This document shows positions 1 through 64,000 of a stretch of DNA of 64,000 nt, one piece after another. Under the pieces are notes generated by a model. It made no database searches and had not been told where the DNA came from. It saw nothing but the letters and a program-made list of their open reading frames with translations. The translations under genes and the position numbers were made by a program. Source of the stretch: Haloferax elongans ATCC BAA-1513 (GTDB lineage Archaea; Halobacteriota; Halobacteria; Halobacteriales; Haloferacaceae); assembly GCF_000336755.1 (NCBI RefSeq), contig NZ_AOLK01000021.1, positions 247,531 to 311,530 of the forward strand. The letters run 5' to 3'. Within the stretch, counting starts at the first letter, position 1. Every line of letters starts with the position of its first letter.

Positions 1-6
1 GTACCG

Positions 7-1194
7 CTATTGGTGCAACCGTTCGCGCATCGCCGCGAATCCGGCGTCCACGTCAACGTCCACATCCTGCGCCTCCAGCGCCTCTCCCAGTGCGGTCATG
101 AGGAACGCGACGTTCTCGGGCTGTGCAGCGTAGCCCATACACCCGATTCGGAAGATGTCGCCCGCGAGCGCGCCGAGACCGCCCGCGATTTCGAGGTCGT
201 AGTGGTCGAGGACGTAGTCGATTGCCGCGCCAGCATCGACGCCACCGGGGACGAGCACCGCGTTGAGGCTCGGCAGCCAGTACTCGTCTTCGGGGTTGAG
301 GCCGAGACCCATCGCTTCGACACCGGCTTTGAGCGCGCCCGCAACCCGGCGGTGGCGCTCCCAGCGACTCTCGATACCTTCCTCGGCGACGAGGCGGAGC
401 GCCTCCCGAATCGCGTAGACGTTGGTGATGGGTGCAGTGTGGTGGTACGAGCGGTCGTCGCCCCAGTAGCCTTCGAGAAGCGAGAGGTCGAGGTACCACG
501 ACCGGGGTTCTTCCTCGCGTGAGAGCACTTTGTCCATCGCGCGGTCGTTGAGCGTCAACGGACTCGCACCCGGGGGACAGGAGAGGCACTTCTGCGGGCC
601 GGAGTAGGCCACGTCGATGCCCCAGTCGTCGACTTCGAGTTCGACGCCGCCCAGAGAGGTCACGCAGTCGGCGACGACGTAGGCGTCGTGGTCGTGGGCG
701 ATGCTCGTCAGTTCGGGGACGTTCGGCTGCTTCACGCCGGTCGAGGTCTCGGCGTGGACGAAGCCGAACACGTCCGGTTGGTGTTCGTCGAACGCGTCCT
801 GTACGTCGGCGGGGGCGAGCGGCTTGCCCCACGGGGCATCGACGTGGACGACACTCCCACCGGCGCGTTCGGCCATCGACTCCATGCGACCACCGAAATA
901 GCCGTTCGTCGGCACGAGGACGGTATCACCCGGTTCGACGAGGTTGCCGATGGCCGCCTCCATCGACGCCGACCCGGTCCCCGAGACGGGTATCGTCCAC
1001 TGGTTGTCGGTTCGGAACGTATAGCGCATGAGTTCCTGCACCTCGTCCATAATCTCGATGAACGAGGGGTCGAGGTGCCCGACGAGCGGCGTCGACATCG
1101 CGCGGAGGACGCGCGGATGAACGTCGCTCGGACCCGGCCCCATCAGCGTTCGATTCGGCGGATTGAGTTCGCCGACATCGGGTGCATCTGACAT
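7..1194 (-). CDS. Class-V PLP aminotransferase (alanine-glyoxylate / serine-pyruvate type)
   Basis: A 395-aa fold-type I PLP enzyme of the alanine-glyoxylate/serine-pyruvate aminotransferase family, expected to move an amino group between a small amino acid and glyoxylate or pyruvate in the cytosol. The N-terminal MGPGPSDVHPRV motif is typical of the family, VADCVTS (D176) is the PLP pyridine-nitrogen contact and SGPQKCL carries the Schiff-base lysine K202. The start MSDAPDVGEL at 1194 is preferred over an in-frame ATG 24 codons upstream because the family motif begins soon after it, and a TATA-like tract (rc cttttacac) lies about 30 nt upstream. It lies 99 bp downstream of the large FAD oxidase on the same strand, so glyoxylate/2-hydroxyacid metabolism may link them (inference). 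The exact substrate pair is unknown. Confidence 0.85.
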   Translation of the reverse strand: MSDAPDVGELNPPNRTLMGPGPSDVHPRVLRAMSTPLVGHLDPSFIEIMDEVQELMRYTFRTDNQWTIPVSGTGSASMEAAIGNLVEPGDTVLVPTNGYFGGRMESMAERAGGSVVHVDAPWGKPLAPADVQDAFDEHQPDVFGFVHAETSTGVKQPNVPELTSIAHDHDAYVVADCVTSLGGVELEVDDWGIDVAYSGPQKCLSCPPGASPLTLNDRAMDKVLSREEEPRSWYLDLSLLEGYWGDDRSYHHTAPITNVYAIREALRLVAEEGIESRWERHRRVAGALKAGVEAMGLGLNPEDEYWLPSLNAVLVPGGVDAGAAIDYVLDHYDLEIAGGLGALAGDIFRIGCMGYAAQPENVAFLMTALGEALEAQDVDVDVDAGFAAMRERLHQ

Positions 1195-1293
1195 GGTGTG
1201 TGCTGTGATGCCCCACCGTAGTGTAAAAGGTGTGTTTGCGGAACCGACACCCGGCTTCGGTGCCACACCATGGCGTCCCGACCCACGAAATCA

Positions 1294-4200
1294 TCACCGA
1301 AGCAACTCGGCGACTTTCTCAATCGGGTGCGGAGGTCTGTGCGTGGCTTCATCTCGGTCTGTGAGTTGCGTCCGACACGACGCCCCGGGTGCGACCACGG
1401 TGTCGCCGCTGCTCTCGTCCACCTGCTCGAACAGGATTCGGCCGATGGCTTTCGAGAGGTCATAATGCTCGGACTCGTAGCCGAAACTCCCGGCCATCCC
1501 GCAGCATCCCGAATCGAGTGGGTCCACGTCGTAGCCGACGCGCCGGAGCACACCGACTGCGTGGTGGTCCTTGTTCAGCGCCTTCTGATTACAGTGGCCG
1601 TGGTAGGTCAATGACTCGGGCGAGTTGCGGCCGCCGTCTGCCGCGGCTTGGGGAGTCGCAGCCGAACTCCCCGCTCGTCCTCGAACGTCGAGTTGTTCGT
1701 CGAGTCGGAATACGTCGATGAACTCCATGACGCCGTAGGCGGCCGCGCCGACGTCCAATGCGGCCTGTCCATCGAGCAGGTCGGCGTACTCGTCTTGGAA
1801 CATCACCGCGTCGGACGGTTCGGTGAACACGACCGACCAGCCGTCTTCGACGAATGGCCGCAAGCGCCGGACGTTGTGATGTGCCCGCTGGCGCGCCACG
1901 TCGAGGAAGCCGCCGGAGAAGGCTGCCCGGCCGCTCGGAGCGACGTTTTCGGCGAGTTTGACGTGGACGCCCGCCGCTTCGAGGGTTCGCACTGCGGCCT
2001 TGCCCACCTCGGGAGACACGTAGTTCGTGTACGTATCTGGGAACAGAAGCACCCGGTGGGTCGCGTCGGTCGGGGAGACTGCAGACCGTCGGCTGTTCAT
2101 CCAGCGTTCGAGCGTGTTCCGGGTGAACGTCGGCAGGTCTCTGTCGGCAGCGATGCCGAGATAGCGGTCCATCACGGCCCGTGCCCCGGGAACCGCCGTG
2201 AGCCAGTTCGAGACTGGTGCGAGTTTGCTCCCTAACTTCGCCGCGGCGTCGATTTGCGCGAAGAGTCGCTCCCGGACTGACGACCCTTCTTCGGTGTGGT
2301 ACTGGTGTTTGACCTCGGCTTTCAACTTCGCGAGGTCCACGCCCGTCGGGCAGTCGTTCTTGCAGCCCTTACACCCGATACAGAGGTCGAGCACCTCTTT
2401 TTGGAATCGCTCGGCGTACAGCTCTGATTCGGGCAGGTCGCCGCTGATGGCCGCGCGAAGCATGTTCGCCCGGCCGCGGGTCGTCTCCATCTCGTCCCGT
2501 GAGGCGCGGTAGGTCGGACACATCGTTTCGGACCCCGTCTGTCGGCAGGTGCCACACCCGTTGCACAGTTCGACGAGATGCGAAAACCCGCCTTCGTCGT
2601 CGAAATCGAGTGCCGTGGTTGGTTCGAGCGAAGAGTATTCTGGCCCGTAGCGAAGGTGCTCGCGCATATCAGTCGGGTCGTCGTCGCGATAGACGACTTT
2701 CCCCGGGTTCATCCGCCACTCGGGGTCGAACGCGGATTTGAGGTCCTTGAACGCCTCCCAGAGGTCCGGGCCGTACATCTTCGGATTCCACTCGGTTCGC
2801 GCGAGACCGTCGCCGTGTTCACCCGAGAACGCGCCGTGGTGCGCCAACACGAGGTCGGTCACGTCGTCGGTAATCGAGTGCATCGTCTCGATGCCGTCGG
2901 CGTCTTTCAGGTTCAAGATGGGCCGAATGTGGAGCGTGCCGACCCCGGCGTGGGCGAAGTAGGCGGCCGACGTGCCGTGGTCGGCCAGCACCGCCTCGAA
3001 CGACTGGACGTACTCGGCGAGTTCCTCGGGCGGAACGCTCGCGTCCTCGATGAACGGGTAGGGCTTCGGGTCGCCCGGAAGTGACATGAGAAGCGGAATC
3101 GCCGCCTTTCGGAGCTTCCAGATGTCACCCTGCGCCTCGTCGGAGTAGGCTTCGATGGCGTCGAAGGCGGTGCCGCCGCCGTCCTCATCGGTGTGGGCGT
3201 CCCGTTCGGCGTGGGCATCTCCGTCGTTGTGGGCATCCCCGTCGGCGTGGCTGTCGTCCGATTCGAGGAAGTGCTCGTTCGCCCGCCGAATCGTCGCCTC
3301 GAAGTCGTCGTGCAACTCGGAGTCGAACTCCAGCATCAGCGTCGCGGCCGCCCCGTCGGGAATCTGCTCGACGTACTGGGCGTACTCGCTGGACTCGCGG
3401 GCCATCCGAAACACCTCGTCGTCCATGAGTTCGACCGCGCTGGCGTCGAAGTCGAGAGCGTCCGGAACCGCGGCCATCGCGTCGACGAGGTCGTTGTAAG
3501 CGTAGAGGACGAGCGCCGTTTCCTCGGGGACCGTCACCAGCGAGATGGTCGCTTCGACCACCACGCCGAGTGTCCCCTCGGCACCGACGAACAGCTTCGA
3601 GAGGTTGATGACGCGCTCGCCGTCGTCGTTCTCGAAGACGACCTTGTGGAGGTTGTAGCCAGACACGCAGCGTTTGAGTTCGGGATACCGGCGTTCGATT
3701 TCGGCGTCGTTGTCCTCGACGAGCGCCCGGACAGTCCGATAAATCTCGGCCTCGCGGTCGTCTTTCGAGACGATGTCGTCCCACTCGTCGCTGTCGAGCA
3801 CGACGTCGCGGGTGTGAATCTCCGACCCGTCGGCGAGGACGACGCGCAACTCCTCGGTGTAGGCGTCGGTGATACCGTACCGAACCGAGTGCGCACCGGT
3901 CGAGTTGTTGCCGATGCCGCCGCCGATGGTGGCGCGGTTCGACGATGCCGGGTCGGGCGCGAACTTGAGACCGTACTGCGCAAGGTGGTCGTCGAGGTCG
4001 TCTTGCACCACGCCGGGTTGGACTGTCGCCCGGCGGTTCTCGGGGTCAACCGCGACGATGTCGTCCATGTACTTCGAGAAGTCGAGGACGACACAGCCGG
4101 GACCGACAGACTGTCCCGCGAGCGACGACCCGGCACCGCGCGGCAGAATCGGTACGTCGTGCTCGGCCGCTGTCTCGACTGCTGCGCGAACGTCCGCGAC

Positions 4201-4455
4201 GGTTTTCGGGATGACGGCGCCCGCCGGGCGCGCCCCGTAAATCGACCCGTCGGTCGCGTACAACACCTGCGTGTACTCGTCGAACCGAACCTCTCCAGCG
4301 ACGACGCTACGCAAGTCTGCCGCCAGCGCGGCGTACTCGGCCACGTCAGCTACGTCGTAGGCCTGCGACTCCTGAAACGCCTGCAAGTCACTCAGGTCGC
4401 CGCCGCCCGTCGTCGCGGGTGGTCGGGTCGCCCGCGTCTGGTCGTCGCCAGTCAT
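1294..4455 (-). CDS. FAD-linked oxidase fused to Fe-S / CCG domain (D-lactate dehydrogenase or glycolate oxidase-like)
   Basis: A 1053-aa protein fusing GlcD/Dld-type flavoprotein and GlpC/GlcF-type iron-sulfur parts, probably oxidising a 2-hydroxyacid such as D-lactate and passing electrons to the membrane quinone pool. Visible domains: FAD-binding PCMH domain (LPRGAGSSLAGQSVG near residue 100; ATIGGGIGNNSTGAH), FAD-oxidase C-terminal domain, two 4Fe-4S motifs (CNGCGTCRQTG and CIGCKGCKNDCPTG), and a C-terminal cysteine-rich CCG domain (GHCNQKAL, DSGCCGMAGSFG). ATG 4455 is chosen; another ATG is two codons upstream. A four-copy hexapeptide repeat rich in Asp and His interrupts the oxidase domain near residues 400-425 and is probably a surface insertion. 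The substrate is not fixed by sequence. Confidence 0.88.
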   Translation of the reverse strand: MTGDDQTRATRPPATTGGGDLSDLQAFQESQAYDVADVAEYAALAADLRSVVAGEVRFDEYTQVLYATDGSIYGARPAGAVIPKTVADVRAAVETAAEHDVPILPRGAGSSLAGQSVGPGCVVLDFSKYMDDIVAVDPENRRATVQPGVVQDDLDDHLAQYGLKFAPDPASSNRATIGGGIGNNSTGAHSVRYGITDAYTEELRVVLADGSEIHTRDVVLDSDEWDDIVSKDDREAEIYRTVRALVEDNDAEIERRYPELKRCVSGYNLHKVVFENDDGERVINLSKLFVGAEGTLGVVVEATISLVTVPEETALVLYAYNDLVDAMAAVPDALDFDASAVELMDDEVFRMARESSEYAQYVEQIPDGAAATLMLEFDSELHDDFEATIRRANEHFLESDDSHADGDAHNDGDAHAERDAHTDEDGGGTAFDAIEAYSDEAQGDIWKLRKAAIPLLMSLPGDPKPYPFIEDASVPPEELAEYVQSFEAVLADHGTSAAYFAHAGVGTLHIRPILNLKDADGIETMHSITDDVTDLVLAHHGAFSGEHGDGLARTEWNPKMYGPDLWEAFKDLKSAFDPEWRMNPGKVVYRDDDPTDMREHLRYGPEYSSLEPTTALDFDDEGGFSHLVELCNGCGTCRQTGSETMCPTYRASRDEMETTRGRANMLRAAISGDLPESELYAERFQKEVLDLCIGCKGCKNDCPTGVDLAKLKAEVKHQYHTEEGSSVRERLFAQIDAAAKLGSKLAPVSNWLTAVPGARAVMDRYLGIAADRDLPTFTRNTLERWMNSRRSAVSPTDATHRVLLFPDTYTNYVSPEVGKAAVRTLEAAGVHVKLAENVAPSGRAAFSGGFLDVARQRAHHNVRRLRPFVEDGWSVVFTEPSDAVMFQDEYADLLDGQAALDVGAAAYGVMEFIDVFRLDEQLDVRGRAGSSAATPQAAADGGRNSPESLTYHGHCNQKALNKDHHAVGVLRRVGYDVDPLDSGCCGMAGSFGYESEHYDLSKAIGRILFEQVDESSGDTVVAPGASCRTQLTDRDEATHRPPHPIEKVAELLR
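3193..3264 (-). repeat. 18-bp coding minisatellite (4 units) in the FAD oxidase
   Basis: Four tandem 18-bp units at 3193-3210, 3211-3228, 3229-3246 and 3247-3264. In the coding direction they give the hexapeptides ESDDSH, ADGDAH, NDGDAH and AERDAH. The unit is a multiple of three, so copy number could vary without shifting the frame. Confidence 0.85.
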
Positions 4456-4519
4456 TATCATATATAATCATGTAAATAGTGAAAAGTGTGTGTGCAGGCC
4501 GTCACATTTGCCAGCCTCG

Positions 4520-4536
4520 GTAACTGTCACAGTTAC
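4520..4536. promoter_or_regulatory. 17-bp perfect palindrome upstream of the FAD oxidase
   Basis: GTAACTG-TCA-CAGTTAC: two perfect 7-bp arms around a 3-bp centre, 65-81 bp upstream of the oxidase start at 4455. The position suits an activator or repressor site. It could instead form a hairpin in a readthrough transcript, since the next gene on the same strand starts 126 bp downstream of the oxidase start region only on the other side. The binding protein is unknown. Confidence 0.5.
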
Positions 4537-4542
4537 TGGAAC

Positions 4543-4576
4543 GTGATACAGTGGTCGAGGTGATACAGTGGTCGAG
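4543..4576. repeat. Perfect 17-bp tandem duplication
   Basis: The unit gtgatacagtggtcgag occurs twice head-to-tail (4543-4559 and 4560-4576) in the gap between the surface protein gene (stop at 4582) and the oxidase. The exact identity suggests a recent duplication. It lies next to the 17-bp palindrome. Confidence 0.9.
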
Positions 4577-4581
4577 AGGAC

Positions 4582-5394
4582 TCACTGTGGCAGATTTCGG
4601 GGATAGTTTCCGACACCAGTCTCGGCGGCCCCCTCGACGATGACCCACCCGCGCTGGTCGGCCGGTAGGTCGTAGACGTACACGCGGTCGGTGTACTCGT
4701 TGTAGTTCCATCCGCCGACCCACCACGAGTTGGTGCCGCGGAGTTCGACAGTCACGGACAGTTCGGTCGTCTCCGGGCCGTCGTACGAGACGAATATCTG
4801 CGTGTCGTAGCTGTAACACTGCACGTCGTCGTCCTCGTACGGCCACGCACAGGGGACTGCGGTCACGTTCGACCGCGGTTCGAACAGCGGTTCTGTCCCT
4901 TCGGGTGCTCGGGTTTCGACAGAGCGGTTCACCGTCCGGTCGGCGGTCAACTCGATTGCATCGTGGTCGACTCTGACGACATCGGTGTCGTTTTGGTCGT
5001 ACTCGTCGGCCGAGACTCGTTCCCACCGAACGAGTCGGTCGTTTTCAATGACCGGGCGGTGATACGTCGGGTCGGCCGGGAGTTCGTCAGCTTGGAGTCT
5101 GAGCATCGGTCCGTACTCCGTTTCGACTACGTCGTACGACCACGTCTCGGGGAGTAGGTACTCCCGCGTCTCGATGACGTCCGCGACGGGCGAGTCGCCG
5201 TCGACGACCGGCAACGGGGCCAAGATGGTCACGTTCGAAATCGGCTCGTTCGCCGAGACGCGGACTTCGTAGGAGTACTCGCTCCCGTAGGAGTTCAAAA
5301 ACGAGAGTCGCCCGAACGCCCAGAGGCCACCACCGATTGTGGCGACCACGAGGAGGACGGCGACGGCGACGATACCGAGTGTGCGGGACTTCAT
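4582..5394 (-). CDS. Membrane-anchored extracellular protein, unknown function
   Basis: A 270-aa protein not recognised as a known family. It starts with a hydrophobic segment at about residues 6-28 (TLGIVAVAVLLVVATIGGG) after a short positive N-terminus, which fits an uncleaved signal anchor with the rest outside the cell. The remainder is acidic, rich in Thr/Tyr/Trp and beta-prone, has N-x-S/T sequons (NVT, NDT, NRS) usable for archaeal N-glycosylation, and has two cysteines (VPCAWPY and VQCYSYD) that could pair. The stop of the FAD oxidase promoter region lies upstream and the flavodoxin gene ends 3 bp away (start 5394, flavodoxin stop 5398), so it may be co-transcribed downstream of the flavodoxin gene. 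Confidence 0.75.
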   Translation of the reverse strand: MKSRTLGIVAVAVLLVVATIGGGLWAFGRLSFLNSYGSEYSYEVRVSANEPISNVTILAPLPVVDGDSPVADVIETREYLLPETWSYDVVETEYGPMLRLQADELPADPTYHRPVIENDRLVRWERVSADEYDQNDTDVVRVDHDAIELTADRTVNRSVETRAPEGTEPLFEPRSNVTAVPCAWPYEDDDVQCYSYDTQIFVSYDGPETTELSVTVELRGTNSWWVGGWNYNEYTDRVYVYDLPADQRGWVIVEGAAETGVGNYPRNLPQ

Positions 5395-5397
5395 GCC

Positions 5398-6000
5398 TTA
5401 CACGGACGTTTCTTCGGGCTCGCCACCAGCCGCCACGTCGCCGTCGACCGCCACGTCACCCGCCTCGACGAGGGCGGCGAAGTCGGTGGCGAACGCCTCG
5501 ACTTCGTCCCAATCGGTGTACTCGTAGTCTTGGGAGGTATCCGTCTCGCCGATGGTCTCCTGCGTGATGCGCTTCATTATCATCCGCGTGAAGAACCCGT
5601 ACTTCGAGTAGCGGAGCGCACCCCCGAAGGCTCCGATTCGGTCCGGTTCCCACCCAGTCTTCTCGACGAACTCCTCGATGTACTCGGCGACGTGCGCGTC
5701 GCTCTCTTTGCTCGGGAACGCCGACGACAGCGACACTTGGAAGAACGCATTCGGCCGCGTTTCGAGTGCCTCGCGGTGCTCCCTGACGAAGCGGTGTACC
5801 TTCGTTCCGTGCTTGCCCATGTGGATGGACGACCCGACGAGCACCGCGTCGAAGTCCTCGACCGACAGGTCTGTCGGAACGTCGGCGACTGAGACCGCAG
5901 TTGCTTCGTGGCCCCGGCCGTCGAGTACTGCGACGATTCGCTCAGCTATCTTCTCGGTCTGTCCCTCTTTGCTGCCGTATGCGACGAGAAACGATATCAT
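5398..6000 (-). CDS. Flavodoxin-domain protein (HemG-like)
   Basis: A 200-aa flavodoxin-fold protein. The N-terminal VAYGSKEGQTEKIAERI is the FMN-phosphate-binding loop, followed by DAVLVGSSIHMGKH and FFQVSLSSAFPS in the usual flavodoxin order. This arrangement matches the menaquinone-dependent protoporphyrinogen IX dehydrogenase HemG family, but haloarchaea contain many paralogues, so a haem role is inference only. ATG 6000 is preferred over two upstream in-frame GTG codons. It is divergent from thiE (142-bp gap) and its stop lies 3 bp before the surface-protein start, suggesting a two-gene transcript. Confidence 0.75.
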   Translation of the reverse strand: MISFLVAYGSKEGQTEKIAERIVAVLDGRGHEATAVSVADVPTDLSVEDFDAVLVGSSIHMGKHGTKVHRFVREHREALETRPNAFFQVSLSSAFPSKESDAHVAEYIEEFVEKTGWEPDRIGAFGGALRYSKYGFFTRMIMKRITQETIGETDTSQDYEYTDWDEVEAFATDFAALVEAGDVAVDGDVAAGGEPEETSV

Positions 6001-6141
6001 CACCACTCACCACATGTCGATTCGCTGTCCACCGAGATAACCCCGATAGCAGCCTCTCAGTCGCCGAGAACCGGTCGCTTCGGAAATTCGTCGAATGGTA
6101 ACGACTTTGCCGCCACAGCCGACTACCAACAGATACAACCA

Positions 6142-6786
6142 ATGAATATCCCCATGGACACGTATCTCGTCACCCAGTCGGACCTGTCGGGCGACAGGTC
6201 GACGACCGAGGTCGTCGAGGCCGCGGTCGCCGGTGGCGTGGACTTCGTGCAACTCCGCGAGAAGCAGGCGACTGCCCGCGAGCGCTACGTCCTCGCCAGC
6301 GACGTGCGCGAACTGACAGCCGAGGCGGGCGTCCCGTTCGTCGTCAACGACCGCATCGATATCGCCGCGGCAGTCGACGCCGACGGCGTCCACCTCGGCG
6401 ACGACGACCTCCCGATAGCGGCCGCCCGCGACCAGTTGGGCCGAGACGCCATCGTCGGCCGGTCGGTCTCGACGGTCGAGGCTGCACAGGCCGCGGAAGA
6501 CGCCGGTGCCGACTACCTCGGTGTCGGTGCCGTCTTCGCGACCGACTCGAAAGACATCGACGACGACGAGTACGAAATCGGCGTCGAGCGAGTCGCGGCC
6601 GTCGCAGACGCCGTCTCGATTCCTCTCGTCGGTATCGGAGGTATCACCGCCTCGAACGCGGCTGACGTGGTTGCCGCCGGGGCCGACGGTGTCGCGGTCA
6701 TCACAGAAATCACCGACGCGGGCGACCCCGAAGCTGCGACGCGCCAGCTTGCGACCGCGGTCGACGACGGGAGGGACCGCCAATGA
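6142..6786 (+). CDS. thiE: Thiamine-phosphate synthase
   Basis: Joins HMP pyrophosphate and hydroxyethylthiazole phosphate to thiamine phosphate. A TIM-barrel protein of about 214 aa with family motifs in order: VQLREKQ (pyrophosphate contact), VNDRIDIA, ADGVHLGDDDLP, VGRSVST, YLGVGAVFATDSKD, and the phosphate-binding VGIGGITASNAADVV near the end. Start 6142 (MNIPMDTY) or the second ATG at 6154; both precede the first strand TYLVTQ. The stop overlaps the thiM start by ATGA (6783-6786), so the three thi genes form one translationally coupled operon. No TPP riboswitch is recognisable in the 135-bp upstream gap. Confidence 0.95.
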   Translation: MNIPMDTYLVTQSDLSGDRSTTEVVEAAVAGGVDFVQLREKQATARERYVLASDVRELTAEAGVPFVVNDRIDIAAAVDADGVHLGDDDLPIAAARDQLGRDAIVGRSVSTVEAAQAAEDAGADYLGVGAVFATDSKDIDDDEYEIGVERVAAVADAVSIPLVGIGGITASNAADVVAAGADGVAVITEITDAGDPEAATRQLATAVDDGRDRQ

Positions 6787-7664
6787 CACGCTCGTCGGGC
6801 GGTCTCGACCGCGACCTGGACCTCCAGCGCGCGCTCTCGGCCGTCACGTCGGCCGAACCCCTCGTCAACTCGGTTACCAACGAAGTGACCGTCAACGACG
6901 TGGCGAACATCACGCTCCACTGGGGCGGCCTGCCGGTCATGTCCGACGACGAGCGCGAAGTAGGCGACATGGTCTCCATCGCGAGCGGCTGTCTCCTGAA
7001 CATGGGGACGGTCAGCGAGACGGGCGAAGAGACGATGCTGACCGCGGGCCGCGCCGCGGGCGAGAACGACGTGCCGCTCGTCGTCGACCCCGTCGGCGTC
7101 GGTGCAACCCCGACTCGCTCTCGCGTCGCCGACAGACTCGTCACGGAACTCGACGTGGACGTGCTCAACGGCAACTACGGTGAAATATCCGCGCTCGCCG
7201 GTGCCGATGCGGAAGTCCGCGGTGTCGAATCGGTCGGCGAGTACGCCGAAATCGCGGCGACTGCGGTCGCGTGCGCCCGCGAAACGGGCTCTGTCGTCGT
7301 CGCATCCGGCGAGACGGACATCGTTGCGACCGAGGAACTCGCCTACGAGGTCCACGCGGGCCACGAGATGATGGGAACCGTCGTCGGGACCGGTTGTATG
7401 CTCGGCGTGACGCTGGCGACGTTCGCCGCCGCCATCGACGACCCACTCGAAGCCGCGCTGGCAGGGACGATGGCCTACGGACTGGCTGGCGAACTGGCCG
7501 CTGACGGCGTCTTCGGCGAGTATCACGGCCCGGCGAGCTACCGCGTCGCGTTCCTCGATGCGGTTGCTGGCCTCGCAAACGGGACGGCCGCGGAGCGGTC
7601 CGACGACCCGCTTCCCGACCTCGCGGACCGAATCGAACGAATCGAAATCGAGGTGCAGCCGTGA
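6783..7664 (+). CDS. thiM: Hydroxyethylthiazole kinase
   Basis: Phosphorylates 4-methyl-5-hydroxyethylthiazole in thiamine salvage. The 293-aa ribokinase-fold protein shows VNSVTNEVTVNDVAN (substrate site), VVDPVGVGATPTR, VLNGNYGEI and the signature GTGCMLG near residue 205 with the catalytic-loop cysteine. It overlaps thiE by 4 nt upstream and thiD by 4 nt downstream (GTGA, 7661-7664), indicating obligate co-expression with thiE and thiD. Confidence 0.95.
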   Translation: MTRSSGGLDRDLDLQRALSAVTSAEPLVNSVTNEVTVNDVANITLHWGGLPVMSDDEREVGDMVSIASGCLLNMGTVSETGEETMLTAGRAAGENDVPLVVDPVGVGATPTRSRVADRLVTELDVDVLNGNYGEISALAGADAEVRGVESVGEYAEIAATAVACARETGSVVVASGETDIVATEELAYEVHAGHEMMGTVVGTGCMLGVTLATFAAAIDDPLEAALAGTMAYGLAGELAADGVFGEYHGPASYRVAFLDAVAGLANGTAAERSDDPLPDLADRIERIEIEVQP

Positions 7665-8488
7665 GCGACGACATGCTCTCGCCGACGCCCGAAACCCCGC
7701 CGTACGCGCTCACCATCGCCTCCAGCGACTCCGGCGGCGGCGCGGGCATTCAGGCCGACCTGAAGACCATGACGCGCCTCGGCGTCTACGGTGGCTCGGT
7801 CATCGTCGGCGTGACCTCGCAAAACACCCGCGGCGTCACCGGAACGCACGTCCTCCCGAGTGAGACAGTGCGAACTCAGTTCGACGCCGTCGCCGACGAC
7901 TTCGACATCGGCGCGATAAAACTCGGAATGCTCGCCACGGCCAAGGCAGTCGAGACGGTCGCAGAGTGTCTCTCCGACTCTGACGCCCCCATCGTCGTCG
8001 ACCCCGTGATGGTCGCAACTTCGGGCGACCGCCTCCTCGACGAGGACGCCATCGACGCCTACGACGACATCTTCGCGCAGGCGACGCTGGTGACACCGAA
8101 CGCAGACGAGGCCGCGGAACTCACCGGCCACGTGCCGGACAGTCCCGAGGCAACCCGCGAGGCCGCCGACTGGTTCTTCGAGCGCGGTGCCGACGCGGTC
8201 CTCCTGAAGGGCGGTCACGTCGAAACCGGCGACGGAACAGTCGCCGACACGCTCGTCACCCGCGATGAGACGACGACGTTCACCAACCCGCGAGTCGACA
8301 CCGACCGGACTCACGGCTCCGGGTGCACGCTGTCGAGTGCAATCGCGGCCGGACTCGCCCGCGGCGACGACCTCGAAACCGCCGTCGAGCGCGGCATCGC
8401 GTTCACGCGGGCGGCGCTCGCCGCACCCGCAGACGTCGGACAGGGCGCGGGAAGCGTGAACCACCTCGCCGACTTCGGCGACGGCTAA
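7661..8488 (+). CDS. thiD: Hydroxymethylpyrimidine / phosphomethylpyrimidine kinase
   Basis: Phosphorylates HMP and HMP-P to give HMP-PP for ThiE. A 275-aa ribokinase-family protein with ASSDSGGGAGIQADLKT (substrate glycine loop), VVDPVMVATSG, TPNADEAAELTG and HGSGCTLSSAIAAG (anion hole, catalytic Asp/Cys region). The start is the GTG overlapping the thiM stop; an internal ATG four codons later is an alternative. The protein ends after the kinase domain, so it lacks the C-terminal ThiN thiamine-phosphate-synthase domain fused to some archaeal ThiD proteins; ThiE in the same operon supplies that step. Confidence 0.95.
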   Translation: MSDDMLSPTPETPPYALTIASSDSGGGAGIQADLKTMTRLGVYGGSVIVGVTSQNTRGVTGTHVLPSETVRTQFDAVADDFDIGAIKLGMLATAKAVETVAECLSDSDAPIVVDPVMVATSGDRLLDEDAIDAYDDIFAQATLVTPNADEAAELTGHVPDSPEATREAADWFFERGADAVLLKGGHVETGDGTVADTLVTRDETTTFTNPRVDTDRTHGSGCTLSSAIAAGLARGDDLETAVERGIAFTRAALAAPADVGQGAGSVNHLADFGDG

Positions 8489-8511
8489 GCTCGGAATCAT
8501 ACTTGGTGGCG

Positions 8512-9333
8512 CTACGCGACCGGCGATTCGTCCGCCTCGACTCGGTAGTCGATGCCGAACTCGCGTTCGAGGAGGTCGTCCCACTCTGCCGCTCCAATCT
8601 CGCGCTCGCTCGACTCACTTCCGACGTACCGCGTCAGCGACTCCGGAGCGAGTTTTCGATGGCCGTCCTCGGTCGGCCGGATGACGACGGGGTCGCCGGT
8701 AAACGACGACTCGGGGGCGCTCTGGAGGTAGTCGCACGTCGCCTCGAAGTACGTCAGCATGCGCGGCGTGTCCGAAAACAGGTAGCGGTCTTGCCATTCT
8801 CCGTCGGGTTCGTAGCGGTACTGCGTCAGATGCGTCTCGTCCGGGCGGTCGCTCTCGACGACGCGCCACGAGACGCCCGCTTCGTCGGTTCGGACCTCGC
8901 CATCGAGTGGGGTCGGCCGCCGCATCGAGGGGACGCCCATACCGACGTCGACGACGTATCTCCGGTCGAGTTCGACGACGTTCGAGTGGTGGTTCGCCGG
9001 TGGGCGACCGACGCCGTCGTCGTCGAGGACGCGCGCAGCCACTCTGTCGGCGTCGAATCCGAGGTCGGAGAGCAGCCAGTTGAACAGGCCGTTGAGTTCG
9101 AAACAGAAGCCGCCGCGCTCGCGCTCGACGACTTTCTCGAAGAGGTGCGGCAGTTCGAGTCGGACGCCCTCGCCGTCGTCTGTCTCGTCGAAGGGATGGC
9201 CCGTGACGGCGAGCGTCTCGAAGGGAATCGTCGTCACGTGGGCGTGTTGGAGGCGACGGAGCGACGAAAGCGACGGCTCGCCGAGTGAGTCGGGGTCGAT
9301 ACCAATTCGGGAGAGATACGTGTCGGAGTTCAT
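8512..9333 (-). CDS. Arylamine N-acetyltransferase family protein
   Basis: Transfers an acetyl group from acetyl-CoA to arylamines through a cysteine thioester. The 273-aa protein has the NAT core: N-terminal Tyr/Ile-rich helix, TTIPFETL, the signature RGGFCFELNGLF with catalytic C77, then HHSNVV (H115 or H116) and YVVDVGMG (D129) completing the Cys-His-Asp triad. Length matches the family. It is convergent with thiD (23-bp gap) and has its own 164-bp upstream gap. The physiological amine in a haloarchaeon is unknown. Confidence 0.88.
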   Translation of the reverse strand: MNSDTYLSRIGIDPDSLGEPSLSSLRRLQHAHVTTIPFETLAVTGHPFDETDDGEGVRLELPHLFEKVVERERGGFCFELNGLFNWLLSDLGFDADRVAARVLDDDGVGRPPANHHSNVVELDRRYVVDVGMGVPSMRRPTPLDGEVRTDEAGVSWRVVESDRPDETHLTQYRYEPDGEWQDRYLFSDTPRMLTYFEATCDYLQSAPESSFTGDPVVIRPTEDGHRKLAPESLTRYVGSESSEREIGAAEWDDLLEREFGIDYRVEADESPVA

Positions 9334-9497
9334 AGGAAACTGGGTGCCGTCCGAGTCAGTTCACTGCCGTCTCGACGGCGGAGGGCCGAGTGGGGGATAC
9401 CTACCTCACTGCAGCTACACGTACTCACTCGTCCCTCAAAGGCGCTCGCTGAAGGAGAATTTAGTAAGGGATCTGAGTGGTCGAGTCGCGCCGACGC

Positions 9498-10940
9498 TCA
9501 TCGACTCCACTGTCCCAGCGAGTGTTCCATCCACGCGCCGATATCGGACGCCGCGACCTGCTCGTACATGCGCTGGAATCGCTCGGCTCGCTCCGTTTTC
9601 GGGGCGTCCAGCGCGGCCTCGATTTGCGCCGCAAACCCGGCGGTGTCGTGCGGATTGATGGTGAACGCGTCGTCGCCGATGAGTGTGTGGACACCCGCGA
9701 ACTTGCTGAGGACCAACGCTCCCGAGGCTGACTGGTTCGCGGCGACGTACTCCTGTGCGACGAGGTTGTAGCCGTCCGCGAGCGGGCTCACGATGCACAC
9801 GTCGGCGTTCCGATAGAGACTGCTGATTTCCGCGCGGGTGTAGCGACCATCGAGATAGACGACTGGCTGCCACTCTTCGGTTCCGAATCGGTCGTTGAGG
9901 TGGCGTATCTTCTCGAAGATATCCCGCTGGTAGCGCTCGTACTCTGGAATCTGCTCGCGGGTCGGCGACCCCTTCTGAAGCAGTCGGAACGACCCGCGCA
10001 GGGAGTCGTCGCGTTCGAGCAGGTGTTCCACGGCGTCGAGTCGCTGGAGGATGCCTTTCGTGTAATCCAGTCGGTCGACGCTGACGGCGATTCGCTCGTC
10101 TGGGGCGATTCCCTCCCGTTCCCGGAGGTCGCGCCAGAATCGTTCGGCTTCGGGACTCTCTGCGAGGTTATCGACCGTCTGGGTGTCGATGCCGACGGGC
10201 GCGACGTACACCTCGACGGTTCGACCCTCGTGGGTCACCTGAAGCGCGTCGGTGTCGACTTCGGCGTCTGGAAGGGTTCGCTCGACTGTCGCGAGGAACT
10301 CCTGTGCGTAGCCGTGGGTGTGGAACCCGATGCGGTCGTTGCCGAGCAATCCGGTCAACAGAGCCGCTGCGTGAGGACTCCGGTCGAACAACTGCGCCGG
10401 CGGCCACGGAATGTGCCAGAAGTGCTGAATCGTCACGTCGCCGTCGGTCTGACGACGGACGAGTTCCGGGACCAACGCGAGGTGGTAGTCGTGAACCCAC
10501 AGAAGCGCCGTGTCGTCATCCTGCCGGGCGAGTGCGTCGAGGGCGGCACCGGCGAACTGCTCGTTTACCGCGGTGTAGGCGGTCCAATCGTCCGGCGAGG
10601 CTCGAATCCGGTCGACGTGTTCGTGACAGAGGGGCCAGAGGACTTGGTTGCTGTAGCCGTAGTAGTAGCCCTCGTAGGGCTGGTCGGGGATGTCGAGTCG
10701 CTTGAGCGAGTACTGTCCGTCGTCCGGTGGGACGGTAACGTACCCATCGCTATCTGTCACGTCGAAGTCGGCGCGGCCGTGGCCGTGTGCGACCCACGTG
10801 CCGCCGATTTCGCGCATCACGTCGTCCATCGCGGCGGTCAGTCCGCCGACCGGTTTGGTCACGTCGTTCGGCGCGTCGTGGACGTACGGCTCGCGGTTGG
10901 TGAGCACGACGAGTCCGGTGTCGGTGTCAGTTTCTGTCAC
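9498..10940 (-). CDS. otsA: Alpha,alpha-trehalose-phosphate synthase (GT20)
   Basis: Makes trehalose 6-phosphate from a nucleotide sugar and glucose 6-phosphate, the first step to the compatible solute trehalose. The 480-aa protein is a complete GT20 glycosyltransferase: VVLTNREPYVHD at the N-terminus, PVGGLTAAMDD (donor loop), VHDYHLALVPELV, HIPWPPAQLFDRSP, IGFHTHGYAQEFL, VDRLDYTKGILQRL (Arg/Lys phosphate contacts) and SPLADGYNLVAQEYVAA (donor-sugar site). No trehalose-phosphatase domain is fused and no otsB lies beside it. The 281-bp upstream gap is filled by a degenerate GTCG-rich repeat. Confidence 0.93.
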   Translation of the reverse strand: MTETDTDTGLVVLTNREPYVHDAPNDVTKPVGGLTAAMDDVMREIGGTWVAHGHGRADFDVTDSDGYVTVPPDDGQYSLKRLDIPDQPYEGYYYGYSNQVLWPLCHEHVDRIRASPDDWTAYTAVNEQFAGAALDALARQDDDTALLWVHDYHLALVPELVRRQTDGDVTIQHFWHIPWPPAQLFDRSPHAAALLTGLLGNDRIGFHTHGYAQEFLATVERTLPDAEVDTDALQVTHEGRTVEVYVAPVGIDTQTVDNLAESPEAERFWRDLREREGIAPDERIAVSVDRLDYTKGILQRLDAVEHLLERDDSLRGSFRLLQKGSPTREQIPEYERYQRDIFEKIRHLNDRFGTEEWQPVVYLDGRYTRAEISSLYRNADVCIVSPLADGYNLVAQEYVAANQSASGALVLSKFAGVHTLIGDDAFTINPHDTAGFAAQIEAALDAPKTERAERFQRMYEQVAASDIGAWMEHSLGQWSR

Positions 10941-10975
10941 AGCTCTGGGGTAGGTGGTCTCGACTCCATCTCAGT

Positions 10976-11083
10976 TCGTGTCGGGGTAGGTCGTTTCGGG
11001 CCGTGTCGGGTCGTGTCGGGGTGGGGTCGTTGCGGGTCGCGCCGGGTGGTCTCAGGTCGCGTCTGGTCGTTTCGGGGCAGTCC
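10976..11083. repeat. Degenerate 10-11 bp GTCG/CGGG tandem repeat upstream of otsA
   Basis: About ten imperfect head-to-tail copies of a unit near tcgtgtcggg (for example ccgtgtcggg, tcgtgtcgggg, tcgcgccggg, tcgcgtctgg) fill much of the 281-bp gap between otsA and the small MTH865-like gene. Reading frames through it give only low-complexity peptides, so it is not coding. It lies where the otsA promoter should be. Confidence 0.7.
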
Positions 11084-11221
11084 GGTCGCGCCACATTGCT
11101 TCGACACCGTACCGTGGCCAACACGTCGTTCGGCACGGTGCTGACAACTCATGTGGGTGTACGGTTGCTCGCCTAAAACAGTCTCTATCGCCTCGGCCGT
11201 TCTCCGCAACTTCCGTGTTGA

Positions 11222-11473
11222 CTACGCGCCGTCTTCCAGAGTATCGACGAGTTCGTCGACGAACGCCTCGACCGTCTCGTACGGGTAGCCATCGGGCGAA
11301 ACCGCGAGTTGGAGTTCGGACGGCGTCACCTCGGAGTCCGCAATCTCGAAGCTCGCGTTGTCTCCCGACCGGAACGCCGCCGAGAGGTCGTGCGGCCCGG
11401 TTATCGGGAGGTTCACCTCCGAAAACGCCTGTTCGAGCTGTGTTCGAACCTCGCCGGAGTCGGCGTCAGTCAT
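11222..11473 (-). CDS. Small MTH865-like / DUF5789-like protein
   Basis: An 83-aa acidic protein resembling the small MTH865-type family of archaea: an N-terminal helix (VRTQLEQAFSEV), a PITGPHDLSAAF stretch, then a FEIADSEVTPSELQLAV beta segment and a closing acidic helix. Function is unknown for the family. The start MTDADSG at 11473 is preferred; an upstream ATG six codons earlier is possible. It sits 50 bp downstream of the pentapeptide-repeat gene on the same strand and may be co-transcribed. Confidence 0.65.
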   Translation of the reverse strand: MTDADSGEVRTQLEQAFSEVNLPITGPHDLSAAFRSGDNASFEIADSEVTPSELQLAVSPDGYPYETVEAFVDELVDTLEDGA

Positions 11474-11524
11474 CGCTCCCACCTCGGACAACAGCGAGTT
11501 AAGTCTGTCTCAGCGACCCACACC

Positions 11525-13621
11525 TCAGCGGTTGATAGACCGCGTGAGCGTGAACACGAACAGCGCGATGAGGAACGCGCCGAGGAACGCCTCGACCTGA
11601 CTGAGGAAGTTAATCAGCGGTATCGACACCTTCGACGCCTGCCCGAGCAGGAGCGTCACGAACGAGCCGATACTCAGTATCCCGTAGTTCAACGGATTCT
11701 CGTAGAGGCCGGGTGCGAGGACGTAGTAGAGTACTGAGAACAGGGCGACTGCAAGCATCGACGTGCCGACGACGTTCGAGGGGCGCTCGCCGTAGCCAGT
11801 CACCCAGTCGAGAACGAGGTTACTCGCCCAGCGACGCCGGTAGCTGGCCCATTCGACCCGCGAATCGGCTTCCGACGCCAACTCGGCGTAGCGGTCCCGC
11901 CGGTGGCTCATTTCGAGACGGAAGAACTCGGCTGCCGATTGGTTGTCGTTGATTTTGCTCGCGCCGTTCTTCGCGTAGAGGTAGGTCGATTCGAGTCCCT
12001 CCGCGTCCGGGTCGTCCCAGAGCGCCCCGTCGTAATAGCGGTCTGGGTCGCGGGCGAGTCCCTCGGCCGCCCGGTCCCGTAACTCCTCGTACCTGTCCGA
12101 TTCGAATGCGTGCCCGAATTCCGACTCCTCGTCGCTGCGCGCCTGCGTGAGCGCGAGTCCGTAACTCGCCAGCGACGACGCCCGTTCTCCGAGGTCGTCG
12201 GGGTTGCGGTGTATCTCGAACTGGTTCGCCGCGAGGTCGATGTCGTCGTCGCGGTAGTCGAACGCGTCGAATCGCGTCCGGTAGAACCGGATTCGAGAGA
12301 GCACGTCCACGTCGTCGGGCGCGGCGAACTCGACGGTGCCGAGTGTCGCGCCTGCAACGTCGTAAATCGCGGTTCCGTCCGTGGGTTGTTCGAGACAGCC
12401 ACCGGCAATCGTGCTCCCCTCGAGACAGACGTACGAGTCGTTTGGGGCGCGAGTCACATCCGGTCGCACGCGGAGGCGACGTTCGATAGTCGTCTCTTTG
12501 AGGTTCAACGCGCCCGCCGGGTCGACCCCGCGGAAGTCCGCCTCCTCGAAGCTCGCGCCTCGGAACACGGTCTGTTCGAGGACTGCGCCCGAAAAGTCGG
12601 CGGCGTCGAACGTGCAGTCCTGAAAACTGGCCCAGCCGAGGTGGGTGTCCGAGAAGTCCGCTTCGAACTCGAAGGTAGACTCGTAGAACGAGACCTCGCC
12701 CAGTGACGCACCGGAGAAGTGCGCCCGCGAGATGCTGGTGTGGATGAAGTTCGCGAGCGCGAACGACACGTCGTTGAAGTACGCGCCGTCGAACGCCGTG
12801 TCTTTGAACACTGCCCGGTCTATCGTCGCACCGCGGAAGTCCGCCTCGTCGAACGACGCGAAGTAGAAGTTCCCGACCCCGAACGTCACGTCGTCGAAGT
12901 CGCACAGTCGGATGTCGGCGAAGGAAAACCGAGCCGTGTTGATGGTGGCCTCGTCGAAGGACGCCCGCCGAATCGAGGCGCGGTCGAACGCCACGCGCTC
13001 GGCGTCTGCGTCGCGGAAGTCGACGCGCTCGACGGTTGCATCTTCGAACGAGACCGTGCCACAATCGGCCGACGCGAACACGGCGTCGTCCAGCCTCGAT
13101 ACGTCGAGCGTGAGGTCGGCGACCGTCGCTCCGAAACACCGAATCGACTCGAACGTCCCGTGAAGGTGGCTCTCGCCGGAGATGGTTGCCCCGCTCAAAT
13201 CGAGTTCGTGGGTGACAGTTGCGTTCGTACAGTCGAGCGAGCCGATGGTCGCGTGCCGAAGGTCGATTGGATAGTTGTTGTCGGCGTCTATCACGACCGA
13301 ATCGAGACAGAGCGTGTCGAACTTCGCGCCGACGAACTGCTTTTTTCGGCGTCGCTCCGTCCGGTCGTCGCACTCGGCGGCCTCCGTCAGGACGTCCAGG
13401 AGTGCTTCGCTCTGGTCGATGTCGCCAGGTCGCTCCGCAGGCGGGAGGTGCAGCAAATGAAACGGACAGTGGTCGGACCCGGAGACGGGGTCGTGCGGGC
13501 ACTCCCACTGGCCGTCGTCTGTCAGGGAGTCGTCGCCGCGGAGCGGGCTCTCCAAGTCGTGGTCAGTCTCCCACTCACTCGGGTCGAAGACGAACGTGCA
13601 GGTGGACTGGTCAGTCGTCAC
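11525..13621 (-). CDS. Pentapeptide-repeat protein with C-terminal two-helix membrane domain
   Basis: A 698-aa protein. Residues about 130-370 are continuous A(D/N)FxxA-type pentapeptide repeats (ATFGVGNFYFASFDEADFRGATIDRA-like runs; ANFIHTSISRAHFSG), which fold into a right-handed quadrilateral beta helix. The N-terminal part has a Cys/His cluster (CPHDP, DHCPFHLLHL) that could bind zinc. The C-terminus carries two hydrophobic helices (TSMLAVALFSVLYYVLAPG and VEAFLGAFLIALFVFTLT) flanking a short re-entrant-like segment, an arrangement like a two-helix ion-channel pore but without a TxGYG filter. The start is GTG 13621 (MTTDQSTC), fitting the TTDQSTCTFVFDPSEW opening; ATG 13681 is less likely. 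Function is unknown. Confidence 0.8.
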   Translation of the reverse strand: MTTDQSTCTFVFDPSEWETDHDLESPLRGDDSLTDDGQWECPHDPVSGSDHCPFHLLHLPPAERPGDIDQSEALLDVLTEAAECDDRTERRRKKQFVGAKFDTLCLDSVVIDADNNYPIDLRHATIGSLDCTNATVTHELDLSGATISGESHLHGTFESIRCFGATVADLTLDVSRLDDAVFASADCGTVSFEDATVERVDFRDADAERVAFDRASIRRASFDEATINTARFSFADIRLCDFDDVTFGVGNFYFASFDEADFRGATIDRAVFKDTAFDGAYFNDVSFALANFIHTSISRAHFSGASLGEVSFYESTFEFEADFSDTHLGWASFQDCTFDAADFSGAVLEQTVFRGASFEEADFRGVDPAGALNLKETTIERRLRVRPDVTRAPNDSYVCLEGSTIAGGCLEQPTDGTAIYDVAGATLGTVEFAAPDDVDVLSRIRFYRTRFDAFDYRDDDIDLAANQFEIHRNPDDLGERASSLASYGLALTQARSDEESEFGHAFESDRYEELRDRAAEGLARDPDRYYDGALWDDPDAEGLESTYLYAKNGASKINDNQSAAEFFRLEMSHRRDRYAELASEADSRVEWASYRRRWASNLVLDWVTGYGERPSNVVGTSMLAVALFSVLYYVLAPGLYENPLNYGILSIGSFVTLLLGQASKVSIPLINFLSQVEAFLGAFLIALFVFTLTRSINR

Positions 13622-13840
13622 GTCGTGCACCCGGTTTCTCGACGCAACTGTTTCTTCCCTCACTCGTCGCCTCGCTCGCACCAGTCGATTCAGTCATTCG
13701 AGGTGTCAGCCAGCCCGACACACCACACCCACATCAACATTTGGTTGGCCGGCCTCGTCGGGGAGTTGTCGGCCAGTTTCGCTGCAATCTGTCCTCACTC
13801 GACCGATGTGCTTTTTGTTCGGCAACCGTCCTACGCACAT

Positions 13841-15001
13841 ATGAGAACGGTCGAACTCGGCGACTTCACCGTCGGTGACGGGTACCGCCCGCGAATCATG
13901 GGTGTGCTGAACATGAGCCCAAGTTCGGGGTGGAAACCGAGTATGCACGCCGAAATCGAAGACGCCGCGCGGTTCGCCGAAGACGAACTCATCGGCGAGG
14001 GTGCCGACATCGTCGACATCGGCCTCCAGTCGGCGAACATCAAGTACGACGTCCTCCCGGCCGAGAAGGAACTCGAACGGTTGGACAAGGCCGTCGCCGT
14101 CATCGACGAAATCGGCGACGACGCCGTCTTCTCTATCGAAACTCGGTACGCAGACGTCGCTGAAGAGGCCCTCACTCGCGGCTTCGACATCGTCAACGAC
14201 GTCGCTGGCTTCGCCGACCCGCGAATGCGCGAAGTCTGTGAGGACTACGACGTGCCGAACATCAAGATGGCAAGCCCGCCGGACCGCCAGAACCCCGGTG
14301 CGGTCATCTCGATGGAAGAGACCTTTGCCGCGCTCGAACGCGGCGGCTTTACCGACAAGACGATTCTCGACCCCTCCTTCGGGAAATGGACGCCCGAAAA
14401 GACGTTCGCGGACGACCGCGAGCGCTTCCGCCGACTCCGTGAGTTCCGCGCGTTCAACCGCCCGCTCCTGACAGCGACGAACCGCGAGGACTTCCTCGGC
14501 GACATCGCCGGGCGAATGGAAAACGAAGACCAACTGCCGGTCAGCCTCGCCGCGGCGACGATGGAAGTCGAACGCGGCGCGCACATCATCCGAACCCACG
14601 ACGTAGCCGAGACGCGCGACGTGGCGCTCGTCGCCCACGCCCTCGGCACCGACCGACTCGTCGACGACGACGCCGTCCGGGTCGTCGAGTACACCGATAT
14701 CTCGCGCCGCGAAGCCGAGAAACAACTGGCCATGCGCGGCGGTGACGACGCGAGCGCCGCGACCGGCGTGTCGCTCTCGTTCGTCGCCGAAGGCCTCGAA
14801 CAGCGCGACATCGACGCCCTCGAATCGGTCTGTGTCGAGTACGACGTGCCGCTCGCGCCGAGCGAGAGTGCGGGCGTGTTCCTGAGTGGAAGCGTCGCCG
14901 TCCTCAAACAGGTCGCAGACGAGATTTCCGGCGCGAGCGACAACCTGACCGAACTCGCCGGGAGCATCCGCCGAGCGGCCACGAAGTACACAGACCGGTA
15001 A
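13841..15001 (+). CDS. Pterin-binding (dihydropteroate-synthase-like) protein
   Basis: A 386-aa TIM-barrel protein of the dihydropteroate synthase/pterin-binding superfamily. Key motifs: RIMGVLNMSPSSGWKPS (DHPS loop 1), DIVDIGLQSANIKYD (equivalent to the DIGGESTRP region, but with the R/P replaced), VFSIETRYADVAEEAL, DIVNDVAGFADPRM (pterin-binding Asn-Asp) and ERGAHIIRTHDVAETRD (RxHD of the family). A C-terminal extension of about 100 residues is not part of classical FolP. It is a plausible folate or modified-pterin enzyme, but loss of the STRP motif means true DHPS activity is uncertain. It is divergent from the pentapeptide gene; ATG 13841 directly precedes the first strand. Confidence 0.8.
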   Translation: MRTVELGDFTVGDGYRPRIMGVLNMSPSSGWKPSMHAEIEDAARFAEDELIGEGADIVDIGLQSANIKYDVLPAEKELERLDKAVAVIDEIGDDAVFSIETRYADVAEEALTRGFDIVNDVAGFADPRMREVCEDYDVPNIKMASPPDRQNPGAVISMEETFAALERGGFTDKTILDPSFGKWTPEKTFADDRERFRRLREFRAFNRPLLTATNREDFLGDIAGRMENEDQLPVSLAAATMEVERGAHIIRTHDVAETRDVALVAHALGTDRLVDDDAVRVVEYTDISRREAEKQLAMRGGDDASAATGVSLSFVAEGLEQRDIDALESVCVEYDVPLAPSESAGVFLSGSVAVLKQVADEISGASDNLTELAGSIRRAATKYTDR

Positions 15002-15116
15002 TTCGATTACGCCGCTTCGAAGCGCTCGGACCCGCGCTTCGGACTGCCAAATGGGTGCGGCCACCAAACTATCAAGACCAAAACAACTATTTTCGCACCG
15101 CGGGGTGGTGTGGTTC

Positions 15117-15776
15117 GTGACACGATACGACGCGGTGCTGTTCGACAGCGACGGAGTTCTCGTCGAACCACCGAACCAGGAGACACAACGCGAGGCGACT
15201 CGTGAGGCGTTCCGCGCTGTCGGCGTCGAAGACATCCGAGAGGAGCATCTCGACGCCGTCATGGGCGGGAAGAGCGCCGACGCCCTCTTCGAGGTCTGTT
15301 CGGTGTACGACCTCGACGTGGCTACGTTCTGGGACGCGTTCGAACACCACGACGAGCAGTCGCAGTTCGACGCCTTCGAGGCGGGCGCTCGGGAACGCTA
15401 CGACGACGTCTCCGCTATCGCCGACCTCTCGGTCGCTCGCGGTATCGTGAGCAACAACCACCACAGCACCATCGAGTTCAAATTGGACTTCTTCGAGATG
15501 CGCTCGCTGTTCGACACCTACTACGGCCGCGAGAAGACACTGGAGAGTCTCACGCTCAAAAAACCGAACACGCACTACATCGACCGGGCGATGGCCGACC
15601 TCGGCGCGGAATCGGCGCTCTACGTCGGCGACAGCGATAGCGACGTGGTCGCGGCGGAGCGTGCCGGACTCGACTCCGTGTTCGTCCGACGAGCGCACAC
15701 CCGAGATACCGAGCTCTCGGTCACGCCGACCTACGAGGTGGAGTCACTCCACGATGTCGTCTCGCTGGCCGAGTAG
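15117..15776 (+). CDS. HAD-superfamily phosphatase
   Basis: A 219-aa phosphohydrolase of the HAD superfamily. Motif I is LFDSDGVLVEP (nucleophile DxD), motif II is GIVSNNHHST, motif III lies in LKKPNTHYI and motif IV is YVGDSDSDVVAAERAG; the helical cap between motifs I and II is the phosphoglycolate-phosphatase type. The GTG start at 15117 places motif I at residue 8; no ATG fits. The specific substrate cannot be assigned. It follows the pterin-binding gene by 115 bp. Confidence 0.88.
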   Translation: MTRYDAVLFDSDGVLVEPPNQETQREATREAFRAVGVEDIREEHLDAVMGGKSADALFEVCSVYDLDVATFWDAFEHHDEQSQFDAFEAGARERYDDVSAIADLSVARGIVSNNHHSTIEFKLDFFEMRSLFDTYYGREKTLESLTLKKPNTHYIDRAMADLGAESALYVGDSDSDVVAAERAGLDSVFVRRAHTRDTELSVTPTYEVESLHDVVSLAE

Positions 15777-15791
15777 AGACGCAAATCCCGA

Positions 15792-16226
15792 CTACCACGT
15801 CCGCGTCGGAAGCAAGTCGATTGCATCGACGACCCGATTTTCGCCGTCGATGGGGACGATAACCCGCATCGCGTCGTTGTAGTCGGCGAGCAGTTCGCGG
15901 CAGGGGCCACACGGCGGGACGACCCGGACCTCAGTCGCGTCGTGGCTGTCCATCGGATACGCGACTGCGACGCAGGTCTGAATCTCGTCGTGCGTGTACC
16001 CATCGGCGATGGCCGAACCGACGGCGACGGGTTCGGCACACATCGAGGCGCGGCCGATACTCGCCGGGAGGCTCACGCCCTCGTATACCTCGCCGTCAGC
16101 CATCCTAACCCCCGCCGTGACGATGTCCGCACTGTCGAAGAAATCGGGGTCGAAGGTGTCCAAGTTCGTCTCGGTGACGATGTCGATGAGGGCCGTGTCT
16201 TCGTCAGTCAGCGGAGCCGACTCCAT
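15792..16226 (-). CDS. Cytidine-deaminase family protein
   Basis: A 144-aa zinc hydrolase of the cytidine/blasticidin deaminase fold. CAEPVAVGSAI supplies the first zinc cysteine and catalytic Glu, and PPCGPCRELLADY the other two zinc cysteines. The expected role is deamination of cytidine/deoxycytidine in pyrimidine salvage. Length and motif spacing match the homotetrameric CDA group; a blasticidin-S-deaminase-like activity is an alternative. It is convergent with the HAD gene (15-bp gap). Confidence 0.85.
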   Translation of the reverse strand: MESAPLTDEDTALIDIVTETNLDTFDPDFFDSADIVTAGVRMADGEVYEGVSLPASIGRASMCAEPVAVGSAIADGYTHDEIQTCVAVAYPMDSHDATEVRVVPPCGPCRELLADYNDAMRVIVPIDGENRVVDAIDLLPTRTW

Positions 16227-16342
16227 GCAGGTCGGTGAGTTTTCGGACTGATCTCAGTTCTGGCGAGCGCTTGGAACAGAGGTTGCTCTGTGCTACCCCG
16301 ACGCGAACACTTTACCCACTCCCGCCCGACCGTGTCCGTGTC

Positions 16343-17287
16343 ATGATGATTCCCCAACGTCTCGGCATCGTCACCGGTACCGACGCCCCGGAGTTGACAG
16401 CGGATGGGAAGGCGCTCCGAGAGGCGCTTCGCAGCCACGGCTTCGACGCCGAGGCGGTTCGCTGGATGGACTCGTCAGTGGACTGGTCCGACTTCGACGT
16501 GGCCCTCCTTCGGTCCTGCTGGAAGTACTACACGCGCCCGGACGACTTCCGTGACTGGATTTCGACTGTCGAGGACGCGGGTGTGACGCTCTTGAACCCG
16601 CCGGACGTGGTTCGGTGGAGTATGAACAAATCCTATCTCAGCGAACTCGACGCCGCGGGCGTTCCTATCATCCCGACCGCGTGGGTCGAACCCGGAGAGC
16701 GACCGAATCTGGAGACGATACTCAGAGAACGCGGCTGGGACGAGGCCGTCGTCAAACCGGCAATTGGGACGAGTTCGGCTGGCGCGTGGAAAACGTCGCT
16801 CGAAACGGCAGCGCGGGACCAACCGCGGTTCGAAGAACCGTTCTCGGCAGCACGGCGAACCGGCTCGACCGCGGGCGGCGAAACCGAGGGTCAGACGCTC
16901 TCGTCGCGCGGCGCGCTCGTACAGGAGTTCGCTCCCGAGGTCGCCGATGGCGAGCGCTCGCTCGTGTTCTTCTGCGGGGAGTACAGCTACGCGTGGCAGA
17001 GCTTCCGCGCGCCAGACGAGTTCGGTGTCGACCCGAATTTCGACGCAGAAGACCGGACGTACGAACCGACCGAGGAAATCGTCGCGCAGGCGAGTAAGGC
17101 GTTGGAGACGGCGGCCAAACTCGTCGGTGTCGACGCGGCACACCTCCCCTACGCCCGCGTCGATGGAATCGAACGCGACGGCGAGTTTCGGCTCATGGAA
17201 CTCGAACTAATCGAGCCGTATCTCGACCTCGGTGGCCACGACGCGGTCGGCGACCTCGCAGACGCTGTCGTCTCGGTACTCGACTGA
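16343..17287 (+). CDS. ATP-grasp ligase-like protein
   Basis: A 314-aa protein with the ATP-grasp fold, resembling the RimK/glutathione-synthetase group. After an N-terminal domain (SCWKYYTRPDDFRDWI) come NKSYLSELDAAGVPIIPTAWV, VVKPAIGTSSAGAWK (ATP-grasp lysine and glycine-rich loop) and a C-terminal MELELIEPYLDLGG with metal-binding acids. Such enzymes join a carboxyl group to an amine through an acyl phosphate. Substrates are not identifiable. ATG 16343 is followed by a second in-frame ATG at 16346. Confidence 0.8.
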   Translation: MMIPQRLGIVTGTDAPELTADGKALREALRSHGFDAEAVRWMDSSVDWSDFDVALLRSCWKYYTRPDDFRDWISTVEDAGVTLLNPPDVVRWSMNKSYLSELDAAGVPIIPTAWVEPGERPNLETILRERGWDEAVVKPAIGTSSAGAWKTSLETAARDQPRFEEPFSAARRTGSTAGGETEGQTLSSRGALVQEFAPEVADGERSLVFFCGEYSYAWQSFRAPDEFGVDPNFDAEDRTYEPTEEIVAQASKALETAAKLVGVDAAHLPYARVDGIERDGEFRLMELELIEPYLDLGGHDAVGDLADAVVSVLD

Positions 17288-17350
17288 CTGCCGAACCCCT
17301 TAGTCGGTCGAACTGTTGTCTCTGACGACTGATTTCGGGACCGACTAGGT

Positions 17351-17357
17351 TTTATAT
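17351..17357 (+). promoter_or_regulatory. TATA box for the 17387 membrane protein gene
   Basis: tttatat, 30-36 bp upstream of the ATG, is a good haloarchaeal TATA element with a short or absent leader. Confidence 0.55.
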
Positions 17358-17386
17358 CGAGGTCCCGCACCCGACACTCGTACAGC

Positions 17387-18001
17387 ATGGATGGTGACGA
17401 CGGCTTCGACGACCCCATCGCGTCGGCACTGCTCGGACAGTCGGCCTACGAGCGGGTTCGAGTGCGCCGACGCAGTCTCTTCAAGCAGCACCTCGCATAC
17501 AAACTCGCGTTACAGAGTGCAATCTTCGGTGCACTCGCGTTGGTGTTGCCACTGGCGATGACGCTGCCAGCGTCGACACAGCGTCTCTTTCCCGGCGGTG
17601 AACCACTGTCGTCCGCGCCGAAAATCCTCGTCCTTGGGGCGTACGCGGGTGCTATCGAGGCGGTCGCAGCGCTCGGATTGGTGTACGTCGGCTATCAGCG
17701 CGTCCAGCGCGGCGACGTGATGAGCGAAGGCGAGGCCGCACACCTGTTGAACGTCGAAGACGCCGCGACGATGATTAGCCTCGTTACCGGTGCGGCGGCC
17801 GTCGTCACCCTCGATGGATTCTTCCTCCTCGGTCACGCCGGACAAGAGTTGTTGGCGGGCTATCTCGCCGCCGGGGGCGGAAACCCCTTCGCTGGCACGG
17901 AGATTCCTGTGAGCGTCCCTGCAGTCGCCATCCCAGCCGCCGTTCTCGCGGTGGTGTTGTTCGTTTTGAGCCGATACTTCCGGCGTGAATTGCAGGCGTG
18001 A
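17387..18001 (+). CDS. Multi-pass membrane protein, unknown function
   Basis: A 204-aa protein with an acidic cytoplasmic N-terminus, then four hydrophobic segments (about residues 42-60, 80-105, 128-150 and 174-197) and a positive C-terminus (SRYFRRELQA). No family was recognised. It has its own TATA box and stands alone between the ATP-grasp gene and a hydrolase gene. Its last codons run into a degenerate GTGAA(T/C)TGC repeat. Confidence 0.75.
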   Translation: MDGDDGFDDPIASALLGQSAYERVRVRRRSLFKQHLAYKLALQSAIFGALALVLPLAMTLPASTQRLFPGGEPLSSAPKILVLGAYAGAIEAVAALGLVYVGYQRVQRGDVMSEGEAAHLLNVEDAATMISLVTGAAAVVTLDGFFLLGHAGQELLAGYLAAGGGNPFAGTEIPVSVPAVAIPAAVLAVVLFVLSRYFRRELQA

Positions 18002-18054
18002 ATTGCGGTGAACTGCGCGTCTGAACTGCAGGCCAGAACTGCAGACTCGAACGG
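17985..18054. repeat. Degenerate 10-14 bp GTGAAYTGC repeat across a stop codon
   Basis: Five imperfect copies of a unit near gtgaattgcagg run from inside the end of the membrane-protein gene, across its stop at 17999-18001, to about 40 bp upstream of the next gene. One copy encodes the C-terminal residues. Confidence 0.75.
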
Positions 18055-18093
18055 AGCGGGAGATTTTTCCCCGACTGCTCGCCAATTCTGCCA

Positions 18094-18885
18094 ATGAACC
18101 TTCCTGCCGATTGGCAAACAGACTCTGTCGACGTCGACGGCGTCTCGTTGCAGTACTACCGAACCGGCGAGGGACCGCCGTTGGTGATGGCACACGGCTT
18201 CACCGACAACGGGCGATGTTGGGAACCACTCGTCGAGGACCTCGCAGACGACTACGACGTCGTGACTTACGACGCCCGCGCCCACGGCGCTTCGGACGCG
18301 CCCGAAACCGGGTACGAACCCAGCGACAGGGTTGCCGACCTCGTGGGGTTGCTCGACGCTCTCGACCTCTCGGACCCGATTTTGCTCGGCCATTCGATGG
18401 GTGGATCGACTGTGGCGTTGGCCGCCGCCATGCACCCTAACCTCCCACGTGCAGTCGTGCTCGAAGACCCTGCTTGCATGCTCGACATCCCAGAGAGTGG
18501 CCCCGACGAGCGGGCGGCTGAGGTCCGAAACACGGTTCGAGAGTGGTCTGAAAAGGGTGTCGACACCATCGCCGACGAGTACCGAGACGACCGACCGGAA
18601 CTCGCCCGACGCCTCGCTGTCGCCCGAACCGAGTGCCGTCCGGAAATTGCAGAGATTACGCGTGCAGGATTCGGGGGCGCAGCCGAGATATTCCCCGATA
18701 TCACCGCCCCGACGCTCGTGTTGAAAGCGGACGCCGACCCGGAGACGCGAGCAGCGCACCTCGACACGGCCGACCAGTTGGCCGACGGCCGACTCGTCCA
18801 CGTCCCCGACGCCGGGCACTGCATCTTCCGCGACCAGTACGATGCCGGACTCGCGGAGTTGCGGGCGTTCCTTCGGCGGGTATAG
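18094..18885 (+). CDS. Alpha/beta hydrolase
   Basis: A 263-aa alpha/beta-hydrolase-fold protein. The oxyanion motif is MAHGFTDNG, the nucleophile elbow is LLGHSMGGSTVA (Ser in GHSMGG), the acid lies in LVLKADADPE and the catalytic His in VPDAGHCIF. The order and length match the soluble epoxide hydrolase/esterase group. The substrate is unknown. It is convergent with the FAD oxidase gene (24-bp gap). Confidence 0.88.
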   Translation: MNLPADWQTDSVDVDGVSLQYYRTGEGPPLVMAHGFTDNGRCWEPLVEDLADDYDVVTYDARAHGASDAPETGYEPSDRVADLVGLLDALDLSDPILLGHSMGGSTVALAAAMHPNLPRAVVLEDPACMLDIPESGPDERAAEVRNTVREWSEKGVDTIADEYRDDRPELARRLAVARTECRPEIAEITRAGFGGAAEIFPDITAPTLVLKADADPETRAAHLDTADQLADGRLVHVPDAGHCIFRDQYDAGLAELRAFLRRV

Positions 18886-18909
18886 CCGCCCCTGTTGGAC
18901 GGGCGACGA

Positions 18910-20310
18910 CTACGACGAGGGAGCCACGTTCTGGTTCATTCGGAACAGGTTCGTCGGGTCGTACTCGTCTTTCAGCGCGACCAGTCGTTCGTAGGTCGGG
19001 CCGAACGTGGTCTGCAACATGTCGTCTCCCTCCTCCAGAAAGCCGGGGAAGTTGAGGTAGACCGACCCGTCGGAGAACTGCCGCATATCGTCGAGGCAGT
19101 CGCGGGCCCACGCGACGTTCTCGTCGTCCATTTCGGGGGCTTCCCAGTTTGCCTCGACACCCAGAAGATACGGTGCGTGTCGCCCGGCGAACGCGTTCTC
19201 GTCGTTATCCACGTCGCTAATCGCCCCACCCAGATGCCAGATATCGACCGTCGAAAGCGGAGATGGCGCGGCGTCGACCCAGTACGCCAGTCGGTCGAGT
19301 ACGCTGTCTGAGAGCCCATCGAGGTACAGCGACTTCCAGTAGTAGCGCATTCCGTCGGGGTAGTCTTCGTCGAGGAGTCGCTGGAGTTCGACGTAGGGCA
19401 ACACGCCGCTGAAGTCGGCCAGTGGCTCGGCGAGCGTTCGAAGTGGTTCGAGCGCGGCCATCCCCTCCGCCGGAGGACCGGCGTAGCACCCGAGCACCCC
19501 GATTTTCTGCTCGTCGAGAGCGTCACCAGAGAAGAGTTCCTCGTCGGGCATCACGCCCGAGAACGTCAGGGAACTCACTTCGTCGGGGGCTGACGCGCAG
19601 TATTCGCGGTAGGCACCCATCGTCGATTCGAACTCGTCTGCCGAGTAGAAGACGAGGCACATCGCGACTTCCGGGCCGACGGGAAAGAGGTCGAACTCGA
19701 ACGCCGTGACGACGCCGAAATTGCCGCCCCCGCCTCTGATCCCCCAGAACAACTCGGCGTGTTCGTCTTCGCTCGCGGTCACGAACTCGCCGGATGCGGT
19801 GACGAGTTCGACCGACCGCAACGCGTCACAACTGAGTCCGTACTTCCGGCGGAGGTGGCCGATGCCGCCTCCGAGAGTCAGCCCCGCGACGCCGGTGTCC
19901 GAGACGACGCCACCGGGTGCTGCGAGGTCGAACGCCTGCGTCTCGTGGTCCACGTCGGCCCACGTCGCACCGGCCTCGACCCACGCGGTTCGAGCGTCTG
20001 GGTCGACGCGGACACTCGTCATCTCCGAGAGGTCGATGACGAGTCCGTCGTCGCAGACGGCGCTTCCCGCGACGTTGTGGCCGCCGCCTCTGACCGAGAC
20101 GAGGAGGTCGTTCTCGCGGCCGAAATCCACTGCTCTGACAACGTCCGCGACACCCGAACACCGGGCGATGAGGCCCGGATGTCGGTCTATCATCCCGTTC
20201 CACACCGCCCGTGCGTCGTCGTACTCGCCGGAGCTAGGGCGAATTATGTGCCCGTGGAAGCCCTCGATAAACTTCTCTCTCGCCGTGTCGTCGATGTCGG
20301 GTATAGACAT
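18910..20310 (-). CDS. FAD-dependent oxidase, berberine-bridge-enzyme type
   Basis: A 466-aa flavoprotein of the PCMH/BBE oxidase family. RGGGHNVAGSAVCDDG is the FAD pyrophosphate loop (its His can carry covalent FAD), VVSDTGVAGLTLGGGIGHLRRKYG the second FAD contact, and DEYDPTNLFRMNQNV at the C-terminus is the BBE signature. The second covalent-link cysteine of bicovalent members cannot be placed by eye, although LSCDALRSV is at the right place. It probably oxidises a sugar or secondary alcohol with O2 or another acceptor. Start ATG 20310. Confidence 0.87.
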   Translation of the reverse strand: MSIPDIDDTAREKFIEGFHGHIIRPSSGEYDDARAVWNGMIDRHPGLIARCSGVADVVRAVDFGRENDLLVSVRGGGHNVAGSAVCDDGLVIDLSEMTSVRVDPDARTAWVEAGATWADVDHETQAFDLAAPGGVVSDTGVAGLTLGGGIGHLRRKYGLSCDALRSVELVTASGEFVTASEDEHAELFWGIRGGGGNFGVVTAFEFDLFPVGPEVAMCLVFYSADEFESTMGAYREYCASAPDEVSSLTFSGVMPDEELFSGDALDEQKIGVLGCYAGPPAEGMAALEPLRTLAEPLADFSGVLPYVELQRLLDEDYPDGMRYYWKSLYLDGLSDSVLDRLAYWVDAAPSPLSTVDIWHLGGAISDVDNDENAFAGRHAPYLLGVEANWEAPEMDDENVAWARDCLDDMRQFSDGSVYLNFPGFLEEGDDMLQTTFGPTYERLVALKDEYDPTNLFRMNQNVAPSS

Positions 20311-20408
20311 GTATTAGCATACGTCTGTCTCTCGGTTAGCCTCACTCGCTGCCCCGCGTTTCAGAGACTGAACCGTGTCTCACGCGACGAAACGGTGGGG
20401 AATCAAGC

Positions 20409-20485
20409 TCGAAGCACGACTGGCTGAGTTGAGATTCGAAGCACACGCACTGGGTTGAGGCCCCAAGCACACGCGCTGGGTTTGA
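20409..20485. repeat. Three tandem 25-26 bp imperfect repeats upstream of an HTH regulator
   Basis: Units at 20409-20433, 20434-20459 and 20460-20485 share a core close to gaagcacacgcactgggttg; units 2 and 3 match at nearly every core position and unit 1 is missing two bases. The array ends about 49 bp before the regulator ATG at 20534 and lies in the divergent gap with the FAD oxidase, so it may be an operator array. Confidence 0.8.
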
Positions 20486-20533
20486 ACGGGGTAACGTTAC
20501 TATCGCACCTCTCGTCTATTGCTAGCAAGAAAC

Positions 20534-21445
20534 ATGGCTTCGGACGAGCACAGTCGCGAGACAAGCCACGAGACCAGCCGCGAGGGTCCTCCAGAACCGG
20601 GGACACCGCTCTTAGAGGCTATCTTAGAGAACGCGCGCAACCGCCGATATCTCGGCCGGCGACTCGCGCAGGCGAACGAGCGCATCGAGACGGACGTGCT
20701 CGGCGACATCGTCCGTCACGGGCCGGTCCTCGAAGCGCTTCTCGACGGCCCGCTCGACAGGAGAGAAATCGAGTCTCGCCTCGACGTGTCGAAGGCGACG
20801 AGCCACCGGTTCACGCAGTGGCTCGACCAGCAGGGGTTCGTCGAGAAAGTAGACAGTCGCTTCCGACTGACTGGACTCGGACAGATTATCGCGGAAGAAG
20901 TGCTTCGATTCGAGGCCAACGTCGGGACTGCACGGCGACTCACACCGCTCTTGGAAGCCGTCTGCGAGGACCACCAGGAGTTCGTCGTCGAACCGTTCGT
21001 CGACGCGACAGTCACTGTCGCAGCGCCTGACGACCCCTACCGCCCCGTCGAGCGATTCATCTCGCTCGTCCGCTCCTCAGAGACGTTCCGGGGGTTCAAC
21101 ACGACGCACATGGCCCCGCTCGTTCTCGGTGGGTTCCACCAACACGTCTTCGAGACCACCGAGACGGAGATTATCTACCTCCCGCACATCGCGGACAAAC
21201 TCTTCGAGACGTACCCCGAACAGGCTCGGGCGGCAGTCGAGAGCGGCCACCTGACACTGCGGACGCGGGACGACCTCCCGTACGGTCTCGCCCTCTTCGA
21301 CAAGCGAGTTGGCATCGGTGGCTACGACGAGACGACCGGACTCATGCGAGTGTTCGTCGATACCGAGTCACCTGTCGCCCGCGAGTGGGCCGAACGCGTC
21401 TACGAATCTGTCAGGGCGGACTCCGAACTACTTGCAGACGGGTGA
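20534..21445 (+). CDS. Winged-helix transcriptional regulator (FilR1-like output domain)
   Basis: A 303-aa regulator. An N-terminal winged helix (DRREIESRLDVSKATSHRFTQWLDQQGFVEK, about residues 75-105 region) is followed by a C-terminal domain of the type found in archaeal FilR1/methanogenesis-output regulators (AVESGHLTLRTRDDLPYGLALFD, IGGYDETTGLMRVFVDT). ATG 20534 (MASDEHSRET) is chosen over an upstream TTG. It begins a same-strand cluster with a hydrolase (60-bp gap) and a methyltransferase and probably regulates them or itself through the repeat array upstream (inference). Confidence 0.82.
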   Translation: MASDEHSRETSHETSREGPPEPGTPLLEAILENARNRRYLGRRLAQANERIETDVLGDIVRHGPVLEALLDGPLDRREIESRLDVSKATSHRFTQWLDQQGFVEKVDSRFRLTGLGQIIAEEVLRFEANVGTARRLTPLLEAVCEDHQEFVVEPFVDATVTVAAPDDPYRPVERFISLVRSSETFRGFNTTHMAPLVLGGFHQHVFETTETEIIYLPHIADKLFETYPEQARAAVESGHLTLRTRDDLPYGLALFDKRVGIGGYDETTGLMRVFVDTESPVAREWAERVYESVRADSELLADG

Positions 21446-21505
21446 CTCCCTGTCCGGGGTCGTATCGAGAGACACCGTTTTGTTCACAGTGAGCGTATCT
21501 CTCGC

Positions 21506-22426
21506 ATGGTTCGTGGTGAGGGTGGGGAGCCAACGACCGGTGGGTCGGTCGCTGGAGGCGACACAACAACCGACACGGTCCAGACCGGAGATATCGAGAC
21601 GTACTACGAGCGGCGCGGCGACGGCCCGCCAATCGTGTTCATCCACGGAATGTTCATGAGCACGACCGAGTGGGGACCGCAGGTAGATACGCTCAGTGAC
21701 GAATTCACGACCATCACCTACGACGTGCGCGGTCACGGACACACCGGCGGTTCCGACCGCGACCCGTACTCGATGGACCTGTATGCCGCGGACCTCGGGG
21801 CGCTCCTGTCGGAACTGGACATCGAAAATCCGATTCTCTGCGGGCTTTCGATGGGGGGCTGTATCGCGCAGGTGTACGCGGCCGCCCATCCCGATAGGGT
21901 CGCCGGGCTTGTCCTCTCGGACACGTTCACCGCCGCCCCGCTTCCACTGTCCGGGCGACTCATCTTCTCGAACCTGCGGTTCTTCGCCCTGCTCGACCGC
22001 GTCATCAGATACCCGACGCTGAACAAAATCCAACTCCGGGTCGGCAACCTCCTCTCGCCGGGTATTGCGACCGACGCCGACAGAATTCAGCGACTCGTCG
22101 AAGACGCGCCGCGGATTTCACACGCCGAATTCGCCAAGATTGCCAGGGCGATGGCGCGGTTCCCAGAGAGCGACTTCGACGGGTCTGAAATCGACGTGCC
22201 GGTGTTGCTGCTGTACGGTGAACACGCGCCGAAGGCATTCCGGACCATGCACACGCGCCTCGCCGAGTCACTCACGAACGCCGACGTAGCAGTGACTGTC
22301 GTCCCCGATGCGGGCCACGCCTCGAACATCGACAACCCGGCGTTCTTCACCGCGGAGGTGCGGGAGTTCGCGCACGAGGTAACGGGTGCGACGGGAGATG
22401 CAACCGCAGCGGGAGACGTCCTCTGA
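21506..22426 (+). CDS. Alpha/beta hydrolase
   Basis: A 306-aa alpha/beta hydrolase. VFIHGMFMSTTEWG is the oxyanion region, CGLSMGGCIAQVYA the nucleophile elbow (Ser in GLSMGG), LLLYGEHAPK carries the acid position and VPDAGHASNID the catalytic His. It is followed 13 bp later by a SAM-dependent methyltransferase, so the two are likely co-transcribed and may act on the same small molecule (inference). Confidence 0.87.
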   Translation: MVRGEGGEPTTGGSVAGGDTTTDTVQTGDIETYYERRGDGPPIVFIHGMFMSTTEWGPQVDTLSDEFTTITYDVRGHGHTGGSDRDPYSMDLYAADLGALLSELDIENPILCGLSMGGCIAQVYAAAHPDRVAGLVLSDTFTAAPLPLSGRLIFSNLRFFALLDRVIRYPTLNKIQLRVGNLLSPGIATDADRIQRLVEDAPRISHAEFAKIARAMARFPESDFDGSEIDVPVLLLYGEHAPKAFRTMHTRLAESLTNADVAVTVVPDAGHASNIDNPAFFTAEVREFAHEVTGATGDATAAGDVL

Positions 22427-22439
22427 CACGAGGAACACA

Positions 22440-23498
22440 ATGCCAGTCAATCCAAATTTCCTCGAACGCCTGCTGTTGCTCCGGCTCGACAAGGGACCTG
22501 CACCAATCTTGGACCTATTTGGCGCGTCGACGTTCGAAGCGGTGGTGCTCGCGCTCGATATCGGTCTTTTCGACGAACTCGCGTCAGCGGGAGCGCCACT
22601 GTCTGCGACCGAGCTCGCCGACCGACTCGATGCGGACGCAAACGCCATCGAGGTGCTGTTGACGTTCCTCGACGCACAGGGGTACGTCACCAAAAACGGA
22701 GGCCGATACCGGAATACCCGGATGACGACGAAGTGGCTGCTCACGGCGTCGGAGACGAACATGGCCCCGTGGCTCACATTCTGGGACGAACTCGTCTTCC
22801 CGTTTTGGGAGGACAACTTCGAGACGGTCGTCCGCGAGGGCCACCCACCGCAGACGATTTACGAGTGGTTCGACGAAGAGCCGACGCGCTGGGAGACTGC
22901 CCAGAAGGGATTCCGCGCGGCAGCGAGTGTCGTCGGCGGCGAGGTAGCCGACGCCGTCGACATCCCTGACGGCGCGACCCGCCTCCTCGACGTTGGCGGC
23001 GGGCACGGCCTGTACGCGATTGAACTGTGTCGGCGGCACCCGAATCTTTCAGCCGTCGTCTTCGACTACCCCGAGGCACTGGATGTCGCCCGAGAAGAGA
23101 TTACAGCGGCGGGCCTCGAAGACCGCGTCGAGGTTGCTGGCGGCGACTACTGGGAAGACGACCTCGGCGCTGAACACGACGTTGTGCTCGTGTTCAACGT
23201 CATCCACGCCCACGACGACGCGGAAAACAGGCGGTTGTTCGAACGCGTCGGCGACTCGCTCCGTCCCGGTGGCCAACTCGTCGTGCTCGACCAACTGGCG
23301 GGCACCGCGAGAATGCCAGTCGGAAAGACGGGACACGGGTTCGTCGGGCTGACGTATCTAGTCACGTTGGACGCGACTATCCACCCGTACGAAGCGGTCC
23401 GCAAGTGGCTTCGTGAGGCAGGCTTCGACGACGTACGTCGGACCGCAATTCGACGTGCTGGACCGGGGCAGACGGTCGTACAGGCGACGAAACGGTAG
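22440..23498 (+). CDS. SAM-dependent O-methyltransferase (acetylserotonin-OMT-like)
   Basis: A 352-aa class I methyltransferase with the two-domain plan of plant/bacterial small-molecule OMTs. The N-terminal winged-helix dimerisation domain (ATELADRLDADANAIEVLL, YVTKNGGRYRN) is followed by the SAM site TRLLDVGGGHGLYAIEL (motif I), VVFDYPEALDVA (motif II), VLVFNVIHAHDD (catalytic-base region) and GGQLVVLDQ. ATG 22440 is chosen over an in-frame ATG 18 codons upstream that overlaps the hydrolase. It probably methylates a phenolic or quinone-like metabolite; the target is unknown. Confidence 0.87.
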   Translation: MPVNPNFLERLLLLRLDKGPAPILDLFGASTFEAVVLALDIGLFDELASAGAPLSATELADRLDADANAIEVLLTFLDAQGYVTKNGGRYRNTRMTTKWLLTASETNMAPWLTFWDELVFPFWEDNFETVVREGHPPQTIYEWFDEEPTRWETAQKGFRAAASVVGGEVADAVDIPDGATRLLDVGGGHGLYAIELCRRHPNLSAVVFDYPEALDVAREEITAAGLEDRVEVAGGDYWEDDLGAEHDVVLVFNVIHAHDDAENRRLFERVGDSLRPGGQLVVLDQLAGTARMPVGKTGHGFVGLTYLVTLDATIHPYEAVRKWLREAGFDDVRRTAIRRAGPGQTVVQATKR

Positions 23499-23542
23499 CT
23501 TGGTGAGACAGTATCGCTGACAGCAGGAATTTGTATGCCGGG

Positions 23543-24355
23543 TCAGTCGCCCCCGAGGAGCGTCGCCTCGACTTTCCGAAGATGCTCGTGGAGCGTCGTC
23601 TTCGAGATACCGAGTTCGTCGGCGAGGTCGCTGCCGGATACCGCCCGTGGAACGGAGTAATACCCGTGTTCTCGGGCGTGTTCGAACACCTCTCGTTGGC
23701 GGTCCGTCAGGAGTTCGACGTTCACGCTTGGGGAATCGGTGCGTCCCCGACTCGAAATTGTTCGAATCTCGATGACTGCGTCTTTCTCCTCGCAGACCGC
23801 GTCCAGTCGCTCCTGTATCTTCGAGCGCGGGTCGTCGACAGCGACAGTCCAGTACTCCCACCCGTCTCTGATTCGAACCGGCTCTTGCGGTAGGAACCCC
23901 CGTGAGACGAGCGCGTCGTAGATGCTGCCCTCCGGTTCGTACTCGACGAGCAGACTTCTGTGGGCCTTGTTTGAGAGGACGGAGTCACTGCCGAACTCGC
24001 GCCGGCTGTACATCTCGGTCACGGACGCGGTGTGTTCGGACGCGTTCGTCGCGCGGACGAGGTCGTCCAGCGCTGCCGATGATTCCGCGTAGCCCACGAC
24101 GTGCGTCTTCACCTGTCCCTCGACGAGATACGTCTCGTTGACCAGCAACCGCGCGTCCGTCTCGGCGGTCACCTCGTTCATCCAGCAGTTGGGGTGGGTC
24201 AGTTTGAGGACGAGGCGGTAGCCCCCGCGGGCGTCGCCTTCGGATGTGTCTGTTTGGTCACCCTCTGGACGGTCCGGGCCGTCGCCTTCTGGGAGGTCCG
24301 GCTGGTCGTCGCTTTCTACGTGGTTCGACTGGTCGTCGTCAGCGTCGAGTGACAT
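23543..24355 (-). CDS. HTH_10 (bacterioopsin-activator type) transcriptional regulator
   Basis: A 270-aa haloarchaeal regulator. The C-terminal HTH_10 domain is clear (LTDRQREVFEHAREHGYYSVPR followed by SDLADELGISKTTLHEHLRKVE). The middle region with CWMNEVTAET, VEYEPEGSIYDALVSRGFLPQ is the usual BAT-type sensory domain. The N-terminal 35 residues are very acidic with repeated (P/S)EGD units and look disordered. It is divergent from the DUF1611 gene across 174 bp, so it may control the DUF1611/epimerase pair (inference). ATG 24355 is chosen over ATG 24397. Confidence 0.85.
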   Translation of the reverse strand: MSLDADDDQSNHVESDDQPDLPEGDGPDRPEGDQTDTSEGDARGGYRLVLKLTHPNCWMNEVTAETDARLLVNETYLVEGQVKTHVVGYAESSAALDDLVRATNASEHTASVTEMYSRREFGSDSVLSNKAHRSLLVEYEPEGSIYDALVSRGFLPQEPVRIRDGWEYWTVAVDDPRSKIQERLDAVCEEKDAVIEIRTISSRGRTDSPSVNVELLTDRQREVFEHAREHGYYSVPRAVSGSDLADELGISKTTLHEHLRKVEATLLGGD

Positions 24356-24529
24356 CGCGTGTGTTGCTCCGTTTGGTCGAGTATCGAGTAGTTCCACGCT
24401 GGCCGTGGAGACTGTTTCGGACAGCGGCGTCCGGCGTGTTCACCCTGGTATTCGTGACTGGTCGTACTACTACGTGGGACCGGACATGTGTGGTTCTGGT
24501 ACTTTAGCCGACTCCGGGTGTCTTCCTGT

Positions 24530-25573
24530 ATGCACCTCTCCGAAGCGTTCGAGCACAACACCCCGAGTATCGTCCTCGCCGAAGGCGAATTCGGTCGTAC
24601 CGGCGGCAAAACAGCGAACGGCGTCGTCGCGCACAGCGACGTCTTCGACGCCCACGCGGTCATCGACTCGACCTGTGCGGCATCGGACGCAGGCGCAGTT
24701 CTCGATAGGGACGACGTCTCGGACGTGCCTGTCGTCGACAGCATGGACGATGCGCTCGAAGCGGCTCCCGAGGCTGAGGCGCTCGTCATCGGCGTGGCTC
24801 CCGCGGGCGGTGACCTTCCGGATTCGTGGGTCGAAGACATCGAGCAGGCGATGCGAGCAGGCTGCGACGTGGTTTCGGGCCTCCACGTCTTCCTCTCGGA
24901 GGACGAGGAGTGGCGCGCCCTCGCAGACGACTGTGACGTCGAGTTGTTCGACGTTCGGAAGCCGCCGGAGACAGCCGACCTTCGGGTGGCTGACGGGCGT
25001 TCACTGGACGTGGATGCGGCCGTCGTGTTGACGATGGGAACCGACTGCGCCGTCGGGAAGCGAACCACGACGTTCGAACTGTATCGGGCCGCACGCCGTG
25101 CCGGACTCGACGCTGGGTGGGTCGCAACCGGGCAAACCGGACTCATGATTGGGGCCGACCGCGGCGTCGTCATCGACCGCGTCCCTGCGGACTTCGCCTC
25201 CGGGGTCGTCGAAGACCTCGTCTGCGCCGTCGCGGAAGACCACGAGTACGTCTTCGTCGAGGGACAGGCAGCGCTCAGGCATCACGCGTACGCGGGAGTG
25301 ACGCTGTCACTCCTGCACGGTGCCGCGCCGGATGCGGTCGTCCTCGTCGACGACCCGAGCAGGGAGACACGGACGCACTTCGAGCGGTTGTCGGTCGCTG
25401 GTGCGGCTGCCGAGCAGCGTGCTATCGAAGCGCTCTCCGACACCACGGTCGCCGCGGTCTCGACGTGGGCCGACGAGGCCGACGCACCGGACCTGTACGA
25501 CCTCCCGGCGGCGAACGTCTACGCCCACGACGGACCGGAAAAACTTCTCAGCGCAGTTCAGGACGCACTATGA
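24530..25573 (+). CDS. DUF1611 protein, probable D-glutamate N-acyltransferase (DgcN-like), copy A
   Basis: A 347-aa DUF1611 protein: an N-terminal Rossmann-like domain (residues about 1-150) and a C-terminal P-loop domain with GTDCAVGKRT at 170-179 and TGQTGLMIGADRG following. DUF1611 members named DgcN act with an enolase-superfamily racemase (DgcA) to N-acylate D-glutamate before epimerisation. The next gene is exactly such a racemase and overlaps by ATGA, which supports that role here. In the P-loop, the usual GKM is GKR. ATG 24530 is chosen because VLAEGEFG opens the domain. The window holds a second copy at 52821. Confidence 0.85.
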   Translation: MHLSEAFEHNTPSIVLAEGEFGRTGGKTANGVVAHSDVFDAHAVIDSTCAASDAGAVLDRDDVSDVPVVDSMDDALEAAPEAEALVIGVAPAGGDLPDSWVEDIEQAMRAGCDVVSGLHVFLSEDEEWRALADDCDVELFDVRKPPETADLRVADGRSLDVDAAVVLTMGTDCAVGKRTTTFELYRAARRAGLDAGWVATGQTGLMIGADRGVVIDRVPADFASGVVEDLVCAVAEDHEYVFVEGQAALRHHAYAGVTLSLLHGAAPDAVVLVDDPSRETRTHFERLSVAGAAAEQRAIEALSDTTVAAVSTWADEADAPDLYDLPAANVYAHDGPEKLLSAVQDAL

Positions 25574-26625
25574 CCGTCATTACGAAACTCTCCGCGAACG
25601 CCCACGACCTCCCGCTCGAACACCCGTTCGAAATCAGTCTCGGCGCGCGCGAACAGGCGAGAAACGTGCTCGTGACCGTCGAGACGGAATCGGGCGTTCG
25701 CGGATACGGAGAAGGGTCGCCGATGCCGCCGGTAACTGGCGAGACACAGCAGAGCGCGCTCGCGACCGCTCGTGCCGCCGCGAACATCGTCGAAGGACGC
25801 GACAGCAGAAACTACCGGGCGCTGGTCCGCGACATCCGGCGCTCGTTTCCGGGGATGGTGTCGGCGCTGTTCGCCGTCGAGACGGCCATCCTCGACGCGT
25901 ACTGTCGTCACCGGGGAATCCCACTCGCGGAGCTGTTCGGCGGGCGCCCTAAACCGGTGCAGACCGACGTGACGATACCAATCCTTCCACCGGAGACGGC
26001 GGCTCAGCGGGCTGAGGAAGCGGCCAGCGCGGGCTTCGACCACCTCAAAATCAAGACGGGGAACACGGTCGAAGCAGACCTCGAACGGGTCGCCGCCGTT
26101 CACGAAGCCGCGCCGGATGCGGCCCTCAAAGTAGACGCGAATCAAGGGTGGACACCGGTCGAAGCCGAACGGTTCGTAGACAGGGTTACGTCGCGCGGCA
26201 TCGGCCTCGCGCTCCTCGAACAACCGGTGTCGAAAGACGATATCGTGGGTCTGTCCCGGGTTCGGGAGGGCGTTTCCGTCCCTGTTGCGGCCGACGAGGC
26301 GGTCTTTTCACCCGCCGATGCGATGCGCGTCGTTCGGGAAGACGCGGCGGACATCATCAACGTCAAACTCGGCAAGTCGGGGCTTCTGAACGCGGCGGCC
26401 ATCGCCGAAATCGCCGAGGCGGCGAATCTGGAACTGATGGTCGGCTGTATGTTGGAGAGCGCGGTGGGTATCCACGCCAGCGCGCACCTCGTTTCCGGCG
26501 TCGGGTCGTTCGACTACATCGACCTCGATGGGAACCTCCTCCTCGCCGAAGATGTCGTCGAGACCGAGTTCAGCCCGCAGGTCATTCCGTCGGGACCGGG
26601 CCACGGCATCTCGATTTCGGACTGA
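25570..26625 (+). CDS. Dipeptide-epimerase-like enolase-superfamily enzyme (DgcA-like), copy A
   Basis: A 351-aa MR/MLE-subgroup enolase-superfamily protein. Catalytic K160-x-K162 (HLKIKTG), metal ligands D189 (KVDANQGW), E217 (LLEQPV) and D242 (AADEA), the second-base lysine in INVKLGKSG (K266/K269), and the DLD motif at 318-320 that in dipeptide epimerases contacts the substrate amino group. The partner DUF1611 gene suggests epimerisation of N-acyl-D-glutamate to the L form; a plain L-Ala-D/L-Glu epimerase is the alternative. Start codon ATG 25570 overlaps the upstream stop. Confidence 0.88.
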   Translation: MTVITKLSANAHDLPLEHPFEISLGAREQARNVLVTVETESGVRGYGEGSPMPPVTGETQQSALATARAAANIVEGRDSRNYRALVRDIRRSFPGMVSALFAVETAILDAYCRHRGIPLAELFGGRPKPVQTDVTIPILPPETAAQRAEEAASAGFDHLKIKTGNTVEADLERVAAVHEAAPDAALKVDANQGWTPVEAERFVDRVTSRGIGLALLEQPVSKDDIVGLSRVREGVSVPVAADEAVFSPADAMRVVREDAADIINVKLGKSGLLNAAAIAEIAEAANLELMVGCMLESAVGIHASAHLVSGVGSFDYIDLDGNLLLAEDVVETEFSPQVIPSGPGHGISISD

Positions 26626-26692
26626 CTGTCGAGTACCGGCGGCGGTGGGCTACAAGTACCGACTACGGGGGACTGCAAGCGCCGACTGCGAG
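26624..26692. repeat. Imperfect 22-23 bp tandem repeat after copy A epimerase
   Basis: Two clear units (26647-26669 and 26670-26692, sharing a core close to ctacaagtaccgactacg) and a weaker third copy overlapping the epimerase stop. The rest of the 193-bp gap to 26818 shows no other structure I can support. Confidence 0.6.
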
Positions 26693-26818
26693 GTCTTCAT
26701 AGCTCTCGGCGTCACACGGCGGTGACTCGCCCCGCCACACGAGCCGACTGTCCGCGCTGTCACCCGGTAACCCTCACGTCAGCAGAGACTCAAGTCATTT
26801 CAGCCCGTACTCTGGACG

Positions 26819-27808
26819 ATGACAGACCCTACCCCCAGTCCCGGGATTCACCACGTGACGTGCATCGCGGGCGACCCACAGCAGAATCTCGGCTTCTGGG
26901 TCGAGACGCTCGGCCTCCGACTCGCCAAGCGCTCTATCAATCAGGACGACCCCAGCGCGTACCACTTCTTCTTCACGGACGCCGAGGGGACGCCCGGAAC
27001 GAGTATGACGTTCTTCCCATGGAAAGACCTCCCGCGTGGGTCGGTCGGCACCGGACAGGTCTCGCGGACTGCGTTCCGTGTTCCCGACGGGAGCCTCGAC
27101 TACTGGGAAGACCGATTCGACGACTACGGCGTCGAGTACGACGACCGAATCGAGCGATTCGGCGAGACCGTCCTTCCCTTCCGCGACCCCGACGGCCTTC
27201 CGGTCGAACTCGTCGAAGTCGAGATCCCCGACGACGACCCGACCGTCCCGTGGACCGAATTCGTCCCCGAGGAAGCTGCGATTCGCGGGTTCCACTCGGT
27301 GACACTCTGGGAAGCAGACCCCGAGCCGACGATAAACCTGCTCGAAACGATGGGCTTCGAGGAAGTCGCCAGCGAGCAGTCGGAAGGCGACGCCCAGGGC
27401 GACGAGCGACAGAGATTCGCCGCGCAGGGTCCGGTCGGGAAGTACGTCGACGTGCTACCGACCATCGAGAGCAGTCGGCAGGGCCGCGGGACGGTCCACC
27501 ACGTTGCCTTCCAGACGCCCACGGACGAGGACCAAGCGTCGATTCGAAACGCCGTGCTGTCGATGGGACTGCGACCGACCACCCAGATAAACCGCCACTG
27601 GTTCCGTTCGGTGTACTTCCGAGAGTTCGGCGGTGTGCTGTTCGAACTCGCCACGAACGGACCGGGATACACGAGCGACGAACCGCTGGACGAACTCGGG
27701 GAGCGACTCGTCCTTCCGGGTGAGTTCGAGGACCGGCGCGACGAAATCGAGGCCGGTCTCCCGGACGTGACGATACCGCGGGCAGAGTCCGCGGAAGCGG
27801 ACGACTGA
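26819..27808 (+). CDS. VOC-family ring-cleaving dioxygenase (MhqO-like)
   Basis: A 329-aa protein with two VOC modules. The N-terminal HHVTCIAGDPQQNLGFWVETLGL and SMTFFPWKDLPRGSVGTGQ are strongly like MhqO/MhqA hydroquinone dioxygenases; the second module begins GFHSVTLWEADPEPTINLLE and ends VYFREFGGVLFELAT, whose Glu, with His residues, would bind Fe(II). The likely role is opening of (methyl)hydroquinone-type rings or quinone detoxification. It is followed by a hydrolase and an HTH_10 regulator in the same direction. Confidence 0.85.
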   Translation: MTDPTPSPGIHHVTCIAGDPQQNLGFWVETLGLRLAKRSINQDDPSAYHFFFTDAEGTPGTSMTFFPWKDLPRGSVGTGQVSRTAFRVPDGSLDYWEDRFDDYGVEYDDRIERFGETVLPFRDPDGLPVELVEVEIPDDDPTVPWTEFVPEEAAIRGFHSVTLWEADPEPTINLLETMGFEEVASEQSEGDAQGDERQRFAAQGPVGKYVDVLPTIESSRQGRGTVHHVAFQTPTDEDQASIRNAVLSMGLRPTTQINRHWFRSVYFREFGGVLFELATNGPGYTSDEPLDELGERLVLPGEFEDRRDEIEAGLPDVTIPRAESAEADD

Positions 27809-27906
27809 GGCGGCGTCGATTACGAGCCAAACCCAGTCCCGGATACAAATACCGCCGGATGAGTCCGGCACCAGTCACACCCTTCGGCGACGAGAACTCC
27901 CACTGA

Positions 27907-28854
27907 ATGGAGACACGGATTCCAGAGTCGGTTCGGGAGCGAACGAATCGGGACGGTTCGCACGTCGAAACCGTTTCAGTCGGTGACGACCGGCAGGTGG
28001 CCTACACCGAATACGGGTGCTCGGACGGCGTCCCGGTCGTGTTCTTTCACGGGACTCCCGGTTCGCGATTGTTGGCAGCGCTGTTCGACACCGCCGCGAC
28101 GGAACACGGCGTGCGACTGCTCGCGTTCGATAGGCCCGGGTACGGGAACTCGACGCCGTGGGACTGCTCGATAGGAGACGCCGGACACCTCGTTAGTGCC
28201 ATCCTCGACGACGCTGGCGTCGAGTCAGCCGGTCTCGTCGCCTTCTCCGGCGGTGCGCCGTACGCGCTTTCGACCGCAGCGACGCACTCCGAACGCGTCT
28301 CTCGCGTCGATGTCGTCGCCGGAGCGACGCCTCCCGAAGTCGGCTCGGAAACGCCTGCTCCCCTGCGAGTTCTCAGGGGACTGGCGACGGCTGTACCGTC
28401 GATTCTTCGTGGACTCTTTCGCGGTCAAGCGTGGCTTGCAGACCGATTCGACCCGTCGTTCGTCGTCTCGCAGTACACGACGAGTGAGACTGCCGAGACG
28501 GCAGACCCGATTCCCGATGCTGTCGCGACGGTCGTGAAGGAAGATTTCGTAGAGGCGTTCCGCACCTCCAGACGCGGTGCCGTCACCGAGTTCCGAGCGA
28601 CCGCGACAGAATGGGATATCCAGCTCGACGACATCGAGACAGAGGTGTGCTTCTGGCACGGAGACGACGATACGAACGTCCCGATAGCGGGGGTTCGAAC
28701 AGTCCACGAACGCGTGCCGACTGCGCAGTTGACGGTCGTCGACGACGCCGACCACTTGCGAACGCTCCTGCAGAGTGTGCCGAAAGCCCTCGCTACCTAC
28801 GACGGAGAGTCCGACCGCCGCCGCTCTGAGGCGAGCGCACATCGGACCGATTGA
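27907..28854 (+). CDS. Alpha/beta hydrolase
   Basis: A 315-aa alpha/beta hydrolase: VFFHGTPGSRLLA (oxyanion HG), FDRPGYGNST, LVAFSGGAPYALSTA (nucleophile Ser in FSGGA, a variant elbow used by some family members), CFWHGDDDTNVPI (acid) and VDDADHLRTLL (His). It lies 98 bp downstream of the dioxygenase and 4 bp upstream of the HTH_10 regulator, consistent with a small catabolic operon. The substrate is unknown. Confidence 0.85.
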   Translation: METRIPESVRERTNRDGSHVETVSVGDDRQVAYTEYGCSDGVPVVFFHGTPGSRLLAALFDTAATEHGVRLLAFDRPGYGNSTPWDCSIGDAGHLVSAILDDAGVESAGLVAFSGGAPYALSTAATHSERVSRVDVVAGATPPEVGSETPAPLRVLRGLATAVPSILRGLFRGQAWLADRFDPSFVVSQYTTSETAETADPIPDAVATVVKEDFVEAFRTSRRGAVTEFRATATEWDIQLDDIETEVCFWHGDDDTNVPIAGVRTVHERVPTAQLTVVDDADHLRTLLQSVPKALATYDGESDRRRSEASAHRTD

Positions 28855-28858
28855 TACC

Positions 28859-29533
28859 ATGGAAGACAGAACGATGTCCACCCTCGGTATGAAACACATC
28901 CAGTTTTCGGTCACGTATCCCGAGCGATTCGTCCACCCGCTGCACGACCGGCTTATGGACGAGACGGGTGCGTCTCGGGCTGAGCTCCTGATGTGGAGTC
29001 CGACGGCGGACGCGACGACGCTATTCTGGTGCGACGGCGACCGGACCGCGACCGAACGAATCGTCGCCAGTATCGACTCGCTCCGTTCGAGTCACTTCGT
29101 CGAGGACGTCGATGGGACCTACGTGTTCCTCCAGCAGGACGGCTACGAGTTCGCTCCGGCCCTGCTGGAAACAATCGCGGAGTCGCACGTCATCTTCCTT
29201 CCGCCGGTCGTCTTCCGTGCGGACGGGACGGTCCGGTTCGAAGCAGTCGGTGAAGCCACGGCTCTCAGTGCATTCCACGACGACCTTTCCGAACTCGGCG
29301 ACATGACTATCGAACGCGTCCACGAGTTCGCGCGTCGAACGTCGCCCTCACAGCTCACCCCTCGGCAACAAGACGCCCTCGAAGTCGCGGTCGCTGTCGG
29401 CTATTACGAACGTCCCCGAGAGGGGTCAGTTGCAGACGTCGCGGACGCGCTCGACTGCTCGACGAGTACGGCGGGAGAACTGATACGGAAAGCAGAGGCC
29501 GCTGTCCTCGAATCCTACGTCGAGACGTTGTGA
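28859..29533 (+). CDS. HTH_10 transcriptional regulator
   Basis: A 224-aa BAT-type regulator. KHIQFSVTYPERFVHPLHDRL opens the sensory domain and the C-terminal HTH_10 (LTPRQQDALEVAVAVGYYERPR and VADVADALDCSTSTAGELIRKAE) is complete. Starts possible at ATG 28859, 28874 or 28889; 28859 sits 4 bp after the hydrolase stop. It may regulate the dioxygenase-hydrolase unit upstream (inference). Confidence 0.85.
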   Translation: MEDRTMSTLGMKHIQFSVTYPERFVHPLHDRLMDETGASRAELLMWSPTADATTLFWCDGDRTATERIVASIDSLRSSHFVEDVDGTYVFLQQDGYEFAPALLETIAESHVIFLPPVVFRADGTVRFEAVGEATALSAFHDDLSELGDMTIERVHEFARRTSPSQLTPRQQDALEVAVAVGYYERPREGSVADVADALDCSTSTAGELIRKAEAAVLESYVETL

Positions 29534-29654
29534 CGGAAATCGTGGGAGGCGGCAGGGAGTTTCCCTCAAGCACGTCCGCCTCGCGGGGTCGCTCCCGAGT
29601 CGCGGCGTGTCTCCGCTGTCGGCCAACCCGTATATGGTCGGAATCAAAACTACC

Positions 29655-29687
29655 ATGCCATCCCGCTACACAGTACTCGGTACTTAG
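29655..29687 (+). other. Ten-codon leader ORF before the aminotransferase
   Basis: ATG 29655 opens a 10-codon frame (MPSRYTVLGT) that ends at TAG 29685-29687, in frame with the aminotransferase. A TATA-like cgtatatgg at 29629-29637 is about 25 bp upstream, so a leaderless transcript could begin at this ATG. It may be a leader peptide, or a shorter start may be used. Confidence 0.4.
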
Positions 29688-29696
29688 GTGGTTCAT

Positions 29697-30809
29697 GTGA
29701 CCGAGAAACGCGAATACACGGGCGACTATCCCGAAAAGAAGCTGTATATCCCGGGTCCGACAGGGGTTCGCGACGACGTCATCGAGGCGATGTCCGAACC
29801 AATGTTCGGCCACCGAATGGACCGGATGACGGACCTCTATACGACTATCGTCGAGGACACGAAGGAGTTCCTCGGCACCGACAACGACGTCATCATCCTC
29901 ACCGGCTCTGGCACCGAGTTCTGGGAGGCTTCGACGCTCAACCTCGTCGACGAGAACATCCTCGTCCCGACGTGCGGGAGTTTCAGCGAGCGCCACGCCA
30001 ACGTGGCCGAGCGACTGGGCAAGAACGTCGACCGTCTCGAATACGAGTGGGGACAGGCAATCAAGCCTGAAGACATCCGCGAGACACTGGAGTCGAGCGA
30101 CAAGCACTACGACGTGGTCGCGACGGTGATGAACGAGAGTTCGACCGGCGTCCGAAACCCAATCGAAGAAATCGGTGACGTCGTCGCGGAGTACCCAGAC
30201 ACGTACTTCGTCGTCGACGCCGTCTCCTCGCTCGGCGGCGACTACGTCGACATCGACGAGCACAACATCGACGTGCTCTTCGCGTCGTCGCAGAAGGCGT
30301 TCGCGATGCCGCCGGGACTGGCGGTTTGCACCGTCAGCGAGGACGCCTACCAGCGCGAAGTCGAGAAGGATTCCGCGTCGTGGTACGGTGGCTTCCAGCG
30401 CTGCATCGACTACTACGACCGGAAGGGCCAGACACACTCCACGCCGGCGATTCCCATCATGCTGGCCTACCGAAAGCAGATGAAGTACATGCTCGAAGAG
30501 GGCCACAAGGGGCGCAGCGAGCGCCACCGAGAGATGGCCGAGTACACTCGCAACTGGGCGTACGAGCACTTCGATATGTTCCCCGAGGAGGGCTACGAAT
30601 CGCAGACGGTGGCCTGTATCGAGAACACGCAGGGCATCGACGTGGCTGGCACCATCGAAGAAGTCTCCGAGAAGTACGACATGGTCTTCTCGAACGGCTA
30701 CGGTTCGACGCTCGGCGAGAAGACGTTCCGCATCGGTCACATGGGCGAACACACCGTCAAGTCCATCAAGGAACTCACCGACGCTATCGAAGACGTCGCT
30801 GACCTGTAA
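29697..30809 (+). CDS. Class-V PLP aminotransferase family protein
   Basis: A 370-aa fold-type I PLP protein of the alanine-glyoxylate aminotransferase family, paralogous to the gene at 7-1194 but quite divergent. YIPGPTGVRDDVIEAM is the N-terminal family motif, FVVDAVSSLGG holds the PLP aspartate D174 and ASSQKAFAMPPG the Schiff-base lysine K200. GTG 29697 is chosen because an SD-like aggtgg lies 5 nt before it; GTG 29688 is also in frame. A short ORF with an amber stop immediately precedes it. The amino acid substrate is not clear. Confidence 0.85.
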   Translation: MTEKREYTGDYPEKKLYIPGPTGVRDDVIEAMSEPMFGHRMDRMTDLYTTIVEDTKEFLGTDNDVIILTGSGTEFWEASTLNLVDENILVPTCGSFSERHANVAERLGKNVDRLEYEWGQAIKPEDIRETLESSDKHYDVVATVMNESSTGVRNPIEEIGDVVAEYPDTYFVVDAVSSLGGDYVDIDEHNIDVLFASSQKAFAMPPGLAVCTVSEDAYQREVEKDSASWYGGFQRCIDYYDRKGQTHSTPAIPIMLAYRKQMKYMLEEGHKGRSERHREMAEYTRNWAYEHFDMFPEEGYESQTVACIENTQGIDVAGTIEEVSEKYDMVFSNGYGSTLGEKTFRIGHMGEHTVKSIKELTDAIEDVADL

Positions 30810-30874
30810 CTGACCGTTCGGACGCCCTTCGGGAAGCGGAAGCGACGAAGTACCGGGGAGATTCGGTCGTCAAC

Positions 30875-31426
30875 CTACTGCTGCTGCCACTCGTCTCGGA
30901 GTAAGCCGTAGCAAAGCACGTCGTGATAGTCACCGCGGTACCACGCGGCTTGTCGTAACGTTCCTTCGTGCTCGAATCCGAGTGACTCCAGAAGGGCAGC
31001 CGAGGCTTCGTTGAAGCTCCCGATTTGGGCGTACACTCGTCGCAGATTCCGGTCTTCGAACGCGTACTGCACCATCTGCCGAGCGGCATCCGACCCGTAC
31101 CCCTGCCCGTGGTGTTCGGGTGCGAGCCAGTACGCCAGTTCGATAGACCGCGCTCGACTCGTCTCGTCGGGTCCGTACTGCGACTCAGTCAGCGAGACGA
31201 CGCCGACCGGTTCCTCGTCGGCGCACACGAGACAGTGTACTCCGTCAGTGCCAGAGAGGACGCTGTCGTAGAATTCCTCGATTTGCGCGTCGTTCGTGGG
31301 GTTGATATCTAGCGCCGGTCGCCAGACTGCGGGGTCGTTCATAACGCGCTGGATAAATTCGATGTCGTCACGTTCGATTGGCCGGAGCGTCACGTCTTCG
31401 CCTCGCAAAAAGACCGGGCCGGGCAT
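30875..31426 (-). CDS. GNAT-family N-acetyltransferase (RimJ/RimL-like)
   Basis: A 183-aa GNAT protein. VTLRPIERDDIEFIQRVMND is the typical start of the RimJ/RimL subgroup, LAYWLAPEHHGQGYGSDAARQMVQYAF contains the acetyl-CoA pyrophosphate loop (Q/R-x-x-G-x-G/A as HGQGYGSDA), and VYAQIGSFNEASAALLESLGFEHEGTLR is the last conserved segment. The acceptor amine is unknown. ATG 31426 is chosen over a far upstream ATG that overlaps the divergent kinase gene. Confidence 0.85.
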   Translation of the reverse strand: MPGPVFLRGEDVTLRPIERDDIEFIQRVMNDPAVWRPALDINPTNDAQIEEFYDSVLSGTDGVHCLVCADEEPVGVVSLTESQYGPDETSRARSIELAYWLAPEHHGQGYGSDAARQMVQYAFEDRNLRRVYAQIGSFNEASAALLESLGFEHEGTLRQAAWYRGDYHDVLCYGLLRDEWQQQ

Positions 31427-31547
31427 GAGGCTCCGTACAAATCCACGTTGTAAGTGTTTTCTGTCTAACCGATATGTGGAATCTATATGGGTTAATCGCT
31501 TGGAAGCAGCAGTTCTATTCTCAGAATCGAATATCGGGGGCGAGGGG

Positions 31548-31554
31548 TTATAAT
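31548..31554 (+). promoter_or_regulatory. TATA box for the receiver-PAS-kinase gene
   Basis: ttataat, 24-30 bp upstream of ATG 31578, positioned for a leaderless transcript. Confidence 0.6.
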
Positions 31555-31577
31555 GGAGAATCCGCCACTCCACATCT

Positions 31578-32990
31578 ATGTCGCGCGACGACTCGCTCTC
31601 TATTCTTATTGTCGATGACAGTGCCTTCTTCGTCTCTCTTCTCGCCGACAAACTCGAGTCGAATTACGGGATGACGACAACGATGGCGACGAACGCTGGC
31701 GAGGCGATGTTGGAGTTAAATCGTAAACCGGTCGACTGTATCGTGAGCGATTTCCGAATGCCCGAGACGGACGGGTTAGAGCTCTACGAGATGGTCGACG
31801 AGCAGTACGACATCCCGTTTATCCTCCTTACTGGGGAAGGCGGTGAGGAGATTGCGAGTCGCGCAATCAGGATGGGTATCGACGAATACCTGATGAAACA
31901 GGCCGTGCGGGAGGACGAACCGCTCGAACTTCTCGTCAATCGCATCCAAAACGTCGTCGAGCAGCGCCGGACGCAACGAAAGTACGAACGATTGGTCGAC
32001 AACACCCCGGACGAAATCGGCCAAATCAGCCTCACGGGTGAGATTCTCGCTGCAAACGAGACGATGGCGATTGCGTTCGACGTCTCACAAAAAGAGCTCG
32101 TCGGCAAGCAGTTGTCGGAGTTCATCCCAGACGACGTTGCGGCCACGCGACTCAAACAGAGTAAGCGTGCGATTACCGCCGGGAGTGCAGTCACCTTTCA
32201 GGATAGCATCGGCGTGCGACACTTCCACAATATCGCGGTGCCACTCTCGACGGCAGGCGAGGTCGATTCAGTACAGCTCGTGACGCGGGAGATAACGCAT
32301 CAAAAACGCAACGAGCAGGAGTTAGAGCAGAAGACCGAGAAACTCTCGATGATCAATCGAATCGTCCGCCACGACATCAACAACGACGTCCAGCTCCTGA
32401 TGGGATGGGCTGACATCGTCAGAGACCACGTCGACGAGGCGGGGATGGCGACTGTGGACCGCATCGACGACACGAGTAGCCACATCGCCGAACTCACAGC
32501 TATCGCTCGCGACTTCGTCGAGTCGCTGGAGGACGACACCGAAATCGACCTCGAGTTCGTCAACCTCGGCCGGACCATCAAAGCCGAGGTCGACAAGAAA
32601 CGAACGGCGTACGAAGACGCGACCTTCGTCGTCGACGAACTCCCGGTGATACGGGTCCGCGCCAACGAGTTATTGACGTCTGTGTTCGGCAATATTCTGA
32701 GCAACGCAGTCCGGCACAACGACTCGGCGGAGCCCGAAGTCCACGTCGATTTCCACGAAACCGAGTCGGATGTCGTCGTGGAGGTGGCCGACAACGGCCC
32801 GGGTGTTCCCGACGAGCGCAAAGAAGAAATCTTCGGGAAGGGACGGATGGGACCGAAAAGTCCCGGTACAGGAGTCGGTCTCCACCTCGTCTACACACTG
32901 GTCAACCAGTACGGCGGCGACGTATGGGTCGAAGACAACGAACCACGCGGTTCTATTTTCGTCGTCAAGCTTCCGAAGCCGACGAACTAG
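31578..32990 (+). CDS. Receiver-PAS-histidine kinase hybrid
   Basis: A 470-aa soluble signalling protein with domains in the order receiver, PAS, HisKA, HATPase. The receiver has the acid pocket D13/D14 and phospho-acceptor D58 (CIVSDFRMP) plus LLTGEGGEE and a conserved Lys in YLMKQA; PAS spans about 137-240; the H-box is NRIVRHDINND with H265; the N-box is GNILSNAVRHND and the G-boxes are DNGPGVP and GTGVGLHLV. No membrane segments, so it probably senses a cytoplasmic or redox signal or receives phosphate from another kinase. It is divergent from the GNAT gene. Confidence 0.92.
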   Translation: MSRDDSLSILIVDDSAFFVSLLADKLESNYGMTTTMATNAGEAMLELNRKPVDCIVSDFRMPETDGLELYEMVDEQYDIPFILLTGEGGEEIASRAIRMGIDEYLMKQAVREDEPLELLVNRIQNVVEQRRTQRKYERLVDNTPDEIGQISLTGEILAANETMAIAFDVSQKELVGKQLSEFIPDDVAATRLKQSKRAITAGSAVTFQDSIGVRHFHNIAVPLSTAGEVDSVQLVTREITHQKRNEQELEQKTEKLSMINRIVRHDINNDVQLLMGWADIVRDHVDEAGMATVDRIDDTSSHIAELTAIARDFVESLEDDTEIDLEFVNLGRTIKAEVDKKRTAYEDATFVVDELPVIRVRANELLTSVFGNILSNAVRHNDSAEPEVHVDFHETESDVVVEVADNGPGVPDERKEEIFGKGRMGPKSPGTGVGLHLVYTLVNQYGGDVWVEDNEPRGSIFVVKLPKPTN

Positions 32991-33102
32991 TTCAGCGGTC
33001 CCAAAAACCCGGCCGGGGCGGTTTCTAACGATCGTTTTGTCAATTTGACGCCGCCATACCGCACGGTTTGGTCGATTTCGCTGGTGGATGCGTTACTCCA
33101 CT

Positions 33103-33122
33103 GTGAATCTATAAGTGTTCAC
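33103..33122 (+). promoter_or_regulatory. dpsA promoter: TATA box inside an inverted repeat
   Basis: A TATA element (tctataag, 33108-33115) lies 26-33 bp before ATG 33141 and sits between the arms GTGAA (33103-33107) and TTCAC (33118-33122), a perfect 5-bp inverted repeat. A protein bound there would block TBP. Confidence 0.5.
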
Positions 33123-33140
33123 AAGTAGCATACTATGCTC

Positions 33141-33686
33141 ATGAGCACGCAAAAGAACGTTCGTCAAGAAGCAGGCACAGTCGGGGGAAACCCGCTCCGT
33201 CTCGAAGAGGAGAAAGCCGAGCAGATAATCGACGCGCTGAACACGGACCTCGCGGACGCGTACGTCCTCTACCACCAGCTACACAAGCATCACTGGAACG
33301 TCGAGGGGGCAGAACACCTCGGTATCCATCGCTTCCTCCAAGAGGCATACGAGGAAGTCGAGGAGGCGGCCGACGAAATCGCCGAGCGCGTGCAGGCACT
33401 TGGCGGTGTTCCGAACGCCAGCATGGCCACGCTGTCGGACGTCGCGACCGTCGAGCCTGAAGACGAAGACGTGAACGACATTCGGACGTCGCTCTCGAAC
33501 GACCTCGATATGTACGGCGACATCATCGAGAGCTACCGCGAGCACATCGAACTCGCGGAGGGACTCGGTGACCACGGGACTGCGCACATGCTCCGCGAGC
33601 AAATCATCGAAGTCGAAGAACACGCGCACGTCATCGACCACTACCTCGAAGACGACACGCTCGTCCTCGACTCGGCAACGAAGTAA
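33141..33686 (+). CDS. dpsA: DNA-protecting ferritin-like protein DpsA
   Basis: A 181-aa Dps/ferritin-like protein: a 12-mer that oxidises and stores iron and lowers peroxide stress. Visible are MSTQKNVRQEAG, YVLYHQLHKHHWNVEG (ferroxidase His and the Dps signature), HRFLQEAYEEVEEAADEIAERV with the carboxylate ligands, ALGGVPNAS, and the closing DHYLEDDTLV typical of haloarchaeal DpsA. ATG 33141 is preferred; another ATG lies two codons upstream. It is convergent (18-bp gap) with the two-gene operon that carries a DtxR-type operator, which fits iron homeostasis. Confidence 0.93.
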   Translation: MSTQKNVRQEAGTVGGNPLRLEEEKAEQIIDALNTDLADAYVLYHQLHKHHWNVEGAEHLGIHRFLQEAYEEVEEAADEIAERVQALGGVPNASMATLSDVATVEPEDEDVNDIRTSLSNDLDMYGDIIESYREHIELAEGLGDHGTAHMLREQIIEVEEHAHVIDHYLEDDTLVLDSATK

Positions 33687-33704
33687 CGAGAGCCTGTCGA
33701 GAGG

Positions 33705-34013
33705 CTATCGAATGTCCGGTCCTTTTTGGTCAGTTCGTCCCGGGAGCTCCAGTTCAATTTCGAGTTCGGGGTCGTCAACGCCGTCGAAGTCGATTTCGAG
33801 TTCGATTGGCTCGCCGAACGCGAACGGCAGTTCCCACTTTTCGTCGACGATACGAAGCTCGTCGTCGTCGCGGAGTTGCTCGCCCAATCGAATCAGGAAC
33901 TCTCCCGCCTCGGTTGCATCGAGTCGATACTCTTTTTCGAACTCACGGCCGCTTCTGATGATGGTTCGTTCGGTCTCTTCTGCTTCTTCGGTGGTGTCTT
34001 GCTCGTCTGTCAT
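33705..34013 (-). CDS. Amphi-Trp domain protein
   Basis: A 102-aa acidic protein with the amphi-Trp domain (about residues 15-90): IIRSGREFEKEYRLDATEAGEFLIRLGEQL then DEKWELPFAFGEPIELEIDF and an ELEIELELP tail. The function of this small archaeal/bacterial domain is unknown. It begins 10 bp after the stop of an unannotated 55-codon gene on the same strand and probably shares its operator-controlled promoter. Confidence 0.82.
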   Translation of the reverse strand: MTDEQDTTEEAEETERTIIRSGREFEKEYRLDATEAGEFLIRLGEQLRDDDELRIVDEKWELPFAFGEPIELEIDFDGVDDPELEIELELPGRTDQKGPDIR

Positions 34014-34023
34014 TGTGCGGTGA

Positions 34024-34191
34024 TTACTGGCGAACGTCGACGGTCACGTCACTCGAAATCCATCCATCGGTGTTCCCCGATTCGAGAAACACCGTCTTTC
34101 CAGGGGAGCTTTCACAAGTCGCTATCTCTGGCCGCTGGGTGGGCTCTGTCTCGGCTGGTTGCCCGCGGCGCGACTGCGTACCAGTGCTCAT
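34024..34191 (-). CDS. Unannotated 55-aa haloarchaeal small protein
   Basis: A complete 55-codon gene (ATG 34189-34191, TAA 34024-34026) too short for usual cut-offs. It begins MSTGTQSRR and ends DGWISSDVTVDVRQ, with a central CESSPGKTVFLESGN stretch. This resembles short Cys/Gly/Trp-containing proteins common in haloarchaea. A TATA box (rc ctttatg, 34217-34223) is about 29 bp upstream and a DtxR-type palindrome lies between TATA and start. The amphi-Trp gene follows after 10 bp. Function is unknown; metal-linked expression is inferred. Confidence 0.72.
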   Translation of the reverse strand: MSTGTQSRRGQPAETEPTQRPEIATCESSPGKTVFLESGNTDGWISSDVTVDVRQ

Positions 34192-34197
34192 TGGAAC

Positions 34198-34217
34198 GCT
34201 TTAGGCAAACCTAAAGC
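34198..34217 (-). promoter_or_regulatory. DtxR/IdeR-type operator 1
   Basis: GCTTTAGG-CAAA-CCTAAAGC: perfect 8-bp arms, 4-bp spacer, 20 bp in all. It contains the TTAGG-n-CCTAA half-site arrangement of DtxR/IdeR/SirR metal regulators. It sits 7-26 bp upstream of the 55-aa gene and abuts its TATA box, so binding should block the core promoter. Confidence 0.7.
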
Positions 34218-34369
34218 ATAAAGGAAACGGTTTCTGTGGGCGCGTATGGCTTTGTATCGTCCGATTTGAATTATCCAGACTTCGATGGGAACTGTGGAAT
34301 AACACCGCTGTCTGGCCATCCAAACATGTCAATTTATTTGTCACCCAGGAGACAATCGCTATTCGAACG

Positions 34370-35680
34370 ATGGCCTCCACGAGCACCACCGAAGAGATGG
34401 CACGCCAATTCTCGACAGCGTTTCTCGATGAATCGTTCGTCGATGCGGCCGACCTGTTGACCGAAGCGGGTCGGAACGCAGTTACCGACTCGTTTCCCGA
34501 CGGGTTCAGCGACGCGTCGATGGATGCCGAGGAGGCCTTCGAGACGTACTGGTTGGGACTCTACAGCCAGTACGGGACACCGGCGGGTATCGATGAACTA
34601 CGTGTCGAGGACAACGAGGTCGCTGTCGCGTTCGAATTCGAGGACGGGACCGTGACGGCGAGACTCGATATCGGCACGGAAGGCGTCGAAAACGTCCAGT
34701 TTTCTCCCGAGTACGAGCCACCAGCGTACGCAGACGAGAGCGCCTTCAGCGAGCGTGACGCGACTATCGATGCCGGGGACGTAGACCTCGACGGTGTCCT
34801 CGCGGTCCCAGAAGGGGACGGCCCGTTCCCAGCTGTCGTGCTCGTCCACGGTGCCGGTATCCACGACCCGGACGGAACCGCAGGCGCATCGAAAATTCTC
34901 AAAGACCTCGCGTGGGGACTCGCCAGCCAAGGTATCGCCACGCTCCGGTACGAGAAACGACTCGCTGACCACGAGGTCGACGACGAGAACTACACGCTCG
35001 ATACGGTCGTCGTCGACGACGCAGTCGCGGCAGTAGACACGCTCGCCGCTGTCGACGAGGTTGACGAGAGTACCGTGTTCCTTGCGGGCCACAGCCAAGG
35101 TGGGATGTGTGGTCCTCGAATTGCTGACCGACACGGTGGTGTTGCGGGCGTCGCCGCGCTCGACGCGCGTGCCGACTCGACGCACGACCCGGAGGACCTC
35201 ACGTTCCTGCGCTACGAGTTCGAACAGGATGGCGACCTCAGCGAGGACCAAGCGGCGGAACTCGAACGCGAGCGCGAGACGGTTCGCCGCCTCGCCGAGG
35301 GCGACTATGACGACGACGAGGTGCTCTGGGGCCGACCGGGGACGTGGCACCGCAGCATGAGAAACTACGACCCTGCTGGGACTGCGAGCGCCCTCGATGT
35401 CCCGACGTTCGTCTTGAAGACCTGCCGAGCCGACGAAGAAATGCAGGCAGACCTCGCCGCGTGGTTCCGAGACGAATTCGAGAAGTGGCAGGCCGTGGAC
35501 CTTGTCGACGGGAGTTGCGTGGAACTCTACGACGGCCTCGACCACTTCTTCCAAGACGGGTTCGAACCCGCCCATCCAATCGGCCTCTTCTTCGGCGGCA
35601 ACGTCGCCGAACGCGTCGTCTCGGACCTCACCGAATGGGTTTTCGAGGTCGCTTCGAACACACCGAATTCAGCGTCCTAA
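34370..35680 (+). CDS. Alpha/beta hydrolase with N-terminal DUF3887-like domain
   Basis: A 436-aa protein. Residues about 1-115 form a small alpha+beta domain (MARQFSTAFLDESFVDAADLL, YWLGLYSQYGTPAGIDEL) like the DUF3887 module found before some hydrolases. The hydrolase domain follows with VVLVHGAGIHDPDGTAG, FLAGHSQGGMCGPRIA (nucleophile Ser in GHSQGG), VPTFVLKTCRADEE in the acid region and YDGLDHFFQDG (His). The substrate is unknown. It has a TATA-like tttattt about 35 bp upstream and lies between the two DtxR-type operators, divergent from the small-protein operon. Confidence 0.85.
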   Translation: MASTSTTEEMARQFSTAFLDESFVDAADLLTEAGRNAVTDSFPDGFSDASMDAEEAFETYWLGLYSQYGTPAGIDELRVEDNEVAVAFEFEDGTVTARLDIGTEGVENVQFSPEYEPPAYADESAFSERDATIDAGDVDLDGVLAVPEGDGPFPAVVLVHGAGIHDPDGTAGASKILKDLAWGLASQGIATLRYEKRLADHEVDDENYTLDTVVVDDAVAAVDTLAAVDEVDESTVFLAGHSQGGMCGPRIADRHGGVAGVAALDARADSTHDPEDLTFLRYEFEQDGDLSEDQAAELERERETVRRLAEGDYDDDEVLWGRPGTWHRSMRNYDPAGTASALDVPTFVLKTCRADEEMQADLAAWFRDEFEKWQAVDLVDGSCVELYDGLDHFFQDGFEPAHPIGLFFGGNVAERVVSDLTEWVFEVASNTPNSAS

Positions 35681-35771
35681 ACGACCGCTTCGAGAGAATC
35701 ACGTCCGATATCTTCCACTGAATCCACTCCCAGTTCGGGATTCCACACTCGGAACCCATTTGGGCATCCTG

Positions 35772-35791
35772 ATTTTAGGCTTACCTAAAAT
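35772..35791 (+). promoter_or_regulatory. DtxR/IdeR-type operator 2, overlapping a start codon
   Basis: ATTTTAGG-CTTA-CCTAAAAT: perfect 8-bp arms, 4-bp spacer, same architecture as the site at 34198. Its last bases are the first two bases of the kinase ATG (35790), so it covers the transcription start if the gene is leaderless. The central TTAGGCNNACCTAA bases are shared with operator 1 apart from the spacer. Confidence 0.7.
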
Positions 35792-37043
35792 GAGCAGGCA
35801 TACGGAACAACTTGTCGGCGCACTCTTCAACGTCCTCAAGACAGAGGGCCACACGGAGGCGCAGCAGTGCTTTATCGAGTCGTATCAGTCTCATGCACCG
35901 ACACAACGTGAGGAATTAGTTGCGACTCTCGTTTCTGATTTTGTCTCTATCATTCAGGACTATTTGACGCCGCAAGAGCGGGCGGACGTCTTTACGGCGA
36001 CAGTCGAGTATCTTCGAGAGCAGTTTCTCTCGGTCATCGAAGTCGCGCCCGTCGCAATCATCGTCGTCGCCGAAGACGGGTCTGTGCAGTTGTGGAATAC
36101 CGGAGCCGAACGCATATTTGGGTGGTCGGAATCCGAGTTTCTGACAGAGTCGTACGCTCGACTGCTCGCCGAACTCCCCGACACGTTCGAGACGTACTTC
36201 TCACAACTCCAGCACGGCGAGCGACTGACGGGCATCGAAACTCGCCACCGGCACAAGAACGGTTCGACCATCGACGTTCGACTGTGGGCCGCACCAGTGT
36301 ACACGACCGGTGACACACCCACCGGTGCGACGTTCGTCATCAGCGACATCACCGCACAGAAACAGCGCGAACAGCGTCTCACCATTCTCAATCGCGTGCT
36401 GCGTCACAACATTCGAAACGATATCACCGTGCTTCGCGGGCATCTCGACCTGCTCGCCGACCAGGTTTCGGACGGAAATACGCACGTCGAGGCGATGGAA
36501 AAACGGCTGTTGAACATCGAGAGTCTGAGCGAGAGCGCTCGACACATCGAACAGCTTCAGGCGACAGACGGCGAGGAGAGCCTCACGACGTTCGAACTCG
36601 GGTCGGAGCTACAGAACCACCTCGACCGCCTCGAGTTAGATTGGCCAGCGGCCGAGATACAGTCGAATATCCGAGAAGGGACCACTATCGAGGCCCACGA
36701 ACTGTTTCCGTATGCACTCGACAACCTCATCGAAAATGCGGTCGAGCACAACGATTCGGAGACACCTCGGGTGTTCGTCGGGACGTCCTTGGAATCCGAG
36801 TCGTCTCAGTACGTCGACCTCGTCATCGAAGACGACGGTCCCGGCCTTCCGAAAGTCGAACGGGAGGTACTGACACGAGAGACAGAGACGGACCTGATGC
36901 ACAGCGCCGGGATGGGCCTGTGGCTCACTCGGTGGATTATTCGCAGTTCTGGCGGGGAACTCGTCGTCGAACCCAGTCAGTGGGACGGCACGCGAGTCGT
37001 GCTCAAATTGCGTCGAGAGCGTCTTTCGCCGGACGATGAATAG
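35790..37043 (+). CDS. PAS-domain sensor histidine kinase
   Basis: A 417-aa soluble kinase. Residues 1-80 are a helical region without known motif, a PAS domain covers about 82-190 (VIEVAPVAIIVVAEDGSVQLWN ... FVISDITAQKQRE), HisKA has VLRHNIRND with H206, and the HATPase shows DNLIENAVEHND (N-box), DDGPGLP and a glycine-poor G2 box (AGMGLWLTRWI). A DtxR-type palindrome overlaps the ATG, so expression is probably metal-controlled. No response regulator gene is adjacent. Confidence 0.9.
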   Translation: MSRHTEQLVGALFNVLKTEGHTEAQQCFIESYQSHAPTQREELVATLVSDFVSIIQDYLTPQERADVFTATVEYLREQFLSVIEVAPVAIIVVAEDGSVQLWNTGAERIFGWSESEFLTESYARLLAELPDTFETYFSQLQHGERLTGIETRHRHKNGSTIDVRLWAAPVYTTGDTPTGATFVISDITAQKQREQRLTILNRVLRHNIRNDITVLRGHLDLLADQVSDGNTHVEAMEKRLLNIESLSESARHIEQLQATDGEESLTTFELGSELQNHLDRLELDWPAAEIQSNIREGTTIEAHELFPYALDNLIENAVEHNDSETPRVFVGTSLESESSQYVDLVIEDDGPGLPKVEREVLTRETETDLMHSAGMGLWLTRWIIRSSGGELVVEPSQWDGTRVVLKLRRERLSPDDE

Positions 37044-37112
37044 TCGAATGAGTCGCGGGCTGGGTCGCAGTTGCGACGACACGTGCCCTCCCCGCGCCTC
37101 ACGTCGCGGGAA

Positions 37113-38198
37113 CTAGGCGGAGTCAGCGCGCTGGTCGAGTGGGTCTTCGAGTTCGCCCATCACCGCTTCGAGCGCGTCGGTCGCGGTGAGGAGTCCAACG
37201 ACGGTGCCGTCTTCGATGACGAGCGCTAACTCTTGGTCTTCTGCTTGGAACTGGTCGAACGCGTCGCTGACGTTCGTCTCTGCCGCCAGCGTCATCGTCG
37301 GTGCTGCGATGTCGGCGAACGAGAGTGCCCCTTCGTGTAACTCCTCGTAGTGGTCGATAATCGACGGCGCGTACACGACACCATGGAAGTCAGTCAACTC
37401 CTCGCCAACGAGTGGGAACCGAGTGTGTGGCGTGTTGCGAATCTGCTCGAAGTTCTCTTCGGGGGTGGCCGTCGTCGAGACGGCGATGATGTCGTCGGCC
37501 GGGACCATAATTTCACTAATTGCGAGTTCGTCCACGTCGAGCGCACGGAGCACTTCCTCCCGGCGTTCCTCTGGAAGTTCGCCTTCTTCGAGGAGGGAGT
37601 GGAGTCGGTTCCGAAGCTGTGCCCGAGACTCAAGCACCTCTTCTTCGGTTTCGAGCCATGCACCCGTCATCTCGATGCCGAACAGCTTGAGCGTCCCTTT
37701 GGCAACCCAGTCACCGAGCGTGATGAGTGGTGAGATGAGCCAGTTGAACCAGTACAGCGGGGTCGCGCCGTACCGACAGACCATCCGCGAGCGTTCGACA
37801 CCGAGGTACGTCGGCGTCTGCTCGCCGTGGGTGAGGTGCAGGAGGTTGATGATACCGAACGCGATGAGTGCGCCTGCGCCGACCGACGCCAGTGGCGTGT
37901 TGGTGAAGTACGGTCTGAACAGCGCGGCCAACGCTGGCTCTGCGACGATACCGACTGCAATGCTCGATGCCGTGATGCCGACCTGGCAGGTCGTCAAGTA
38001 AATCTCCAGGTTCTGCGTCATCTCCCACGCCCGCTCCAGCGCGGGCGTGTCACCGATGAATTCTTGTTTGCTGAACTGACGAGCCCGCGTCAACGCGAAC
38101 TCGATTGCGACGAAAAAGCCGTTTGTCAAGATGAGGGCGAGACCAGCGACCAAGCGGAGGCTAATCTCGAGTGGAGGTATCTGGCTCGGCGAGGTCAT
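37113..38198 (-). CDS. CNNM/CorC-type membrane protein with CBS pair
   Basis: A 361-aa protein of the HlyC/CorC (TlyC/CNNM) family, linked to Mg2+/Co2+ and other divalent cation transport. The N-terminal DUF21 domain has about four membrane segments (SLRLVAGLALILTNGFFVAIEFALTRAR first, LTTCQVGITASSIAVGIVAEPAL second) and is followed by CBS1 (ISEIMVPADDIIAVSTTATPEEN) and CBS2 (ISFADIAAPTMTLAAETNVSDAF). No C-terminal CorC_HlyC domain is visible. ATG 38198 opens the first membrane helix. It is convergent with the PAS kinase gene. Confidence 0.88.
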   Translation of the reverse strand: MTSPSQIPPLEISLRLVAGLALILTNGFFVAIEFALTRARQFSKQEFIGDTPALERAWEMTQNLEIYLTTCQVGITASSIAVGIVAEPALAALFRPYFTNTPLASVGAGALIAFGIINLLHLTHGEQTPTYLGVERSRMVCRYGATPLYWFNWLISPLITLGDWVAKGTLKLFGIEMTGAWLETEEEVLESRAQLRNRLHSLLEEGELPEERREEVLRALDVDELAISEIMVPADDIIAVSTTATPEENFEQIRNTPHTRFPLVGEELTDFHGVVYAPSIIDHYEELHEGALSFADIAAPTMTLAAETNVSDAFDQFQAEDQELALVIEDGTVVGLLTATDALEAVMGELEDPLDQRADSA

Positions 38199-38344
38199 CT
38201 GGGTGGGAACATTACACTGTGGACTGAAATAAGCAGGGAAGACGGTATCTGGGGGCGTACGCGACTCTCGCGGCCTCTCACCGAGACTATCGCCCAAAAC
38301 ACGACATCGAACCAAGGTGAAAACTCTCCCGCGACCACGACGCC

Positions 38345-40030
38345 TCAGCTAGCGAGGTCAGTCGGAGAGACGTCGAACCGCTTGAGGAATTTCTGTACTG
38401 CTTCGTCGCGCCCGACAATCGTGAGTCGTTCATCGCCGGTGAATCGTCGCTGTGGGTCGATATCCACAGTCTGTCCGTCGCTGTCTTGAATCGCGATGAC
38501 GCGACAGCCGGTCTGCTCGTAAATACGAGAGTTTGCGAGTGTCTTCCCGGCGAACTCAGCGGCTGGCACTCGAACGAGGCGAATCTGGCTCGCCGGAGCG
38601 AGGATGTCTTCACCCCGAAGTTCTTTTGCGACCATCCTCGCGCTCACCCTCGGGACCGACAGGACGTAATCTGCACCGGCGGTAAACGCCTTCTGTGTCG
38701 TCTCTGCGTCTCCCACACGGACGAGTATCTCTATTTCGGGGGAGAGAGACTGGGCCAGCGCGGTCGTCAAGAGCGCAATCGAGTCGTCAGGGACGCCGAC
38801 GACGATGGCTCCTGCGGTCTCCACACCTGCTGCGAGCAAGGCCTCTCGGGACCCGCCATCGCCGACGATGTCGACGCCGTCTCGTTCTTCGAGGTCGATT
38901 CCCACGACTTCACCACCAGCCTCCTGAATGACCGACTTGGCAGCCTGTCCGACTTCGCCCAACCCGACGAGAACGAAGCGTTCGTGTTCAGTGAACGACC
39001 GAGGCGGTCGAGTGAACTCGTTTAGCTCTTTGAGCGCGGTTTCCTCGCCAGACACCAGGAGGACGGTGTTTGGACGGACGACGGCGTCCGGGCTGGGTGG
39101 TAACTGCAACTCGCCGTCGAACCAGGCACCGACGATGGTGGCCCCGGTTCGCTCCCTGACCCTCGTGTCCCGGATTCTGCGACCGACCAACTCGCTCGAC
39201 TCGGACACGGGAAGTTCCATCAACTTCGTGGTTCCGCCGATTTCGATGGTGTCTCGCAGCTCTGCACTGAACGAGGCGACGGCTTTCTCTGCAAGGCGGT
39301 GTCCCATAACTGCGTGCGGAGACAACACAGTGTCCGCACCGACGGTGCGCAGTATCCCTTCCATGTCGCTGTCGTCGGTCAGCGCGATGACGTTGATGTC
39401 TGGACGGAGCGTCCGCACAGTGAGTATCGTATTGACGTTCGCGTTGCCAGCGTCGGTAATCACCGCTCGCGCGGTACGGATGCTCGCCCGTTCGAACGTT
39501 GCTGCCGATTGCGGAGAGCCGTGAATCGCGGCGTAGCCGCGGTTCGAGAGCGACTCGGCGTCTTCCCGTGAAGACGAAATGAGCACGTAATCGATGCCCA
39601 GTTCCTTGAGTTCGTCCAGAAGAATCGCGGAGTCCCGACGGTACTCACAGATGATGACGTGGTCGGACTTCGGACTGAGTCGGTCGTCGAGGTTGACTTG
39701 GGCGCTCGTAAACAGCGGAATGATGATGAGACGGAGAGTGAAAAACCCGATTGCGATACCCGAAATCTGAATCGAGGCGACGAACAGGAACATCAGCGGG
39801 TGGCTCCAGATATCCGAGTCTTGACCGTATCCCGTGGTCGTCATCGTCTGGATGACGAATTCGAACGAGGCGAAAATCGACTGGTTGACGCCTTCGAGCC
39901 GCGCCAGGGCGTAATTGTAGGCCACCGCGTAGAAGACCACGAGTGACACGAGCCCGATGACGTAGTAGATGACGTGTCGGATTCGTCGGCTTGGGCCGAA
40001 CCGCCGAACCAACTCGGGAATGGAGGTCAT
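38345..40030 (-). CDS. Potassium channel with two RCK (TrkA) modules
   Basis: A 561-aa K+ channel. Two membrane helices (VIYYVIGLVSLVVFYAVAYNY and MFLFVASIQISGIAIGFFTL) flank the pore loop TMTTTGYG with the selectivity filter at 64-69. The cytoplasmic part has two TrkA-N Rossmann domains (VIICEYRRDSAILLDEL; FVLVGLGEVGQAAKSVI) and two TrkA-C domains, so it probably gates with nucleotide or ligand binding. The first Rossmann GxGxxG is degenerate (CEYRRDS), while the second retains GLGEVG. ATG 40030 is chosen. K+ flux is central to haloarchaeal osmotic balance. Confidence 0.92.
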   Translation of the reverse strand: MTSIPELVRRFGPSRRIRHVIYYVIGLVSLVVFYAVAYNYALARLEGVNQSIFASFEFVIQTMTTTGYGQDSDIWSHPLMFLFVASIQISGIAIGFFTLRLIIIPLFTSAQVNLDDRLSPKSDHVIICEYRRDSAILLDELKELGIDYVLISSSREDAESLSNRGYAAIHGSPQSAATFERASIRTARAVITDAGNANVNTILTVRTLRPDINVIALTDDSDMEGILRTVGADTVLSPHAVMGHRLAEKAVASFSAELRDTIEIGGTTKLMELPVSESSELVGRRIRDTRVRERTGATIVGAWFDGELQLPPSPDAVVRPNTVLLVSGEETALKELNEFTRPPRSFTEHERFVLVGLGEVGQAAKSVIQEAGGEVVGIDLEERDGVDIVGDGGSREALLAAGVETAGAIVVGVPDDSIALLTTALAQSLSPEIEILVRVGDAETTQKAFTAGADYVLSVPRVSARMVAKELRGEDILAPASQIRLVRVPAAEFAGKTLANSRIYEQTGCRVIAIQDSDGQTVDIDPQRRFTGDERLTIVGRDEAVQKFLKRFDVSPTDLAS

Positions 40031-40369
40031 TTTGGGACACGCATAGTAGTACGGAAACAGACAAAACAGTGTGTGCTCTCGGCCGTATGGCAGATTGAGG
40101 GCTGATTGGGTACGTTCAGACGGTTGACGACGTCTGTTCTTCACTGTGTTTGTCACCTTCTGTGCTGTGTTCACGCCGTGATGCCACTCTTCGGTGTGTG
40201 ATGTCGTCCAGAACACTACTGCTCGACAAACTACTAGTAGGTCCTGTAGAGGACGAAACATGGTGGTCGCGACGAAAAGCATATTGTCGATGAGATGTTG
40301 ATCGAGATACGATTTCAAAAATGATAGATTGGACAAAGGTTTAAAATGTCATGAATATCCGCGTACACT
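40031..40369. other. 339-bp gap: left edge of the accessory insert
   Basis: Base composition falls towards AT from about 40130. The gap holds the left direct repeat (40200-40218), a perfect 10-bp palindrome CTACTAGTAG (40231-40240), a following hairpin GTCCT-gtag-AGGAC (40241-40254), and a TATA box tttaaaat (40340-40347) about 26 bp before ATG 40370. No convincing gene is present. Confidence 0.6.
40200..40218. repeat. Left flanking direct repeat
   Basis: GATGTCGTCCAGAACACTA; matches the right copy at 42279-42297 at 18 of 19 positions (T versus C at base 8). Confidence 0.75.
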
Positions 40370-41296
40370 ATGCGAAACACGTTTCGTTGCCCAGATTGCA
40401 ACCGGCACCTCCCTATTTTCATGCAGGCAACCGAGAGAAAATGCCGAGATTGTAGTGAATCTCTACAACAAAATTCGAAGAAGAGGCGAGGAAATAGCTT
40501 AGATGGAGGCTCGGCTTCCTCAACGTCGCCAGAGTCAGAAGACAGTTCGAACGCAGACCCACCAGTGATTTCGGTGAGAGACTCATCGGACCGCGATTTA
40601 GACCCGGAGGAATCTAACGACGATTCTTCATATAACCCACCTTCAGTGGATTATCCTGCAGAGAATCCTCCAGTTCAGATCTACTACCAACCCACGATTC
40701 CGGAGGGGTTCCCAGATTTGACTCCGTGTCACATCTTCGGTTTGGGCGAATACCGCTCAAAAAGGAAGGGGAGAAATGAGTTCTCCAGTAAACTCATCGA
40801 TTTTGCCAAAGAAGACGACCTCAGTGAATTCGAGTATTTTGCGCCACACGTCGACTGGTTCATTAAAAATAGGTTTGATGGAGATATTTCCCCGGACTTG
40901 GTTACTGTCTACCCAGGGCACCACGGAGGGTATAGCGACGCACTAGTCAAGGTCTGTAAGGAACTCGAATCGGAGTACGACATCGTTTATCGAGAATTGC
41001 TGTCTCGGACCGAGAACCGACCGCAACAAAAGAATTATAATAGAAATAAAGAAAGGTGGGAAAATCAAGATGGTAGCATCTCAACAACGCGGTCACTATC
41101 TGGTGAAACAGTGTTACTGCTTGACGACGTGACTACATCGGGTGCATCGGTCACTGTAGGCAAGAACGAGCTTGAGGACGCAGGGGCTAATCAAGCCATA
41201 GGACTCTGTTTGGGTATCTCCAAGCGATCACGGAGCATATACCACCACCTCAAAGAAGCAACGCACACCGTCGGGAGTGTGATTAGCGATGAGTGA
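40370..41296 (+). CDS. ComFC-like zinc-ribbon phosphoribosyltransferase
   Basis: A 308-aa protein. The N-terminus is a zinc ribbon (C7-x2-C10, C25-x2-C28), then an acidic Ser-rich linker (about 35-95) and a C-terminal PRTase domain whose PRPP loop is VLLLDDVTTSGAS (248-260), with YPGHHGGYSDAL at 181-192 nearby. ComFC proteins share the zinc-ribbon-plus-PRTase plan and help DNA uptake in bacteria; here the protein could also be a PRTase of a DprA-linked defence or DNA-processing module. The gene has a TATA box and overlaps the DprA-like start by 8 bp. GC is lower than in neighbours. Confidence 0.75.
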   Translation: MRNTFRCPDCNRHLPIFMQATERKCRDCSESLQQNSKKRRGNSLDGGSASSTSPESEDSSNADPPVISVRDSSDRDLDPEESNDDSSYNPPSVDYPAENPPVQIYYQPTIPEGFPDLTPCHIFGLGEYRSKRKGRNEFSSKLIDFAKEDDLSEFEYFAPHVDWFIKNRFDGDISPDLVTVYPGHHGGYSDALVKVCKELESEYDIVYRELLSRTENRPQQKNYNRNKERWENQDGSISTTRSLSGETVLLLDDVTTSGASVTVGKNELEDAGANQAIGLCLGISKRSRSIYHHLKEATHTVGSVISDE

Positions 41297-42206
41297 TCTA
41301 ACCGTTGAGCAGCAAGCGAAACTTCTGGCTCTAACCGATTTGAAGGGTGTCGGCGATAAGCGTGCTCAAAAACTCGTGTCGGTGGCTCGCGGCGTCGATT
41401 CGGTGTATGAAAGTCCCTTCTCTACGTTATCTGATCTTCACTACGTATCCGAGCAGACGTTTACGCAGTTGCAGGATTTAGATTCGGAGATCAGCCGGTA
41501 CGAGTCACAAATTCGGCGAGCGGCCGAAGATGGTGTTTCATTGGCGACTCCCTACGATAGTCTGTATCCAGAACAACTCCAGACACAGCACGCACCACTG
41601 AAGTTGTTCACGAAAGGCGACGAAAGCCTCCTTACCAGCCCGATGGTTTCCTTTGCTGGCTCTCGCGATGCAAATGACTCCGCAATTGAATGGGCCAGTC
41701 GAATTGCAGGGGGGCTCGCCGACGAAGGTTATACAATTGTCAGCGGGGGTGCATTTGGCATTGACGCCGCTGCCCACCGTGCGGCATTAGATAAGCGGGG
41801 GTCCACAATCATCGTCTCACCGAGCGGGCACAACGTTCCCTATCCAAAGGCACATGAGGAACTATTCAAACGCGTCATCAACGAGGGGCTTGTGATTTCC
41901 CACCGATTCCCCAACCAAGACCCGGCGCGAGGCGGCTTCCTCTATCGGAATAGAACGAATTCAGCTCTAAGTGAGGCAATCATTATCGCGGCTGCGAGTG
42001 ACGACGGCGGCTCCATGTCGCAGTTCGAGACTGCGGTCAAACAGGGGAAGACGGTTTTCGTTCCCGACGAATCGGTCGGACCACTGCCGGATTCAGGACT
42101 CGCGGAAATGCGTGCATCTGATGATACGGTCGTCGTGGAGTCGCTGGGAGACGTACTTGACGAAATTAATGTGAACGATGGACAAAGTTCACTCAATGAC
42201 TGGTGA
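41289..42206 (+). CDS. DprA/Smf-like DNA-processing protein
   Basis: A 305-aa protein with an N-terminal helix-hairpin-helix (TDLKGVGDKRAQKLV) and the DprA Rossmann domain: VSFAGSRDANDSA, TIVSGGAFGIDAAAHRAAL, FLYRNRTNSALSEAIIIAAAS and the GKTVFVPDE strand. Bacterial DprA binds single-stranded DNA and loads RecA during transformation; LOG/DprA-fold proteins also appear in some conflict systems. A C-terminal winged-helix seen in some DprA proteins is not visible. The 8-bp overlap with the PRTase gene implies coupled translation and a shared task. GC is lower than in the surrounding genome. Confidence 0.85.
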   Translation: MSDLTVEQQAKLLALTDLKGVGDKRAQKLVSVARGVDSVYESPFSTLSDLHYVSEQTFTQLQDLDSEISRYESQIRRAAEDGVSLATPYDSLYPEQLQTQHAPLKLFTKGDESLLTSPMVSFAGSRDANDSAIEWASRIAGGLADEGYTIVSGGAFGIDAAAHRAALDKRGSTIIVSPSGHNVPYPKAHEELFKRVINEGLVISHRFPNQDPARGGFLYRNRTNSALSEAIIIAAASDDGGSMSQFETAVKQGKTVFVPDESVGPLPDSGLAEMRASDDTVVVESLGDVLDEINVNDGQSSLNDW

Positions 42207-42278
42207 TTGCAGGTACGATCGCGCCACCAAGTAACGCGACACCGACCCTGATTACTCACATGACAGTTATTTTTGAAG

Positions 42279-42297
42279 GATGTCGCCCAGAACACTA
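42279..42297. repeat. Right flanking direct repeat
   Basis: GATGTCGCCCAGAACACTA, one mismatch to 40200-40218. It lies 72 bp after the DprA-like stop. Confidence 0.75.
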
Positions 42298-42435
42298 ACG
42301 GCCGGTATCATCCCGAGGCGGCGTGCCGCGTCAACCGGGAAACCCTCGTGCCAGGCGGTCCGTCTTTCGGGCGCGGACGTTCCGAAGTACACCGGCGTCA
42401 GCCGGTCAGTAGAGCAGCGTAACCGCTGCGTTTGA
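42280..42435 (+). other. Hairpin-rich stretch with a 51-codon ORF
   Basis: Immediately right of the direct repeat. Inverted repeats in order: GCGGC-gt-GCCGC (42318-42329), GTCCG/CGGAC (42358-42378), ACCGGC-GTCA-GCCGGT (42391-42406) and GCAGCG-TAAC-CGCTGC (42414-42429). This density suggests a structured RNA or an element end. An ORF starting at ATG 42280 inside the repeat runs 51 codons to TGA 42433, but I cannot tell whether it is made. The remainder of the 42207-42540 gap has nothing I can support. Confidence 0.4.
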
Positions 42436-42540
42436 TGTCGCGTACCTGGGTTCGCCGTTCTGTCATCGCTCCCGAAGTGGGACCACTCGGACGGGGACTT
42501 GTGGTACGCACCCGCTCTAGTTCGGCAGGGGTAAAACGAG

Positions 42541-42960
42541 TTACGACCGAACCCGCTCGTCGCCCTCGAAGAAGACGGCGCGGACGCGGACGACCTGCCC
42601 ATCGATTCGGATGTAGTACAGGCGGTCGTTCGGCCCGCCAGCTTCGGGCAGTCGTTCGAGGTTGTTTCGAAGCGACTCGTAGTCGCTGAGACAGTCGGAG
42701 ATACTCGACTCGCGAGGGTGCCCGCTGGCGGCCCCTTCGACGACCTGCTTAATCCATGGACTCTCCGCGACTCGTGAGTCTTCTGCGCTCACGACGGTGG
42801 CGTTCGGCGGTGCGTTTCCGACCAACTCCGCGCGCAGATATATCTCGTCGTTCGAACACCCGCGAAAGGACGAACATCCCGCGAGAGACGCCACGGCGCC
42901 GGCACTCGCAACTGCGAGACCGATTCGGAGGAGGCGGCGGCGTGACGGTGGGGACCTCAT
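42541..42960 (-). CDS. Tat-type lipoprotein, unknown function
   Basis: A 139-aa protein with a twin/triple-arginine start (RRRLLRIGLAVASAGAVA) and lipobox SLAGC, C29 being the likely lipidated residue. Haloarchaea export many lipoproteins by Tat. The mature part is short, has Cys34 and Cys near residue 88 and ends in a basic tail; no family was recognised. It follows the accessory insert and is at normal GC. Codon start ATG 42960. Confidence 0.72.
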   Translation of the reverse strand: MRSPPSRRRLLRIGLAVASAGAVASLAGCSSFRGCSNDEIYLRAELVGNAPPNATVVSAEDSRVAESPWIKQVVEGAASGHPRESSISDCLSDYESLRNNLERLPEAGGPNDRLYYIRIDGQVVRVRAVFFEGDERVRS

Positions 42961-43002
42961 TGTAGGTCAAATTATCGGAATCTGAAATAAAACTTCTGTC
43001 GC

Positions 43003-44394
43003 CTACAACGTGTACTCAGATTCCGTCAACTGGACGTACTTGCCGTTCCTGAACTTGACCTTCGTCCGTTTGTACTTCGTCGCGAGCTTTGCGGCACTGA
43101 ATCCGGCGGTGAGTTTCGCTCGGTCGAACGCCTTGTACCCTTTATCCGAGTCGAGAAGCTTCCGGGCAGCCTTGAACGTCGTGTCCCAGTCGCTGGGTCC
43201 GTAATCGTGGACGATGTCGGCCATCGCGACGTTCCGAAGAATCTCGTCGCCGATGGCGTCTTTCCAGCGCGTGTTGTACTCGCTCAGGTCGCCTTCGGCG
43301 GCGAGTTCGCCCGCGATAGCACCGGTTCTGACCGCAACGTGGTCGCCCCCCTCGTGGAAGGCGGAGGTCGAACCCATCGCACCGCCGGTGACGGCGATGC
43401 CTGCTTTCGTCGGCGAGTCGATGGGGCGCGTCGAGGAGATAGAGTAGGTTTCTGTCCCTTTGGACTTTCCGCGCTCTTCGACGAGTGGGAAGTCCTCGTC
43501 GATATCGTATTCGTCGCCGTACTCCTGTTCGAGGAGTCGGCGAACGTACTCACGGCCCTGCGGGACTTTCTCGTCGTCTTCACGCAGGAGCTTGTAATTA
43601 TCGCGGTCGTCCACCTCGTCGATGTCGAGCCCGATAGGCATCGTCAGGCCGACGCGGCAGACGTTGTTGTCGTTCGGGAAGACCCACGGATACGCCGTGT
43701 GGCCGGGCATGTAGCCCCACCAGAACTTGATTCCGCCGTCGACTTCCTCGAACAACTCGGGCGGGAACTCCCGGTGTTCTTGGTAGGCGATGTGGTTCAC
43801 CTTCGGCGAGGCGAGACGCTCTGTGATGTCGAACGGGAGGAAGTCGTCGAGCACCTTGTTCGTGACCGTCCGCTGTGGCCCGTCGGCGAGGATGAGGAAG
43901 TCCGCGCCAACGTTTTCGCCGTTGGCCAGTCGGACGACGTGTCGCGGGTCGTCCTCGCCGCCCGTCGCGTTGAGGTCAGTCTCCACGTCGCGGACGGAGG
44001 CTTTCAGACGATATCCGGCGCCCGCTTCCTCGGAGCGGCTTCGCATCCAGTCGTCGAACTTCGCGCGGTGGAAGGTGTACCCGAACTCGTCGTACGACGA
44101 GTCGATGCCGGTACTTCGAAGCGTCACGGTCTCGTTCGGGCCGATGAACTCAGCCCGGTCGAGAATGTCGAGGACGACGTCGTCCGGCATCTCGTCGGGG
44201 TGGATTCCCATGATGTCCACCCAGTAGTCGAGAATCCCGGCCGCGTCCGTCGAATCCGGGCCGAGACCCTGTCGGTCGGCGCGGGGGACGCCCTTCTCCA
44301 GGACTACGGTGGACGCACCGGCTGATGCGGCGGCGTGTGCCGCCGAGGTTCCAGCCGGGCCGCCACCGACGATAGCGACGTCTACGCGTTCCAT
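43003..44394 (-). CDS. Geranylgeranyl-reductase family flavoprotein
   Basis: A 463-aa FAD-dependent oxidoreductase of the geranylgeranyl reductase family, which saturates the isoprenoid chains of archaeal membrane lipids. VAIVGGGPAGTSAAHAAASAGASTVV is the Rossmann FAD loop, followed by FIGPNETVTLRSTG, FLILADGPQRTV (DG motif) and GIAVTGGAMGSTSAFHEGGDHVAVRTG, where the second FAD contact lies. It is a family call; other GGR paralogues act on chlorophyll or quinone chains. ATG 44394 (MERVDVAIVGG) is chosen because the FAD loop begins at once. Confidence 0.75.
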   Translation of the reverse strand: MERVDVAIVGGGPAGTSAAHAAASAGASTVVLEKGVPRADRQGLGPDSTDAAGILDYWVDIMGIHPDEMPDDVVLDILDRAEFIGPNETVTLRSTGIDSSYDEFGYTFHRAKFDDWMRSRSEEAGAGYRLKASVRDVETDLNATGGEDDPRHVVRLANGENVGADFLILADGPQRTVTNKVLDDFLPFDITERLASPKVNHIAYQEHREFPPELFEEVDGGIKFWWGYMPGHTAYPWVFPNDNNVCRVGLTMPIGLDIDEVDDRDNYKLLREDDEKVPQGREYVRRLLEQEYGDEYDIDEDFPLVEERGKSKGTETYSISSTRPIDSPTKAGIAVTGGAMGSTSAFHEGGDHVAVRTGAIAGELAAEGDLSEYNTRWKDAIGDEILRNVAMADIVHDYGPSDWDTTFKAARKLLDSDKGYKAFDRAKLTAGFSAAKLATKYKRTKVKFRNGKYVQLTESEYTL

Positions 44395-44554
44395 ACCGCT
44401 ACAGGACTTGGCCTCGTGTATTAAACCCCCTGAACCGACTCGGTGGGTCCTCGCTGGCTGTCGGTCGTGGGGTGAGTTAGCCTTCGCCAATTCTGGATAC
44501 CGACTCTGATAACTAGGGCCGGAGATTTATCACTCCTGTCATTGGAGTCCACAG

Positions 44555-44785
44555 ATGATGAGCGGAGACGAGGAAAGATGTGACCGTACGCCCGTGGTCT
44601 TTCGAGATGAAAGGGGCGACCTCGTCTTCGTAGACGGGGGCCCTGCTCCACAAGGATATGCACCAGTCGCATGGAAACTCGGCGAAGATGGGTCTCGGTA
44701 CGTGGTCGACCCGACCGTAGACGCCGTCGCCGTCACACGAACGATTTCGAAACGCCGCCGAAGCACTCGCAGTCAACTCGGCTGA
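44555..44785 (+). CDS. Small conserved-looking haloarchaeal protein
   Basis: A 76-aa protein. The core TPVVFRDERGDLVFVDGGPAP followed by YAPVAWKLGEDGSRYVVDPT looks like a compact beta fold and codon use is normal, so it is probably real. The C-terminus is basic (SKRRRSTRSQLG). Function is unknown. It is divergent from the geranylgeranyl-reductase-like gene and 60 bp upstream of the dehydrogenase gene. Another ATG lies one codon downstream. Confidence 0.6.
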   Translation: MMSGDEERCDRTPVVFRDERGDLVFVDGGPAPQGYAPVAWKLGEDGSRYVVDPTVDAVAVTRTISKRRRSTRSQLG

Positions 44786-44845
44786 TTCTCGCGTCGCCCC
44801 GTCCGAATCGAATAGATTCATCACCACTTCCGAGAATCATCGTCC

Positions 44846-45805
44846 ATGCGCGACCCAGACATCGCCGTCCTTCGCCAGAAGATTCACGGACTGTCCGCCG
44901 AGGAGTACGCCGAGACGCTGCGCGAGCGACTCCCCGACCGAGAGGTCGCCCTCGCACGAACGCCCGAAGAGGAACGTGACCTCCTCTCTCGCGTCCAAGT
45001 CGCGACCGGGTTCTCCATCGACGAATCGGTCCTCGAAGACGCCGAGAACCTCGACCTCTTCGCCTGCGTTTTCGCGGGCACCGGCCACCTCCCCATCGAG
45101 GCACTCGCCGACCACGACGTCGCCGTGACGAACGCTTCGGGTGTCCACGGTCCCAATATCGCCGAGCAGGTCCTCGGGAGTATCCTCTATTTCACCCGTC
45201 GGTTCCACGTCGCCGAGACCCAGAAGCGGGACGGCGTCTGGCAGTCGTATCCGACGTTCGAGCTTCAAGGGTCGACAGTCACCATCGTCGGATTGGGTGC
45301 AATCGGACGCACCATCGTCAACCGTCTCGAACCGTTCAGTGTCGAGACTATCGGCGTCCGCTACTCCCCTGAGAAAGGCGGCCCGACCGACGAAGTCGTC
45401 GGCTTCGAAGACCAACAGGGCCTCCACGACGCCTACGCCCGCTCCGACTACGTCGTCATCGCGTGCCCCCTGACGGAGACGACGCGTGGCCTCATCGACG
45501 CGAACGCGTTCAAATCCATGGCCCCCGAGACCGTCCTCGTGAACATCGGCCGCGGTCCGGTCGTCGATACCGACGCCCTGCTGGACGCGATTCGGAGCAA
45601 CGGTATCCGGGGTGCCGCGCTCGACGTGACTGACCCCGAACCGCTCCCGTCGGACCACGACCTCTGGCAGTTCGACAACGTCCTCATCACTCCCCATAAC
45701 GCGGGACACACGCCGAAGTACTGGGAGCGGATGTCCGACATCATCGCCGCGAACATCTCGAAGTTAGACGAGGGCGACGACGACCTGGAGAACCGCGTGG
45801 CCTAG
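44846..45805 (+). CDS. D-isomer-specific 2-hydroxyacid dehydrogenase
   Basis: A 319-aa NAD(P)-dependent dehydrogenase. VTIVGLGAIGRTIVNRLEP is the Rossmann dinucleotide loop, NIGRGPVVDTDALLDAI holds the substrate arginine, DVTDPEPLPSDHDLW the conserved Glu and LITPHNAGHTPKYW the catalytic His. It reduces a 2-ketoacid or oxidises a D-2-hydroxyacid; the exact acid is not clear. The coenzyme-discriminating position after the loop reads GVRYSPEKG, an Arg that may favour NADP. ATG 44846. Confidence 0.88.
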   Translation: MRDPDIAVLRQKIHGLSAEEYAETLRERLPDREVALARTPEEERDLLSRVQVATGFSIDESVLEDAENLDLFACVFAGTGHLPIEALADHDVAVTNASGVHGPNIAEQVLGSILYFTRRFHVAETQKRDGVWQSYPTFELQGSTVTIVGLGAIGRTIVNRLEPFSVETIGVRYSPEKGGPTDEVVGFEDQQGLHDAYARSDYVVIACPLTETTRGLIDANAFKSMAPETVLVNIGRGPVVDTDALLDAIRSNGIRGAALDVTDPEPLPSDHDLWQFDNVLITPHNAGHTPKYWERMSDIIAANISKLDEGDDDLENRVA

Positions 45806-45903
45806 TCCGAGTCGAACCGAGGCCTCGCTACTGTGGCGTCGGTGAGATGGCGACCGAGTTTCGCACCGAAAATGACAACTAGATTGATTGTGTCGGTAAT
45901 GTC

Positions 45904-46164
45904 GTGCAGTTCTCTGAGTGGCAATGGAACCGGATAATTGCCTTCTTCGGCGGCGTTGGAGTCCTGTTTCTCTTCCCATGGTCGCACCTCTCTCCCGCCT
46001 TTCCTGAGTGGGCGATAGACGTTCTACGGTCTGTTCTACTCGGGTTGTGTTGCTATGGCCTCACCGAGCAACCGCGAAAAGTAATTGTGCTGTTTCCGGT
46101 CGGAACGGCACTTGGGATTGCGGTAGTCGCTCTTTACGAAGCGTCCGGACTTCAGTTGCTTTGA
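45904..46164 (+). CDS. Small membrane protein
   Basis: An 86-aa protein with three hydrophobic stretches (RIIAFFGGVGVLFLFPW, VLRSVLLGLCCYGL and VIVLFPVGTALGIAVVALY) and GTG start. No family was recognised and confidence is moderate. It lies between the dehydrogenase and ilvD. Confidence 0.5.
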   Translation: MQFSEWQWNRIIAFFGGVGVLFLFPWSHLSPAFPEWAIDVLRSVLLGLCCYGLTEQPRKVIVLFPVGTALGIAVVALYEASGLQLL

Positions 46165-46214
46165 CGACCGCGTTTCCCCCGGCCTAAGCGCCGTCCGCAA
46201 ACCGCCACGAATCG

Positions 46215-47966
46215 CTACTCGTCGCGCTTGACGGCCGGGTTCGTCACCGCACCGTTCGCCGCAGAGCCGAAGTCTCGCGCGTACTTCGCCAGCACGCCGG
46301 AGGTGTAGGCCGGTGGCTTGGGTTCCCAGTCTTCTTTTCGGGCCGCAAATTCCTCGTCCGAGAGGTCCACCGAGAGTTCGCGGTTCGGGATGTCCACGGT
46401 CACTTCGTCGCCGTCTTCGAGGAGAGCGATAGGACCACCTTCGACCGCCTCGGGGGCGACGTGGCCGACCATCGGGCCACGGGTCGCGCCGGAGAACCGG
46501 CCGTCTGTGAGCAGCGCCACGTCGTCTTCGTGACCCTGTCCGACGACAGCGGCGGTGACGCCGAGCATCTCGCGCATGCCGGGGCCGCCGCGGGGACCCT
46601 CGTTGCGGATGGCGATGACGTCGCCCGATTCGATGTGTCCGTCCTGCACGTAGCGCATGGCGTCTTCTTCGTTCTCGAAGATGCGCGCGGGACCGGTATG
46701 GTGGAATTTGTCGTCACCTGTGACCTTGAGGACCGCGCCGCCGGGCGCGAGGTTGCCGGTGAGAATCTTGATGGCACCTTCGTCCTGATACGGCTCGTCG
46801 ACGGTGTAGAGGAAGTCCTCGTCGATGGCGTCGTCGTCAGGCAGGTCCAGTTGGTCGAGTTCCTCCTCGATGGTGCGACCCGTAACGGTCATCGCGTCGC
46901 CGTGGAACAGACCTGCTTCGAGAAGACGGCGGATGACGACCGGGACGCCGCCGACCTCGTGGAGGTCGTTCATGACGCGAGTGCCGCCGGGCTGGAGGTT
47001 GGCAATCTTTGGCGTGCGGTCGGAAATCGTGTTGAACTCCTCGATGTCGAGGTCGACACCGGCCTCGGCGGCGAGCGCGAGGAGGTGCAGGACCGCGTTG
47101 GTCGAGCCACCGATAGCGACCTGCAGCGCGATGGCGTTCTCGAAGGACTTCTTCGAGAGCACGTCGGAGGGGCGGAGGTCGTTTTCGACACACTGGAGAA
47201 CGGCCTCTCCGGCGCGACGAGCGACCTCGTAGCGCTCTTTGGACTCGGCGGGCGCGGAGGCAGAGCCGAGTGGGGCCATGCCGAGCGCTTCGGAGATAGA
47301 GGCCATCGTGTTGGCGGTGAACATCCCGCCGCACGACCCAGCACCGGGGCAGGCGTGGCGTTCGAGATCGTCGAGTTCGTCGGCGCTCATGTCGCCTTCG
47401 GCGTAGGTGCCGACGCCCTCGAAGACGTTCTGGACCGTCACTTCGCGGCCTTCGTGCTGGCCGGGCATGATGGACCCACCGTAGAGGAAGACAGACGGGA
47501 GGTCGGTGCGGATGGAGGCCATCATCATCCCGGGGAGGTTCTTGTCACAGCCGGCGACGGTGACGAGGGCGTCCATGCGCTCGCCGAAGGAGACGAGTTC
47601 GACGGAGTCGGCGATTATTTCACGGGAGATGAGCGAGGCCTTCATTCCCTCTGTCCCCATCGAGATGGCGTCGGAGATGGTGATGGTGCCGAATTCGATG
47701 GGCATCCCACCGGCCTCGTCGACACCCTCGATGGCAGCGTCGGCGACGTCGTCGAGATGGACGTTACAGGGAGTGATGTCCGCCGCAGGGTTGGCGACGC
47801 CGACCATCGGCGAGCCGAGGTCTTCGTCGTCGAACCCCATCGCTCGGAACATCGCGCGGTGCGGGGCTTTGTCCGGCCCCTCTGTGACCTCCGAACTTCG
47901 GAGGTTCGGGTCCTTGCCGCTGGAGAACGTGTCGTCGTCCTCCTCGCGTGCAGGCTGTTGGCTCAT
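46215..47966 (-). CDS. ilvD: Dihydroxy-acid dehydratase
   Basis: Removes water from 2,3-dihydroxy-isovalerate and -methylvalerate in branched-chain amino-acid synthesis. The 583-aa protein has the Fe-S ligands C67 (TPCNVH), C140 ([12 protein letters not shown]) and C212 ([14 protein letters not shown]). The N-terminal acidic tail is typical of haloarchaeal versions. The other ilv/leu genes are not nearby. It is convergent with the small membrane-protein gene. Confidence 0.96.
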
Positions 47967-48059
47967 ACCTGAGCGGACCCGTCGAGCAAACTTAAATGGC
48001 AGCGACTGGGCAGACGTTGCAGTCTGGTCGTGGGAAACGCGAACAGGTTCGGGTGAACG

Positions 48060-48746
48060 CTACTCGATGTCGCGTTGGGCGAGTCCAGTGAGATGCGGCA
48101 TCTCGGGGACGAGTATCTCCTCGCTCCCGAGTCGGGCGGCGTTCTCGCTGCCCGGCAGGCAGAACGTCGGCATGTCGTCGACGATGCCAGCGGTCGCTCT
48201 CGTCCCGACCACTCGGGTGCCAATCTCGTCGTAGGAGAGTCGACGGAACAGTTCGCCGAATCCCGGAAGCGTCTTTCCGAACAGTTGCTGGACGGCTTCG
48301 ACCGTCTCGTCGTCGGGAGTGACGCCCGTTCCACCAGTTGTGATGGTCACGTCCACGTCGCCCCGGTCGGCCATCCGAGCAACGACGCCCTGAATCTCGT
48401 CGTAGTCGTCGTCGACGACGCGCCGAACAGCGATGGAGTGCCCGGCGTCGTGAAGCGCCGACTCGATGGCGTCGCCCGCCGGGTCGTCGTCGACGGTTCG
48501 CGTCGAGGAGATGGTTAGAACGGCGACTGCGAGTTCTTCGATGTCGTGGTGGTGATGGTCGTGGTCGTGATTGTGACTGTGGTGGTCGCCGTCGTCGTGG
48601 TGGTCGTGATTGTCGCCGTGGTGGTCGTGATTGTCGCCGTGGTGGTCGCCGCCGTCGTGGTCGTGACTGTGGCCGTGGTCGCCGTGGTCGTCGCCGTCGC
48701 CGTGGTGGTTATGGCTCTGGTCGTCGCTGTGATGGTGGTCGCTCAC
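48060..48746 (-). CDS. moaB: MoaB/MogA-like molybdenum-cofactor protein with a histidine-rich N-terminal tail
   Basis: A 228-aa protein. The C-terminal 165 residues are a MoaB/MogA domain: [39 protein letters not shown] (molybdopterin-binding TGGTG), and [23 protein letters not shown]. It activates molybdopterin for metal insertion. Residues 1-65 are an unstructured His/Asp/Gly tail with 30 or so histidines that could buffer Ni, Zn, Co or Mo. GTG 48746 gives MSDHHHS; no ATG fits. The tail DNA is internally repetitive. Followed 93 bp upstream (ilvD side) by the end of ilvD's start region. Confidence 0.9.
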
Positions 48747-48807
48747 GATGCTGGTCTTCGCTTGCGTGTGTAAAAGAGCCAACGTCCACTCGTCTGCGAC
48801 TCGTCGG

Positions 48808-49617
48808 TCACTCTGCGTCGTCGGGCGTGAGTTCCCCGAGCGACGAGAGTGTCACCTCAGCCGCGTCCGCACGGAGCGTCTCGAACATGTCTGTCGCCCA
48901 CGCGAGCGCCCCCTCGTGGTCGTTGCGGGCGATGCCACCGACACCCGTGTCGGTGTAGACGACGATACCGGCATCGCGTTCTGTCACCCAGAGTCCGAAC
49001 CGAAACGGAACGGTCGTCCGGTAGATGTCCACTGCGTCGTTTTCCAGTTGCTCGGCGATGACTTCCCGCGAATCCGGTGTCGCAAGCAGTCGCTCGAACA
49101 GTTCAGTGTCGATGACCATCTCGACTGTGGTTCCCCCTGTGGTCGCTGCCTCGTAGTACGGGCGGAGTTGCCCGGCTAGCGCGACCGGTGCCACTCCGTA
49201 GAGGTGGTCCGCGTTCTCGATGCTCTCGAAGAGTTGCTGCAGAACGCTGTCCGGCAGTTCTGGGGTGGAGGTGTACACGTCCGCACCACTCAGGAACACC
49301 GGGTCGAGAGGGGCGTCGGCCGGGAGCATCGCGAGAAGCTCGCGTGCGTCCTCGACACCTCTGGTCGCCCGTTCGAATCGGTCGAACACCGCCAGCGCAC
49401 ACTGTCCCGTGAGCGTCAGTTCGTAGACACCGCCGTCTTGCTCGACGACACCCGCGTTCACGAGTTCGCGGACGACGCGGTCGATTGTCGACCGAGAGAT
49501 GTCGAGGTCGGTGGCCAAGGTGCGTTTGTCACGAGGCTGTGCCGCGAGTGCTCGGATGAACGTCTCACGGCGCACGAGCAACTGAGAGAGCGGTGTTCCA
49601 GTAGCGTGTCCAGTCAT
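48808..49617 (-). CDS. Winged-helix regulator (FilR1-like)
   Basis: A 269-aa archaeal regulator. LVRRETFIRALAAQPRDKRTLATDLDISRSTIDRVVRELVNAGVV is the winged helix; the remainder (LPDSVLQQLFESIENADHLYGVAPV, YYEAATTGGTTVEMVIDTELFERL, PFRFGLWVTERDAGIVVYTDTG) matches the same C-terminal output domain as the regulator at 20534. It sits upstream of the moaB-like gene on the same strand (61-bp gap) and is divergent from the quinone-oxidoreductase-like gene. Target genes are unknown. Confidence 0.82.
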   Translation of the reverse strand: MTGHATGTPLSQLLVRRETFIRALAAQPRDKRTLATDLDISRSTIDRVVRELVNAGVVEQDGGVYELTLTGQCALAVFDRFERATRGVEDARELLAMLPADAPLDPVFLSGADVYTSTPELPDSVLQQLFESIENADHLYGVAPVALAGQLRPYYEAATTGGTTVEMVIDTELFERLLATPDSREVIAEQLENDAVDIYRTTVPFRFGLWVTERDAGIVVYTDTGVGGIARNDHEGALAWATDMFETLRADAAEVTLSSLGELTPDDAE

Positions 49618-49889
49618 TGTGTCATGTCGCTCGGGCCGAGTGACCGTCCTGCTGATGTGACGTAACTCCGTTCGTTAGGGAATGACGGTATAGGCAAAGC
49701 GGGCCTCGACGGTAGCTTGCATCCAGTACTGTCTGCGGTGTCTTATATCATATAGCGAAATATTGGGGTGAGCCGTGGAACGGCGGTTATAATTGGGGAA
49801 TCATCTGTGAACGTCGATTGTCGAACAAGGGAAAAGACGATTGGCGTAAACTTACACTTTTATTTCTTCCCTTCGTCGGTCGGACCGAG
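49618..49889. promoter_or_regulatory. 272-bp divergent gap: regulator and oxidoreductase promoters
   Basis: Holds a TATA box tttatt (49859-49864), about 26-31 bp upstream of ATG 49890 for the oxidoreductase, plus two AT-rich tracts (cttatatcatatag at 49742-49755 and ttataat at 49788-49794) and a small IR CCGT-gga-ACGG (49774-49784). No gene was found. Confidence 0.5.
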
Positions 49890-50930
49890 ATGAAAGCGGT
49901 CCAATTTAGCGAACACGGCGACCGAGACGTCCTCGAATACGGCGACTTTCCTGACCCAGAAGCCGGTCCCGAAGAAGTGCTCGTCGACGTGAAGGCAGCG
50001 TCACTCAACCACTTGGACGTCTGGACGCGACGCGGGCTCCCGGGCGTCGAATTGGAGATGCCGCACATTCCCGGCAGCGACATGGCTGGTGTCGTGACCG
50101 AGGTTGGCGAGCGCGTGACACAATTCGAAGAAGGCGACCACGTCGCACTCCTCGCAGGTGTCGCAGACGGCGGCGACGAGTTCTCACGGAAGGGCGACCA
50201 GACGCTCGCCCCCGATTACCGTCTCATCGGCGAGCACATGCGCGGCGTCCACGCAGAGTTCGCGGCAGTCCCCGAGGGGAACCTCGTTCCCGTCCCTGAG
50301 GACGTGTCGTGGGAAGTCGCAGGGTCCGCATCGCTCGTCTTCCAGACGGCGTGGCGGATGCTCATCCATCGCGGCGAACTCCGTCCCGGTGAGAGCGTGC
50401 TCGTCCTCGGTGCGTCCGGCGGCGTCGGCCACGCGGCGGTCCAAATCGCCGACTACGCGGGTGCCGAAGTGTACGCGACAGCCTCCACCGAAGAGAAACT
50501 GGAGTACGCCCGCGACTGCGGCGCAGACCACGTCATCAACTACGAGGAGGAAGACTTCTCGCGGAAAATCTACGAGATGACCGACGGTCGCGGCGTGGAC
50601 ATGGTCGTCGACCACATCGGCGAAGAGACGTACAAGCAGTCGCTCAAGAGCCTCACCAAGGGCGGGCGCGTCGTCACCTGCGGCGCGACCACCGGCCCCG
50701 ACCCGGGTGCGGGTCTCAACTACATCTTCTGGAACCAACTGTCGGTCATCGGCTCGACGATGGCCACGCCCGGAGAGGCCGACGAAGTCCTCGACCTCGT
50801 CTGGGACGGCACCTTCGAACCCCGAATCCGCGAGACGCTGCCGATGAGCGAAATCGAGCGTGCGCACGAACTCCTCGAAGAGCGACAGGGCTTTGGTAAG
50901 GTGGTCGTTATCCCAGATAGTGAGCTCTGA
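49890..50930 (+). CDS. Zinc-free MDR oxidoreductase (quinone-oxidoreductase-like)
   Basis: A 346-aa medium-chain dehydrogenase. The N-terminal part has LNHLDVWTRRGLPGVELEMPHIPGSDMAGVV, in which the zinc cysteines of alcohol dehydrogenases are absent, and the Rossmann loop is VLVLGASGGVGHAAVQIADYAGAEV. This pattern matches the NADPH:quinone oxidoreductase subgroup. Probable role: reduction of quinones or enals. The stop overlaps the next start (GTG 50920) by 11 bp. Confidence 0.85.
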   Translation: MKAVQFSEHGDRDVLEYGDFPDPEAGPEEVLVDVKAASLNHLDVWTRRGLPGVELEMPHIPGSDMAGVVTEVGERVTQFEEGDHVALLAGVADGGDEFSRKGDQTLAPDYRLIGEHMRGVHAEFAAVPEGNLVPVPEDVSWEVAGSASLVFQTAWRMLIHRGELRPGESVLVLGASGGVGHAAVQIADYAGAEVYATASTEEKLEYARDCGADHVINYEEEDFSRKIYEMTDGRGVDMVVDHIGEETYKQSLKSLTKGGRVVTCGATTGPDPGAGLNYIFWNQLSVIGSTMATPGEADEVLDLVWDGTFEPRIRETLPMSEIERAHELLEERQGFGKVVVIPDSEL

Positions 50931-51261
50931 CACCACGACTGGGGACGACACCTACGTCCACCGGCCGGGCGAGTCCGACACCGGCGATACCGTCGGAACC
51001 GGCGGCTCCGACCGCGACATCACAGTCGGAGCCAACGAACCCGACCCGCAGGGCTTCGGACGCCGCGGGTGGATTCTCGTCGGCGTCGTCGGCCTCTGTT
51101 TCCTCGTGATTCCGGGTGCAGTGTATCTCGTCCCGTCGCTTCCGGCGATGGCAGGCCTCCCGTACATCGCCGCCATGCTGGCGCTTCCGATGCTGCCTGC
51201 GCTTTTGCTCGGTCTCGTCGCCGTCTGGTCGATGACGGCAGCGACTCGCGGCGATTCGTAA
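50920..51261 (+). CDS. Two-helix membrane protein
   Basis: A 113-aa protein with GTG start overlapping the oxidoreductase stop. An acidic cytoplasmic N-terminus is followed by two hydrophobic segments (GWILVGVVGLCFLVIPGAVYLV and PYIAAMLALPMLPALLLGLVAVW) and a short tail. No family was recognised; it is co-expressed with the oxidoreductase. Confidence 0.65.
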   Translation: MSSDTTTGDDTYVHRPGESDTGDTVGTGGSDRDITVGANEPDPQGFGRRGWILVGVVGLCFLVIPGAVYLVPSLPAMAGLPYIAAMLALPMLPALLLGLVAVWSMTAATRGDS

Positions 51262-51392
51262 GGCTCCGACCCTTTTCTGACACAGCTGTTTGCCGCCCGA
51301 CGAAACGCGGTTCGAATCGCTGAGTTTGCGCTTCGATATAAAAAGTATCGACAAGGCTTATCTACCACCATGGTTGAGATTCACTTGCACAG

Positions 51393-51761
51393 ATGTTCGA
51401 ACGATTCTCCAGCGGATACTACCTCGGCCGCCTGTACGTCGAGCCGTACGACGGAGCCGAGGCTGCGATACAGCGGACAGACCACGAGCGACTGAACGAG
51501 CACGTCTACACCACGGGCCGAGGGGTCGAGCGAGTCGACCACCCACTCGTGATGAAGCTCGACAGTACACACTTCCCCGTCGTGGCCGACGACGGTATTC
51601 CCGCAGGGACACTCGCCCTCCCACGTCAGGTCGTCGATTCGGCGGCACTCCCGGACGACAGGCCGGTTCTCCTCGCCGACGCGAACCGGGCGGAGGAACT
51701 CCTTCGCTACGCGGGCTACGACATCGACTCGGTCTCGACACAGCAGGACCTCTCTGCCTGA
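51393..51761 (+). CDS. DUF5802-like haloarchaeal protein
   Basis: A 122-aa conserved-looking haloarchaeal protein. FERFSSGYYLGRLYVEPYDG opens it, followed by VYTTGRGVERVDHPLVMKL and a hydrophobic DRPVLLADANRAEELLRYAGYD end. This matches the DUF5802 pattern as I remember it. Function is unknown. TATA box gatataaaaag lies at 51334-51344. It is upstream of the Vms1-like gene. Confidence 0.7.
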   Translation: MFERFSSGYYLGRLYVEPYDGAEAAIQRTDHERLNEHVYTTGRGVERVDHPLVMKLDSTHFPVVADDGIPAGTLALPRQVVDSAALPDDRPVLLADANRAEELLRYAGYDIDSVSTQQDLSA

Positions 51762-51827
51762 TACCACACCTCACGATTTTCGCCGGACGACCGAAACCTC
51801 AAGTGGTCGGCCTGCACGCTTCCGCGT

Positions 51828-52739
51828 ATGCTGGACGAGTTGTTGGGGCGAGCCGAACTCAAAGCGCGAATCGCCGAGTTAGAAGACGAGCGCGACGCGC
51901 TGGAGGGCCAGCTCTCTGGTGAGTCAGACCGCCGAAAGGAAGCAGTCCGGGCGAGACAAGAGGCCGAAGTCGAGGTCAACCGACTCGAAGACCGCATCGA
52001 AGAGTTAGAAGACCGGGTCGAACGCCTCTCCGGCGACGACGACGCCCTCGACTTCCGCGGCACGGAAGACCTCGGCGGCGACCGTCTCCACGAAATTCTC
52101 CACCGACTGAACTCTGTTTCGACCGGGGCAGAAGGCGCACTCACGGCCGTCGTTCCCGACGACCGGTCGCTCCCAGCCACGGTCGAAGACGCCTTCGACG
52201 AGCGCGCTCCACTCGTCCGCCGGGCCGCACCGTGTCTCGCGCTCACCGACGATGCCGGTCTCGTGAGCGTCGCGCTCTCCCCGCCGCGTCTCCCCGACGC
52301 GTTCGACGACTGGGCCGATAGCTTCTCGCTCGACGAAGAGTGGTTCGCGCCCACATCCGAAACCGTGGTCGCGCTCGTCCGGGCAGACCTCTTCGCGCTC
52401 GGCCGCTACGACGACGGCGAACTAGTCTACGAGACGGGATTCGAGAGCGACGTGAAATCCGCCCACTCGAAAGGCGGCTTCTCGCAGTCGCGCTTCGAGC
52501 GCATCCGCGAGGGCCAGATAGCCGACCACATCAACGAGTGCCACGAGACGCTGGACGAGTACGTCGCGGGCGACGCCGACGGCGCGAGTGACCTCGTCGT
52601 CCTCGGCGAACGGGCAGTCCTCGGCGAGTTCCGCGAGCGGGCGTCGCAGACGGCCACAGTCGATGCCACGGGCGACCCCGAAGAGGCGCTTCGAACGGCC
52701 TCCCGAGAGTTCTGGACGACGCGACTGTACCGCCTCTGA
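51828..52739 (+). CDS. Vms1/ANKZF1-type peptidyl-tRNA hydrolase
   Basis: A 303-aa protein. An N-terminal coiled coil (about 10-70, charged heptads) leads to a VLRF1-type domain whose KSAHSKGGFSQSRFERIREGQI contains the catalytic GGxxQ-like segment with Q220, akin to the release-factor glutamine. Vms1-type enzymes release stalled nascent chains from ribosomes. The archaeal version differs from bacterial RqcH. The next gene starts 82 bp downstream on the same strand. Confidence in the family is high, in activity moderate. Confidence 0.82.
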   Translation: MLDELLGRAELKARIAELEDERDALEGQLSGESDRRKEAVRARQEAEVEVNRLEDRIEELEDRVERLSGDDDALDFRGTEDLGGDRLHEILHRLNSVSTGAEGALTAVVPDDRSLPATVEDAFDERAPLVRRAAPCLALTDDAGLVSVALSPPRLPDAFDDWADSFSLDEEWFAPTSETVVALVRADLFALGRYDDGELVYETGFESDVKSAHSKGGFSQSRFERIREGQIADHINECHETLDEYVAGDADGASDLVVLGERAVLGEFRERASQTATVDATGDPEEALRTASREFWTTRLYRL

Positions 52740-52820
52740 GTTCGGCTCGACCCCCCCGACCCGTCCCCAGTTCTTTCCGAAGTGGTCGTCCTTTTAGGCT
52801 GCCACACCGTGGCATTCAGT

Positions 52821-53846
52821 ATGAGCGACCCACAGCGAGTCGTCGTCCTCGCACACGAGAAATTCCCGGACCGCGCGAAGACAGCCACCGGCGTGCTGAA
52901 GTACGCTGATTACGACGTGGTCGCCGTCCTCGACCGCGACAACCCCGGGACGTCTGCGAGCGACCACCGCCGCGACCTCCCTGACGTTCCCATCGTCTCC
53001 TCGATGGCCGACGCGCCCGACGCAGACGCACTCCTCGTCGGTATCGCCCCTATCGGTGGCGGCTTCGACGAGACGTGGCGCGACGACGTTCGGACCGCGC
53101 TCGAACGCGGCTGCGACATCATCGCGGGGCTCCACTACTTCCTCAACGACGACGAGGAGTTCGCCGCCCTCGCCGACGAGTACGGCTGTGACATCAACGA
53201 CGTGCGCAAGCCCCACGACGACATCGGGGTCGCACAGGGCAAATCTGCCGACGTGGACGCCGAAGTCGTCCTCACCGTCGGAACCGACTGCTCGGTCGGC
53301 AAGATGACCGCGACGCTCGAACTCGTCGAGGCCGCCCGCGAGCAGGGCATCGACGCGAGCTTCATCCCAACCGGCCAGACCGGCATCATGATTGCTGGCT
53401 GGGGCAACCCCGTCGACCGCGTCGTCAGCGACTTCACCGCCGGGTCGGTCGAGGAGATGATTCTCGAAAAGGGCGACGAGTACGACGTGCTCTTCGTCGA
53501 GGGACAGGGCAGCATCACCCACCCCGCGTACTCCGCAGTCACCTGCGGTATTCTCCACGGCGCGATGGCCGACAAACTGATTCTCTGCCACGAGTCCTCC
53601 CGTGACGCGATTCACGGCTACGAGGACTTCGCGCTCCCCGAACTCTCGGAGTACATCTCCCTCTACGAGAACCTCGCAGCCCCCGTCCACGAGACCGAGG
53701 TCGTCGGTGGCGCGCTCAACACCTCGAAGGTCGAAACCGACGAGGAGGCCGCGGCCGCAGTCGAGGCGTTCGCAGACGAACTCGGCGCGCCCGCCGTCGA
53801 CCCGGTTCGGTTCGACACGGCCGCGTTCATCGACGAGGTGTTCTGA
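52821..53846 (+). CDS. DUF1611 protein, probable D-glutamate N-acyltransferase (DgcN-like), copy B
   Basis: A 341-aa DUF1611 protein. The P-loop is GTDCSVGKMT at 154-163 with TGQTGIMIAGWG following; here GKM is kept, unlike copy A. The N-terminal domain is Rossmann-like. It directly abuts an enolase-superfamily racemase (TGA then ATG), as in the DgcN-DgcA pair that N-acylates D-glutamate before epimerisation. Copy A is at 24530. ATG 52821 begins SDPQRVVVLAHE. Confidence 0.87.
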   Translation: MSDPQRVVVLAHEKFPDRAKTATGVLKYADYDVVAVLDRDNPGTSASDHRRDLPDVPIVSSMADAPDADALLVGIAPIGGGFDETWRDDVRTALERGCDIIAGLHYFLNDDEEFAALADEYGCDINDVRKPHDDIGVAQGKSADVDAEVVLTVGTDCSVGKMTATLELVEAAREQGIDASFIPTGQTGIMIAGWGNPVDRVVSDFTAGSVEEMILEKGDEYDVLFVEGQGSITHPAYSAVTCGILHGAMADKLILCHESSRDAIHGYEDFALPELSEYISLYENLAAPVHETEVVGGALNTSKVETDEEAAAAVEAFADELGAPAVDPVRFDTAAFIDEVF

Positions 53847-54884
53847 ATGCTCTCGACCGAGTTCGAGCGCATCTCGATGTCGCTCGCCGACCCGTTCGGC
53901 ATCTCCCGCGGGACCCAGACTGAAGCCGAGAACGTCGTCGTCCGAATCGAGGACGAAGGCGGCATGACGGGCGTCGGCGCGGCCGCCCCGTCGTCCCACT
54001 ACGGCGAGACCGCAGATACCGTCGAAGCGGTGCTGCCGGACCTCCTCGCCGTCGTCGAAGAGGTCGGCGACCCCCACGCTATCGACCGCATCGAACGCCG
54101 GATGAAAGAGACGGTTCGGCGTAATCCCGCGGCACGAACTGCCGTCAGTATCGCGCTGCACGACCTCGCGGCCAAGCGCCTCGGCATCCCACTGTACCGG
54201 ATGTGGGGTCTCGACCCCGACCGCACACCGTCGTCGTCGTTCACCATCGGTCTCGACGACCTCCAGACGATGCGCGAGAAGACGACAGACGCCTACGAGT
54301 CCGGGTACGACGTTCTCAAAGTCAAACTCGGAACCGACCGCGACAAAGCCATCGTCGAGGCCGTCCGCGACGAGGCACCCGGCGTGACCATCCGAGTCGA
54401 TGCCAACGAGGCGTGGACGCCCCGCGAAGCAGTCGAGATGTCAGAGTTCCTCGCCGACTACGGCGTCGAGTTCATCGAGCAACCGGTCCCGGCCGAGGAC
54501 CACGAGGGGCTGAAGTTCGTCTACGAGAACGCCGCGCTCCCCATCGCCGCCGACGAGTCCTGCGTCACCGTCGACGACATCCCGAAGATTGCCGACCGCG
54601 TCGATATCGCGAACCTGAAACTGATGAAGTGCGGCGGTCTCACCGAGGCAAAGCGCATGATTCACACCGCGCGTGCCCACGGCCTCGAAGTCATGCTCGG
54701 TTGCATGATTGAGACGAACGCTGCCATCGCCGCTGGGTGTCACCTCGCACCGCTTCTCGACTACGCCGACCTCGACGGGTCGCTCCTTCTCGCCGACGAC
54801 CCCTACGAGGGTGTTCCGATGCCGCACGGTGCAATCGACCTCGAATCGCTTGACCGCCCGGGAACCGGCGCACAACTCCTGTAA
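53847..54884 (+). CDS. Dipeptide-epimerase-like enolase-superfamily enzyme (DgcA-like), copy B
   Basis: A 345-aa MR/MLE-subgroup protein with K158-x-K160 (VLKVKLG), D185 (RVDANEAW), E211 (IEQPV), D236 (AADES), the lysine pair near K258/K261 (NLKLMKCGG) and the DLD motif at 308-310. It starts on the base after the DUF1611 stop. The expected reaction is epimerisation of an N-acyl-glutamate or a Glu-containing dipeptide. Both copies keep all catalytic residues, so they are probably both active with different substrates or regulation. Confidence 0.88.
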   Translation: MLSTEFERISMSLADPFGISRGTQTEAENVVVRIEDEGGMTGVGAAAPSSHYGETADTVEAVLPDLLAVVEEVGDPHAIDRIERRMKETVRRNPAARTAVSIALHDLAAKRLGIPLYRMWGLDPDRTPSSSFTIGLDDLQTMREKTTDAYESGYDVLKVKLGTDRDKAIVEAVRDEAPGVTIRVDANEAWTPREAVEMSEFLADYGVEFIEQPVPAEDHEGLKFVYENAALPIAADESCVTVDDIPKIADRVDIANLKLMKCGGLTEAKRMIHTARAHGLEVMLGCMIETNAAIAAGCHLAPLLDYADLDGSLLLADDPYEGVPMPHGAIDLESLDRPGTGAQLL

Positions 54885-54890
54885 CCGGCG

Positions 54891-55976
54891 TCAGGATTCC
54901 CAGTCGAGATTTTCGTCTCGCGTCTCCGACCGCAACACGAACGGGCCGATAGAGAGGGTTCGCTTGGCGACCGTAGCGATACGGAGCACGTACGCCGCGA
55001 GGACGGTGAACGGCGACAACGAGACGGCGGTGACGAACGCGACCACGAGAAGCAAGTTCGAGATGCCGAACGTTGCACCCGCGACGCTGCCGGGATTGTC
55101 GAGAAACAGTATCGCTGCGATACTCGCCACGAGCGCGGGCACCGCCGTGTAGAACATCGCCCGCGAGAGGTCGACGAGTTCCCACCGGAAGTAGAGCGTC
55201 TTGACGTGTTCGCGAGCGGGACCGAAGAGTTCGAGCGCGTCTCTGAGGTCGTCAAGCGCCGCCTCCGTCTCCGACGAGAGGTCGTCAGAGGCTCGTCGCA
55301 ACCGCGTCGCCTGATAAATCTTCCACGAGTAGTTGAGGTCCAGCGCCGCCGACAACACCTCGAACGTCCCGAACTGCTTGCCGTCGAGTCGGGCAGCGAC
55401 GTCGTCGGCGTTCTCCGCCACTTCTGTCGCGAACTCGTGGACGCGTGCGTTCACGTCGTCCGTCGAGGGGCGTCCATCGGTGTCGCCGTCGCCGTCGCCG
55501 TCGGGTGAGACCGTTTCGCCGACCGCCCGTGCTCGCGCCGCGATACTCTCGGCTAACGCCCGCATGAACGCCGAGGGTTCGGGCGGGGAGACAGGAACGT
55601 CGAGAAGGTCGGCGACGTCGTCACGGAACCGTATCGACCCTTCCATCCGCTCGCGCTGGTCACCGAGCGGGCCGAGTTCGCGCGACAACACGAGTTGGTT
55701 GATGCTGACGACCAGCGTGACACCCGTGACGATAGCGGTCAAAAGCCCCTGTGCGAGCGTTTCGACTGGGTCCGAGGAGGCGACGGCGTCTCGGAGCGGC
55801 GTCGGGGCAAGAACGCCGATAGCGACGATAGCGACGAAGATAACGACGAGCGGAGTCGCGGCGACGACTCGGCGGTCGGTCCGAAGGTAGACACCGAGTT
55901 TCGCCCGACTCGTCGTGCCGCGCTCGCGCATTTTGTCGCCCGGCTCGCCGGACGACGACCCGTCGCTGTTCGACAT
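54891..55976 (-). CDS. Multi-pass membrane protein with a large cytoplasmic domain
   Basis: A 361-aa protein. Two membrane helices (ATPLVVIFVAIVAIGVLA and LAQGLLTAIVTGVTLVVSIN) come first, a long acidic helical region with a (GD)n run (about 150-165) follows, then two more helices (YTAVPALVASIAAILFLD and LLLVVAFVTAVSLSPFTVLAAYVL). No family was recognised. It is convergent with copy B of the epimerase (6-bp gap). Confidence 0.72.
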   Translation of the reverse strand: MSNSDGSSSGEPGDKMRERGTTSRAKLGVYLRTDRRVVAATPLVVIFVAIVAIGVLAPTPLRDAVASSDPVETLAQGLLTAIVTGVTLVVSINQLVLSRELGPLGDQRERMEGSIRFRDDVADLLDVPVSPPEPSAFMRALAESIAARARAVGETVSPDGDGDGDTDGRPSTDDVNARVHEFATEVAENADDVAARLDGKQFGTFEVLSAALDLNYSWKIYQATRLRRASDDLSSETEAALDDLRDALELFGPAREHVKTLYFRWELVDLSRAMFYTAVPALVASIAAILFLDNPGSVAGATFGISNLLLVVAFVTAVSLSPFTVLAAYVLRIATVAKRTLSIGPFVLRSETRDENLDWES

Positions 55977-56060
55977 ACGCTACGGTCTTCGGGCAGGCAG
56001 AAAGGAGTAGTGGCGGTCGGCCGGAGAATATGACCCTCTCGGAGTGTGCGGCCAGCCGAA

Positions 56061-56876
56061 TTACGACGAGTCGTCGTCGTTCTTGAGTTCCTCCAGTTCG
56101 GCTTCGACTTCCTCGTTTGCGACGCTCTCGTCGAGGTCGACCTCGGCGTCCGCCTCGGACTCCTCTGCCGGGGCAGACGACTTGCCCATCTCGGCTTTCA
56201 GCGTCTCCAGTTCGGTGTCGACTTCCGCGTTCGAGCGACCCGCTTCGAGTTCACGCTCGATGGCGTCTTTGTCCGAAAGCTGGTCTTCGAACGCGCCCGA
56301 GTCCATGAGTTCGTCCATCGCGGCAGAGCGCGCTTCCATCTCGTCGGTCTGCTCTTCGGCGCGTTCGAGCGCGCGGCCCACGTCGGCCATCTCGTCGCCG
56401 ACGCCGGACATGGCCTCGGAGACGCGACTCGACGCTTCGGCGGCCTCGTAGCGAGCCTTCATCGTCTCCTTCTTGGTGCGGAACTCTTCGATGCGGTTCT
56501 GCAGGTCGTTTTTCTTCTCGACGAGGTTGTCCTGTGTATCCTGGAGACCCGCAATCTGCGCGTCGAGTTCCTCGATTTGGTTCATTTTGGCCTGCTTCTT
56601 TTCGAGGGCCTTCCGCGCCAGGTCTTCGCGGTCCTGTTGGACGGCCTCGCGGGCCTGCTCGTTGTGCTTTTCGACGTTCTCTTCGAGGCGTCGCTTCTGA
56701 ATCTCCAGCCGCTTTTTTTGCGTCGTCAGGTCGGCGATACCCTGTTTGACTTGCTGGAGTTCGTCACGCATCTTCTCGTACGAGTAGTCGAGCGTCTCGG
56801 TCGGGTCCTCCGCACGGTTGAGGAGGGCGTTTATCTTCGACCGAATGACGTACGACGTGCGAGAGAGGATTCCCAT
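56061..56876 (-). CDS. PspA/IM30 family protein
   Basis: A 271-aa mainly coiled-coil protein. GILSRTSYVIRSKINALLNRAEDP is the N-terminal amphipathic PspA-type helix, then YEKMRDELQQVKQGIADLTTQKKRLEIQ and long heptads to about residue 180, ending in an acidic tail. PspA/IM30 proteins assemble on membranes and repair or shape them. ATG 56876 is preferred over a GTG two codons upstream. The gene is divergent from a hydrolase gene (54-bp gap). Confidence 0.88.
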   Translation of the reverse strand: MGILSRTSYVIRSKINALLNRAEDPTETLDYSYEKMRDELQQVKQGIADLTTQKKRLEIQKRRLEENVEKHNEQAREAVQQDREDLARKALEKKQAKMNQIEELDAQIAGLQDTQDNLVEKKNDLQNRIEEFRTKKETMKARYEAAEASSRVSEAMSGVGDEMADVGRALERAEEQTDEMEARSAAMDELMDSGAFEDQLSDKDAIERELEAGRSNAEVDTELETLKAEMGKSSAPAEESEADAEVDLDESVANEEVEAELEELKNDDDSS

Positions 56877-56930
56877 ACCCACTATCTTAGTGACGCTCGG
56901 CTTAAAACCTCACCAGAGCAAGATGTCCTC

Positions 56931-57545
56931 ATGAGCGACCCACTTCTCGTCCCCGGCGGCAGAGACGTTCGGGCGACACTCGACCGCGCGGGTGACACTG
57001 CGGCAGACGCAATCGTCGTCGCGTGTCCCCCGCATCCGCAACACAGTGGCAACCGAAGCGACGCACGCCTCACGGCCGTCAGCGACGCGCTCTCCGGGCA
57101 CGGCATCGACTGCCTGCGGTTCGATTACGGCGAGTGGGACCACGGATACGGAGAACAAGCCGATACCCGCAACGCCGTCGAGTGGGCACGCGAGCGCTAC
57201 GACCGCGTCGGGCTCTTCGGATTCAGTTTCGGCGGGGCGATGGCGCTTCTTTCGACCGCCGAGGGTGCGGACGTAGACGCCGTCTCAGCACTGGCTCCCG
57301 CGCCGCGTCTCGAATCCGACCTCGACGTGGTCGCGGTGTTCGACCAGATTCACGTCCCGGTGCAAATCATCTACGGCACACGAGACACTATCGTGGACGC
57401 GACACCCATCGTGGACTGCGCACGCGAGTATCACCAATCGGTCGTCGAACTCGCCGCCGACCACTTCTTCGTCGGGCAGACGGAGAAAGTCGCAGAGGCA
57501 GTCGCCGACTTCCTCGTCCCGGCGCTTCAGCCGGACGAGTCGTGA
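56931..57545 (+). CDS. Alpha/beta hydrolase (dienelactone-hydrolase-like)
   Basis: A 204-aa alpha/beta hydrolase. VACPPHPQHSG is near the oxyanion region, GLFGFSFGGAMALL the nucleophile elbow (Ser in GFSFGG), IIYGTRDTIVDA the acid strand and ADHFFVGQ the His. Short hydrolases of this type resemble bacterial serine aminopeptidase-S33/DLH proteins. It is divergent from pspA. The substrate is unknown. Confidence 0.82.
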   Translation: MSDPLLVPGGRDVRATLDRAGDTAADAIVVACPPHPQHSGNRSDARLTAVSDALSGHGIDCLRFDYGEWDHGYGEQADTRNAVEWARERYDRVGLFGFSFGGAMALLSTAEGADVDAVSALAPAPRLESDLDVVAVFDQIHVPVQIIYGTRDTIVDATPIVDCAREYHQSVVELAADHFFVGQTEKVAEAVADFLVPALQPDES

Positions 57546-57571
57546 GAACTGTTTCGACGACCGCTCGAAAT

Positions 57572-57649
57572 GGGTCAGGCCAACGACTCACAACGCCCGG
57601 TCACGCCGACGACTTAGGATACCCAGTCAGGCTGACGACTCACGATATC
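57572..57649. repeat. Three tandem 26-bp imperfect repeats
   Basis: Units at 57572-57597, 57598-57623 and 57624-57649 share a core near ggtcaggccaacgactca. They lie between two convergent genes and overlap the stop codon end of the membrane-protein gene that starts at 58031, so one copy is partly coding. Confidence 0.75.
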
Positions 57650-58031
57650 CGGCGTAGAACTGCGCGATAACCGCGAGTGCGGCGGCCGAGACGGCGAACG
57701 ACCAGAACGCCGCCCACGCCGCTGTGCCGACCGACGGGTCGTAGACGTACGTCACAGCACCAGTCGCGATACCGATTGTGAACGGGGCGAGAAACGGCCC
57801 GTCGGTCCACTGTCCGCCCGCGTTGGCGTACTCGACGATGTACGCCCAGACGCTACCGACAGTGAATTGGAAGACGACAGCGCCGAACAACCCGCCCGTG
57901 ATGGCGATGAGAATCGTCGTCAGTTCGAGTGGCTTCCCGCGGAGGGACCACGCGGTCCCGGCCACGAAGACCGCGAAGACGACCGCGTACCACGGGCGGA
58001 ACCACTCACGAAGTCGCTGCTGGAGGGACAT
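57627..58031 (-). CDS. Small multi-pass membrane protein
   Basis: A 134-aa protein with hydrophobic segments at about 15-28, 37-55, 85-99 and 107-126 and a positive N-terminus. No family was recognised. The stop lies inside a 26-bp repeat array and its final residues (YRESSA) come from that DNA. Confidence 0.65.
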   Translation of the reverse strand: MSLQQRLREWFRPWYAVVFAVFVAGTAWSLRGKPLELTTILIAITGGLFGAVVFQFTVGSVWAYIVEYANAGGQWTDGPFLAPFTIGIATGAVTYVYDPSVGTAAWAAFWSFAVSAAALAVIAQFYAGYRESSA

Positions 58032-58141
58032 ACATCAATTGTCATCTCCCGTTGACAAAAACGCCGTGGTGATGTCGTCTCCGCCGCTACACCCACTCGT
58101 CTACCGAGCGACATTTTGAGGAGGAGTTAGGACGGTACACT

Positions 58142-59218
58142 ATGGTTCCACGCAAACGACTCGTCGCCGTCGGTGCCCTCCTGCTCGTCGGCTTCGCGTT
58201 GAGTCAGTCGTTTTCGGTCGCGACCGGCTTCCAGACGACGTTCGTCGCCGAAGCGGCTGACGACGAAACGCCGCCTTCTCTCGTCGCGGAATACGACTCG
58301 GACATCGTGAACCTCGACAGTCGAGTCGAGTCTGTCCCTCAACTCCGTGAGCCGGTCGAGACGGCCGTCGAGACAGGTTCGTTCGACGGGACAATCGCGT
58401 CGGAAGCGCACATCACGCTCTCGGACGTGAACGAAGACGCCTCGTTCGCGGTGTACGACGGTCGCTACTACCGCTTTTCGCTGACCGTCTCCGACGACCC
58501 GGTCGGTGCGACGATTCAGCTCTCGCCGACCGACTGGCAGACGGTCGCCAACGCGACTGCGACACCCGCCGAGCAGACTGACGGCGACCTCCGAACCGTA
58601 CTCGAAAAAGGGACGGTGACGAACAATTCCTTCGTCCGGCCCGGTCTGTACGACCGCGAGGGGACGTACCTCCTCGTCCGGCCGGAAAACGAGGGCTCGA
58701 TGCTCAAACAGATGTTCGCCAGTTTCGGCGGGCTGTTCGTGGACCCCCTCGGCACGGCCTACACGGTGGCTGGACTCGGACTCGCAGTCGCCATTCGCAA
58801 CCGCCGCACCCCCCGACCGCTCACCCGCCGTGCCGCACTGGCCGTCGTCCCCGGAACAGTGCTGTTCTCGTGGCTCTCGACGCTCGTCTTCGGAAGTGGG
58901 TCGCTCGCGATGCGGGCGGTCCTGCTTCCCGGTATCGCCGCCGTCGCCTCGTTCGGTCTCTTTGCGGGCCTCTGTCTCCGCAGGCGGGCGTGGAAGTCAC
59001 TCGTCGCCGGGAGCGCTCTCCTCGTCGGTCTCGTCATCGTCGCGGACGTGGCCACGCTCGGTATCCTCGGCGCGGCGTTCGGAGCGCTCGGCCTCGTCGC
59101 TGGCTGGGTTGGGAGCCTCGTCCTCGCGGTCTACGGCTACGTCTTCGCAGCCGATGCGGACGAATTCGACCGCGATAGGGTTGGCGCACTCTCGGCAGAC
59201 GACCTGCAGACAGGGTAG
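58142..59218 (+). CDS. Membrane protein with extracellular N-terminal domain
   Basis: A 358-aa protein. An N-terminal signal-like helix (KRLVAVGALLLVGFALSQS) is followed by a domain of about 180 residues, mostly acidic, then four or more membrane segments (LGTAYTVAGLGLAVAIR, ALAVVPGTVLFSWLSTLVFG, AVLLPGIAAVASFGLFAGLCL, SLVAGSALLVGLVIVADVATL, LGLVAGWVGSLVLAVYGY). No family was recognised. The start ATG 58142 follows a possible SD-like gaggagg (58118-58124) with long spacing. Confidence 0.7.
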   Translation: MVPRKRLVAVGALLLVGFALSQSFSVATGFQTTFVAEAADDETPPSLVAEYDSDIVNLDSRVESVPQLREPVETAVETGSFDGTIASEAHITLSDVNEDASFAVYDGRYYRFSLTVSDDPVGATIQLSPTDWQTVANATATPAEQTDGDLRTVLEKGTVTNNSFVRPGLYDREGTYLLVRPENEGSMLKQMFASFGGLFVDPLGTAYTVAGLGLAVAIRNRRTPRPLTRRAALAVVPGTVLFSWLSTLVFGSGSLAMRAVLLPGIAAVASFGLFAGLCLRRRAWKSLVAGSALLVGLVIVADVATLGILGAAFGALGLVAGWVGSLVLAVYGYVFAADADEFDRDRVGALSADDLQTG

Positions 59219-59232
59219 GAAACAGCCCCCGA

Positions 59233-59511
59233 TTAGGAGTCACTCGTCGCAGTGACGGTGAGTGTCGTGACCGTGAACTGAATCCCCCAGATGTCGAACG
59301 ATATCTGGACTGTCTCTGTCGTCTCTCCGGTGTGGTCGACGAGTGCGTGCAGTGAGTCCACGTCCAGTACGTCCTGGAGACGCGTGGGTTCGTCTCTCGG
59401 GTCGACGCCGAGTTCGGTCGCGATATTGACCAGTGCCTCTGTCAGTGAGTCCGGTTCGTCTATCCATCGGACTTCAAGGTCCGGTTTGGAGGGGTTCGTT
59501 GGTGGTGTCAT
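59233..59511 (-). CDS. HalOD1 domain protein
   Basis: A 92-aa protein matching the haloarchaeal HalOD1 output domain (LTEALVNIATELGVDPRDEPTRL ... LHALVDHTGETTETVQISFDIWGIQFTV). Function is not established; the domain occurs with signalling proteins. It is convergent with the membrane-protein gene (14-bp gap) and ends the gene cluster on this side. Confidence 0.82.
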   Translation of the reverse strand: MTPPTNPSKPDLEVRWIDEPDSLTEALVNIATELGVDPRDEPTRLQDVLDVDSLHALVDHTGETTETVQISFDIWGIQFTVTTLTVTATSDS

Positions 59512-59636
59512 GGGTGCCCGGGAGTGAGAGTGCAGTTGCTCTCTTGGTGAACTAGGTTACGCAGCAACGTGGCGTGCGCGATGACTCTCGAACATGGAGA
59601 ATAGTACAATGGAATAAGACAGGGTCGCTACCCAAC

Positions 59637-59936
59637 TCACGTCTCTTCTCGTCTCCGGTGCCACAGCACTTCGACGAGTATCGTGGCGATTGCAATCTCG
59701 ATTGCCTTCGTGAGAACGTCGCCAGCCCAGTCGAGTGCAGGCACCAACAGAGGCACCAGCCACTCTGCGGCCGAATACGTGACGGGGAGGAACACCCAAA
59801 CGAGTGGATACCGAGTAGAGTGCCAGAGAAGCGTGAATACGACCCGCGTTTTGGGAATCTTTTTACATGCGGCGTCCAGCCAGATTCGACCGCGGTCCTT
59901 GCTCAGGGACGCCCATGCCGGGGACGTTCGCCACAC
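59637..59936 (-). CDS. Possible small membrane protein
   Basis: A 99-aa ORF with GTG start. It has a hydrophobic N-terminal part (TRYPLVWVFLPVTYSAAEWLVPLLVPALDW) and a second stretch (LTKAIEIAIATILVEVLW) and ends RRREET. No homologue was recognised and no clear SD. Codon use is acceptable; it may be real or chance. The flanking 125 and 153 bp show nothing else I can support. Confidence 0.4.
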   Translation of the reverse strand: MWRTSPAWASLSKDRGRIWLDAACKKIPKTRVVFTLLWHSTRYPLVWVFLPVTYSAAEWLVPLLVPALDWAGDVLTKAIEIAIATILVEVLWHRRREET

Positions 59937-60089
59937 CCGGCATGGGACGCTCTCGAACGACTCGTGGCTAGCACTGTCTGCACTACTCTATATGGACAGC
60001 GCAACGACAATAATAGCTCGGGATAGGTTACTCCCGACTACTTCGGTCTCGTTCGGTCCCGTTGAATCCGGCGGGGTCGCGTGCTCGCG

Positions 60090-60419
60090 TCAGTTGTATT
60101 CTCTCCAGCGGTATCCGCACTCTTGGCACTTGAAAAACCGCGTCGGCGGTTCGTCAGCAGACGCCGTCTGCTTGATCGTGTACCACGCTTCGGTGTGGCC
60201 ACACTCGTCGCAGACGACGTCCTTTGCGGTTGGTTTGCCCTCGAAATCTGCGCCCTCTTCGGTCTCGATGAGTTCGTCGCCGGACTGCGCCTCGGTCGAG
60301 ACGAACTGTTCTGCGAGGTCCTCGTCCCGGTCGGCGGTCCCCCCGCACTCGTCGTTCGTACACGTCATCGTGCCGTCCTGTGAGACCATCATCGAACCGC
60401 ACTCGTCGCAAAACTGCAT
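60090..60419 (-). CDS. tfs: Transcription factor S (TFS)
   Basis: The archaeal RNA polymerase cleavage-stimulating factor, related to TFIIS and RPB9/RPA12, that rescues backtracked polymerase. The 109-aa protein has an N-terminal zinc ribbon (C4, C7, C20, C25) and a C-terminal zinc ribbon (C70, C73, C98, C101) with the acidic tip D89-E90 in QTASADEPPTRFFKCQECGYRWREY-like sequence. It is the downstream gene of a same-strand cluster with two acidic proteins upstream (62-bp gap). Confidence 0.95.
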   Translation of the reverse strand: MQFCDECGSMMVSQDGTMTCTNDECGGTADRDEDLAEQFVSTEAQSGDELIETEEGADFEGKPTAKDVVCDECGHTEAWYTIKQTASADEPPTRFFKCQECGYRWREYN

Positions 60420-60480
60420 ACCAAAACTAGCCGGGGCCGGGACTAAGAATCTGTCACTTCCGTAGTCGGCGCTCGCCGTC

Positions 60481-61029
60481 TCACTCGTCGTCGACCATCG
60501 GGCAGTTACGCACGCAGAAGTGGTCGCTGTCGGGCATCTCGACGATTGTCGTCCCCTCGTGGGTACACGCGAGTTCCGGCGGTTCGGAGAAGTAATCACA
60601 GCGCTGGCAGAACTCGTTTTTCGGGATGACGTGCTCGGGGTCGGACACGTCGCCGTGTTCGTCGACCGGCTCTGCGGAGGCACCGACGCCGACACCGACA
60701 TCGACCTCCTCGTCGTCGTCATCGACCAACGAGGTCCACACGTCCTCGTCGTCGAGGTCACCGACGCTCATCGACTCGAACAACTCGGCGTCGCTGTCGT
60801 CTCTGACGCTCGCCTTGGCGCGGCGTTCGGCGACCCGGCTCGCGATATCCGAAAGCGGCTCAGAGCGCTCACTGTCGGCGTCGGAAGCGACGTCCGCGCC
60901 GTCCCCAGAGGCGGTTTCGTGGTCGGCGTCGTGTCCCTGTTGGGAGTCACCTCCGAGGAAGTCGTCTATCGTCTCGGTCGTGTCGCCCGCGTCGTCACTG
61001 GACTCGTGGGCGTCGTCGGAGTCAGTCAT
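60481..61029 (-). CDS. Acidic protein with C-terminal cysteine cluster
   Basis: A 182-aa protein. The first 130 residues are highly acidic and low in complexity (DDAHESSDDAGD...). The C-terminus has EFCQRCDYFSEPPELACTHEG and ends HFCVRNCPMVDDE, so Cys residues (C-x2-C, C-x4-type and C-x3-C) may bind zinc. No family was recognised. It overlaps the upstream coiled-coil gene by 8 bp and precedes tfs. Confidence 0.72.
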   Translation of the reverse strand: MTDSDDAHESSDDAGDTTETIDDFLGGDSQQGHDADHETASGDGADVASDADSERSEPLSDIASRVAERRAKASVRDDSDAELFESMSVGDLDDEDVWTSLVDDDDEEVDVGVGVGASAEPVDEHGDVSDPEHVIPKNEFCQRCDYFSEPPELACTHEGTTIVEMPDSDHFCVRNCPMVDDE

Positions 61030-61936
61030 CGCTGTGTTCGCCGCTGGCGGTCACCTCGTTGTTGCCTGTGTCCTCTAAGGGGTCCGGTCGCTCGATATCT
61101 GCGTCTGTCTCAGTCGACTCGCCGAGGATGTCTTCTACGCCATCTGTCGTCTCCTCGCCGTCGGTCTCCGCCGCTTCGAGTTCGGGCGGGGTTCCTGTGT
61201 GGAGCGTTGCAGACCCGAAGAACCCAGGCGAGACGGATAATTCTTGGAACGGAGATTGGCACGCGGGACACCGCGGCTCGGTGAGTAAGTCCAGATGGAC
61301 TGTCTCGCGACACGCCTCACACTTCGCTTTGCGCTCGTTCGCGTCGTTGGCGACGCGGAGCAAGTCGGCGAGTGCCTTTCGTTCGAGTTCCGCAGCCTGG
61401 ATGTCCGCAGTTCGGGCGCGAACGTTCAACAGCGCCTGTACGACCGACCGAAGCTTTCCATCGAGGTCGGCGGTCGTCTCGTCGAGATACGAGAGCACGT
61501 CTTCGAAGTTGTCGAAGCCAGCGTCCACGCGGTCGTCCAGTTCGTCGAGACGGTCGCGAACGGCCTCGACACCTGCAGTCGCGCGGTCTATGCCAACCTG
61601 AAGGTCGGGATGGTCGTGGTCTTTCGGCGCTTTCTCGTCGGTCTCGCGCTTGACCTGCACGACGCGCATCCGAACGTCGTCTATCTTCTCGTCGACGTCG
61701 TCTTCGAGGCTATCGACATCGTCTCCGAGACTGTCGAGTTGCCCTTCGAGGTCGTCGAGTCGCTCTGGAAGTGACTCGAGGGCGTCGACGGACTCGCCCG
61801 AGTCGGTGACGGCGAGTCGGTAGACGCTGAGTGCCCGTGTGAGTATCGTCGACGGGTCGACGCCCTCTGCTTCGGCGCGTTCGTCGACCCAGTCGCGGAG
61901 GTCATCCGGGAGCGAACCTCCGTCGTCCCCTGCCAT
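61022..61936 (-). CDS. Coiled-coil protein with zinc ribbon
   Basis: A 304-aa protein. It opens with a ribbon-helix-helix-like DLRDWVDERAEAEGVDPSTIL segment, continues with coiled coil (heptads between about 60 and 205), and has CEACRETVHLDLLTEPRCPACQSPF, a C-x2-C...C-x2-C zinc ribbon. The tail is acidic. ATG 61936 is chosen over an upstream ATG. It is translationally coupled to the acidic gene (8-bp overlap), forming a likely operon with tfs. A DNA- or RNA-associated role is inference. Confidence 0.75.
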   Translation of the reverse strand: MAGDDGGSLPDDLRDWVDERAEAEGVDPSTILTRALSVYRLAVTDSGESVDALESLPERLDDLEGQLDSLGDDVDSLEDDVDEKIDDVRMRVVQVKRETDEKAPKDHDHPDLQVGIDRATAGVEAVRDRLDELDDRVDAGFDNFEDVLSYLDETTADLDGKLRSVVQALLNVRARTADIQAAELERKALADLLRVANDANERKAKCEACRETVHLDLLTEPRCPACQSPFQELSVSPGFFGSATLHTGTPPELEAAETDGEETTDGVEDILGESTETDADIERPDPLEDTGNNEVTASGEHSDD

Positions 61937-62038
61937 GCTGGTAGCAATTCGGCTACTCCACCTTAAGAACTGGCTCCGCACTACGCTGCGTGAGAACTGG
62001 ATGACACGACAGTAATTCGAATCGAGGTCGCCGGGGAC

Positions 62039-62875
62039 TCAGCGAATCTTTCTGACGTCGCTCACGTCGAGGCCGCTTTCGTTTATCTCGGTCTCGAACT
62101 GGACGATGTTCTCGCTTTCGAGCTGTGAGAGGACGCCTCTGAACTCCTGGACGACCATCGTCCGCGCTCGTTTCGACCCGCCGGACTCCCACGAGAACTG
62201 GAGCGTCCCGTCGGTCGCACCCTTGAGGAGGCCGAGTTGCGCGTCTGTCAGTGCCTCCGTACTCACGAGCACGAGAATGAGGCCACCCCACCGGTGGGAG
62301 GCCGTCGCGAGCCCCTTCATCACCATCGCGATGTCGGACCACGTCATCTCGTCGGAGATACCCGCGAGAAGGTCGGTCACGGAGTCGATGACGACGAGGT
62401 TTCCGGGTGCATGTTCGCTCAGCGTCGTCCCGAGCGCGTTCAACACGGACTCGCGGTTGTGACGACTCCCGAGGTCGTCGAGCGTCGTCGTCTGTCCGAG
62501 ATACCACTCGCGGGGAATCGCGCTGAGTTGGAAGTACTCAGACGAGAGGTCGTGGAACTCGATGTGTTCGGTGGCGGCGTCGACAATTTCGTCGTCCATC
62601 GTATAGCCCATCTCACGGTGGAGATACGACCCACCGGAAGTGAACGAGACGTAGTGAATCTCCGGCGGCGGGCTGGCGGACTCGTCGAGGGTGCCGTAGT
62701 GAAGGTCGAATAGCTCTTCGTCGGCGTGCGCGAGGCCGTTCATCGTGACGCTCGTGTAGAGGAACTCACGTGCGCCAGCACCGGACTCACCCGCGAGGAG
62801 GACGACGTTTCCCGGCGGTGCGCCCCCGCCGATGATGCCGTCGAGTCGGGGGATTCCGAAGGGGATGCACTCCAT
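62039..62875 (-). CDS. RecA-superfamily (RAD55/KaiC-like) protein with degenerate Walker A
   Basis: A 278-aa RecA-fold protein. IPFGIPRLDGIIGGGAPPGNVVLLAGESGAG begins the core, but the expected GKS/GKT is GARE (A35, R36, E37), so the P-loop lysine is missing. Walker B-like VVIDSVTDLL has D164, and RWGGLILVLVST is the next strand. ATP hydrolysis is doubtful. A C-terminal region with QFSWESGGSKRARTMVVQEF resembles haloarchaeal HTR-like regulators. It may act as a signalling or scaffold partner. Confidence 0.8.
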   Translation of the reverse strand: MECIPFGIPRLDGIIGGGAPPGNVVLLAGESGAGAREFLYTSVTMNGLAHADEELFDLHYGTLDESASPPPEIHYVSFTSGGSYLHREMGYTMDDEIVDAATEHIEFHDLSSEYFQLSAIPREWYLGQTTTLDDLGSRHNRESVLNALGTTLSEHAPGNLVVIDSVTDLLAGISDEMTWSDIAMVMKGLATASHRWGGLILVLVSTEALTDAQLGLLKGATDGTLQFSWESGGSKRARTMVVQEFRGVLSQLESENIVQFETEINESGLDVSDVRKIR

Positions 62876-62972
62876 GTCGCCACCGACTCGGTCAGGTCGG
62901 TTAGTCGTTTCGGGGCGCTCGACACCTGCTCCGAGCGAGACTGATGCCTACTTCGAGCGCAGCGGCAGCCCC

Positions 62973-63935
62973 TCACTCGACTCGCGCGCCGTGGTTCCGG
63001 CCACGGCAGAGCGAGACGCTTCCCGCGACATCGGCGTCGTCGAGCGCGGCTTGTCCTGCCGCGACTGCTTCGTCGGCGTGCTCGGCGTCGGTCACGCCGT
63101 ACACCGACGGCCCCCACGAGGATTGCCCGGCACCGAACACCGCTGGCGACTCGTCGAGCGACGAGACGATCGCGCCGACCGGCGGCCGGTAGACGCCGCC
63201 CTGTTCGTCGGCGTACCACGTTCCGTTGAGTCGGCCGAGCGATTCGACCGCGTCGCCGAAGCGCTCGGCAGACCCCTCTGCAAGCGCCGGTAGGAGCCGT
63301 CTGGTGACGATACCGGCGATTCGGTCACTCGTCGTCGGGTCGGCGCGCTCGACGACCGTGCGCATGCTCGCCTCCTCTGCCGCGCCGTTTCTTCCGGGGT
63401 CGACGTCCGGCGTGACCAGAAGGAAGCGCCAGTCGTCAGGAACCGAGTGCCGGGCAACGACCGGCGGGACGGTCCACTCACCGTCGTCGGGTCTGTCGGT
63501 AGTAAAGCGCGCCGTCGGATGTCCGGCGTCGATGACGGCACCGCCTGATTCGAACGTCGCCACACCGACACCGGAGCGCCCGCCACGACCCATCTCGGGT
63601 GCGAGTTTCCGAACGTCGGCGTCAGTGTTCGTCGCCTCGGCGACCGCCCGGAGGACAGCGAGCGCGAGTTGCGTCCCGCTTCCGAGACCAGTGTGTCGGG
63701 GAAGCGACCGCTCGATGACCACGTCGACGCCGTCGATGTCGAGGAGGTCTGCGGCTCGCTGGACGTATTCGGTTGCGACGGGGTGGCGACATCGGACTTC
63801 TGCGGCGGGTTCGGCGGAGACGACTACCCGTGGCTCGTCGAGGGCAACGCCCAAACCACCGTAGAGACGGTCGCGGGCGAGGCTCAAGTTGAGAAAGCCG
63901 AAGTGGATTCGTGCACCGACCGAGACCCGTGCCAT
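62973..63935 (-). CDS. GHMP-family beta-RFAP-synthase-like protein
   Basis: A 320-aa GHMP-superfamily protein close to beta-ribofuranosylaminobenzene 5-phosphate synthase, which joins p-aminobenzoate-type rings to PRPP in methanopterin synthesis. VSVGARIHFGFLNLSLARDRLYGGLGVALDEP, ERSLPRHTGLGSGTQLALAVLRAV (GHMP glycine loop) and PAVFGAGQSSWGPSVYGV are visible. Haloarchaea mainly use folate-type C1 carriers, so its present role may differ. The gene opens at ATG 63935 and reads away from the window end. Confidence 0.85.
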   Translation of the reverse strand: MARVSVGARIHFGFLNLSLARDRLYGGLGVALDEPRVVVSAEPAAEVRCRHPVATEYVQRAADLLDIDGVDVVIERSLPRHTGLGSGTQLALAVLRAVAEATNTDADVRKLAPEMGRGGRSGVGVATFESGGAVIDAGHPTARFTTDRPDDGEWTVPPVVARHSVPDDWRFLLVTPDVDPGRNGAAEEASMRTVVERADPTTSDRIAGIVTRRLLPALAEGSAERFGDAVESLGRLNGTWYADEQGGVYRPPVGAIVSSLDESPAVFGAGQSSWGPSVYGVTDAEHADEAVAAGQAALDDADVAGSVSLCRGRNHGARVE

Positions 63936-63975
63936 GTACCCGTCTGTCAGGGTCCACTGATAAAGGGAGTTGCGA

Positions 63976-64000
63976 CCCCCCCCCCCCCCCCCCCCCCCCC
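63976..64000. repeat. 25-base C homopolymer at the window end
   Basis: From 63976 to the last base all are C. A tract this long is unusual in a haloarchaeal chromosome and may be a sequencing or assembly artefact; it continues beyond the window. Confidence 0.9.

Follow-up and report, generated by a model that had tools for sequence, protein, structure and literature searches.

The 64,000-nt stretch of Haloferax elongans ATCC BAA-1513 analysed here, referred to as the window, carries a two-gene insert between direct repeats at 40200–40218 and 42279–42297 that are identical at 18 of 19 positions, giving a cassette of 2079 nt. ORF1 (40370–41296, plus strand, 308 aa) encodes a ShosT-like predicted toxin, and ORF2 (41289–42206, plus strand, 305 aa) encodes ShosA, a DprA-like SLOG protein and predicted antitoxin. 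The two genes overlap by 8 nt, and a TATA-like sequence recognized by eye, TTTAAAAT (40340–40347, plus strand), lies 30 nt 5′ of the ATG as the putative box of the two-gene operon. The GC content of the insert is 0.503, compared with 0.593 and 0.628 in the 5 kb to its left and right. An earlier note on this DNA had described the 8-bp gene overlap, the base composition below that of the flanks and the 18/19 repeats, and our coordinates and values agree with it on all three. With up to two mismatches, the repeat motif is confined to these two places across the 3.95-Mb genome, and the reversed control gave no match. No tRNA gene was found in a search of the 64-kb window.

Using PADLOC, ORF1 was assigned to ShosT (6.2e-13) and ORF2 to ShosA (1.5e-50), both ahead of PsyrT/PsyrA. 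ORF1 is made up of an N-terminal zinc ribbon (CxxC, CxxC), a long variable linker and a phosphoribosyltransferase (PRTase) domain, and it contains VLLLDDVTTSGAS, which we take to be a PRPP-type motif; its match to Pfam Pribosyltran (0.0003, 20.6 bits) falls below the cut-off of 26.3. The AlphaFold2 model of ORF1 is weak (mean pLDDT 54), with PRTase folds among its best Foldseek matches and ComF 7p0h as the second match. ORF2 matched Pfam DprA at 3.3e-48, together with a weak N-terminal HHH match, and the ShosA profile matched the solved ShosA structure 9vzo at 2e-42. In protein searches, only three relatives of ORF1 were recovered at E ≤1e-5 (P0121, P0122 and P0123); P0121 and P0123 also have the zinc ribbon, while the record of P0122 begins later. 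For ORF2, 1032 relatives were recovered at 1e-10, the closest being 97% identical and named from Haloferax larsenii.

The earlier note had called the two products ComFC-like and DprA-like, ComFC and DprA being partners in bacterial transformation. The profile searches did not support a transformation module: NCBIfam comF scored 29.3 bits (7e-07) on ORF1 against a cut-off of 233.55, dprA scored 146.4 bits on ORF2 against a cut-off of 191.15, and PADLOC ranks ShosTA first for both genes. Since both genes match ShosTA, a competence role is unlikely for the pair, which we predict from its sequence to be a ShosTA-like toxin-antitoxin defence system. As in ShosTA (also known as PsyrTA/syrTA and RqlHI), a PRTase toxin gene is followed by a DprA-like antitoxin gene in one operon. 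The window pair differs in its archaeal host, in the zinc ribbon and long variable linker of ORF1, and in being carried as a site-specific cassette adjoining an RNA gene. Bacterial ShosT disturbs purine metabolism and ShosA binds DNA, according to the relevant passages of a review (PMC12593503). By analogy, the archaeal pair is predicted to act in a similar way, with ShosT as a PRPP-using toxin that ShosA would restrain until a virus infects the cell. Haloarchaea, too, would possess a pair resembling ShosTA, a system known from the phage defence of bacteria.

Similar short repeats occur elsewhere in the window, where 19-mers that differ at no more than one position form 8 position pairs spaced 200–3000 nt apart (overlapping positions of one repeat counted separately), so the repeat by itself is weak evidence and the empty site of relatives is decisive. 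In the congener G009, whose flanks are 93.6–95.4% identical to those of the window, the site holds a single repeat and no genes, right-hand homology picks up again exactly at 42279, and the window flanks joined at the repeat align straight across the site over 159 columns, of which 2 are gapped and 3 mismatched. G011, G004 and G007 also have one repeat copy and no insert, and the congeners G006 and G010 carry different inserts at the same site. Comparison with these genomes shows the segment to be an insertion bounded by the repeats, where the earlier note had drawn its boundaries; the comparison of strains that it proposed has turned up insert-free sites with a lone repeat in four genomes. 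The genus is represented by 14 further genomes, in which no full-length ShosA was found; G009 gave a weak 65-residue match. A separate indel of ~100 bp (about 40079–40180) lies to the left of the cassette and outside it.

According to the alignments, the right repeat (42279–42297, plus strand) doubles as the cassette end, with its spacer at 42291–42297, and as the 3′ terminus of a conserved minus-strand RNA gene. The 147 bp from this repeat onward match 367 of 392 sampled genomes of the order, in most of them once and over little more than the initial 80 bases, and the part conserved across the order corresponds to 42281–42357 (87 distinct cores). In minus-strand orientation, this part comprises a hairpin followed by ACA, a motif resembling a K-turn by eye and two invariant pocket strands. 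We refer to it as HP2, an H/ACA-like guide-RNA hairpin (42281–42357, minus strand, with the 3′ ACA box at 42283–42281) that constitutes the landing site; it shows the H/ACA layout of an internal pocket, a K-turn-like motif and an ACA box 3′ of the stem. Of the paired cells in 68 distinct sequences, 96.7% hold standard pairs, and 60 two-sided changes occur in 7 pairs. None of 500 shuffles matched either the pairing fraction or the two-sided changes of HP2, and slid controls pair at 23–48%, whereas the count of further pair types was reached by 73 of the 500 shuffles. In the stem, wobble positions read as G-U on the minus strand but would be A-C if the RNA came from the plus strand, which points to the former. 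A second H/ACA-like hairpin of similar layout, HP1 (42436–42509, minus strand), lies upstream on that strand and has the stem GCGTACC/GGTACGC followed by ACA; its 22-nt end, searched with up to six mismatches, was present at 60 of 62 loci, 96–274 nt away in the 20 loci displayed.

No Rfam match was found in 40000–43200. The pocket can form 6+4 bp with helix 69 of the 23S rRNA of the same genome, a fit that is no more than suggestive, as helix 69 comes 9th, and the adjacent uridine 25th, among 237 positions that pass. The RNA is likely a two-hairpin H/ACA guide RNA directed at ribosomal RNA. Two conserved halobacterial H/ACA hairpins, HP1 and HP2, with a long spacer between them have been described by Grosjean 2008 (PMC2584109), and ours would be the same pair, matched by their layout of two conserved hairpins and a long spacer rather than by published sequences. 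The passages of that paper on these hairpins do not mention a landing-site role. A protein-coding reading from 42280 was discarded, as some relatives lack the ATG and the substitutions agree with the stem structure. A second copy of the RNA in G263, considered as an att copy, proved to be a duplicated region.

The left repeat (40200–40218, plus strand), the sole copy at the empty sites of relatives, consists of a left arm and the 7-nt spacer AACACTA (40212–40218). The cassette-start site (40203–40240, plus strand) comprises this arm and spacer, a cassette arm, CTGCTCGA, and a palindrome, CTACTAGTAG (40231–40240), with one mismatch to the order-wide pattern. Cassette starts read GCCCGG-AACACTA-CCGGGCGA...CTACTAGTAG, and the consensus of 90 sites, GAAATGTACGCCCGG-AACACTA-CCGGGCGAGAATCTACTAGTAGGCTCGGTGGAAGTGAAA, has inverted arms around the 7-bp spacer, plus the palindrome. 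The core of integron attC sites has the consensus GTTRRRY/RYYYAAC, to which the 90-site consensus does not conform by eye. When at most two mismatches are allowed, 77 of 392 genomes, spread over 29 of 95 genera, contain the site pattern, compared with six genomes, one match each, for the reversed pattern; some weak sites, with at least four mismatches, may be spurious.

Several of the 48 loci first fetched contain extra repeat copies upstream of the RNA, and these nearly always precede the common sequence, not the RNA body, G310 being the exception. Arrays contain up to six sites in a single direction. The RNA was located at the right end in 17 of 20 stretches fetched for arrays, and no core was found in L182, L187 and L195. 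At loci with a core, counting sites with up to four mismatches, the 690,632 bases scanned upstream of the RNA contain 81 sites and the 319,307 bases scanned downstream contain none; of the 38 loci with sites, none has one on the opposite strand. The 82 units with strict ends have a median length of 910 bp; 10 are shorter than 400 bp, 41 measure 400–1299 bp and 31 are longer. Among units of at least 400 bp with a usable flank, 66 of 67 have a GC content below that of the 3 kb to the right of the RNA, by a mean of 10.7 points. Cassettes are thus GC-poor as a class, and the window insert is typical of them in this respect. The 12-nt sequence of a site is the same as at the RNA end of its own genome in 51 of 79 cases, as against 23.9 expected and a maximum of 42 in 5000 shuffles, a comparison confounded by relatedness; this agreement would fit a recombinase that acts only on identical overlap sequences.

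To characterize the cassette content, 149 of the 151 cassette proteins of at least 60 aa were considered, from ORFs picked by an acidity score, some of which were missed or wrong. Common families among them were DUF433 (12) and DUF5615 PIN-like (10), Fic (5), DUF7387 (8) with HicA (5), and DUF3368 (4) with UPF0175 (3). HTH proteins, also common, were often found beside a 109-aa protein with a weak, below-cut-off match to PemK (0.018). Toxin-antitoxin-type clusters or ShosTA are present in 53 of 73 units of at least 400 bp (48 without HTH-only units), and toxin-antitoxin-type content is present in 41 of 44 units of 400–1299 bp (36 without HTH-only units), while some long units contain IS elements or transposases, transporters and host-type genes. 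Bacterial integrons likewise carry many toxin-antitoxin genes in their cassettes. A ShosA match was detected only in the window cassette among the 149 proteins. In two instances, genomes of different families carry the same cassette over its whole length: G130 (f4) and G136 (f1) share one at 97.3% identity over 775 bp, and G230 (f1) and G256 (f4) another at 95.0% over 1104 columns. For comparison, the neighbouring channel gene, over the stretches that match, is 64–72% identical between the window and other families.

These arrays have the features of an integron in that cassettes stand in one direction, share a common recombination site and adjoin a single anchor. Taking together what comparison between genomes has shown, namely the insertion, the common site, the arrays with their side and direction, the covariation of the RNA and the cross-family cassettes, we consider it quite probable that the window holds a ShosTA-type cassette where a conserved RNA gene, likely an H/ACA gene, has its 3′ end, within what is likely an integron-like haloarchaeal platform. 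A tyrosine recombinase supplied in trans would recombine a circular cassette with the RNA gene at the 7-bp spacer AACACTA that both contain. As the spacer also lies within an invariant pocket strand, each insertion would rebuild the RNA 3′ end, as occurs in tRNA-gene integrations. An insert without an integrase is what would be expected of a cassette moved in trans. The earlier note had proposed a mobile DNA-processing module, perhaps for uptake, recombination or defence, and had left its missing integrase unexplained; the insertion stands, the part in transformation is not supported, given the sub-cut-off comF and dprA scores and the ShosTA matches, and the integrase, of which we also found none, need not lie inside a cassette that is moved in trans through a site common to many cassettes. 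A fuller version of the proposal, to which we give even weight for and against, is that of a haloarchaeal integron-like class in which the 3′ end of an H/ACA guide-RNA gene that looks essential is the universal dock for circular toxin-antitoxin and defence cassettes that move between families and accumulate there, a host tyrosine recombinase of XerA type acts in trans, and the pocket is the crossover, such that the landing site cannot be lost.

Known systems share parts of this organization. Like integron arrays (IntI/attI/attC; for archaea, Ghaly 2022, PMC9668308), the haloarchaeal arrays consist of small cassettes placed in tandem and one way at one anchor site, and integron arrays, too, can lack an adjacent integrase. 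They differ from integrons in the site sequence, in the RNA-gene anchor and in that no integrase was found beside the fetched arrays. The main text of Ghaly 2022 (PMC9668308) contains no word beginning with 'halo', and a literature search, with subscription journals mostly outside its coverage, found no description of a haloarchaeal cassette or integron system. Integration by tyrosine recombinases into archaeal tRNA genes, as presented in the pertinent passages of PMC8371274, similarly rebuilds the 3′ end of a structured RNA and involves a 7-bp overlap between palindromic arms; it is distinguished from the present case by the H/ACA-like target and by cassettes of mostly one or two genes that lack an integrase and are stacked. 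If the proposal is true, archaea own a cassette-collecting system that extends across the order and spreads toxin-antitoxin and defence genes, guide-RNA genes join the RNA genes that serve for integration, new archaeal defence and toxin-antitoxin genes can be looked for with a marker, and haloarchaeal genetics could gain a tool for inserting DNA site-specifically.

The proposal also raises the testable question of which recombinase moves the cassettes. When the 8 PF00589 proteins of the genome served as tblastn queries on the window and on 73 loci, matches were obtained only in L141, which has no array, and no integrase was present among the Pfam families listed (25 of 106) for the 149 cassette proteins. 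No intI-type integrase gene was found beside the arrays with queries that were the genome's own PF00589 proteins rather than intI, and 16 further upstream stretches scanned for larger elements gave one integrase match, in G074, which lacks an array. Three of the eight PF00589 proteins (L202, L206 and L203) were screened in 31 genomes with arrays and 31 without; of the others, L201 and L204 are relatives of L206, and L205 and L207 are relatives of L202. None separated the two groups: L202-type proteins were present in 11/31 genomes with arrays and 17/31 without (p 0.20), L206-type proteins in 30/31 and 26/31 (p 0.20), and the XerA-like L203 in 30/31 and 31/31. The XerA-like protein was thus found in 61 of the 62 genomes tested and in 60 of the 60 good ones; its best NCBIfam match is archaeal XerA, at 108 bits and below the cut-off of 220. 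Given that both the enzyme and the site are nearly universal, the XerA-like enzyme is a candidate recombinase.

Xer-dependent dif/pdif modules are small, often encode toxin-antitoxin systems and are moved by host Xer enzymes. The haloarchaeal cassettes resemble them in size and in their frequent toxin-antitoxin content and differ in site and anchor, and use of Xer by them is a proposal. It is conceivable, as a narrower form of the integron-like explanation that we hold only tentatively, that the cassettes hitch-hike in the manner of bacterial pdif modules, which exploit the enzyme that maintains the host chromosome, on an RNA end that is a natural site of the XerA-like enzyme. The near-universal presence of an enzyme whose best, if sub-cut-off, match is archaeal XerA, the short inverted arms around a 7-bp spacer and the lack of any integrase found nearby speak for it, but the enzyme is equally present in genomes without arrays, and the site is unlike the 28-bp dif with a 6-bp spacer of Thermococcales, as given in the part of PMC2958812 that describes it.

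It is rather improbable that the inserts are relics of larger integrative elements, viruses or plasmids with an integrase of their own, that shrank and left attL and attR. The passages of PMC8371274 on archaeal integrases report that they commonly use the 3′ ends of structured RNA genes, namely tRNA genes, and the 2.35-kb insert of G310, with a longer repeat that extends into the RNA, would suit such an origin. Independent decay, however, would not be expected to yield a uniform site, many units of ~0.9 kb and up to six one-way sites, nor cassettes that are near-identical end to end across families, and the exact cassette site was found in none of the IMG/VR viral contigs.

Less probable still, to the point of being very doubtful, is a mobile module for DNA uptake or recombination. 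The ComFC-like layout of ORF1, its comF and ComF 7p0h matches and the DprA-like ORF2 are what would suggest competence; against this stand the NCBIfam scores below cut-offs, the PADLOC assignment of both genes to ShosTA, the mostly toxin-antitoxin-type genes in other cassettes at the site and the sparse distribution of ShosA. Relatives of ShosA at E ≤1e-30 were detected at 13 places in only 11 of 392 sampled genomes of the order and 9 of 95 genera. A search for PRTase-DprA pairs in other archaea had been suggested in the earlier note, and at 10 of these 13 places an ORF with a PRPP-type motif lies directly upstream. Three of the 10 ORFs are of the zinc-ribbon type and seven lack the ribbon, six of the latter having about 496–499 codons and reaching the edge of the stretch and one having 208. 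Only the window copy, among the 13, has a cassette site within about 1.5 kb. An exact-word search of genome contigs for ShosA relatives gave none, and a single haloarchaeal protein (L208) was among the best 80 of 511 relatives in a ShosA profile search. Viral contigs contained 10 DprA relatives, at 29–56% identity.

Finally, it is scarcely credible that the repeat is due to chance, or to homologous recombination or replication slippage, for which the comparable short repeats in the window could be cited, as in many genera this repeat also flanks other inserts at the corresponding position.

An H/ACA-like RNA of two hairpins lies on the minus strand of the window (42281-42509); its 3' hairpin was matched in 367 of the 392 sampled genomes of the order. 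An Rfam search covering window positions 40000-43200 returned no match for this RNA. To the left of the cassette, an indel of about 100 bp was found (window about 40079-40180). This segment is absent from the four congeners with an empty site (G009, G011, G004 and G007), and part of it seems to be retained in G010, which carries another insert at the same site; the difference is an indel separate from the cassette.

Short cassettes without genes, 155-305 bp in length, form one family, with 10 of 11 units mutually related, including between taxonomic families. These units, recorded in oriented-locus coordinates, are found in loci L036, L118, L122, L123, L181, L185, L189, L195, L196 and L198, often directly adjoining the RNA gene, and they may represent a mobile non-coding element or RNA. 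In genome G310 (locus L114, about 4174-6522), an insert of 2.35 kb sits at this RNA gene; its direct repeats are longer and extend into the RNA body, and it looks like an insertion of a different kind. Two cassette sites in genome G101 (locus L182, 5739 and 13121) are spaced 7.4 kb apart and distant from the RNA gene, and no RNA core was detected in the stretch holding them.

The DUF433/DUF5615 pair, frequent in cassettes, is also carried by Haloarcula plasmids (NZ_CP119562.1, 94449-95071; NZ_CP119561.1, 220285-220907), with about 71% identity.

In seven haloarchaeal loci (L324-L329 and L332), relatives of ShosA, the DprA-like predicted antitoxin, have a long upstream protein, mostly of about 498 codons counted to the stretch edge, which bears a PRPP-type motif and lacks a zinc ribbon. 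These proteins are possibly helicase-PRTase fusions like PsyrT/RqlH.
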